DNA of 28,795 nucleotides, from positions 1 to 28,795 of the IMG/VR virus record IMGVR_UViG_3300047318_000234; one strand, given 5' to 3'. Below, piece after piece: positions 1 through 28,795 of this stretch (its first letter is position 1; each line of letters begins with the position of its first letter). A program made the position numbers and the translations under genes. The notes under the pieces are model-generated. The model searched no databases. It was not told the DNA's origin and saw only the letters and a program-made list of their open reading frames with translations. The stretch is from a virus.

Positions 1-231
1 GTTGATGACGCCGCGGCCACCGATCGGGTTCATGGTCTGGACCGCCTCGCTGATGGTGGTACGGCACGACGAGCCGGCCAGGATCACTTCGGCCATGCGG
101 GCCTTTACTGTGTACTGCTGATAGGCCGGCAGCGCGACAGCGGCCAAGATGCCAATAATGGCAACGACGATCATCAACTCGATGAGGGTGAAGCCAGCTT
201 GCGCGCGGCGGGCGAGGGTGCGATGGTTCAT
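1..231 (-). CDS. pilA: Type IV major pilin PilA, N-terminal part (runs off the left edge)
   Basis: Partial gene: 77 codons are visible and the frame is open to the window edge. The product is the precursor of a type IV pilus subunit, which is cleaved by prepilin peptidase and assembled at the inner membrane. A short basic leader (RRAQAG, ending at residue 13) is followed by [17 protein letters not shown], the class III signal with Glu at mature position 5. The hydrophobic assembly helix then leads into [13 protein letters not shown], typical of betaproteobacterial pilins. The ATG at 229-231 has GGAG about 7 nt upstream. A sigma-54 promoter lies further upstream (286-301). This is most likely a host gene flanking the prophage, and the family call is very secure. 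Confidence 0.95.
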
Positions 232-285
232 GTAGAGACTCCAGGTTGGTTAAGCCGGGGTTCCTCCCCGAGCTGCTTCATGCAT

Positions 286-301
286 CGCAGGCCGCGTGCC
301 A
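286..301 (-). promoter_or_regulatory. Sigma-54 (RpoN) promoter of pilA
   Basis: Read on the minus strand, TGGCACG-CGGC-CTGC (301 down to 287) matches the -24/-12 consensus TGGCACG-N4-TTGC with one mismatch. The GG and GC dinucleotides are correctly spaced. Transcription would start near 275, giving a leader of about 45 nt that contains the small CGGGG/CCCCG hairpin at 256-270 and the pilA ribosome binding site. pilA genes are classically RpoN/PilR dependent, so context and sequence agree. Confidence 0.75.
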
Positions 302-364
302 GCCTTGCGGGTGAAACAGAAAGTGTGCGAAGCTGCGCGGACCAAGACGGAAAGGCGACATTCC

Positions 365-730
365 ATGGCACGTACTGACAAATTTCGTCACTTGCTGGCA
401 GTTTTGGTCATGTGCCTGGTGCCCGCCGCGGCGGCTCATCCACTCGAAGATGCCGCCCATGAGGCGATGACTCTGTGCGCCCGCGTGGATGGCGTCGAAA
501 CGATCGACCAGTGCATGAGCACCACTTCTCAATCTGAGCACCGGCCGCCCGCTCGGGCATCCCTGCAGCGGCTGTTCAAGGCGCGCACGGCGTTCATGCG
601 TGACTGTGAGGGCCTGGTGCGTTGCCAGGAACAAGCCGACCTCTACATATGGGCCGGCATCTCTCGGGACTTCAGCTGGACCGTTATCCACCTGGATCAA
701 CCACTTCCCCCACCAGCACAGCGACGCTGA
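365..730 (+). CDS. Small secreted Cys-containing protein, unknown function
   Basis: The protein has 121 residues from the ATG at 365. A longer in-frame start at 296 would precede the signal peptide with a charged extension, so it is less likely. The N-terminus is a clear Sec signal peptide: basic MARTDKFR, hydrophobic LLAVLVMCLV, and cleavage near PAAAA/HPL. The mature part has four cysteines (LCAR, QCMS, DCEG, RCQE), compatible with two disulfides in the periplasm. I recognise no family. It is divergent from pilA, and its 3' end overlaps the end of the convergent repressor gene by 47 bp. It could be a host gene whose tail was rewritten by prophage insertion, or a prophage cargo gene. Confidence 0.55.
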   Translation: MARTDKFRHLLAVLVMCLVPAAAAHPLEDAAHEAMTLCARVDGVETIDQCMSTTSQSEHRPPARASLQRLFKARTAFMRDCEGLVRCQEQADLYIWAGISRDFSWTVIHLDQPLPPPAQRR

Positions 731-902
731 CGCCGAAGTAACCCGCCAGGCGGCGCAAGTCCGTCAGGTTCGGGTCTTGATCGCCGGCCTCCCAGCGGAG
801 GATCGTTCTCTTATTCACACCCAGCACGCCGGCTAGTTGCGCTTGCGTGAGGCCGCGGGCCGTGCGCAGCTCGCGCAGTTGCGGGATGTTGGATTCGCTC
901 AT
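684..902 (-). CDS. XRE-family (Cro/CI-type) HTH repressor
   Basis: The protein has 72 residues from ATG 902 (MSESNIPQLRELRTARGLTQ). The HTH_3 fold spans about residues 8-62, with RGLTQAQLAGVLGVNKRTI forming helices 2-3 and RWEAGDQDPNL the following turn. It is a bare DNA-binding domain with no C-terminal peptidase or dimerisation domain, so it resembles Cro or a compact repressor. An in-frame upstream extension to 1028 would run through the operator region and is rejected. A strong AAGGAGG lies about 25 nt upstream, too far to serve this ATG, so the start is a little uncertain. It is transcribed away from the early operon, with three operator-like sites between, which suggests it controls the lysogeny switch and its own synthesis. 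Confidence 0.85.
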   Translation of the reverse strand: MSESNIPQLRELRTARGLTQAQLAGVLGVNKRTILRWEAGDQDPNLTDLRRLAGYFGVSVAVLVGEVVDPGG

Positions 903-947
903 TCCCCAACGATAGCCGAGGGGCCATCCCTCCTTTTGGGGACGAGT

Positions 948-992
948 GCAATTTATTTTGCAAACTACCTTGCTTGCGGCAAACTTGTTTGC
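948..992. promoter_or_regulatory. Triple operator GCAA-N6-TTGC of the lysogeny switch
   Basis: Three 14-bp copies of GCAA-N6-TTGC lie at 948-961, 960-973 and 979-992. The third is a near-perfect palindrome (GCAAAC-TT-GTTTGC). Centres are 12 and 19 bp apart. The sites sit in an AT-rich stretch between the divergent repressor and early operon, and overlap the early promoter. Identical half-sites in three copies are what a Cro/CI-type dimer binds. Binding itself is inference. Confidence 0.75.
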
Positions 993-998
993 TACATT
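970..998 (+). promoter_or_regulatory. Rightward early promoter (PR-like)
   Basis: The -35 TTGCTT (970-975) and -10 TACATT (993-998) are separated by 17 bp, which predicts a start near 1005. The first early gene begins at 1040 behind AAAGGATG. Operator copies 2 and 3 overlap the -35 and the spacer, so a bound repressor would block it. Confidence 0.6.
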
Positions 999-1039
999 AA
1001 TCCCAAGCGCTGAGTGGTTCGGCGCCAAAAGGATGTGAA

Positions 1040-1213
1040 GTGAACAGCATCACCCTAGTACCCAAGGCGAAGCCGGCCCCTCTGCACGAAGTGGAAGCGC
1101 AAGAGATGGCGCAAGACCTGGAAGGCTTGCTGGTCGATGAGCTGCCCGGATCGGTCGGAGAAGCGATCTTCGAGCAGGCGGTTAAGGACTCGAACTTCGG
1201 AGCGCTTTCATGA
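1040..1213 (+). CDS. Early phage microprotein, 57 aa, GTG start
   Basis: The protein has 57 residues (MNSITLVPKAKPAPLHEVEA..., ending NFGALS). It starts at GTG 1040, 8 nt after an AAAGGA-type ribosome binding site, and is the first gene behind the early promoter. It is acidic and probably helical, with no recognised domain. Its TGA overlaps the next gene's ATG (ATGA at 1210-1213), showing translational coupling. The position matches small regulatory or accessory proteins at the head of early operons, but no function can be read from the sequence. Confidence 0.6.
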   Translation: MNSITLVPKAKPAPLHEVEAQEMAQDLEGLLVDELPGSVGEAIFEQAVKDSNFGALS

Positions 1214-1518
1214 GCCGGCCTGGAGTTGGTCAAGTGAGCGCGGCGCACACGCCGGGTCCGTGGCTGCCTGTCTTCGATGAAACGTACTTCGTTCGCGCCC
1301 CGGACGGCGGCCGAGTCGCAATTGCCACCAACCTCAAGGGATGGCACGAAATGGGCGGCAGGCGCTCGGCGGACGAGGTAGCAGCCAACACAAGGCTGAT
1401 CGCCGCCGCACCTGATCTGCTGGCTGCGCTGCAAATGATGCTGGCACTGAACGGCTCCAGAGAGGCGCGAGTGCAGGCCGAAGTCGCCATCGCCAAGGCG
1501 ACGGGAGAGCAGGCATGA
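1210..1518 (+). CDS. Phage protein of the TPGPW / LIAAAPDLL family (copy 1)
   Basis: The protein has 102 residues from ATG 1210, which has GGAG at 1199-1202. An in-frame GTG at 1234 with GGAG at 1222-1225 would start at MSAAHTPGPW and is equally possible. Two features mark a small family common in proteobacterial phages: HTPGPW near the N-terminus and NTRLIAAAPDLLAALQ in the second half. That family has no established function. A second copy is at 4118-4408 in the same operon. It is coupled by 4-bp overlaps to the genes on both sides. Confidence 0.8.
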   Translation: MSRPGVGQVSAAHTPGPWLPVFDETYFVRAPDGGRVAIATNLKGWHEMGGRRSADEVAANTRLIAAAPDLLAALQMMLALNGSREARVQAEVAIAKATGEQA

Positions 1519-1616
1519 CCGCCCTCATCGAAGCCGCCTACGCCGGCCTTCTCGCCATCGCCTGCGCCGCTGTGGTGGTTGCAGCCCTTCTCTATGCCTT
1601 CGGAGCTTTATTTTGA
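1515..1616 (+). CDS. Single-membrane-span microprotein, 33 aa
   Basis: The ATG at 1515 overlaps the previous stop (ATGA), and GGGAGAGC lies just upstream. The 33 residues begin MTALIEAAYAGLL and continue as an almost unbroken hydrophobic helix to the last residue. This would make a small inner-membrane protein with no soluble domain. The next gene starts inside its last codons. Function unknown; such peptides in early operons sometimes act on host membrane proteins, but nothing here says which. Confidence 0.5.
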   Translation: MTALIEAAYAGLLAIACAAVVVAALLYAFGALF

Positions 1617-1786
1617 CGATCTTCACCCCAACCAACCCCGCAAAGATCGTCGCGCAGCAGCGCTACGAAGCCGAGCGCCTGCGCCTTGAGCACGAGGCAG
1701 CAGCAGAACACCACTCGGCTTTGGCGCAGATGTACGCCGGCCGGATCAACCGCCTTAACGCTATCCAGCAGAAGGAGTCGCAATGA
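1613..1786 (+). CDS. Early phage small protein, 57 aa, TTG start, coiled-coil-like
   Basis: The frame opens at TTG 1613, which has GGAG at 1602-1605 with 7-nt spacing, and runs to 1786. The product has 57 residues (TIFTPTNPAKIVAQQRYEAE...). Its charged, Gln/Glu/Ala-rich middle should form an amphipathic helix. Its stop overlaps the next ATG (1783). Tight coupling on both sides and good reading-frame composition support it; I recognise no family. Confidence 0.55.
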   Translation: MTIFTPTNPAKIVAQQRYEAERLRLEHEAAAEHHSALAQMYAGRINRLNAIQQKESQ

Positions 1787-2181
1787 AGATTCAAGCAACG
1801 CTATCAATCGCGTTCCCTAGTGGCGGCGGGGTGAACATCCGCCTCAGGGACATTGCATCGCGGATCGAATTCGTCGATGTTGAGATCAGCCACGCTGAAT
1901 TCAGCCAAGCCTTGAGCGCCCTTCAAGAGCGGCCATTGATCGAGTGCGAACTTCGCGGACTTGAGTACGTCGGGAAGAAGCGTATCACCGAGGCCCGCTC
2001 GGTTGAGTGTCCGATCGATGCCCACGACCGCGATGTCCTTCGTGGGTGGCTAAAGATGAATTGCCAAGAAAACGGATGGATCTTGAACGACTACCTTGGC
2101 AGCCAAATCAGCATCGAGCGCAGGGACGGAAAGACGGTCCTCAACTACAGCGTGACCAAGTACGTGGAGGCCGCCGAATGA
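1783..2181 (+). CDS. Hypothetical early phage protein, 132 aa
   Basis: The start at ATG 1783 follows GAAGGAG at 1771-1777. The 132-residue product has a mixed alpha/beta look with no signal peptide, membrane span or Cys cluster. The C-terminal half (SQISIERRDGKTVLNYSV) reads like beta strands. It is coupled to its neighbours by ATGA overlaps and belongs to the early transcript. No recognised domain. Confidence 0.75.
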   Translation: MKIQATLSIAFPSGGGVNIRLRDIASRIEFVDVEISHAEFSQALSALQERPLIECELRGLEYVGKKRITEARSVECPIDAHDRDVLRGWLKMNCQENGWILNDYLGSQISIERRDGKTVLNYSVTKYVEAAE

Positions 2182-2378
2182 CCGCCGCCATCCGCCCCAT
2201 CAGTTCCGGCCGTGAGTGGTCCGACCGCCCCGCAGTCGACACCCGCGTCAGCCGTGCGGAGCAAGACGACCAGATGCCAGCGGTCGGCGCTCCCGATACG
2301 TGGCTGGTTGTCCTGCTGTGCCTTTCCCCAATCTTGACCATCGGATTCGTTTCGCTGGTCGCCCTTCTCTCTCGTTAA
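2178..2378 (+). CDS. Small C-terminally membrane-anchored phage protein, 66 aa
   Basis: I chose the ATG at 2178, which overlaps the previous TGA, rather than an in-frame start at 2007 inside the upstream gene. The first 40 residues are polar and charged. They are followed by one membrane segment (TWLVVLLCLSPILTIGFVSL, about residues 41-60) and the end LSR. The topology suggests a tail-anchored inner-membrane protein with a cytoplasmic head. No family recognised. Confidence 0.65.
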   Translation: MTAAIRPISSGREWSDRPAVDTRVSRAEQDDQMPAVGAPDTWLVVLLCLSPILTIGFVSLVALLSR

Positions 2379-2387
2379 GGAGCCGTC

Positions 2388-2717
2388 ATGGCAAAAGTTC
2401 AGATCAATGGTTTCGTCCATGTCCAGATGGACTACAAGGGCCGCCCCCGGTACAGCCTCTTCATGACCGACATGTCGGGCCATGACGGCTTCGGGATGTG
2501 CTGCGGCGAGGCAACGTTCGATTACGAGGTGCCGGCCGACTTCAATCCGGTAGCGAAAGAGGTCGAGGCACTGGAGAAGCGCAAGGTCGACGCGCTGCGC
2601 GACTACCAGGCCACCGTAAGCGAGATCAATGACCGGCTGTCGAAGCTGCAGGCCATCACCTACGAGGCCGAGATCCCAACCCCTGAGTTCACCGCCGACG
2701 AGGGGCAGCCGTTTTGA
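2388..2717 (+). CDS. Hypothetical early phage protein, 109 aa
   Basis: Starts at ATG 2388 after AAGGAG (2378-2383). The first 55 residues form a beta-rich part (INGFVHVQMDYKGRPRYSLF) with a Cys pair (MCCGE). A helical, coiled-coil-like segment follows (about 60-95). The stop overlaps the start of the Rad52-like gene. That position suggests a partner in recombination, but there is no direct evidence. Family not recognised. Confidence 0.75.
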   Translation: MAKVQINGFVHVQMDYKGRPRYSLFMTDMSGHDGFGMCCGEATFDYEVPADFNPVAKEVEALEKRKVDALRDYQATVSEINDRLSKLQAITYEAEIPTPEFTADEGQPF

Positions 2718-3379
2718 TCGCCGAAGTCTCAAAGCTGCTGCGCGCACCATTCCCGGCGAACCAAATCGGGAAGCTGCCGAAGCCGTACAAGAAGGAATCG
2801 CCCAAAGGCCAATGCGAGGAATGCGGCGGCTACCACGGTCTGCCGGCGGCGCATCTGGACTACGTCGGCCACGCCGCCATCACCGACCGCCTGCTAGACG
2901 CCGACCCGGCATGGTCGTGGGAGCCGCTTTCGCTCGACGAGCGCGGCCTTCCTGCCCTCGACAACAACGGCGGTCTGTGGATAAAGCTGACGATCGACGG
3001 CGTGACCCGACTCGGGTACGGAGATGCCCAAGGCAAGACCGGCGGCGACGCGATGAAGGAGCGGATCGGCGATGCCCTGCGGAATGCCGCGATGCGCTTC
3101 GGCGTGGCGCTGGACCTCTGGCACAAGGGCGACCTGCACGCGCCCAGCGAAGAAGAGCTGGCCGAGGCGAAGAAGAAGCAGCGCGAGGAATGGCTGGCCG
3201 AGGTGTACGGCCACATCGACGGCTCACCGACTGCCGGCGCACTGCGCCAGGTCGTGGCCGCCGCGAAGGCCGCCGCTTCCCGCGAGAACGATCCCGAGGC
3301 CATCGAACTGATCGACAAGCGCGTGGCCGCCAAGATCGCCGCCGCGCGCCCCAAGCAAACTGAAACGGAGGCAGCATGA
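2714..3379 (+). CDS. Rad52-like single-strand annealing protein
   Basis: The protein has 221 residues. About residues 50-136 match the pattern of phage Rad52-superfamily annealing proteins: ITDRLLDADPAWSWEPL, then the beta strands LWIKLTIDGVTRLGYGD, then the helix GGDAMKERIGDALRNAAMRFGVALDLW. The helix corresponds to the family's conserved segment in which a Lys/Asp-rich helix precedes an aromatic ALGL-like turn. The N-terminus has C34-X2-C37-X3-H41, a possible small metal site. The C-terminus is a charged Ala/Lys/Glu helix. Such proteins coat ssDNA and anneal complementary strands in phage recombination or concatemer formation. No partner exonuclease gene is visible. Subfamily assignment would need profile comparison. 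Confidence 0.75.
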   Translation: MIAEVSKLLRAPFPANQIGKLPKPYKKESPKGQCEECGGYHGLPAAHLDYVGHAAITDRLLDADPAWSWEPLSLDERGLPALDNNGGLWIKLTIDGVTRLGYGDAQGKTGGDAMKERIGDALRNAAMRFGVALDLWHKGDLHAPSEEELAEAKKKQREEWLAEVYGHIDGSPTAGALRQVVAAAKAAASRENDPEAIELIDKRVAAKIAAARPKQTETEAA

Positions 3380-3885
3380 CCGGAGTAGCCCTTTACGCCC
3401 TTGCCGACCAGTACAAGCAACTGGCCGAGCGCCTGGCGAGCATGGACATCGACGCCCAGACCGTCGCCGACACCATCGAAGCCTCGGGCCTCACCGACGA
3501 CATCGCCGAGAAGGCGTGCGGCATCGAGATGGTTGCCCGGACGATGGAGATGCACACGCCAGCCATCGACGCCGAGATCGAGCGTCTGACCGCCCTCAAG
3601 AAGCAGCGCCAAAAGGCCGCGGCCGGCCTGCGCGACTACCTCAAGACGCACATGATCGCCACCGGCATCCAGAAGATCGAAGCGCCGCTGTTCAAGATCA
3701 AGCTGCAGAACAACCCGCCGAGCGTCGACCTGTACGAGCCGGACCTGATCCCGCTCGAATACATGTTCCAGCCCGACACGCCGCCGCCGGCCCCCGACCG
3801 GACCGCGATCAAGGCCGCGATCAAGGCAGGCAAGGAAGTGCCCGGCGCGCGGATGACGCAGGGTCAGCGCCTGGTGGTTGCCTGA
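3376..3885 (+). CDS. Siphovirus Gp157-family protein
   Basis: The protein has 169 residues from ATG 3376, overlapping the preceding stop. The N-terminal half is a long coiled coil (ALADQYKQLAERLASMDID... through EIERLTALKKQRQKAAAGLR). The C-terminal half has the Gp157 hallmark: YLKTHMIATGIQKIEAPLF, FKIKLQNNPPSVDL, then IPLEYMF and a Lys-rich IKAAIKAGKEVPGA. The family is widespread next to phage recombination genes. It has been linked to phage resistance in Streptococcus, but its molecular role is unsettled. Placement behind the Rad52-like gene is the usual context. Confidence 0.85.
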   Translation: MTGVALYALADQYKQLAERLASMDIDAQTVADTIEASGLTDDIAEKACGIEMVARTMEMHTPAIDAEIERLTALKKQRQKAAAGLRDYLKTHMIATGIQKIEAPLFKIKLQNNPPSVDLYEPDLIPLEYMFQPDTPPPAPDRTAIKAAIKAGKEVPGARMTQGQRLVVA

Positions 3886-3886
3886 C

Positions 3887-4093
3887 ATGGACGACGAGCC
3901 CGAAGACTGCTGGACCTGCCGCGGCACCGGCATGGGCCGCACCGACGCGACCCGTTGCTACGACTGCTGCGGGACCGGGATCGCCGGCCAGCGCGAGCGT
4001 GCGAAGCAATTCGCCGAGGAAGCCGCCGAGTACCGCGCCCAGTACGCAGCCGAGGAAGCCATGTGCGGCCATCGGTACTACGACGGCACCTGA
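3887..4093 (+). CDS. Small zinc protein with two CXXCXGXG motifs (DnaJ-type)
   Basis: The protein has 68 residues from ATG 3887; an in-frame TTG at 3878 is the alternative start. Residues 8-40 carry CWTCRGTG and CYDCCGTG, the paired half-sites that bind one zinc in DnaJ central domains. The rest is a charged helix (REFAEEAAEYRAQYAAEEA style) and a short CGHRYY tail. No J domain is present, so this is a stand-alone zinc finger, common in phage early regions. Function unknown. Confidence 0.7.
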   Translation: MDDEPEDCWTCRGTGMGRTDATRCYDCCGTGIAGQRERAKQFAEEAAEYRAQYAAEEAMCGHRYYDGT

Positions 4094-4117
4094 CCTGCCA
4101 CCTTATAGGAAGAGAAC

Positions 4118-4408
4118 ATGAACGAAGAATGCTTTACGCCGGGACCGTGGAAGATCCGCATGTCTGGCAGCGTCGGCACCGATCGGATGATGGTTGCCTC
4201 CGTCTACCCAATGGAGACTGAGGCGCCGGAAGAAAACGCCGCCAACGCCCACCTGATAGCCGCCGCGCCCGATCTGCTGGAGGCAACGCAACTCCTCCTC
4301 GATGCGCTGACCGGCAACCAACTGGGCTGCACGCAGTTTGAATCGCTGAAGAAGCAAGCCCGCGCAGCCATTGCCCGTGCCCTCCCCCAAGGAGCCCCAG
4401 ATGCATGA
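4118..4408 (+). CDS. Phage protein of the TPGPW / LIAAAPDLL family (copy 2)
   Basis: The 96-residue protein starts at ATG 4118 after AGGAAGAG. FTPGPWKI at the N-terminus and NAHLIAAAPDLLEATQLLLDAL in the middle align it with the protein at 1210-1518, so the operon carries two diverged copies. The C-terminus has the helix FESLKKQARAAIARAL, typical of the family. Its end overlaps the start of the next gene by 8 bp. Function not established. Confidence 0.8.
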   Translation: MNEECFTPGPWKIRMSGSVGTDRMMVASVYPMETEAPEENAANAHLIAAAPDLLEATQLLLDALTGNQLGCTQFESLKKQARAAIARALPQGAPDA

Positions 4409-4739
4409 AGAACAAGAGCGCGCAGACTTCGAGGCGTGGGCCGACGAAGGCGAAAACAACCTTGGATTGATGTGGAAGCCTCGGAAGGCCGCGTGGGAAG
4501 GATGGCAAGCCCGTGCCTCCCTTGCCAAGCCTCAGCCAGTAGGAGGAGCGCTGACGGACCAGATCATCGACGAGGTAACGGAGACCGTCGCGACCTATGA
4601 CATTGCAGGCTGGAAGCTGTGGGGCCGCGACCAGATCCGACGATTCGCCTTAGCCATCGAAAGCCAGCTCGCCACTCTTTCCGCACCTGTAGCCCAACCA
4701 GGAGAGGCGGTGAGCGAGCCCGCAGGAAACCCCCGATGA
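4401..4739 (+). CDS. Phage protein of the FEAW...WEGWQAR family (copy 1)
   Basis: ATG 4401 has AAGGAG at 4389-4394 with ideal spacing, so the longer GTG start at 4371 is rejected. The protein has 112 residues. The N-terminal DFEAWADE...LMWKPRKAAWEGWQAR pattern is a recurrent phage module: an FEAW helix, a variable stretch, then AAWxGWQAR. The second half (LTDQIIDEVTETVATYDIAG...QIRRFALAIE) is helical. A relative lies at 6370-6636. No known function. Coupled by ATGA to the excisionase-like gene. Confidence 0.75.
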   Translation: MHEEQERADFEAWADEGENNLGLMWKPRKAAWEGWQARASLAKPQPVGGALTDQIIDEVTETVATYDIAGWKLWGRDQIRRFALAIESQLATLSAPVAQPGEAVSEPAGNPR

Positions 4740-4927
4740 GCGAAGAAGCAACCACCGACAAGGTGATCTATCGCGCCGACCTGTGCAAGCGGCTCGGCGT
4801 CGGCAGCGAGGCAATGCGGCGCTGGCTCAAGGCCGGCAAGCTGCCCAAGCCAGACGTAGACATCAGCCAGAAGACCCGGGGCTGGAAGATGTCAACCCTC
4901 CGCGCTGCCGGGATCGACCTTGTCTAG
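4736..4927 (+). CDS. AlpA/excisionase-like HTH protein
   Basis: The protein has 63 residues from ATG 4736. Residues about 10-35 (VIYRADLCKRLGVGSEAMRRWL) form a winged HTH of the MerR/AlpA/excisionase type, followed by the wing KAGKLPKPDVDISQKTRGWK. It is the last gene of the early operon and converges on the integrase; their 3' ends overlap by 36 bp. Size, fold and position fit a recombination directionality factor or an AlpA-type activator of the integrase. Which of the two cannot be decided from sequence. Confidence 0.65.
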   Translation: MSEEATTDKVIYRADLCKRLGVGSEAMRRWLKAGKLPKPDVDISQKTRGWKMSTLRAAGIDLV

Positions 4928-6058
4928 CCAATCCGCCCAGGCTTGGAGCATGGGCCGGCGCTCCTTCATGTACTCGGCGCGGTTGTACGCGGAGCGCACC
5001 TTGTCCTCGGGCGAGTGTGCGAGCTGCCGTTCGATCGCGTCCGTGGTGTATCCCTCCTCGTTCGCCCAGGTTGAGGCGACGGTGCGCCAGCCGTGACCCG
5101 TCATCTCGCCCTTGTAGCCCATGCGGGCCATCAGAGCCAAGACGGTGTTCTCGCTGATTGGCCGGTCCAAGCGATGGTCGGCGGCAAAGACGTACTCGCT
5201 ACCACGCTGGCGAGCTCGCATCTTGTCGAGGATGTCCAGCGCCTGCCGGGAGAGCGGGACCATGTGATCCTTGTCGCGCTTCATCCGGTCTTCGTAGATT
5301 CGCCAGATGTCGCCGTCGAGCTCGTCCCACCGCATGAAGCGCATCTCGTTGGTCCGAACCCAGGTGTAGGCCAGGAATCGGCAGGCGAGCACGGAGCTCA
5401 GATCCTTCTCGAAGGACAGCCGGCGCACGAGCTCGTGAACGTCCGTCAGGCGCACCGCGGCATGGTGCTTCACCTTGGAATGCCCGAACGCCTTCTTGGG
5501 GTCGATGAGGGATGCCGGGTTGATCTCGGCCGTCCCTTGCTCGACGGCCCAGTTGAAGACTTGCGAGCTCCACATGCGGACCTTGCGGACGAACACATGC
5601 AGCCCCGCCGCGTTCATGCGGTTGAGCTCGGCCAGCAGGGAGGCCCGGTCGATGGCTCCGGTAGCCTTGTCCCCCAGGTTCGGCACAAGGTGGAGCTCGA
5701 TGCCGCGCAGGGCGTTTGCCCGGTACTCGTCGGCTACGTCCTTCCGGCCGTTCCAATAGGTCTGGCAGTCCTCCCAAAACGTGGTCTTGGGTTTCGCCTT
5801 GGTCTTGGGTGTGATGCCCTCCAGCAGCCCGCGCCGGAGCTCGTCGCGCTTGATCCGAGCGTCAGCCAGGCTGAGCAGCGGGTAAGGGCCGAGCGCCTTC
5901 GTCTGAGGCTTGCCGTCAACCCGGTAGGCTACGCGCCAGACCTTCGCGCCGGTCGGCGAGATGAAGAGGAACATGCCGTGACCGTCGAAGAGCTTCCTGG
6001 GCTTCTCGGCGGGCTTGGCGGTGCGACACTGGTGGTCGGAGAGCGTGTTTGTAGGCAT
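4892..6058 (-). CDS. int: Tyrosine recombinase integrase, P4 type (DUF4102 N-terminus)
   Basis: The protein has 388 residues, the usual length for P4-type integrases. The N-terminal DUF4102 arm-binding domain (about 1-85) contains KLFDGHGMFLFISPTGAKVW and LGPYPLLSLADAR. A SAM-like core-binding domain (90-190) follows. The catalytic domain carries the full set: R235 (YTWVRTNEM), K260, H322/R325 (GHGWR), H348 (QLAHSPED) and nucleophile Y358 (SAYNRAEY). It should catalyse prophage insertion and excision. The ATG at 6056-6058 has no clear ribosome binding site and lies inside a GTAGGCA repeat, suggesting autoregulation. It is transcribed against the early operon and overlaps the HTH gene tail to tail. 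Confidence 0.93.
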   Translation of the reverse strand: MPTNTLSDHQCRTAKPAEKPRKLFDGHGMFLFISPTGAKVWRVAYRVDGKPQTKALGPYPLLSLADARIKRDELRRGLLEGITPKTKAKPKTTFWEDCQTYWNGRKDVADEYRANALRGIELHLVPNLGDKATGAIDRASLLAELNRMNAAGLHVFVRKVRMWSSQVFNWAVEQGTAEINPASLIDPKKAFGHSKVKHHAAVRLTDVHELVRRLSFEKDLSSVLACRFLAYTWVRTNEMRFMRWDELDGDIWRIYEDRMKRDKDHMVPLSRQALDILDKMRARQRGSEYVFAADHRLDRPISENTVLALMARMGYKGEMTGHGWRTVASTWANEEGYTTDAIERQLAHSPEDKVRSAYNRAEYMKERRPMLQAWADWLDKVDPGSAEG

Positions 6059-6369
6059 CGGGCGATGCGTGCCTACCGGTGCCTACACGGATGCCACTCG
6101 GTGCCTACTGTGCAACGGTTTGGCAAGGTGGGAAATGTGGCGACTTGTAGGCCCGCTGTAGGGGCTAAGTCCCTGATTTTGCACGCATTTGGTAGTGAAA
6201 CGGTGCTAGACGTAGCCCAATGTTTGGGCTATTCTGGAGGAGAGGGAGGGAGCCACAGCACTAGCATCCATGCGGGTTGCGAGCTCTCTTTTCCTGCGAT
6301 GCCTACTCCGATGCCTACCGGCGATTCGGATGCTCATCCCTCCTCCCCTCCCCTTATGAAGGAAGCAGA
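6059..6369. other. 311-bp non-coding region upstream of int; candidate attP/arm-site region
   Basis: No gene is supported here. TGCCTAC occurs as a direct repeat at 6070-6076, 6080-6086 and 6102-6108, with a degenerate copy at 6092-6098. This gives spacings of 10, 12 and 10 bp, one DNA turn each. It recurs at 6300-6306 and 6312-6318 on the far side of a ~190-bp gap. An inverted copy (GTAGGCA, 6051-6057) covers the int start codon. The gap holds the palindrome at 6213-6231. Phased short repeats on two arms are typical of integrase arm-type and excisionase sites. No core sequence could be identified, so attP is a hypothesis. Confidence 0.5.
6213..6231. promoter_or_regulatory. Perfect 8-bp palindrome, probable operator
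   Basis: TAGCCCAA-TGT-TTGGGCTA is a perfect 8-bp inverted repeat with a 3-bp centre, lying between int and the rightward gene at 6370. It lacks a U-tract in either direction, so it is more likely a protein-binding site than a terminator. The half-site differs from the GCAA/TTGC operator at 948-992, which implies a different regulator. The core of a recombination site is an alternative reading. Confidence 0.5.
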
Positions 6370-6636
6370 ATGACAGACACCAGAGCAGCATTTGAAGCGT
6401 GGGCCGTCAGCGAAGAAGCCGAGCTCGACCTCACGACGGTGCGCAATGAAAATCTGCGCATCGAAGCCTATGTGAAGAAGGAAACGTTCGCCGCTTGGAA
6501 GGGCTGGCAAGCCGCAATCAATCATGAGCGGGCAGAGTGCGCCAAGGTGTGCGAGGAAATCGCGCCATCTGGAACTCGAACTCCATGGTCCGGCGTCGAG
6601 ATGGGCGGCAACTTTGAAGGAGCGCCAGAACTATGA
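6370..6636 (+). CDS. Phage protein of the FEAW...WKGWQA family (copy 2)
   Basis: The protein has 88 residues from ATG 6370 behind GAAGGA (6358-6363). AAFEAWAVSEEAEL and ETFAAWKGWQAAINHERAECAKVCEE combine the FEAW/GWQA module also found at 4401-4739 with the ERAECAKVCE motif frequent in phage early proteins. Two Cys lie in AECAKVCEE. It is the first of three small rightward genes beyond int, with overlapping ends (ATGA). Function unknown. Confidence 0.7.
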   Translation: MTDTRAAFEAWAVSEEAELDLTTVRNENLRIEAYVKKETFAAWKGWQAAINHERAECAKVCEEIAPSGTRTPWSGVEMGGNFEGAPEL

Positions 6637-6872
6637 GCATCCGCATCGCGCCAAGCATCAGTGAGCCCGGCACGTTTGAACTGACCTTCGACAACCCGAA
6701 GTGCTCTCGCGGCGGCCGCTGCATCATCAACGTGGTCAAGGGCGCACCTGTTGCCCCTTCGCACGGATGGAACGGCGACACCGACAAGCCAACCATCACC
6801 CCGAGCATCGGCTGCGAGAGTCGCGGCTGCACATGGCACGGGCACATCATCAATGGGGAAGTGAGGCCATGA
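6633..6872 (+). CDS. DUF6527-like small protein
   Basis: The protein has 79 residues from ATG 6633, overlapping the previous stop. The string HGWNGDTDKPTITPSI followed by CTWHGHIINGEV is the pattern of DUF6527-type phage proteins: a WNGD..KPT.SPSI core followed by a Cys/His and a G-containing beta turn. NPKCSRGGRC near the N-terminus supplies further Cys. The CxC/H arrangement suggests metal binding. No biochemical role is known. Coupled to the following gene. Confidence 0.65.
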   Translation: MSIRIAPSISEPGTFELTFDNPKCSRGGRCIINVVKGAPVAPSHGWNGDTDKPTITPSIGCESRGCTWHGHIINGEVRP

Positions 6873-7078
6873 CGATGATGACGATAGACGAGATGAACCT
6901 GCTCCCCGAGGTGTCGCCGGCACCGGGCCTCAAGTGGCGCGAGGACGCCGACCCCATCGGCTACATGGACGCAGACAGCGTGAAGTGGGAGGTGTTCCGG
7001 GCGAAAGACGGCGCCCTAGTTCGCAGCCGCGCCGCGCCGAGCTGGATGTCGGGCGCGTTCGCCCACCTTAAGGCTTGA
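6869..7078 (+). CDS. Hypothetical phage protein, 69 aa
   Basis: I chose the ATG at 6869, which overlaps the stop of the DUF6527-like gene; longer in-frame openings lie inside that gene. The 69 residues include GYMDADSVKWEVFRAKDGALV, which reads like a small beta sheet. It is the last rightward gene, and its 3' end overlaps the leftward holin-like gene by 11 bp. No terminator is visible between the two converging transcription units. No family recognised. Confidence 0.6.
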   Translation: MTMMTIDEMNLLPEVSPAPGLKWREDADPIGYMDADSVKWEVFRAKDGALVRSRAAPSWMSGAFAHLKA

Positions 7079-7595
7079 CCCGCCCGCCCGCGGCGAGTTC
7101 ATCCTTGCGCGCGCTGCCGGCGCTGCTGCCGAAGTAGTAGGCGATGATGCCGGTCCAGGCCGTGCCCAGCGAGCCGAGCATGATGAGCAGCGCGTCATTG
7201 TTCGTGTTCAGCGTGCCGTACATCAGGCCGAGCAGGATCGTGAAGAAGCCGATCGTCACGAAGATGGCAAGGGCGGCAGGAACCCACGACCGCACCGCTA
7301 CCTGCATCGCGCGGGCGTCCTTTTTGTCTTCGAGGATCGCGCCGTCGCGCGCCTGATCGACCCGGGCCATCTCCACTTCGAAGCTCATCTCGGCCTCGCG
7401 TAGCGCCCGGATCTGGTCGCCGGTCAGCGTGCCATTGGCGAGCGCCGAAGCCACATCCTCCTCGGTCGCGTTCGGACTGCCGAGCAGCTTGTCGCCGAGG
7501 ATCTTCACCGCGGCACCAGCGAGCGGGCCGCCGAAGGCCGCAGCGATGCCTGGCGCGACAGAGCGGAGGGCTTCCTTCCAGTCGAAGTCGGCCAT
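7068..7595 (-). CDS. 3TM holin-like protein (GTA holin family)
   Basis: The protein has 175 residues from ATG 7595; an in-frame opening to 7910 is rejected because it lies over the lysin gene. The pattern matches the GTA_holin_3TM family. It starts FDWKEALRSVAPGIAAAFGGPLAGAAVKI (amphipathic helix, about 11-30), then ATEEDVASALANG, a charged helix, then two strong membrane segments (about 104-126 and 134-155). It ends with YYFGSSAGSARK. Holins of this family permeabilise the inner membrane for endolysin release. It is the last gene of the late operon. Confidence 0.85.
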   Translation of the reverse strand: MADFDWKEALRSVAPGIAAAFGGPLAGAAVKILGDKLLGSPNATEEDVASALANGTLTGDQIRALREAEMSFEVEMARVDQARDGAILEDKKDARAMQVAVRSWVPAALAIFVTIGFFTILLGLMYGTLNTNNDALLIMLGSLGTAWTGIIAYYFGSSAGSARKDELAAGGRVKP

Positions 7596-7651
7596 CAGCG
7601 TCCTCCCCGGAGCCACCACAGCCAGAGATTCAATGCGTGTGCGCCGTACAT
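7595..7651 (-). CDS. Possible 18-aa Trp-rich coupling peptide
   Basis: A short frame runs from ATG 7651 to a TGA overlapping the holin start (TGATG). It encodes MYGAHALNLWLWWLRGGR and begins 2 nt after the lysin stop, behind GGGGAT. It fills exactly the gap between lysin and holin genes. Coupling by overlap and the amphipathic Trp-rich sequence are suggestive, but so short a frame may be chance. Confidence 0.25.
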   Translation of the reverse strand: MYGAHALNLWLWWLRGGR

Positions 7652-7653
7652 GG

Positions 7654-8157
7654 TCAGATCCCCAGCGCCGCACGCGCCTCGTCGTAATAGCCGTTCCACG
7701 AGTCACGGTGGGGCTTACCGGGTCGCCATGTGCGAACGGCGTACAGCTTCCAAGCCTCGTCGTAGTCGCCGACTTCCGGCATCGCCTGCGGGTCTGAGAA
7801 CAGCAGCAGCCGGGCGAAGCACAGCGCCAAGAGGTCGTCCGTCTCCAGCGCCGCCCAGATGTTTGGCCGCTCCCACGGGACGCCCCGCTCTGCGCACACT
7901 CTATGCGCATGGCCGCAGGTTGCCGGGTGGGTCATCACGCCCTTGACCCCGCCGCCGCTTTCAAACTGCCAAAATCCGCGCGCTGGTCCGTTACCCTGCT
8001 GCCGGCGATACCGGAAGCGCGACTCCTGCCGGCCGATGGTCAGCAGCATCAGCCGGGCGCGCGGCGTGTCCATCTTCATCGGCAGCAGCGCGAGGCCGGG
8101 GTCGATGATGTCCTCGATGACCTGGAGAAGCGGCATGTTGGTTTGCAGGTCGGTCAC
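7654..8157 (-). CDS. Endolysin, lysozyme-like (transglycosylase/muramidase fold)
   Basis: The protein has 167 residues from GTG 8157, which overlaps the previous stop (GTGA). LLTIGRQESRFRYR gives the candidate catalytic Glu (E45) at the end of a helix, followed by the lysozyme-superfamily strand GPARGFWQFE. Later parts include two Cys (TCGHAHRVCAE) and LLALCFARLLLFSDPQA. The C-terminal WNGYYDEARAALG is typical of phage lysins of this type. No signal peptide is present, so export depends on the adjacent holin. It should cleave the glycan strands of peptidoglycan. Confidence 0.8.
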   Translation of the reverse strand: MTDLQTNMPLLQVIEDIIDPGLALLPMKMDTPRARLMLLTIGRQESRFRYRRQQGNGPARGFWQFESGGGVKGVMTHPATCGHAHRVCAERGVPWERPNIWAALETDDLLALCFARLLLFSDPQAMPEVGDYDEAWKLYAVRTWRPGKPHRDSWNGYYDEARAALGI

Positions 8158-8426
8158 TTGGCGCCCTTCTTTTCGTACTCCAAGTTCTCGATGCGGAACT
8201 TGAGAATCGCGAGCTCACCCTGAATCGTTGCGGCCTGACCGTTGCCGGCCTTCACCGCGATCTTCAAATCCGTCATGTCCTCGCCTAGCTGGCCGACGCG
8301 GAAGTAGATGCTCGCGAAGGCAGCGAAGGCAGCGAAGGCGACGCCTAGAAGCCATGTGAGCGGCAGCTTGACATCGATGACGCGCGTGACGCGCTGGAGG
8401 TCGCTGGGCTGGGAGTCCTGGCTCAT
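8154..8426 (-). CDS. Lysis-cassette membrane protein with coiled coil (spanin-like topology)
   Basis: The protein has 90 residues from ATG 8426, coupled to both neighbours by overlaps. A polar N-terminus (about 1-24) precedes one membrane segment (LTWLLGVAFAAFAAFASIYF, about 24-43). A long charged helix with heptad character then runs to the end (MTDLKIAVKAGNG...LAILKFRIENLEYEKKGAK). This topology resembles an inner-membrane spanin or a holin accessory protein. No outer-membrane lipoprotein partner was found nested in it. Function inferred from place and topology only. Confidence 0.6.
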   Translation of the reverse strand: MSQDSQPSDLQRVTRVIDVKLPLTWLLGVAFAAFAAFASIYFRVGQLGEDMTDLKIAVKAGNGQAATIQGELAILKFRIENLEYEKKGAK

Positions 8427-8641
8427 GCCACGCCCTCGTCGGCTTCGTTGCGGTTCGCCCTGGCACAGTGGTCCTTGTCGAGCTTGCCGAGCACCCAGCA
8501 CACCGGACGGCACAGCGTGCAGCGGCCTTGCTCGACCGCGCGACCCATGCGGCCGGATAGCGTCATGTCAGGATCGCCGCCAGTGAGAGCGTTGACGAAC
8601 TGGTCGAGCCCGATCAGGGCATTGAAAAGGTAGCGCTTCAT
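8423..8641 (-). CDS. Cys-rich small phage protein upstream of the lysis genes
   Basis: The ATG at 8641 has GAGG 7 nt upstream; the longer frame to 8728 is rejected. The 72 residues begin MKRYLFNALIGLDQFVNALT and then GDPDMTLSGRMGRA. The second half has four Cys: CTLC, VCWVLG and DHCAR. The pattern recurs in phage lysis cassettes (MKRYLFN...DQ..N...GGDPDET.S). The spaced Cys/His residues suggest a metal site or disulfides. Role unknown. Confidence 0.7.
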   Translation of the reverse strand: MKRYLFNALIGLDQFVNALTGGDPDMTLSGRMGRAVEQGRCTLCRPVCWVLGKLDKDHCARANRNEADEGVA

Positions 8642-8669
8642 GGGCGGGCCTCGGTGGTTTTGATGGGGG

Positions 8670-9410
8670 TCAGAAGTCCGGCAACTCAGCCGGTGGCGGA
8701 GTGAAGCCACCCGAGGCATAAAGGGCATAGCCCTTCACAAGCCGGAGGTCGTCCAGGTAGTGCGTGCCCGTGACGAAGAGGGGAAGCCCGCTGTTCGACG
8801 TGTTCCCGATCCATAGCGAGTCGGAAGCGTTGCTGTACGCAGCCCCCGAGACGGTGGTGGTGGCGACCGGCGTCCCATTCAGGAAAAGCGTCCAGACATC
8901 GGCCGCGCGCTGGAACGCAACGTGCGACCATGAGGCGGCTGGGATGGTGTTCGCGCCAGAGGCGGCGATATTGACGTACACCGTAGACCCGGCTGCGTTG
9001 CTGGCCGTCGCCTTGACGTAGCCCGCGGTGGTGATCTCCATGGAGAACGAACGGTGCCCCGTGGTCGACATCTTCGCCACGATCATGCGATCCGTCGCCG
9101 ATGTGGTCTGCGAGGGCCAAACCCAAGCCTCTAGGGTGAAGTCGCCCGCAGGAACGAGATCGGCGCTGTGAGCGATGGCGAGCTTCGCTGTACCACTAGC
9201 GAAGGCCGCAGCCGCGCTGCCGTACTTCGTTTGCGTGGTGCTGGTCGTCGCCGAAGTTGGCGTGACCGTGCGCGCATAAAGGCTGCTGTCGGTGAACGTG
9301 GTTCCGCCGTTCGAGCCGTTCATGTGCAGCAGCAGCTTCACATCCGAGAAGCTGAAGACGGACGCGCCGCCCGCATACGACGAAAGCACTGCCTGCTGGA
9401 TCGCGCTCAC
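8670..9410 (-). CDS. LamG/ConA-like lectin domain tail protein
   Basis: The protein has 246 residues from GTG 9410 (GTGA overlap). About residues 24-235 form a Laminin_G_3 jelly roll: LLLHMNGSNGGTTFTDSS at the start, YGSAAAAF..., then DFTLEAWVWP, SHVAFQRAADVWTLFLNGTP, SLWIGNTS and the closing YLDDLRLVKG..LY. This order is typical of LamG modules in phage tail appendages that bind surface glycans. The last residues (FTPPPAELPDF) also recur in such proteins. Directly behind the fibre gene, it is probably a receptor-binding or decoration protein. Confidence 0.8.
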   Translation of the reverse strand: MSAIQQAVLSSYAGGASVFSFSDVKLLLHMNGSNGGTTFTDSSLYARTVTPTSATTSTTQTKYGSAAAAFASGTAKLAIAHSADLVPAGDFTLEAWVWPSQTTSATDRMIVAKMSTTGHRSFSMEITTAGYVKATASNAAGSTVYVNIAASGANTIPAASWSHVAFQRAADVWTLFLNGTPVATTTVSGAAYSNASDSLWIGNTSNSGLPLFVTGTHYLDDLRLVKGYALYASGGFTPPPAELPDF

Positions 9411-10474
9411 GACAGGCCCGTCCCGTTGATGCGCCAGCGCGTCGAGGTCACCTTGATGGCGGTGGCTTGCCCGCCAGGCGCGATGGTTCGGCTCCCCGTT
9501 GATCCAACCGTGCCGACGAGAACCAGCGTATCGGTCGTGATCGCGATCGTGATGACCCCGGCGCCGATGTCGTTGTCAAAGGTGACCGCCGTCCCGATCG
9601 GGAACGCCACCGACGAGTTGGCCGGGATCGTCCAGATCCGCGCGGTCGTGTCCGCGACCGGGTGATAGATGTGCTTGTTCGCGTCGGTCAGGACCAGCGT
9701 ATACGCGGCAGACTGGCTGTTCTGAGGGATGCCGACCGCGCCCTTGGCGTCGAGTGCGGCTTGAAGGTCGGTTTGAGATGCCAGGGTTCCGGTGATTGCG
9801 CCCCATGCAGTGCCAGTCGCTGCGGCCAGCGGCCCGACTGTCGCGCCATTGATTCGGGCATAGATGCCGGCCGTCGTCGTCCACACGTCTCCATTCGTCG
9901 GCGTGGTCGGCGCCGCCCCGTGCGGGAGGCGGAAGCCGGCGCCACCTGTCGCCGATGCCGCCGTGAGCGCCAGGCCGGTGAACGTGACCTTCTCGACGGT
10001 CATCGTGTTCGTCGTCTGGTCGTACTCGAAGCCGGCCTCCGCGCCGAAGGCCCCGGCGTTGTTGTACTGGATCTGCTTGTCCGAGCCGGCGACCGTCCCG
10101 CCACCCGACGCCGAGCTTCCGAAGGCTTGCCGCTTGTCCGAATCGCTGGCGAGCGTGAACGTCGATGCTCCCGCCACCAACTGATAGAGCTGGAGGTAGG
10201 TCGACGGGTTGAGCCAATTCGTTGTGGTGGTTGCCGCAGTGACGGCCCCCGTGGCCCGGTGCGCAACAACGTAGTTCGTCGCGCTGGCCGTCAAGGTGAC
10301 CGTTCCATCGGCGACAGTGACGTTGTTGAACGCGCCACCGTAGTAGCCAAGAATCAGGCCGGAAGTTGTCGATTGACGAAGGCCGTACAGCCCGGCCGGC
10401 GACACCGCTCGGAGGTTCTGGTTGACGACGGTATCAGCGCCCTGTCCTGCGGCGACTGTTGCGAGTTGGGTCAT
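9407..10474 (-). CDS. Tail fibre-like protein
   Basis: The protein has 355 residues from ATG 10474 (ATGA overlap with the tip protein). It is Thr/Ala/Gly-rich and low in charge. About 1-110 resemble a phage fibre attachment module (LYGLRQSTTSGLILGYYGG, NYVVAHRATGAV). The middle has the fibre repeat style (GSDKQIQYNNAGAFGAEAGF, TGTAWGAITGTLASQTDLQAALDAKG). The last 100 residues (AYTLVLTDANKHIYHPVADT, SVAFPIGTAVTFDNDI) form a beta-rich head-like domain common in structural proteins. It probably trimerises at the tail tip. Confidence 0.75.
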   Translation of the reverse strand: MTQLATVAAGQGADTVVNQNLRAVSPAGLYGLRQSTTSGLILGYYGGAFNNVTVADGTVTLTASATNYVVAHRATGAVTAATTTTNWLNPSTYLQLYQLVAGASTFTLASDSDKRQAFGSSASGGGTVAGSDKQIQYNNAGAFGAEAGFEYDQTTNTMTVEKVTFTGLALTAASATGGAGFRLPHGAAPTTPTNGDVWTTTAGIYARINGATVGPLAAATGTAWGAITGTLASQTDLQAALDAKGAVGIPQNSQSAAYTLVLTDANKHIYHPVADTTARIWTIPANSSVAFPIGTAVTFDNDIGAGVITIAITTDTLVLVGTVGSTGSRTIAPGGQATAIKVTSTRWRINGTGLS

Positions 10475-13400
10475 ATGGTTGCCTGTAGTTCGCGGCCTCG
10501 GCCGTTGGTGTCACTGATCTGGTAAACCTTCACGTACAGCGGGCCGCCCGCCACATAGCCGTCAGCGCTTTGCATGGCGGCGGTGTAGACGGCGGCGGTC
10601 GTGGTGCTGGCGATCGTCCTGCGCACGGTGGCGAAGGTTCCATCGGTGTAGAGGTCGGTTTCGTAGCGCTCGGACACTTCGCCCAGCGGCACGACGCCGA
10701 TAAGCCAGTTTTCAGACAGGCGCGTGCGGCGAACCCAGCTCAGCGTTATGTCGCCGCCCGTGATGTTCTTGTCCAGGTTCGTCGGCGAGAAGCACTCCAG
10801 GCCCTCGGCCGTGCTCGCATAGGTCTGCGACGCGATGCTGTCGAAACTGCGCCCGTTGCTGACCGCCCGGTAGAACTTGATCTGCCCGATCGAGCCGCCA
10901 TCGAGGGATGGATGCATCAGGCCGGCCGCCGACAGAACGACGAAGACATCGCCCGCCACATGCGTTCCGCGCGCCCACTCGGTTCCGCGTTGTCCACGCA
11001 GGAGGCCCGAGAGGATGTACCGATTCGAGCCGTTCAGGCCCGCAGTGGTCAGCGTCGCCCGCTGGAATTTGATGATCTCCCACCGGCCAGGCGCGCCGAT
11101 CGCGGCCACGTTGTCAGTCCCCGTGAGTAGAACGTCCTGCGTGATGCTGGTCAGTTCGTTCTGGTTGACGTTGACCGTCAGCACGTTCGTCTCGTCGATG
11201 ACGCCCAGCGTCCAGGCGCCCAGCGCCGTCTCGGCGAGACCCATGGCAGCGGACAGTGCAACCGTCCCGCGCGAGTCCAGGCTTGAATCGTCGTCGCCCA
11301 CAAACAACTCGGCGCCGTGCCAGCCGTCGGCCACGCCCGCCATGGCCGCATAGATGCCGGCGTTGTTGTCGGCGTCCTGAAGGATCGGGATGTCCAGAAG
11401 TTGTAGCTTGGTCGGAGGAACAAGCGGCGCAATGGCCTGCGCATTGAACCCACCAGAGCCCGGAACCGTCTGGATCAGCAGATCGCCATCAGCCGGGAAG
11501 CATTCGATTTCAAGGAGCGCCCCCGTGTCGGTCAGGCCGGAAATCATCCAGTCGCTGAACGTGCCCCGCGGGTACTCCACCCGGATGACATCGCCAGGGC
11601 TCAGATAGATGAACTTCCGCCCGATCACGCAGGCGCGGGTCATCTGCGACAGCCAGCGCTCGAACAGGATGCGCCGTGCGATCGTGGCGGCCTTGTCCGG
11701 TTCCATCGCGATGTTGAGCTCGACGCGCTCGTCCAGCACCGAATCGACCGCATCCCGGCGCGCGCTCTGCGTGGTGATCTGGTAGTCGAAATGCGGGTTG
11801 TTGAACGCGACCGTGACGCTGCGCGGCAACTCGTCGGCGTTGCTGCGGGTCAGCGGGAAGGGGTCGCCTGGCTCGCCGCCGTTCTCGATGCACGCGAGTT
11901 CGTCGTAGCTGATCGTGGCGACGTAGGTCTTGCCGGCCCGGTGGAAGTAGCGCATCAAGCCGTCTTCCTCGACGACCCCGATGGCTCCATAGGTCAGCAG
12001 CGGCGCGACGTTGGCGCGGGCGCTGGCCGGCGCTTGCATGGTGTACCCCCATACCGAATCGTCGATGGTGCTCACATCGAACTGCGGCGCGGTCAGTCCC
12101 GTGCGCAAGCTCTGGCTCTCGATGATGTCGGCGACGAGAGCGAGAGACGGCTGCACAACATCGAAGCGGATCGTTCGGTACTGGACGGCGCCAGTCACCC
12201 GCTCGCCGACCAGCGCGAAGGAGTCATTGCAGACGAAGGCCGAAGACGGCCCCGGAGGTGAGAACGACAGCGAGGTCGTCGTCCCGAGTTCGCGCCATAC
12301 GCCCGACTCCACCTTGTAGAAGTGGGTTGTCGAACTGAACAGCGGCAGGACGTAGACATAGATCCCAGCGGAGGACACGTAGAGGCCAGCCGCGAAGACG
12401 CTAGGCAGCGGGCCAGGATAGCTCGCGACGAATACGCCGTCAGAGTCAAAAACCTCCAGCGCGGCGCCAGGAACAACGAAGTAGGCAAGACCAGCGTAAG
12501 CGGCGACCGCCGACGCTGCACCGCCCACGGTCGTGATCGACCTGTACGAGGGGAGCCAATGGATGTTGATCCCGTTGATGTCGGCGAAGACAAACTGTTC
12601 GCTGATGCTGTCGTAGCCCGCCCAATGCGGAGAGGCAGCGCCAGAGATGATCTGACTGTAGAGAGGCCGGTACTCTTTCGAGCGGAGATTGAGCGCGTAG
12701 TACTCGGTCGGGTAGTACAGCGGATCGCCCTGGTAGATCCGATGAATCGCGTACGGGTCGGCCCCGATGCCGCTGCAACCGACCAGACCGCCGATGTTGT
12801 AGCTCGATCCGGGGTCGGACGCATATGTCCCCATGTCGTAGGTGTAGCCCACCCCGACCTGAGTGACGACGCCCGTGGTCAGGTCCGTATTGATCGGCGC
12901 CTGATACTGATAGAACATCTCCCCGTCGCTAGCCCAGATGGCGGGCGCCGCAGCGCCTCCCAGCGTTCCCGCGATGCCGAATTCCGAGGTCTCTGAGACT
13001 AGCGTCGCGCCAAACGAGATCTCAAAGGCGAGTTGCGGAATCCGGCCACCAGGGCACTCCAGGCCGAAGATGAACAGGCCGACGATGCCCTTGAAGGCCG
13101 GGACATTTCCGACGCCCTCGTAGGTCTCGATGATCGGGTGAGGAAGTTGATCGTCGAAGCCAGGGTGAACCGACAGCCCGGTAAAGGGGTCTTCCTTGCT
13201 TGCGAGCGCCTGGCCGGACGAGAGCCCAGTCGATGCGTCATAGCGCAGCTTCCCGTCGACCCATGCCTTGCGGATCGAGACGATCGTCCCTGGAAGCGGC
13301 GTGCGGCCGAGCGAGAGGTAGCCGTGCAGGAACTGTTGATAGTTCGTGTTCTTCGGGCCGCCCTTCCCCGCCGATGACGTGGTTCCAAGCTGGATGATGT

Positions 13401-13641
13401 CCGTTGACCAGATCCATGTAGCCTTCGGGATGTTGGAACCCCACGTTTCGGGGATGCCGTCTCCATAGACGCTGACCGAGACCTTGATGTCCTCAATGCG
13501 GTTGGTTTCTGTCGGCGGTGGCGGGTCCAGCAGCCCGCCCAGAACGCCACCGATAGCGGCGCCAATGCCAACGAAGCCAATCCCGCCCGTGACGAACCCA
13601 AGGGCCGCGCCCGCGACCATCCCAATCTGTTGACCGCTCAT
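10471..13641 (-). CDS. Large tail-tip/host-specificity protein (gpJ-like, GTA gp15-like place)
   Basis: The protein has 1056 residues from ATG 13641, which overlaps the NlpC stop; an upstream in-frame opening is rejected. It starts with a Gly-rich segment (GAALGFVTGGIGFVGIGAAI, about 11-40). Next comes VSVYGDGIPETWGSNIPKAT and WSTDI (50-82), the N-terminal hub signature of this tail-protein family. About 498-700 continue the canonical protein: LVADIIESQSLRTGLT, RANVAPLLTYGAI, and the phage-tail_3-like stretch with AATIARRILFERWL and SPGDVIRVEYPRG. The C-terminal third is fibronectin-like beta structure ending in SDTNGRGRELQATI. About 215-497 look like an inserted repetitive beta domain (see findings). 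It likely forms the central hub and receptor-contact tip. Confidence 0.85.
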   Translation of the reverse strand: MSGQQIGMVAGAALGFVTGGIGFVGIGAAIGGVLGGLLDPPPPTETNRIEDIKVSVSVYGDGIPETWGSNIPKATWIWSTDIIQLGTTSSAGKGGPKNTNYQQFLHGYLSLGRTPLPGTIVSIRKAWVDGKLRYDASTGLSSGQALASKEDPFTGLSVHPGFDDQLPHPIIETYEGVGNVPAFKGIVGLFIFGLECPGGRIPQLAFEISFGATLVSETSEFGIAGTLGGAAAPAIWASDGEMFYQYQAPINTDLTTGVVTQVGVGYTYDMGTYASDPGSSYNIGGLVGCSGIGADPYAIHRIYQGDPLYYPTEYYALNLRSKEYRPLYSQIISGAASPHWAGYDSISEQFVFADINGINIHWLPSYRSITTVGGAASAVAAYAGLAYFVVPGAALEVFDSDGVFVASYPGPLPSVFAAGLYVSSAGIYVYVLPLFSSTTHFYKVESGVWRELGTTTSLSFSPPGPSSAFVCNDSFALVGERVTGAVQYRTIRFDVVQPSLALVADIIESQSLRTGLTAPQFDVSTIDDSVWGYTMQAPASARANVAPLLTYGAIGVVEEDGLMRYFHRAGKTYVATISYDELACIENGGEPGDPFPLTRSNADELPRSVTVAFNNPHFDYQITTQSARRDAVDSVLDERVELNIAMEPDKAATIARRILFERWLSQMTRACVIGRKFIYLSPGDVIRVEYPRGTFSDWMISGLTDTGALLEIECFPADGDLLIQTVPGSGGFNAQAIAPLVPPTKLQLLDIPILQDADNNAGIYAAMAGVADGWHGAELFVGDDDSSLDSRGTVALSAAMGLAETALGAWTLGVIDETNVLTVNVNQNELTSITQDVLLTGTDNVAAIGAPGRWEIIKFQRATLTTAGLNGSNRYILSGLLRGQRGTEWARGTHVAGDVFVVLSAAGLMHPSLDGGSIGQIKFYRAVSNGRSFDSIASQTYASTAEGLECFSPTNLDKNITGGDITLSWVRRTRLSENWLIGVVPLGEVSERYETDLYTDGTFATVRRTIASTTTAAVYTAAMQSADGYVAGGPLYVKVYQISDTNGRGRELQATI

Positions 13642-14081
13642 GCCTTGACCTCTGGAAAGCGGAAGCAGCCGGCGACCGTCGCCTTGACCAAATTCAGCCA
13701 CTCATCGCAAAAGCGGTTCTCGACCACACAGCGCGGGTGCATCGCCTGCGCGTGGATGATCGACAGGTGCCCGGCGATCGGGTAGTCCCCGACGATGCCG
13801 ATGTGGTTCGTCGTCGGATAGCGCAGGACCACGATGTCGCCGGGGCACAGGTCGGCCCGCGAGACTTCGATCAGGTGCTTCCGGCAGACATCGACCATGG
13901 CCTCGGGCGAGGCTTCGCGCCGGTAGTCGGTCGGGATGTCCGTAATCAGAAAGCCCTGAGTCTTGGCCGCGTGCAGCACGACGCCCGCGCAGTCGGTCGT
14001 CCCGCCGTCTCGGGCCTGGTGCCGCCAACGCATGCCGAGCATGCTGCGCGCCGCTGCAACGGCTTCTTCTTGCTGAGTCAA
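13638..14081 (-). CDS. NlpC/P60-family peptidase of the tail tip
   Basis: The protein has 147 residues from TTG 14081. The TTG overlaps the previous stop (TTGA) and has a strong GGAGGAG 5 nt upstream, which settles the start. Catalytic Cys31 sits in GTTDCAGVV and His93 in TTNHIGIV, with LCPGDIVVLRY between them, as in phage NlpC/P60 proteins that sit just before the tip protein. The enzyme cleaves peptide cross-links in peptidoglycan, either as part of tail assembly or for cell-wall penetration during DNA entry. Confidence 0.88.
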   Translation of the reverse strand: MTQQEEAVAAARSMLGMRWRHQARDGGTTDCAGVVLHAAKTQGFLITDIPTDYRREASPEAMVDVCRKHLIEVSRADLCPGDIVVLRYPTTNHIGIVGDYPIAGHLSIIHAQAMHPRCVVENRFCDEWLNLVKATVAGCFRFPEVKA

Positions 14082-14971
14082 GACGGCTCCTCCGTCATGC
14101 TTCCCAAGCCGATGATCCGGTTGTTGCCCGGGAACAGCGACGGCGGGAAGCCGCGAAAATTGATGACGTTGTTGAACTTGTCGCCACAGTCGGACGTGCC
14201 GGCAGGGTTGCGCGAGCCGCGCTCATGGCGCTTGCGACAGCCAGGGATGACGGAATAGGACATGCCGACAGTCGGATCGAAGGGCAGCGGCAGGGCCAGG
14301 ACGAAGACGCCGGCCACGAAGCTGTGGACCTCCATCTGCATGCCGGCGTAGTCGCCCGTTTCGATGCGCAGCAGGCCGGCGCCAAACCAGTCCGATGCCT
14401 GGACGGCGGCTGTGTCGGTGAAGGTGCGGCGCGAGGCCACAGCGGTCGCCGTGCTGGTGAAGCGCATCGCCTCCACGTTGACCTGGCACTCGTCGTCGCC
14501 GAGCTGCGCTGGGCACAGCGGCCCGTAGGTGCGGCCGGTCATTTGCTGCATGGCTTGCGCCAGGCTGCGCAGTTCCGCCTTGAAGGTCGACCGCCCGACG
14601 CTCTGGCCGCCGATCCAGCCGGAGAACAGGATCGCCGTCCCCATGGTCAGATCGCGGTAATTGACCTCGAAGACGGTAACAAAGGTGTTATCCCACAGGC
14701 CGCCGACGATCTCGGCCTCGGTGGCGAAGTCGTCCGACAGTGCCCCGTTGATCTCGGTGTTCTGGACCGCCCCGTTTGCCGACTGCTGGAGATCCATCGG
14801 GCTAACGCCATCGCGGGCCTCGTAGGCTTCGCCAGCGATGTAGAGCTTTTCCGAGAACCCCGTCACCGTGACTACCCGCCCGTCAGGACGCTCTAAGCGC
14901 CAGCATCGCGCGATGGTCCGCGTCCGCAGTGCGTAGTGCGCCTTCAGTGCGGCACTGATGTTCGACTTCAT
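14078..14971 (-). CDS. DUF2163 / TIGR02218-type tail protein (GTA gp13-like)
   Basis: The protein has 297 residues from ATG 14971 (ATGA overlap). Family features are the start CWRLERPDGRVVTVTGFSEK, LQQSANGAVQNTEINGAL, LFSGWIGG, and especially the C-terminal metal-binding-like end: VIPGCRKRHERGS then TSDCGDKFNNVINFRGFP. Five Cys lie in the second half (for example YGPLCPAQLGDDECQVN). The conserved cluster resembles the iron-sulfur or zinc tip of distal tail hub proteins in gene transfer agents. It is a part of the tail tip between DUF2460 and NlpC. Confidence 0.88.
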   Translation of the reverse strand: MKSNISAALKAHYALRTRTIARCWRLERPDGRVVTVTGFSEKLYIAGEAYEARDGVSPMDLQQSANGAVQNTEINGALSDDFATEAEIVGGLWDNTFVTVFEVNYRDLTMGTAILFSGWIGGQSVGRSTFKAELRSLAQAMQQMTGRTYGPLCPAQLGDDECQVNVEAMRFTSTATAVASRRTFTDTAAVQASDWFGAGLLRIETGDYAGMQMEVHSFVAGVFVLALPLPFDPTVGMSYSVIPGCRKRHERGSRNPAGTSDCGDKFNNVINFRGFPPSLFPGNNRIIGLGSMTEEPS

Positions 14972-15891
14972 TCGCGAACCTCAAGCAGAACGACGGATGA
15001 AGCAGCCAGGAAGCGCGCGGCGCGGTCGCCAGCGATGACCATTTCCCACTCAAGATCATCCGATGCGAACTGAACTGGCACATAGAAGTAGCCCGAGCAG
15101 GTCAGCGTCTCGGACGCTTGCGGGTACAGAGCCGCGGTTCCACCCGTGGCGGCCAGTCCTGCGGTGTTGGTCGAGACGGTCAGGCTCGTGCCGCCCTTGG
15201 CTGTGATCTGGTGCGAGAAGCCGTTCAGGGTCGTCGCCGCGGTGCCGGTGAGGCCCGATACGTAGACTTGCTGCCCGACAGACATCGCGGCAACGATGCC
15301 GACGCCAGAGGCAAAATTCAGAACGGTCGTGGCGCCGGTCGCGATGGATGTGAGGGCCTGCGTCTGCTCGGCCACGAACGTGACCAAGCCGGTGTCGGCG
15401 TTGATCGATGCATTGCCGGGAGCCGCGCCGATCGTGACGGCCGCACCGCTCCGCAACATCGCGATCGTGCCCTTGGGGCGGGTGATCTTGCGGTCGCTAT
15501 AGAGGACAGACCCCGCCGACGTGTACCGCTTCCCAAGGAGATAAGTAGGCACGCCGAAGCCAGCGCCTCCGGTCCCGACGAGCATCCCATTGGCAACAGG
15601 AAGCAGCACACCTTGAGCCGGCGTGATGTAGCTGTCCGTCGGGTCTTCCATCAGGAAGCCGTAGGCGCCGCCTGCGGTCACTTCATGGAGCGCCGACACT
15701 GCCTGCCACGCATCGACGCGCGTAGGCACATACGCGATCTCAAACTCACGTAGCGCGCTTGCCCAGATGATGTCGACATCAACGAAGCCGCCTTGGTTCA
15801 CAGTGCGGCGGTTCATCCGCTTCTGGCGACCGCGGACGCCGGCCGACAGCGCGCTATTCGGTAGGATCACGTCGTTTCGTACGATCGGCAT
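14968..15891 (-). CDS. DUF2460 / TIGR02217-type distal tail protein with inserted module
   Basis: The protein has 307 residues from ATG 15891, directly behind the tape-measure stop (TAAATG). Family marks are the start PIVRNDVILPNSALSAGVRG, FEIAYVPTRVDAW, the strongly conserved FLMEDPTDSYITPAQGVLLP, and KITRPKGTIAMLRSGAAV. The end is GYFYVPVQFASDDLEWEM. The family is usually about 200-220 residues, so this one is about 90 longer. The extra part, about residues 175-260, reads as an FCCH-like beta module (ATGATTVLNFASGVG, GQQVYVSGLTGTA). It probably forms the distal tail ring. Confidence 0.87.
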   Translation of the reverse strand: MPIVRNDVILPNSALSAGVRGRQKRMNRRTVNQGGFVDVDIIWASALREFEIAYVPTRVDAWQAVSALHEVTAGGAYGFLMEDPTDSYITPAQGVLLPVANGMLVGTGGAGFGVPTYLLGKRYTSAGSVLYSDRKITRPKGTIAMLRSGAAVTIGAAPGNASINADTGLVTFVAEQTQALTSIATGATTVLNFASGVGIVAAMSVGQQVYVSGLTGTAATTLNGFSHQITAKGGTSLTVSTNTAGLAATGGTAALYPQASETLTCSGYFYVPVQFASDDLEWEMVIAGDRAARFLAASSVVLLEVRE

Positions 15892-18378
15892 TTAGGAATT
15901 CCTCACTTCAGCGACGCGAAGCTGCCGGGAGATCGCGGCGCCGTTCTGCGATGCGGTCTTAGTCGACTCGCCGGGCTGCGCCTGGTAATTGACGACGATG
16001 GGGCGCGATCCGCCACCGCCGCCGCTGTTCGGGGACACCTGGCCGGCTTGGCTTCCGGTCATGAGGTACTGCTTGCCGGCAACGCTCAGAAGCTCCGGGC
16101 CTTTCTCGTTGACCCGGTACATGCTGTTGGGCGACACCGGGCCGCCGATAGCGCGAGTTCCGAGGCCACTAATGAAGGTGCCGAGCAGGTCGCCCACACC
16201 ACCGCCGCCAGACGAACCGCCGCCAGAAGATCCACCACCGAGAGCGCCGCTGAGAAGGTTCGCCAGCGGGCCGGTGATCGACTGCTTGATCGCGATCCGC
16301 GCGATGTCGGCCACGATCGAATTAACCAGCGACTTGAAGTCCAGCTTGCCGGTCGTCACGAAGTCGACCAGCGCGTCTTCCATGCCCTTGAAGGCATTGG
16401 TGACGGCCTGCTCGGTCTGAGCGAAAACGTTCTGCGACTCGTCGTAGTAGTTCTTCAGTGCCTCGGATGCACCGAGGGCGAAGTCCTTCTGCTTTTCCTC
16501 GATCTGCTTGTAGTAGTCGGTGTAGCTGGCGATCGACTTCGCTTGAAACTCGTTCAGCAGTGCCAGTTCGCGATCGAAGTCAGCCTGCCGGCCGGCAAAT
16601 TTCCCGTTGCGGTTGTCGCGCTGCAGGTCTTGGCGCTGCTGCTCGTAGCGCTCGGTGATCTGGCTGATGGCCGAGTTGAAGTCGCGGGCTTTGTTGCCTT
16701 TGCCCATGCCCTCCACTTCAAGCTGACGGGCTCGGTTGGTAACGTCCAGATAGGACTGAGCCGCAGCGCGCGCATCCACGTAGGCGCGAGCGATCGTGTC
16801 GAGCGAGTCCTTTTCCTTGATTGCGAGGACTTCAAGGTCAGCCGTCGAGTTCTGGCGGATCTTGGCGATCTTGGCCTGCGCGTCCGCGATCTTGCGGTCG
16901 TTGTCGATCTTGTCCTTGCCGGTCAGAACTTCCTGCTGCAGCCGCGCGATTTCCTTCTGCGAGGTTTCCGCTTGGATGGCCTCGTTCTGCTGGATGAAGT
17001 CGCGCTTCTGCTGGTAGTACTCCGATTCGCTGATCAGACTGGCCTGGCGCTTGGCCTCCATCACCTTCTCGCTGTTCGCGATGGTGTTCGACAGGGCTTC
17101 GCCAGCCTTGCGGATCTCGTCGATGTCGGCGGTTAGCTGGTGCTTCGCCTCTTGAGCGGCGCTGTTGTCGACCTTTCCACCGCCGCCGCCCGTCTTGGGT
17201 TCGGGCTTCTTGATGACCGGCGCGTCTACCTTGGCGATCGTGTCCTTCAGCGACTTGGAGCGAGCGAGCAGGCGCGCGTTCTCGCTGTCGTTCTCTTCGT
17301 CGCGCGGCTTGAACAGCTTCCCGGAGGCGATCTGCCCGAGCAGCGTGAACTGGCCCGGCAGGGTGGCGTATTGGGCGATGGCGCCGAGGGTCGGCAGGAA
17401 CGAGTCGCCGTCCTTCTTGGCTTGGAGGTACTGGGCGCTCAATTTGGCGAGCGCGCCGATCAGCGGGCCGGCTAGCGAGATGGCCGCCGCTTCCGAGCCG
17501 AGCTTTATCTTGGTGAGGTTGTCGTTGAAGTCGGCCGCGGACTTGGCGAGGTCGCCGCTGTAGATGGCGCCGAGTTGCTTCGCCTCCGAACCAAGCGCGC
17601 GGATGCCGCTGGCGCCCTGGTTGAGAAACGGGATCATGGTCTCGCCGCTCTTGCCGAATCCCTCTTGAGCGAGTGCAGCCTTACCTGCTCCGTCCTTGTA
17701 GCTCGCGAACTTCGACGCGATGTCCTCAAGAACGACGCCGGTATTGCGCAGCTTGCCGGCCGAGTCCGTCGCAGAGACGCCGATCGCGTCGAAGAAGGCT
17801 GCGGCCTCCTTGTTCCCGCCCGCGGCCTCGGCCATCAACTTCGACAGCTTGCGGATGCCGACCTGCAGGTCTTCGAACTTGGTGCCGACCGCTTCGCCAG
17901 CGAACCGCAGTTCGCTCAGTTTTTCGACGGTGATCCCGGTCTTCTCCGAGATGTCGTCCAGCGAGTCGAGGAGCGCGATGCTGTGCGAGACGGACGCGAC
18001 CGCCGCGGCCGAAGCCGCCGCTGCCAACGTCAGGAATCCCGTCTTCAGCCGCTCGCCGATGACGACGCCCTTTTCATAGGCTTCGTTCATCTTGAGCGCG
18101 TTGCTGGCCGCGCCCAGTTGGGCCTCTGATGCGCCCTTGAGGGCCAGCTTGTAAAGCTCGATCTCGCGCGTCGACTTGCCATTCGTCGCCGCCACGGTCT
18201 GCAGGTTGCGGACGTAGTTGTCGATCGACTTCGACGCGCGTGCAGAGGCCGTGCCGACCGAGTCGGCGACGTCCTTACCGAAGCTCTTGATCGACCGCTT
18301 GGCGTCGTCGATGCCAGCCTTCAGCTTGGTAGCGTCGGCACTGACCTCGATTACGCCCTTCCCGATTACGTCAGACAT
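15892..18378 (-). CDS. Tail tape measure protein
   Basis: The protein has 828 residues. It starts GVIEVSADATKLKAGIDDAKRS and continues with the classical helical N-terminal part. A hydrophobic stretch at about 130-150 (LTLAAAASAAAVASVSHSIA) is followed by KTGITVEKLSELRFAGEAVG. From about 405 to 640 there is a very long Gln/Glu/Lys/Ala coiled coil. The lambda-type C-terminal domain contains QAVTNAFKGMEDALVDFVTTGKLD (about 655-675). A GGGSSGGG linker and AIGGPVSPNSMYRVNEKGPE follow at the end. The protein sets tail length; 828 residues at about 0.15 nm each suggest a tail near 120 nm, if the family rule holds. Confidence 0.93.
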   Translation of the reverse strand: MSDVIGKGVIEVSADATKLKAGIDDAKRSIKSFGKDVADSVGTASARASKSIDNYVRNLQTVAATNGKSTREIELYKLALKGASEAQLGAASNALKMNEAYEKGVVIGERLKTGFLTLAAAASAAAVASVSHSIALLDSLDDISEKTGITVEKLSELRFAGEAVGTKFEDLQVGIRKLSKLMAEAAGGNKEAAAFFDAIGVSATDSAGKLRNTGVVLEDIASKFASYKDGAGKAALAQEGFGKSGETMIPFLNQGASGIRALGSEAKQLGAIYSGDLAKSAADFNDNLTKIKLGSEAAAISLAGPLIGALAKLSAQYLQAKKDGDSFLPTLGAIAQYATLPGQFTLLGQIASGKLFKPRDEENDSENARLLARSKSLKDTIAKVDAPVIKKPEPKTGGGGGKVDNSAAQEAKHQLTADIDEIRKAGEALSNTIANSEKVMEAKRQASLISESEYYQQKRDFIQQNEAIQAETSQKEIARLQQEVLTGKDKIDNDRKIADAQAKIAKIRQNSTADLEVLAIKEKDSLDTIARAYVDARAAAQSYLDVTNRARQLEVEGMGKGNKARDFNSAISQITERYEQQRQDLQRDNRNGKFAGRQADFDRELALLNEFQAKSIASYTDYYKQIEEKQKDFALGASEALKNYYDESQNVFAQTEQAVTNAFKGMEDALVDFVTTGKLDFKSLVNSIVADIARIAIKQSITGPLANLLSGALGGGSSGGGSSGGGGVGDLLGTFISGLGTRAIGGPVSPNSMYRVNEKGPELLSVAGKQYLMTGSQAGQVSPNSGGGGGSRPIVVNYQAQPGESTKTASQNGAAISRQLRVAEVRNS

Positions 18379-18704
18379 TTACTTTTCTTTCTGGGTCAGG
18401 CGTATCTGTTCAAGGGCCGCGTCTTCCATGGTTCGCAGGTCATCAAAGACGTGCGGCCACTCGGAGCGCGGTACTCGGGTCATTCGGAAGGTGGACTCAA
18501 TGGCCTGGTAGTCGAGCCCCGTAGGACCGGCCATGCCAGTTCGCCATTGAGTTGAGGACGCGATGAAGGTGTTCACCGCAAGCACGTTGTCGGGCCATAC
18601 ATCGATGGGCGGACCGCTCGCCTCCTCTACCGTGAGGCCCCAGGCCGAAGCCTCCGCCTCACTTGGCCCTTTCTTGTAGAGGGCGACAGCGATCGCCCTT
18701 AGTT
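18379..18704 (-). CDS. Frameshift extension of the tail assembly chaperone (gpT-like, DUF1799-like)
   Basis: This frame has no good start or ribosome binding site of its own. It is open from before the stop of the upstream chaperone gene. After a -1 shift at the A AAA AAC heptamer it would add about 107 residues (LRAIAVALYKKGPSEAEASA... through QWRTGMAGPTGLDYQAIEST and ending QIRLTQKEK). The QWR...G..GLDY pattern matches DUF1799-type phage proteins, which sit at the gpT position. The resulting gpGT-like fusion would be about 210 residues and helps the tail tube assemble around the tape measure protein. The tape measure ATG follows directly. Confidence 0.78.
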
Positions 18705-18708
18705 TTTT
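18632..18708 (-). promoter_or_regulatory. Programmed -1 frameshift site with downstream hairpins
   Basis: On the minus strand the last sense codons of the chaperone gene read GCA AAA AAC TAA, which contains the classical slippery heptamer A AAA AAC (18708-18702). A 7-bp hairpin follows after 2 nt: AGGGCGA-TCGCTG-TCGCCCT, 18699-18680. Further on lies GTGAGGC...GCCTCAC (18662-18632), which encloses AGGC-TTCG-GCCT with a stable UUCG loop. The -1 frame is open and encodes the expected second protein. The layout matches the lambda G/GT arrangement. Confidence 0.82.
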
Positions 18709-19010
18709 GCGCGGTGCTTTACAAGCTCGTCGATGTACGCTCGATAGACCGCAACGGCGACGCCCATGCGGTTTTCGAGCAGCGTCTCGACGTTCGCGCG
18801 GCTGAACTCGTCATCAAGATCCCAGCCAGCACACATGTCCATGAACATGTCCGCATCATTCCGGCCGTCGCGCTTCTCGATGAAGTCTTCGAGGGCCGTC
18901 TTGGTGCGGTGCTTGAAGGTGACCTTGACATCGACCGATTCGCCGCCGGCGACCGGGAAGGCCACGGCGGCGACAAAGGTCGGGTCAGCCTTGAGCGCGA
19001 ACTTCGCCAT
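18699..19010 (-). CDS. Tail assembly chaperone (gpG-like)
   Basis: The protein has 103 residues from ATG 19010, which overlaps the tail tube stop (TGATG). The pattern is FVAAVAFPVAGGESVDVKVTFKHRTKTALEDFIE in the first half, a beta pair with a Lys-rich strand. The helical part DADMFMDMCAGWDLDDEFSR...VAVAVYRAYIDELVKH follows. This is typical of the short chaperone encoded between tail tube and tape measure genes in siphoviruses. The last codons contain the slippery heptamer, so most ribosomes make this short product and a minority make the extended one. The chaperone is not expected in virions. Confidence 0.85.
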   Translation of the reverse strand: MAKFALKADPTFVAAVAFPVAGGESVDVKVTFKHRTKTALEDFIEKRDGRNDADMFMDMCAGWDLDDEFSRANVETLLENRMGVAVAVYRAYIDELVKHRAKN

Positions 19011-19786
19011 CAGTAGCGCACCGGCTCGGCTTGCAGCGACAGCGTCAGCTCAGACGCCATCAGCTCGTTCACCGTCAGGCTCGGGGTCTTGTTGACGCTG
19101 ATGAAGGCGTTGTAAGACAGGATCGAGGCCGAGGGCAGCGTGATCTTCACGGCGCGTTGCAGGCGGTCATCGTTGGCGACCACGGCCAGCAGGTAGCCCG
19201 GCTGCGTGATGTCGTCGGCGACCGAGAAGGTCAGGCCAGCGGCAGACTTGAATGTCGGGATGCGCTTCTGCGAGTCCGATTCAAGGAACTGGTATTCGAG
19301 GAACTGCTGTTCGCCGCCGTTCGAGGACGAGGACAGGATCTGCGAGAGCTGGGTGTAGCCGGTGACCTTGCGCACGGTGCCCGTGCCGCTGCCGGCCGGG
19401 TAGATGCTGGTCAGGGTGGTGTCGATGCCTTCGAGGTTGAACGTGTTGGCGGTGACGCCCGAGACGCGGACCACCTTGTTCGTCAGGCGCGACCAGCCCG
19501 AAGTGACTTCGACGAAATCGCCGTTTGCCAGGCCGTGAGCGGTCGAAGTGGCGACTGCCGGATTGGCATTGGTCAGGGCGGAGACGGTGAGCGCCGAGCC
19601 GTAGCCCGAGGCGATGGCGACGATTGCGCCGTTAGGCAGACTGACGGAACCCATCAGCGCCAGGCCCATCAGCACCTCGCGATGCGAATCGACGAAGCCG
19701 GCAACGTCAACGCCGGCAGCTTGTGCGCCGAGCGAGACAACGGCAAGGGCTGCGGTAAACAGCAGAGGGAGGAGCGACTTTTTCAT
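19010..19786 (-). CDS. Major tail tube protein, with an N-terminal signal-peptide-like extension
   Basis: The conserved part starts at about residue 45 (SVSLPNGAIVAIASGYGSAL). An FCCH-like segment follows (ALTNANPAVATSTAHGLANG, then FVEVTSGWSRLTNKV), and then the tail tube pattern GEQQFLEYQFLESDSQKRIP, LTFSVADD, PGYLLAVVANDDR and VNKTPSLTVNELMA...LSLQAEPVRY. The family normally begins near MxLPNGA. Here ATG 19786 (AAAGG upstream) adds MKKSLLPLLFTAALAVVSLG AQA, a textbook Sec signal peptide, in frame. An internal ATG at 19669 with GAGG 5 nt upstream gives the usual length (about 220 residues) and may be the true start. The gene follows two terminator hairpins. Confidence 0.8.
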   Translation of the reverse strand: MKKSLLPLLFTAALAVVSLGAQAAGVDVAGFVDSHREVLMGLALMGSVSLPNGAIVAIASGYGSALTVSALTNANPAVATSTAHGLANGDFVEVTSGWSRLTNKVVRVSGVTANTFNLEGIDTTLTSIYPAGSGTGTVRKVTGYTQLSQILSSSSNGGEQQFLEYQFLESDSQKRIPTFKSAAGLTFSVADDITQPGYLLAVVANDDRLQRAVKITLPSASILSYNAFISVNKTPSLTVNELMASELTLSLQAEPVRY

Positions 19787-19807
19787 GGCGAGGGGCCTTT
19801 CAGGACG

Positions 19808-19830
19808 AAAAAAAACCGCCTCTGGGGCGG
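19808..19830 (-). terminator. Intrinsic terminator before the tail tube gene (proximal)
   Basis: Minus strand: CCGCC-CCAGA-GGCGG followed by eight T (19830 down to 19808). It lies 21 bp upstream of the tail tube ATG at 19786. Between it and the next terminator lies a third short hairpin (GCCC/GGGC, 19842-19853) without a U-tract. Confidence 0.8.
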
Positions 19831-19864
19831 GGTTGGTGAATGCCCGAAAGGGCGGTGCGGAAAC

Positions 19865-19891
19865 AAAAAAGGCCCGCGGGTTAGGCGGGCC
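19865..19891 (-). terminator. Intrinsic terminator after the HNH-AP2 gene (distal)
   Basis: Minus strand: GGCCCGC-CTAACCC-GCGGGCC followed by six T (19891 down to 19865), a 7-bp all-GC stem. It starts 20 bp after the stop of the HNH gene at 19912 and probably ends the cassette transcript. Confidence 0.88.
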
Positions 19892-19911
19892 TTGGCTGGG
19901 GGACGAGCTGC

Positions 19912-20427
19912 TTAAATGGTGCAGCCCTCGTGATCTTTTCTCTTCTCTACTAGGTAGGCTTGGTGAGCCTCCTCTGCTGTGTCGTACAGGCCGATATGCC
20001 GGCCCTTCCCGTTCAACTGAATCCGAGCGCGCCATCTGTTCGTCGGCGCATGGAACACCACGCCGAGAAACCCGCTCTCGTTGTCCTTTCGAGGCTTGCG
20101 GATGTTTTCGCGGTTGACCTGATTTGTCACATCCCGCAGGTTGTCGATGCGGTTGTTGCCGCGGTCGCCGTCCTTGTGGTCGATGTCCTCTGCCGGCCAA
20201 ACGCCATGCACGTAGAACCATGCGAGCCGATGCGCCATGTAGCGAACCGAATCAACCGTCACCCGGTAGTAGCCGACCTGATTCCCGCCGCTGATGATGA
20301 AATCCGCTCGATCTCCAACTTGATGCCGCTGCGCCGTCCGCACCTTGCGAGTGAAGATGCCCGTCAGCGGGTCGTAGTGCAGCAACTCCTTCAGTCGGTC
20401 ATGCGCGATCAGTTCAACGGCCTTCAT
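19912..20427 (-). CDS. HNH endonuclease with C-terminal AP2 DNA-binding domain
   Basis: The protein has 171 residues from ATG 20427 (ATGA overlap with the zinc protein). The first 55 residues (HYDPLTGIFTRKVRT, NQVGYYRVTV) are the usual lead-in. The HNH core follows: AHRLAWFYVHGVWP (H66), DIDHKDGDRGNNRIDNLR (H84, N92, N96). Residues about 118-160 (SGFLGVVFHAPTNRWRARIQ, then GLYDTAEEAHQAY) are an AP2-like DNA-binding domain. Free-standing HNH-AP2 proteins are mobile homing-type endonucleases in phage genomes. It is placed between tail genes, which it does not resemble. Confidence 0.9.
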   Translation of the reverse strand: MKAVELIAHDRLKELLHYDPLTGIFTRKVRTAQRHQVGDRADFIISGGNQVGYYRVTVDSVRYMAHRLAWFYVHGVWPAEDIDHKDGDRGNNRIDNLRDVTNQVNRENIRKPRKDNESGFLGVVFHAPTNRWRARIQLNGKGRHIGLYDTAEEAHQAYLVEKRKDHEGCTI

Positions 20428-20717
20428 GCGGCCACCAGTTGAAAGCTGGCCGATCCGTAGCCGTTGCGGGCTTTCCATTCCGGGCTTGCCTTGGCCGCCT
20501 TACCCATGGAGATCACTGCTGCGGTGCTGATGCGGAGGTTCTTGCCTTGGTAGCGTTGACGCAGAACCTTCGAGGCGCAGATGCAGCCGACGTTGAACTC
20601 TTCGCCGAACTCGTTGCGAACCATCACGGCGCGGACCAGATTGGTCTTGCCGCAGCAGTCGCACACCGGGTAATCGCTGGTGCCTGCGACGGTGAATTGT
20701 GTTCCTTCGATTGCCAT
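20424..20717 (-). CDS. Small zinc-binding protein upstream of HNH-AP2
   Basis: The ATG at 20717 has GGAG 7 nt upstream; an extended frame to 20780 overlaps the promoter and is rejected. The protein has 97 residues. VCDCCGKTNLVRAVMVRNEF followed by FNVGCICASKVL gives four or five Cys in two pairs, a zinc-ribbon pattern. The rest is Lys-rich and probably helical (MGKAAKASPEWKARNGYG). It has its own promoter and is coupled to the endonuclease gene. It may assist DNA binding by the endonuclease; function unknown. Confidence 0.65.
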   Translation of the reverse strand: MAIEGTQFTVAGTSDYPVCDCCGKTNLVRAVMVRNEFGEEFNVGCICASKVLRQRYQGKNLRISTAAVISMGKAAKASPEWKARNGYGSASFQLVAA

Positions 20718-20751
20718 TTTGCTGCTCCGGTATTTGTGTTGCGATGGAGTT

Positions 20752-20780
20752 AATGTAGTACAACAACCATCACGACGCAA
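20752..20780 (-). promoter_or_regulatory. Leftward promoter of the zinc protein / HNH-AP2 pair
   Basis: Minus strand: TTGCGT (20780-20775), 17 bp, TACATT (20757-20752). The palindrome TGTAGTACAACA (20754-20765) overlaps the -10, offering a place for control. The -10 is the same hexamer as in the early promoter. Confidence 0.55.
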
Positions 20781-20813
20781 GTACTTTTTGTATCACAGCA
20801 AATACTTTACAAT
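20779..20813 (+). promoter_or_regulatory. Rightward promoter of the divergent regulator; probably leaderless mRNA
   Basis: TACAAT at 20808-20813 ends 6 nt before the ATG at 20820, so transcription should begin at the A of the start codon. No ribosome binding site is present. The -35 is weak (TTTTTG, 17-bp spacer). AGTACTTT (20780-20787) and AATACTTT (20801-20808) repeat 21 bp apart, and AAGTACTT at 20779-20786 is palindromic. A leaderless transcript and flanking repeats are typical of autoregulated phage repressors. Confidence 0.5.
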
Positions 20814-20819
20814 CCGCGC

Positions 20820-20981
20820 ATGGAACAACCCAAACGCCCACCCGGTCGGCCCCCTACTCCGCCCGATGAAAAACTAATCCTTCGATCTATCCGGCTCACA
20901 TCTGCGCAGTGGGCCAAGATCGACGCGGCCGGGATGCCCTGGCTGCGGCAACTCATCCAGCGCGCCAAGCCACCGGCCTAG
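20820..20981 (+). CDS. Small DNA-binding protein, RHH-like, on the strand opposite the late genes
   Basis: The protein has 53 residues from ATG 20820. An AT-hook-like basic start (KRPPGRPPTPP) is followed by KLILRSIRLTSAQWAKID and MPWLRQLIQRAK. The arrangement of a beta strand RSIRLT, a helix SAQWAKI, a turn and a helix WLRQLIQRAK resembles ribbon-helix-helix regulators found in betaproteobacterial phages. Its end overlaps the DUF3168 gene by 4 bp. Too short for certainty, but sequence, promoter and repeats agree. It probably regulates the divergent cassette. Confidence 0.6.
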   Translation: MEQPKRPPGRPPTPPDEKLILRSIRLTSAQWAKIDAAGMPWLRQLIQRAKPPA

Positions 20982-21352
20982 CGATCCGCCCAAATACTGA
21001 AGTCTTGACGGGCGCCAAACAGATTGGTCACCTCGTCGTCCGTTGCTACGAATGCGCCCTCGGGCCTCGCCTGCAGCGTCGCCGACGTCACAAGGGCGGC
21101 TTCGATTGCCAGGGCGATGGCGTTCGCATCGACTTGCGTTGTGCTCCACACGTTGATCTGCATACGCGCGTTCCGCTTGCTCGGAACGGCGTTGTCCACG
21201 AAGGTCGGGGCCTCGCCGCCGACCTGCTGGAACGTGATGTAAGGCGGCAGGACGCCAGCCGGCGCGACAGTCGGATAGACGCGCCGCGTGCCGTTGGCGT
21301 TCGTCGGGACCAGCGGCTTAAGCAGGTCGAACAAGGCGGATTCGAGGCTCAT
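20978..21352 (-). CDS. Tail completion/terminator protein, DUF3168
   Basis: The protein has 124 residues. SLESALFDLLKPLV at the start, VLPPYITFQQVGGE, RMQINVWSTTQVDANAIALA (the conserved IxVWS strand and following helix) and the ending GARQDFSIWAD fit DUF3168 (gp17-like tail completion). Such proteins cap the tail tube and join it to the head connector. It sits in the canonical place after the HK97-gp10-type gene, with an ATGA overlap. Confidence 0.87.
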   Translation of the reverse strand: MSLESALFDLLKPLVPTNANGTRRVYPTVAPAGVLPPYITFQQVGGEAPTFVDNAVPSKRNARMQINVWSTTQVDANAIALAIEAALVTSATLQARPEGAFVATDDEVTNLFGARQDFSIWADR

Positions 21353-21789
21353 GTTTCTTGCGCCAGTCGTTGAGCCATGCGGACCTTGCCGGCCGCGATG
21401 GCTTCATTGATCTTCGAGAAGGCGGGCCGCAGGAATGGGTGCGCTGCGGCGTTCACGGTTCCGAACTCCACCATGTATCCATAAGGCGCCTTGGTGTGAT
21501 TCCAGCTAACCTGATAGGTCTTCCGGTCGTCGGTCGTTCGGTCCTTGGAGTGAACCCAATAGATCGACTTCTTCAGGTTTCCGGGGTTGAACAGGTACTT
21601 CTGCCCCGACCTGCCGTGGAAGTAGTGCGCCTCTGCGGACACTGGAACTCGCGCGTGGGCCTCCTCGTACAGAACTTTTGCCATCGTGGCGGCGCCGCTG
21701 AAAAGAACCTTTTCGCGGACGACCTTCTCGAACTTCGTCAGATCAAGATCGAGGTTTCCGTCCAATTTGGCTTCGACGAAGTTAGCCAC
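21349..21789 (-). CDS. HK97-gp10-like head-tail connection/tail component
   Basis: I chose the GTG at 21789, which has GAGG 6 nt upstream; the longer frame to 21906 is rejected as it runs inside the upstream gene. The protein has 146 residues. TMAKVLYEEAHARVPVS, PGNLKKSIYWVHSKDRT and YGYMVEFGTVNAAAHPFLRP are the typical HK97-gp10 pattern, including the conserved VEFGT...HPFLRPAF. The end is helical. It acts in connecting head and tail. Confidence 0.9.
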   Translation of the reverse strand: MANFVEAKLDGNLDLDLTKFEKVVREKVLFSGAATMAKVLYEEAHARVPVSAEAHYFHGRSGQKYLFNPGNLKKSIYWVHSKDRTTDDRKTYQVSWNHTKAPYGYMVEFGTVNAAAHPFLRPAFSKINEAIAAGKVRMAQRLAQET

Positions 21790-22105
21790 TGACAACCTCG
21801 CAGACGATGTTGATCCGGTCGCGGTGCTGCATGTCGGGCAGCACGGTTTCAATCTTGAAGACGACACCCTGCGCATCAACCATGCGCATAGCCGCGGTGA
21901 CGCCATCTCGCTTGCGGATCTGGATGCTCACCTTCGCGATGCTGGCCGGCGAGTCGGAGCGAATCGCCTCAATGCCCGACAGGTAGCGGACGTTGGCCCA
22001 CAGCGAAGCCACTTCGGTCCAGCCGGGTACAGGCTGGCCGATCTCGTCCTGAACGGTGCCAGGCTCCTGCAGCGAGACCTGATCCGTGAGCGTACCGGCG
22101 CGCAT
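21782..22105 (-). CDS. Head-tail adaptor / head closure protein (Phage_H_T_join type)
   Basis: The protein has 107 residues from ATG 22105. LTDQVSLQEPGTVQDEIGQP then WTEVASLWANVRYLSGIEA is the usual start of the SPP1 gp16 / HK97 gp7 group. It is followed by KVSIQIRKRDGVTAAMR and the end FKIETVLPDMQHRDRINIVC. It forms the ring that closes the capsid connector and recruits the tail. Its stop overlaps the gp10-like start by 8 bp. Confidence 0.9.
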   Translation of the reverse strand: MRAGTLTDQVSLQEPGTVQDEIGQPVPGWTEVASLWANVRYLSGIEAIRSDSPASIAKVSIQIRKRDGVTAAMRMVDAQGVVFKIETVLPDMQHRDRINIVCEVVSG

Positions 22106-22584
22106 CAGAACCCCATGCTCACGCGGTAGGGCTGGAGGACGGCGCGCGAGCCTTGCGGCAGGCTGGCAACGGTCGCGCCGACAACCGTGTCTTCGCGGTT
22201 CTCGAACAGATGGCCCAGGATCAGCAGCGACCCGGCGCGGATCATGTCGTCGATCACGATGCCGGCGCGCGCACGGCGGGCCGAGTCCTGCGCCGCAGCG
22301 TAGACAGCCTCCGCGTACTGCACCGCGGCATCCTGCGCCACCGTGTCCACGATGTCGGCAGCGGCTTCGATCGCCGCTTCGTAGGCGACGCCCGCGGCGA
22401 TCAGGGCGGCGGGCACGGCGGCCACGGCAGCATCAAGCGCCGTCTGATCCGCGTAGATGTTCCGGTTCAGGAACTGCGCGGCCATCGACTCGGCCGCGCC
22501 CAGGTACACCTCGACCTGTGCATCGGGATAGTCCGACGCGACACGAAGATGGGCCTTCGCGGATGACAGGTCGATCAGGCTCAT
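22105..22584 (-). CDS. gp6-like head-tail connector protein
   Basis: The protein has 159 residues from ATG 22584. IDLSSAKAHLRVASDYPDAQVEVYLGAAESMAAQF (about 4-40) is the helical lead of the gp6/gp15 connector family. The C-terminal part with AGSLLILGHLFENREDTVVG and ALLQPYR-like RAVLQPYRVSMGF is also typical. The middle, about residues 48-105, is very Ala-rich helix and longer than usual. It forms the ring under the portal. TGATG overlap with the next gene. Confidence 0.87.
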   Translation of the reverse strand: MSLIDLSSAKAHLRVASDYPDAQVEVYLGAAESMAAQFLNRNIYADQTALDAAVAAVPAALIAAGVAYEAAIEAAADIVDTVAQDAAVQYAEAVYAAAQDSARRARAGIVIDDMIRAGSLLILGHLFENREDTVVGATVASLPQGSRAVLQPYRVSMGF

Positions 22585-22766
22585 TTCTTGCCCTTGGTGG
22601 CCTTGGGTTCGGGCGTCGGCTCTGCCTTCGGCTCGTCGACAGCAGCGACGCCGAGGTCAACCAGATGCTTTGCGAGGTCGACGGACACACGCGCGCTGTC
22701 GCCCGCGACAAAGCCGCCGATCAGCGAGTTCGCGCCGCCGACGATGAACTTGATTTGCGTTTGCAT
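22581..22766 (-). CDS. Small phage protein between capsid and connector, 61 aa
   Basis: The ATG at 22766 has GGAG 8 nt upstream. The product is MQTQIKFIVGGANSLIGGFV... with VDLAKHLVDLGVAAVDEP and a charged Pro/Glu/Lys tail (KAEPTPEPKATKGKK). Proteins like this (a small beta domain with ...DLA..LV..GVA..) commonly follow the major capsid gene and are of uncertain role. Its start lies just after the terminator at 22782-22809, and its end is coupled to the connector gene. Confidence 0.7.
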   Translation of the reverse strand: MQTQIKFIVGGANSLIGGFVAGDSARVSVDLAKHLVDLGVAAVDEPKAEPTPEPKATKGKK

Positions 22767-22781
22767 GTTTTGTTCTCCAGT

Positions 22782-22809
22782 AAAAAGGCCCGCCGAAGCG
22801 AGCCTTTTT
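22782..22809 (-). terminator. Terminator-like hairpin after the capsid gene
   Basis: Minus strand: AAAAAGGC-T-CGC-TTCG-GCG-G-GCCTTTTT. This is a 12-bp stem with one G-U pair and a UUCG loop, ending in T5. The symmetric A5/T5 flanks make it potentially bidirectional. It lies between the capsid stop (22828) and the next ribosome binding site. Confidence 0.85.
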
Positions 22810-22827
22810 GGTTGAGAAGCTGACCGA

Positions 22828-23991
22828 TTAGGCCGGCGACAGCAGACCACCGCGAACGGCAGCAGGCTTCTCGGTGGCGAGAGCCAGGCGGCGCTCGGCG
22901 CGCAGCGTGATCAGGTTCTTGGTGAAGTTGTCCGAGTCGGAATCGGACATCTCGACCACGACGCCTTCACGGTTGTAGACCATGTAAGCCTCACCGAACG
23001 CGCCAACCTGGAAGTTGCCAGCGGTCAGGCCGATGGACTGCACGACCGGCAGACCGAACAGGCGCGGCTCGCCGCCTGCGCCGACGCTGTAGAGCGTCTG
23101 GCCGGCTGCGACCGTCATCAGTTCGATTTCCATCGAAGCCCAGTCGGCCGGGTTCAGCAGGACGGCCGTTGCCGGGAAGCCGGCAGCGTACAGATCGCCG
23201 ATGACCTTGCGGATCAGGGCGAAGCGCTTCAGCGTGGTGGCAGGGAATGCCGTGATGTTGGCGGCGGTGTAGCCATGCGCGGTGTAGTTCGCCGCGATGA
23301 AGGTGCCGCTGATCGCCGGAGCGACGCCAGAGCCGACGACGAGCTGGGTGTCGACCTTCTGGTCAACGCCGTAGCGCATGCGGGTGTTCACGTAAGCGGC
23401 GAGCGCGGTGTTGTCCGCGGCGAGCTGCTTCGAGATCTTGATCCAATGCGCCACCGTCGAGACGGGCATGTTCACCAGCGACCAAGTCAGCGCCGATTCG
23501 CCCTTGGCCGTGTTTTCAGCCGCTTCCGCTGCCGAGTTGGTGTACGAAGCTTCCTTCGTGAACTCGATTGCGTTGGAAGTGGTCGTGGTCGACGGCAGCA
23601 GGGCTTCCATCGAGAACGGCAGGTAAGCACCAGCCACGACGCCAGGCTTGCGATCCGGGGCGACGTTGGCGTCAGCGCCAACCAAGGTGTTCTTCACTTC
23701 GATCCGCATCTTCTGCGAACGGCCGCCAGCGAAGTCGGCGTAACGCTCCGACTTGATGACTTGACCGCCCCAGGTCTCATCAGCCTTGACTTCCGGCTGT
23801 GCCGAGCCCTTCTGCTCGATCTGGGTCAGGCGGTCGGCGAGTTCGCGCTGCTGCGTGCCGATGGCTTCGAGGGCGGTCTTGGTGTCGCTCGACACTTGGC
23901 CGAGGGTCTTGGCTTCGCCGTCTGCCTTGACAGACATGGCGGTGAGCTTTGCCTCGACGGAATCGAGGGCTTTCATGATGGCTTCGGACAT
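22828..23991 (-). CDS. Major capsid protein, HK97 fold
   Basis: The protein has 387 residues. About 1-65 form a charged coiled coil (SVEAKLTAMSVKADGE, ELADRLTQIEQKG), the delta/scaffolding domain normally removed by the prohead protease. From about 110 the HK97 fold is clear: GAYLPFSMEALLPSTTTTSN, YTNSAAEAAENTAKGESALT, VAHWIKISKQLAADNTAL, the long stretch VLLNPADWASMEIELM, and the end GAFGEAYMVYNREGVVVEM and NLITLRAERRLALATEKPAA. The ATG at 23991 has AAAGG 6 nt upstream. It forms the capsid shell. The gene is framed by hairpin terminators on both sides. Confidence 0.95.
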   Translation of the reverse strand: MSEAIMKALDSVEAKLTAMSVKADGEAKTLGQVSSDTKTALEAIGTQQRELADRLTQIEQKGSAQPEVKADETWGGQVIKSERYADFAGGRSQKMRIEVKNTLVGADANVAPDRKPGVVAGAYLPFSMEALLPSTTTTSNAIEFTKEASYTNSAAEAAENTAKGESALTWSLVNMPVSTVAHWIKISKQLAADNTALAAYVNTRMRYGVDQKVDTQLVVGSGVAPAISGTFIAANYTAHGYTAANITAFPATTLKRFALIRKVIGDLYAAGFPATAVLLNPADWASMEIELMTVAAGQTLYSVGAGGEPRLFGLPVVQSIGLTAGNFQVGAFGEAYMVYNREGVVVEMSDSDSDNFTKNLITLRAERRLALATEKPAAVRGGLLSPA

Positions 23992-24012
23992 TTTTGGCCT
24001 TTCTTTGGGCGT

Positions 24013-24035
24013 AAAAAAACCGCCTCAAGGGCGGT
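24013..24035 (-). terminator. Intrinsic terminator between prohead protease and capsid genes
   Basis: Minus strand: ACCGCC-CTTGA-GGCGGT followed by a run of six further T (24035 down to 24013). It lies 22 bp after the protease stop (24057) and 21 bp before the capsid start codon, leaving no space for a promoter before the capsid gene. Confidence 0.8.
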
Positions 24036-24056
24036 CGGTTGGTTGCGGGTTTTGCG

Positions 24057-24731
24057 TCAGGCGCCGAGCTTTTGCAGTCGCTCAAGGATCAGTGCCGTGG
24101 TCTTCGCTTCGGCGTCTTCTGGGGCATCCCGCCCGTCAAAGATCGCTTTCGCGCGGGAGACGATCGCCATCGCCTCCCACTTGCCCAGCCCCGCATCCCG
24201 CAGCAGCCGTTCAATGTCTCGCTCGGTCTTGCACTCAGGCAAGAGAGCTTCAAAATCAATGGATTTCACGCTCGACAGGTCGATGCGCGCGGCGCCGTCA
24301 GCCGGGAAGACGACCGGCGAGACTTCCATCAGGTTCGACCACTTGTGAATCAAGCGGCCTGCCTTGGTTTCCTCGAAGTCGCCCTTGCGCAGCATGCCGC
24401 CGATGCTCAGGCCGTCCAGCGTGCCGTGCTTCATGGCCGCGCCGACATCGTTCGCCAGGCCGAGGCCCGCGGTGAGTTCGCCTTCGACAAAAAGGCCGTG
24501 ATCGTCTTCCTTGACGGTCGTCCATTTGCCGATCGGCATATCCCAGGCGTGATTCCAGAACATTTTCGGGACGCCGGCCTTGAGCGTTTCGGCGAAAGCG
24601 CCCTTTTTGATGGTGTCGCCGTAGCTGTCGACGCCGTTGAAGACGGAGGCATACCCGGAGAACTTCCCCGAGTCGCCTCCTTCCATCTTCAGGCTCACAT
24701 CACTGAGCGATAGAGTCTTGTGCAGAAGCAT
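24057..24731 (-). CDS. Prohead protease, HK97 family (peptidase U35/S78)
   Basis: The protein has 224 residues from ATG 24731. The catalytic set is visible: His61 in MFWNHAWDMPIG, Ser109 in GTLDGLSIGG, and Glu136 in LMEVSPVVFPAD. The fold marks FSGYASVFNGVDSYGDTIKKGAF and GLFVEGELTAGLGLANDV also fit. The C-terminus is helical and charged (TERDIERLLRDAGLGKWEAM). It cleaves scaffold from the capsid protein inside the prohead. Its start overlaps the end of the portal gene by 32 bp. Confidence 0.95.
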   Translation of the reverse strand: MLLHKTLSLSDVSLKMEGGDSGKFSGYASVFNGVDSYGDTIKKGAFAETLKAGVPKMFWNHAWDMPIGKWTTVKEDDHGLFVEGELTAGLGLANDVGAAMKHGTLDGLSIGGMLRKGDFEETKAGRLIHKWSNLMEVSPVVFPADGAARIDLSSVKSIDFEALLPECKTERDIERLLRDAGLGKWEAMAIVSRAKAIFDGRDAPEDAEAKTTALILERLQKLGA

Positions 24732-25941
24732 CGATGCCCCCCTTCGGTTGTTCTTTGCCCAGCTTGTCCAGCGGGAGCAGATTGGATTGCGCGGTCAGGA
24801 CATCGGTCCCTTCGATCTTCGGCCAGCCCTCAAGCTGGCGGATCTCGGCGCGCGTGATGATCCCGTTCTGGGCGTATTTCGCGTAAAGCTCAGCCCGCTC
24901 GGAGGCGCTGCCGCGCAAGAGGGCGTCCATGCTGAATTCGGCATGCTGAGCAGCGCGCTGGCGGGCGTTCATCACCCGCTTCTTCACCGCTTGCTCGATG
25001 TTCACGACCATCGGGCGAATCGTGAGCTTGTAGAAGAAGCCCTCGACGATGTCGTGGTTGCCGTACTGGACGACGCCGGGATGGTTCACCAGCACTGCAG
25101 GCACGCCGAACCAGCGGCAAATCTGCTCGACACCGAAGCGGCGAGTCTCGAGAAGCTGCTGATCCTCGGGCGAGAGGCTCAACTGCTGGTACTTCATGTT
25201 CGCTTCGAGCACCGCCAGGCGCGACATGCTGCCAGAGGACAGCTCGCCGTAGTTCGCGCGGAGCCCTTCGCGCTGCGCCGGGGTCAGCGCCGAGTCAATC
25301 ATCAGGATCGCGGTCGGCTTGCCACCATTCCCGAAGACCTTCGACGCCGCGGCCTGCGCTTTCGCCTGCTCGTCGGTCGTCGAGCGCATGAACTCCAGCT
25401 TTGCCAGGCCGACCGTGCCGTTCCCGAGATTCTTCAGGTGCAGGACGCTGGACTCAGACAAAACGGCGATGTTGCCGTCGACGGTGTACTCGTAGGCCAT
25501 CGAGCCATCGTCCAGCACGAACGGGCGCACCTGATCGGCAGGCATCGGCCACATCGCGACCACTTCGCCAGCGATTCGTTCGAGCCGCGCATAGGCATTG
25601 CCGCGCAGGTCGTGATTCATCATCATCGCGCGCCAGAATTCAAACGGCGTCATGCGCGAATTCGGCGATTCATGCAGCAGCGAGTACAGACGAGAGTCGC
25701 GCGCCAGGGTCTTTTCGCCCTTCTTCGTCTCGTAGGCGAAGTAAGGCAGGCTGGCGATCGTGTTCGCGCGAAGCTCGATGCACGCCCAAACAGCGTCAAG
25801 CTGCAGCGCGCCATCCGGCCCGATGTTGGCGACGCCCTCGGTGAGCGTGGTTGCGGGCAGGCCGTACTGCTCGCCGCCGCTTTCGGACAAGGCTCCGCCC
25901 CATCCAAACCACCGGCTGACAGTTTGAAGGATTGTTGCCAT
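24700..25941 (-). CDS. Portal protein, HK97 type
   Basis: The protein has 413 residues from ATG 25941 (TGATG overlap with the large terminase stop). AVWACIELRANTIASLPYFA, YSLLHESPNSRMTPFEFWRA, NAYARLERIAGEVVAMWPMP, VLHLKNLG and EGLRANYGELSS and CRWFGVPAVLVNHPGVVQYG are the conserved order of Phage_portal proteins. The C-terminal helix carries ITRAEIRQLEGWPKIEG. The dodecameric ring is the DNA entry point of the capsid and the docking site for terminase and connector. Confidence 0.95.
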   Translation of the reverse strand: MATILQTVSRWFGWGGALSESGGEQYGLPATTLTEGVANIGPDGALQLDAVWACIELRANTIASLPYFAYETKKGEKTLARDSRLYSLLHESPNSRMTPFEFWRAMMMNHDLRGNAYARLERIAGEVVAMWPMPADQVRPFVLDDGSMAYEYTVDGNIAVLSESSVLHLKNLGNGTVGLAKLEFMRSTTDEQAKAQAAASKVFGNGGKPTAILMIDSALTPAQREGLRANYGELSSGSMSRLAVLEANMKYQQLSLSPEDQQLLETRRFGVEQICRWFGVPAVLVNHPGVVQYGNHDIVEGFFYKLTIRPMVVNIEQAVKKRVMNARQRAAQHAEFSMDALLRGSASERAELYAKYAQNGIITRAEIRQLEGWPKIEGTDVLTAQSNLLPLDKLGKEQPKGGIDASAQDSIAQ

Positions 25942-27473
25942 CAGTAGACGATTGGGTTGTTGATGATGTCGTCCAGCGGCATCGTTGTTTCAGCGATCGG
26001 CATCACGCCGCACGCCATCGCGAGAGCCACCATCCCGTCGATACGGCCCCGCGCGTTTTTCTTGTCGAATTTCCGTGCGCCTGAGTCGCCGATGACCTTG
26101 GCGTTCTTTGCGCACATCTCAAGGATCGGGTGCATCCCGTGCCTCAACTGCTTTCCGAGCAACTTCACTTCAAGCTCTCGAAGGGCCGGCGTCATCGACA
26201 GCGTTCCCTGTCCGTATGGCTCAAACTTCGCCAGTTCGTCTTCGGAGAAGTTCGCCTTCACCAGCCACGGCCGCAGATGCACGAACAGCGCGCGGTCGAA
26301 GGCAACCTTCTGCACGTCGCACCGATCGAACAGGCCGCGCAGGCTCTCCGCGACAAATTCGTACTCAATCGCGCGGCCTGGCGTGGTGTTCAGGAAGCCC
26401 TGACGCGCCCACAGGTCGTATGGAACCTTGTCCTTGCGCGCCTTTTCGGCCAATCCATGCTCCGGCAGCCAGAATTCCGAGTGAACGCCGCCGTCTTCAG
26501 TGACCAATTCGAGCGATGTGAGGTCGTGAACGCTCGACAAATCGAGCCCCGCCCAGACCTTTTTCCCCTCGATCGGGCCGCATTCCGCCCCGTTTTCCCG
26601 CCAAACAGAGGCCGCAACGAAGGGAGAAACCGCCTCGACGCGCTGATTCAGGATCAGATTCCGAAACTCCGGCTCTTCTGCCGGCATCTGCAGGGCCTTT
26701 TTGCACTGCTTGTCGACGTCATCCAGCGACCGGAACTTGCCGAGCGCGGGATTCGCCGCGGCCCATGCCTTCTTATCGTCAAGCCTGCAGTCTTCAGGCG
26801 CCGCGTACACATGGCACACGACGCGCGGGTCATTCGCCGCCTTCTGCCCGTCGATCCACGTCGAAAACAGGTCGGCATCGGTCGGCGCCTGCGTGCTGAT
26901 CGCGATGAGCAGCGGGTTGTCATAGGCGCCCTGCGCAGACGTGACCGCGGTCACGAACTTGTCGGTCGGCCCGACCACCTGGCCCACTTCATCCAAGATC
27001 GCCAGGATCGGCGAGAGGCCGTGAGCCGTCTTGCCCTCCGCAGCCAGCGCGCGGAACAGCACGTTCTTGCGCAGACCGACCAACCGCTTACCGCTGGGCT
27101 GAATCCGCACCAGCGGGGTAAGCACCTCGCTCAGTTCGATCATCTTCCGGGCCAGCTCGAAGATCACGGCGGCCTGTTCCTTCGACTGCGCGCCGCTCAC
27201 GATCTGCGAGTTCTGCACCGCCATCGGACCAACCAAATGAGCCAGCAAAATCGCGGCGATAAGTGCAGTCTTTCCGTTCTTTCTCGCGATGGAAAGGATG
27301 GCGGTATGCGTCCCGATCGGCGAATCGTAGATCGCGAGGATGAATTTCCGTTGAAACGGCTCCAGCCTCATCGGCTTTCCGATGAGGTTCCCCTCGGGAT
27401 TCAGGACATACGTCTCGATGAACTTGCAAACCTTCTCGCCGCGAGTCAGTTTCTGCGCCCGTTTGACCCCCAT
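25941..27473 (-). CDS. terL: Terminase large subunit (Terminase_1 type)
   Basis: The protein has 510 residues, full length for the family. The ATPase has a Walker A-like SIARKNGKTALIA (K68), with Walker B at ILAILDEVGQV (D161, E162). The C-terminal nuclease has VWAGLDLSSVHDLTSLEL near residue 310 with its metal-binding Asp, and the later GRIDGMVALAMACG with another Asp. It cuts and pumps phage DNA into proheads. The 5' end of the gene holds, on the other strand, the promoter for an HNH gene. No small-terminase gene adjoins directly; it lies 836 bp upstream, beyond that HNH gene. Confidence 0.95.
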   Translation of the reverse strand: MGVKRAQKLTRGEKVCKFIETYVLNPEGNLIGKPMRLEPFQRKFILAIYDSPIGTHTAILSIARKNGKTALIAAILLAHLVGPMAVQNSQIVSGAQSKEQAAVIFELARKMIELSEVLTPLVRIQPSGKRLVGLRKNVLFRALAAEGKTAHGLSPILAILDEVGQVVGPTDKFVTAVTSAQGAYDNPLLIAISTQAPTDADLFSTWIDGQKAANDPRVVCHVYAAPEDCRLDDKKAWAAANPALGKFRSLDDVDKQCKKALQMPAEEPEFRNLILNQRVEAVSPFVAASVWRENGAECGPIEGKKVWAGLDLSSVHDLTSLELVTEDGGVHSEFWLPEHGLAEKARKDKVPYDLWARQGFLNTTPGRAIEYEFVAESLRGLFDRCDVQKVAFDRALFVHLRPWLVKANFSEDELAKFEPYGQGTLSMTPALRELEVKLLGKQLRHGMHPILEMCAKNAKVIGDSGARKFDKKNARGRIDGMVALAMACGVMPIAETTMPLDDIINNPIVY

Positions 27474-27492
27474 GATGGTATGCTTTTATTAT
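27463..27492 (+). promoter_or_regulatory. Strong sigma-70 promoter of the antisense HNH gene
   Basis: TTGACC (27463-27468), an 18-bp spacer, TATTAT (27487-27492): five of six matches in each hexamer. It lies partly over the first codons of terL on the opposite strand and drives transcription rightwards into the HNH gene. It would fire against late transcription. Confidence 0.7.
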
Positions 27493-27520
27493 CCTGATTT
27501 ACTTTGCGGTGGACAAACAG

Positions 27521-28312
27521 ATGATCAAACTCGACCTTGTTGGGCAAAAGTTCAACCGCCTTCTCTGCCTAAAAGAACTCGATGCCACAGTCACAGGACG
27601 CCGCCGCGGCCTCTTTCTCTGCGACTGCGGACGCCATCTAGAGGCCGTGCTTTCGGCCGTCAAATGCGGCAGCACGAAGTCATGCGGGTGTCTGAGGGTT
27701 GAAACCTCTAAAGCGAGCCGCAAGAGGGACCTCACAGGTCGGCGCTTCGGCAGACTTCTTGTGACCTCTCAGGCCGGAAACTCCGGCCCAAAGAACGAAG
27801 CCGACTGGCACTGCTTGTGCGACTGCGGCAACACGACGACCGGGAAAACGGGCCAACTCAACTACGGCCGAAAAGAGTCGTGCGGCTGCATCCGTGTTGA
27901 ACAGATGCGGGCACTCGGCCTAGCCAACCGACAAGACAACCCCTACTCAAGGTCCGCCGAATATCAAGCCGCCAAGAAGCGTCGTTACCGCGCCCGACCG
28001 GCCTACGCGATGGCTGAGCGCGTTTCTCGTCTCGTCGCCTGGGCGCTGGCATCAGTCGGCGCGATCAAGAAAAGCGCAACGTTCGACATGCTCGGCTACA
28101 CGCCGGCCGCTCTGAAATCCCATCTCGAAAAGCAATTCACCAAAGGCATGTCATGGGACAACCGCGCCGAATGGCAGGTCGACCACATCATCCCTATCAG
28201 CACCGCCAGATGCGAGGCGGACGTCATCACGCTAAACCAACTATCGAACCTCAGACCGATGTGGTCAAAGCAGAACACAAGCAAAGGCAGTCGTCGGCAC
28301 CACCTGCTCTAG
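27521..28312 (+). CDS. HNH endonuclease with two zinc-ribbon repeats, antisense between terS and terL
   Basis: I chose the ATG at 27521, which has GGTGGA 7 nt upstream; GTG 27509 would add four residues. The protein has 263 residues. It has two tandem modules of about 65 residues. The first is LVGQKFNRLLCLKELD ... FLCDCG ... STKSCGC and the second LTGRRFGRLLVTSQ ... CLCDCG ... KESCGC, each with four Cys for one zinc. A basic linker (YQAAKKRRYRARP) follows. The C-terminal HNH part has WQVDHIIPIS, then LNQLSNLRPMWSKQN. It is a likely free-standing homing endonuclease with an own promoter. Codon use appears phage-like. Its 3' end overlaps the small terminase gene by 4 bp. Confidence 0.85.
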   Translation: MIKLDLVGQKFNRLLCLKELDATVTGRRRGLFLCDCGRHLEAVLSAVKCGSTKSCGCLRVETSKASRKRDLTGRRFGRLLVTSQAGNSGPKNEADWHCLCDCGNTTTGKTGQLNYGRKESCGCIRVEQMRALGLANRQDNPYSRSAEYQAAKKRRYRARPAYAMAERVSRLVAWALASVGAIKKSATFDMLGYTPAALKSHLEKQFTKGMSWDNRAEWQVDHIIPISTARCEADVITLNQLSNLRPMWSKQNTSKGSRRHHLL

Positions 28313-28764
28313 GCCAGCAGCTCGTCGTCCTCAAGCTCCGCACGAACCTTGCGCGACTGCCGCTCAATCTTCCGCTTGCCAGTCTCGTCCCGTGCGTCTC
28401 CTGCGATCCGGCCACCCATGCGCAGGGTCCGCATCAGCGCCATCTCGCGCCGGGCGAACTGCTCAAGCACCGACACCCGCGGATTCACGACCAGCGTCCC
28501 TCGATCGTTCGGCACCACGGTGCCTTCGCCGTCCAGAGCGATCTGTTCTTTTTCGATGTCGTGCAGGCAGCGCGCGAGCTGCGCGGCCACCACCAAATCA
28601 GCCTCCGACCACTCGTCCCTCGCGCGCGCGCGCACAACACCCGCCCAAAATGGCTGATCGCCATCCCTCAAAGTGACGTGCGCAGGGGGCTGGAGGTCGT
28701 CTTTCGCCGCATCGAGCATCGCCTTCACGGCGCTTGCAGCGGAGTCGGCCCGGTTTCGTTTCAT
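28309..28764 (-). CDS. terS: Terminase small subunit-like protein
   Basis: The protein has 151 residues from ATG 28764; no strong ribosome binding site is seen. WSEADLVVAAQLARCLHDIE (about 52-71) and then VVPNDRGTLVVNPRVSVLEQ, FARREMALMRTLRM (about 84-117) match small terminase proteins that precede Terminase_1 large subunits in betaproteobacterial phages. The N-terminus (RADSAASAVKAMLDAAKDD) and C-terminus (KIERQSRKVRAELEDDELLA) are charged helices. It recognises the packaging site. It is separated from terL by the antisense HNH gene. Confidence 0.8.
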   Translation of the reverse strand: MKRNRADSAASAVKAMLDAAKDDLQPPAHVTLRDGDQPFWAGVVRARARDEWSEADLVVAAQLARCLHDIEKEQIALDGEGTVVPNDRGTLVVNPRVSVLEQFARREMALMRTLRMGGRIAGDARDETGKRKIERQSRKVRAELEDDELLA

Positions 28765-28795
28765 GGCGAGTTGTGGGATAGCGTTGAAGTAGACC

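What the first reader, a model, noticed from the sequence alone, without database searches (positions are those of the whole stretch)
19800..20981. Cassette HNH-AP2 + zinc protein + divergent leaderless regulator inserted between tail completion and tail tube genes
Between two genes that are normally adjacent lies a self-contained unit. A leftward promoter drives a zinc protein and an HNH-AP2 endonuclease ended by a strong terminator, and a rightward gene encodes a 53-residue RHH-like protein. Its -10 TACAAT places the transcription start on the A of the ATG. Repeats GTAC/GTAC/ATAC at 20758, 20781 and 20802, about two helical turns apart, lie across both promoters. It looks like a mobile element with own repressor, expressed in the lysogen independently of late transcription.
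Basis: partly seen in the sequence, partly recalled or inferred. Interest (0 to 1): 0.6.

Follow-up and report, generated by a model that had tools for sequence, protein, structure and literature searches.

The report
Regulated nuclease cassette in phage tail genes
A 1.1-kb insert between two phage tail genes carries a probable selfish DNA-cutting gene, a small zinc protein and a 53-residue switch protein; the switch protein and its two-way promoter recur in about 25 other phages and prophages, where they control different genes, often other DNA-cutting ones.

Summary
The insertion is real. Near-identical relatives (L004; L008/L009) have an empty site; window 19895-20978 (1,084 bp) replaces 19 nt of it. 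The cassette holds an HNH-AP2 endonuclease, a CxCC zinc protein and a divergent 53-aa protein. The strong terminator is resident, because empty alleles have it too.

The 53-aa gene is coding: changes at codon positions 1/2/3 are 419/206/920. About 25 relatives exist, in Burkholderiales-type phages and Burkholderia/Paraburkholderia genomes. All keep a -10 box 6-7 nt before the ATG, so the leaderless reading is strongly supported. Most also keep a 14-bp direct repeat about 35 bp apart, over the left promoter's -10 and the right promoter's -35.

What the left promoter drives is swapped between loci: HNH nucleases of several families, TnpB-like proteins, zinc proteins, other small genes. All four copies found among virion genes carry an HNH nuclease.

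Best reading: a portable autorepressed two-way control module for selfish nucleases or accessory genes, silent in the lysogen and released in a naive cell. Binding, cutting and timing are inferred. The logic resembles CvkR/Arc control of CAST. I found none described for phage homing nucleases.

The parts
19895..20978 (.). cassette absent from relatives (1,084 bp)
   Evidence: blastn: window 21446-20979 and 19894-19784 match L004 contiguously except for 19 nt; same for L008
20820..20981 (+). 53-aa regulator (GRP/AT-hook-like N-terminus + RHH-like core); its stop overlaps the stop of the tail-terminator gene (CTAG)
   Evidence: 62-74% identical aligned family members, purifying selection, AF2 model with helices 28-36 and 40-49 after an extended segment, pTM 0.35
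20785..20813 (+). rightward promoter: TTTTTG (20785-20790), 17 nt, TACAAT (20808-20813); predicted start on the A of ATG 20820 (leaderless)
   Evidence: -10-like hexamer 6-7 nt before ATG in 25 of 26 loci against 4% background; the one miss (L251) was a wrong start choice and reads TACAATCCGGCC-ATG
20752..20780 (-). leftward promoter: TTGCGT (20780-20775), 17 nt, TACATT (20757-20752)
   Evidence: TTGC-N17-YACAWT-type pair at the same place in about half the loci
20753..20766 (.). operator repeat O1 (ATGTAGTACAACAA), on the leftward -10
   Evidence: 34-36 bp direct repeat at the corresponding place in 16 of 22 loci, 24 bp in L240
20788..20801 (.). operator repeat O2 (TTGTATCACAGCAA), on the rightward -35/spacer
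   Evidence: alignment
20424..20717 (-). 97-aa CxCC zinc protein, GGAG Shine-Dalgarno at 20725-20728
   Evidence: homologues L083-L100, 58-87% identical, none beside tail genes
19912..20427 (-). HNH-AP2 endonuclease, start overlaps the zinc gene's stop (ATGA)
   Evidence: HNH_3 7e-16, AP2 4e-5 (below curated cut-off); phrog_99 2e-59; I-HmuI 1u3e 3e-4
19869..19893 (-). resident intrinsic-terminator-like hairpin that ends the cassette's transcript, not part of the insert
20978..21352 (-). flank: tail completion / tail terminator gene
   Evidence: PF11367 1e-10
19010..19786 (-). flank: tail tube gene, with 46-aa signal-peptide-like N-terminal extension (19649-19786)
   Evidence: PF08813 1e-53; extension absent in L004, present in L003

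Best explanation
The locus is a mobile HNH-AP2 homing-type cassette carrying a portable, autorepressed two-way control module. The 53-aa protein is made from a leaderless mRNA and probably binds two direct repeats 35 bp apart. One repeat lies on the leftward -10 and the other on the rightward -35, so binding shuts off both its own promoter and the zinc protein-HNH operon. In the lysogen the operon is then silent. After entry into a cell without the repressor, the operon is briefly expressed, independently of the late operon, before repressor accumulates. Cutting of cassette-free tail-gene DNA and repair from the cassette-bearing copy would spread it. Shown by sequence: insertion, empty site, coding and conservation of the regulator, conserved leaderless geometry, conserved repeat pair, swapped payloads. 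Inferred: binding, repression, cutting, timing.
For: Empty alleles with 84-92% DNA identity on both sides and 50 of 58 compact relatives. Regulator family of about 26 loci under purifying selection. -10 box 6-7 nt before ATG in all. 34-36 bp direct repeat in 16 of 22, 11 of 22 beyond all 200 shuffles. Payload swapped around a fixed control region: HNH in window, L223, L224, L240 and L238, TnpB-like in L233 and L251, CxCC-type proteins in L227, L235 and L236. All four copies among virion genes carry an HNH. HNH-AP2 alone at the same place in L032 and L033 points to that spot as a repeated landing place. In L238 a 28-aa stub of a virion gene stays on one side while a diverged full N-terminus stands on the other, as after one-sided conversion.
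Against: The window's own repeat pair is weak (47/200 shuffles). No fold or profile search confirms an RHH fold. More than half of the family members control non-nuclease genes in early regions, so the module is not specific to nucleases. HNH-AP2 occurs without the module at the same place. No target-site duplication or terminal repeat marks the ends. Many loci are related, so repeats and promoters are not independent observations, and several loci have no clear leftward promoter.
Confidence: 0.6

Rival explanations
1. Moron: the regulated unit is regulator plus zinc protein, an accessory gene useful to phage or lysogen, and the HNH gene is only a passenger that marks the recombination boundary.
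For: The regulator stands next to CxCC-type small proteins without a nuclease in L227, L235 and L236. Zinc homologues are early-region genes. Nuclease genes are known to lie at recombination boundaries (PMC10448857).
Against: Wherever the module sits among virion genes an HNH comes with it (4 of 4), three times with no homologue of the window's zinc protein.
Confidence: 0.25
2. The 53-aa protein is an activator or a late-operon regulator, not a repressor of the cassette.
For: One repeat (O2) lies upstream of the leftward -35, a position also used by activators.
Against: O1 overlaps the leftward -10 and O2 the rightward -35; small AT-hook/RHH-like proteins of this layout usually repress (general knowledge).
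Confidence: 0.1
3. Toxin-antitoxin-like unit: RHH antitoxin with zinc protein or HNH as toxin.
For: RHH-type antitoxins are short DNA-binding autorepressors; a nuclease is a possible toxin (general knowledge; PMC3874152).
Against: Genes are divergent, partners differ in every locus, and the protein has almost no C-terminal tail beyond the DNA-binding core.
Confidence: 0.05

Closest known systems
CvkR / Arc_1 / Arc_2 control of type V-K CRISPR-associated transposons (PMC9938897)
   Same: Short regulator gene upstream of and opposite to a mobile-element effector; 53-72 aa Arc/RHH regulators reported; leaderless repressor mRNA (CvkR); short shared intergenic region; conserved repressor motif
   Different: CvkR is MerR-type; payload is Cas12k/Tn7-like. 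Here payloads are phage HNH, TnpB-like or small genes, and the regulator has an RHH-like sequence of its own
I-TevI autorepression in phage T4 (PMC2988022)
   Same: Phage homing endonuclease whose promoter is repressed at a dedicated operator
   Different: In T4 the endonuclease itself is the repressor and the unit is intron-borne; here a separate divergent gene is the regulator
HNH-AP2 phage homing endonucleases (IPA-HNH of ICP1, PMC10448857; phrog_99)
   Same: Domain order HNH then AP2, free-standing, at a boundary between exchanged phage segments
   Different: Has an upstream zinc gene and its own control region
C-protein and Omega/PaaR-type autoregulators of restriction-modification and toxin-antitoxin units (PMC3874152)
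   Same: Small autoregulator that times a dangerous enzyme on entry into a new cell; Omega and PaaR are RHH repressors
   Different: No methyltransferase or antitoxin partner

Membership tests
free-standing homing endonuclease gene (HNH-AP2) | HNH catalytic motif with DNA-binding domain | tested here: met
   HNH_3 E 7e-16; AP2 E 4e-5 but below Pfam's cut-off; phrog_99; WRI1 AP2 and I-HmuI hits
free-standing homing endonuclease gene (HNH-AP2) | cassette-free alleles exist at the insertion site | tested here: met
   L004, L008, L009 and 50 of 58 relatives
free-standing homing endonuclease gene (HNH-AP2) | cleaves the empty allele near the insertion and spreads | not testable with these tools
   needs protein and phage crosses
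phage moron | own promoter | tested here: inconclusive
   conserved promoter-like pairs; no hit in the generic scan
phage moron | own terminator | tested here: not met
   terminator is present in empty alleles
ribbon-helix-helix repressors | RHH fold (strand-helix-helix dimer) | tested here: inconclusive
   pattern RSIRLT-helix-helix and AF2 helices 28-36, 40-49, pTM 0.35; no relevant Pfam, PDB or Foldseek match
leaderless divergent repressors of mobile elements (CvkR-like logic) | transcription starts at the ATG | tested here: met
   by conserved -10 to ATG distance only; 5' ends not mapped
leaderless divergent repressors of mobile elements (CvkR-like logic) | homology to CvkR (MerR type) | not tested
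   the 53-aa protein's RHH-like pattern and size differ from the 150-aa MerR-type CvkR; no direct comparison made
leaderless divergent repressors of mobile elements (CvkR-like logic) | binds operator and represses | not testable with these tools
   experiment needed
transposon | terminal inverted repeats / target duplication / transposase | tested here: not met
   no duplicated flank at the junctions and no transposase in the cassette; terminal inverted repeats judged from the junction sequence only

The most novel reading that the evidence does not exclude
A single portable control module (leaderless AT-hook/RHH-like repressor plus a two-operator two-way promoter) has been coupled again and again to different selfish nucleases in phages, giving them repressor-timed expression on entry into a naive cell: 'zygotically induced' homing.
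Probability: 0.4. Interest if true: 0.65.

Novelty: new variant of a known kind. Interest (0 to 1): 0.5.

Why it matters
How free-standing homing nucleases avoid harming the phage or lysogen that carries them is mostly known from T4, where the enzyme represses itself. A separate exchangeable repressor module would be a second solution, readily testable in a plasmid assay. It would also tie phage homing genes to the repressor control seen in CRISPR-associated transposons and restriction systems. The conserved control region also gives a search handle for further cargo genes.

Tried and rejected
Terminator as part of the cassette: rejected. 53-aa ORF as spurious: rejected by codon-position pattern. 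Named-phage search: no match for the regulator or the zinc protein in 50,697 phage records and no close DNA relative; five Burkholderia plasmids carry an unannotated relative of the regulator. RHH by structure: AF2 monomer plus Foldseek gave nothing. Zinc protein fold: poor model, pLDDT 58. Rfam: nothing in the locus. Nuclease enrichment by Fisher test (p 2e-4) is not used as proof, because the queries were taken from the loci themselves and the counts were partly entered by hand. Literature searches for a phage homing nuclease with a separate repressor found none.

Full report
WHAT IS THERE. The window is a 28,795-base IMG/VR virus record. Between the tail completion (tail terminator, PF11367) gene at 20978-21352 and the tail tube (PF08813) gene at 19010-19786, both leftward, stand a leftward zinc protein (20424-20717), a leftward HNH-AP2 endonuclease (19912-20427, joined by ATGA) and a rightward 53-codon ORF (20820-20981). 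The stop of the 53-codon ORF overlaps that of the tail-completion gene in CTAG.

INSERTION. L004 (tail completion 96%, tail tube 97% at protein level) and L008/L009 lack the block. DNA homology runs to 20979 on one side and resumes at 19894 on the other; 1,084 bp in the window stand where L004 has 19 nt. Of 58 relatives in which both flanking genes were recognised, 50 have at most 275 nt between them and none has the cassette there. The hairpin GGCCCGCCTAACCCGCGGGCC is in the empty alleles, so the terminator is resident. There is no target duplication. HNH-AP2 genes alone sit just before the tail tube gene in two other phages (L032, 78% identical; L033, 47%), without zinc protein or regulator.

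THE REGULATOR FAMILY. Scans of viral contigs, GTDB genomes and 399 genomes of the family of a Paraburkholderia found about 25 further loci of the 53-aa family. It has a GRP-containing (AT-hook-like) N-terminus and a core RSIRLTxxQWAKxDxxGxxWLRxLIxRAK. Differences at codon positions 1/2/3 are 419/206/920 over all pairs, as for a protein under purifying selection. RHH membership is plausible but unproven.

CONTROL REGION. A -10-like hexamer lies 6-7 nt before the ATG in 25 of 26 loci, against a 4% background. The exception had a wrong start; its sequence reads TACAATCCGGCC-ATG. There is no room for a Shine-Dalgarno, so the gene is very probably leaderless throughout the family. Two 14-bp direct repeats, 34-36 bp apart, occur at the same place in 16 of 22 loci (24 bp apart in L240), and in 11 of the 22 no shuffle reached the observed match. 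In the window they are 20753-20766 and 20788-20801. O1 covers the leftward -10, O2 the rightward -35 and spacer. The window's pair is not significant alone (47/200).

SWAPPED PAYLOAD. Beyond the fixed control region the leftward genes differ: HNH of other families in L223, L224 and L238; a cysteine-rich small protein plus HNH-AP2 in L240 (=L203); TnpB-like in L233 and L251; CxCC-type small proteins in L227, L235 and L236; other small genes elsewhere. Window, L223, L240 and L238 lie among virion genes and all carry an HNH; L107/L224, L227 and L233 lie beside recombination exonucleases. In L238 a 28-aa stub of a virion gene is left on one side of the cassette while a diverged intact N-terminus stands on the other.

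MECHANISM. Best fit: the protein represses its own promoter and the divergent operon; the lysogen is silent; entry into a naive cell gives a transient burst; the HNH cuts cassette-free DNA. Only anatomy and conservation are shown; binding, repression, cleavage and timing are inferred. The main rival is a moron (regulator plus zinc protein) with a passenger HNH.

RELATION TO KNOWN SYSTEMS. The logic matches CAST repressors CvkR/Arc (leaderless, divergent; PMC9938897), I-TevI autorepression (PMC2988022) and RHH or C-protein autoregulators (PMC3874152). HNH-AP2 homing genes at exchange boundaries are known (PMC10448857). I found no report of a separate exchangeable repressor for phage homing nucleases, so I call it a new variant of a known kind.

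Noticed in passing
window 19649-19786; L003, L014, L032, L193 1329-1466, L264 1426-2790: A 46-aa signal-peptide-like module (MKKS..LLF.AALAVVSLGAQAAGVDVAGFV..H...) is fused in frame to unrelated virion proteins: Phage_tail_3 tail tube, gpV-like tail tube (phrog_158) and an HK97-type major capsid protein (phrog_10). It is absent from near-identical L004. Rare, no significant PHROG match.
   Followed up: partly
window 19794-19837 and 23996-24043: Similar terminator-like hairpin plus T-run stands directly before the ribosome site of both the tail tube and the major capsid gene; the tail-tube one is conserved in relatives without the cassette.
   Followed up: partly
L233 3814-4908 and L251 322-1443: TnpB-like proteins under the same control module lack the RuvC-II glutamate: L233 has G where TnpB has E in the alignment, and L251 reads the same by eye. 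Possibly nuclease-dead RNA-guided regulators.
   Followed up: partly
Zn-protein loci L089-L100 and regulator loci L109, L111: The start of the leftward transcripts shares a word like CATCGACAACGCAAC among unrelated downstream genes; meaning unknown.
   Followed up: no
window 27509-28312 (+): A second HNH-type protein (weak HNH_4; phrog_374/endonuclease VII) lies upstream of the leftward gene at 25941-27473 (terminase-like by eye, not tested).
   Followed up: no
L063-L067, L069 between tail terminator and tail tube: A group of relatives has about 550 nt of other, unidentified sequence in the same gap.
   Followed up: no
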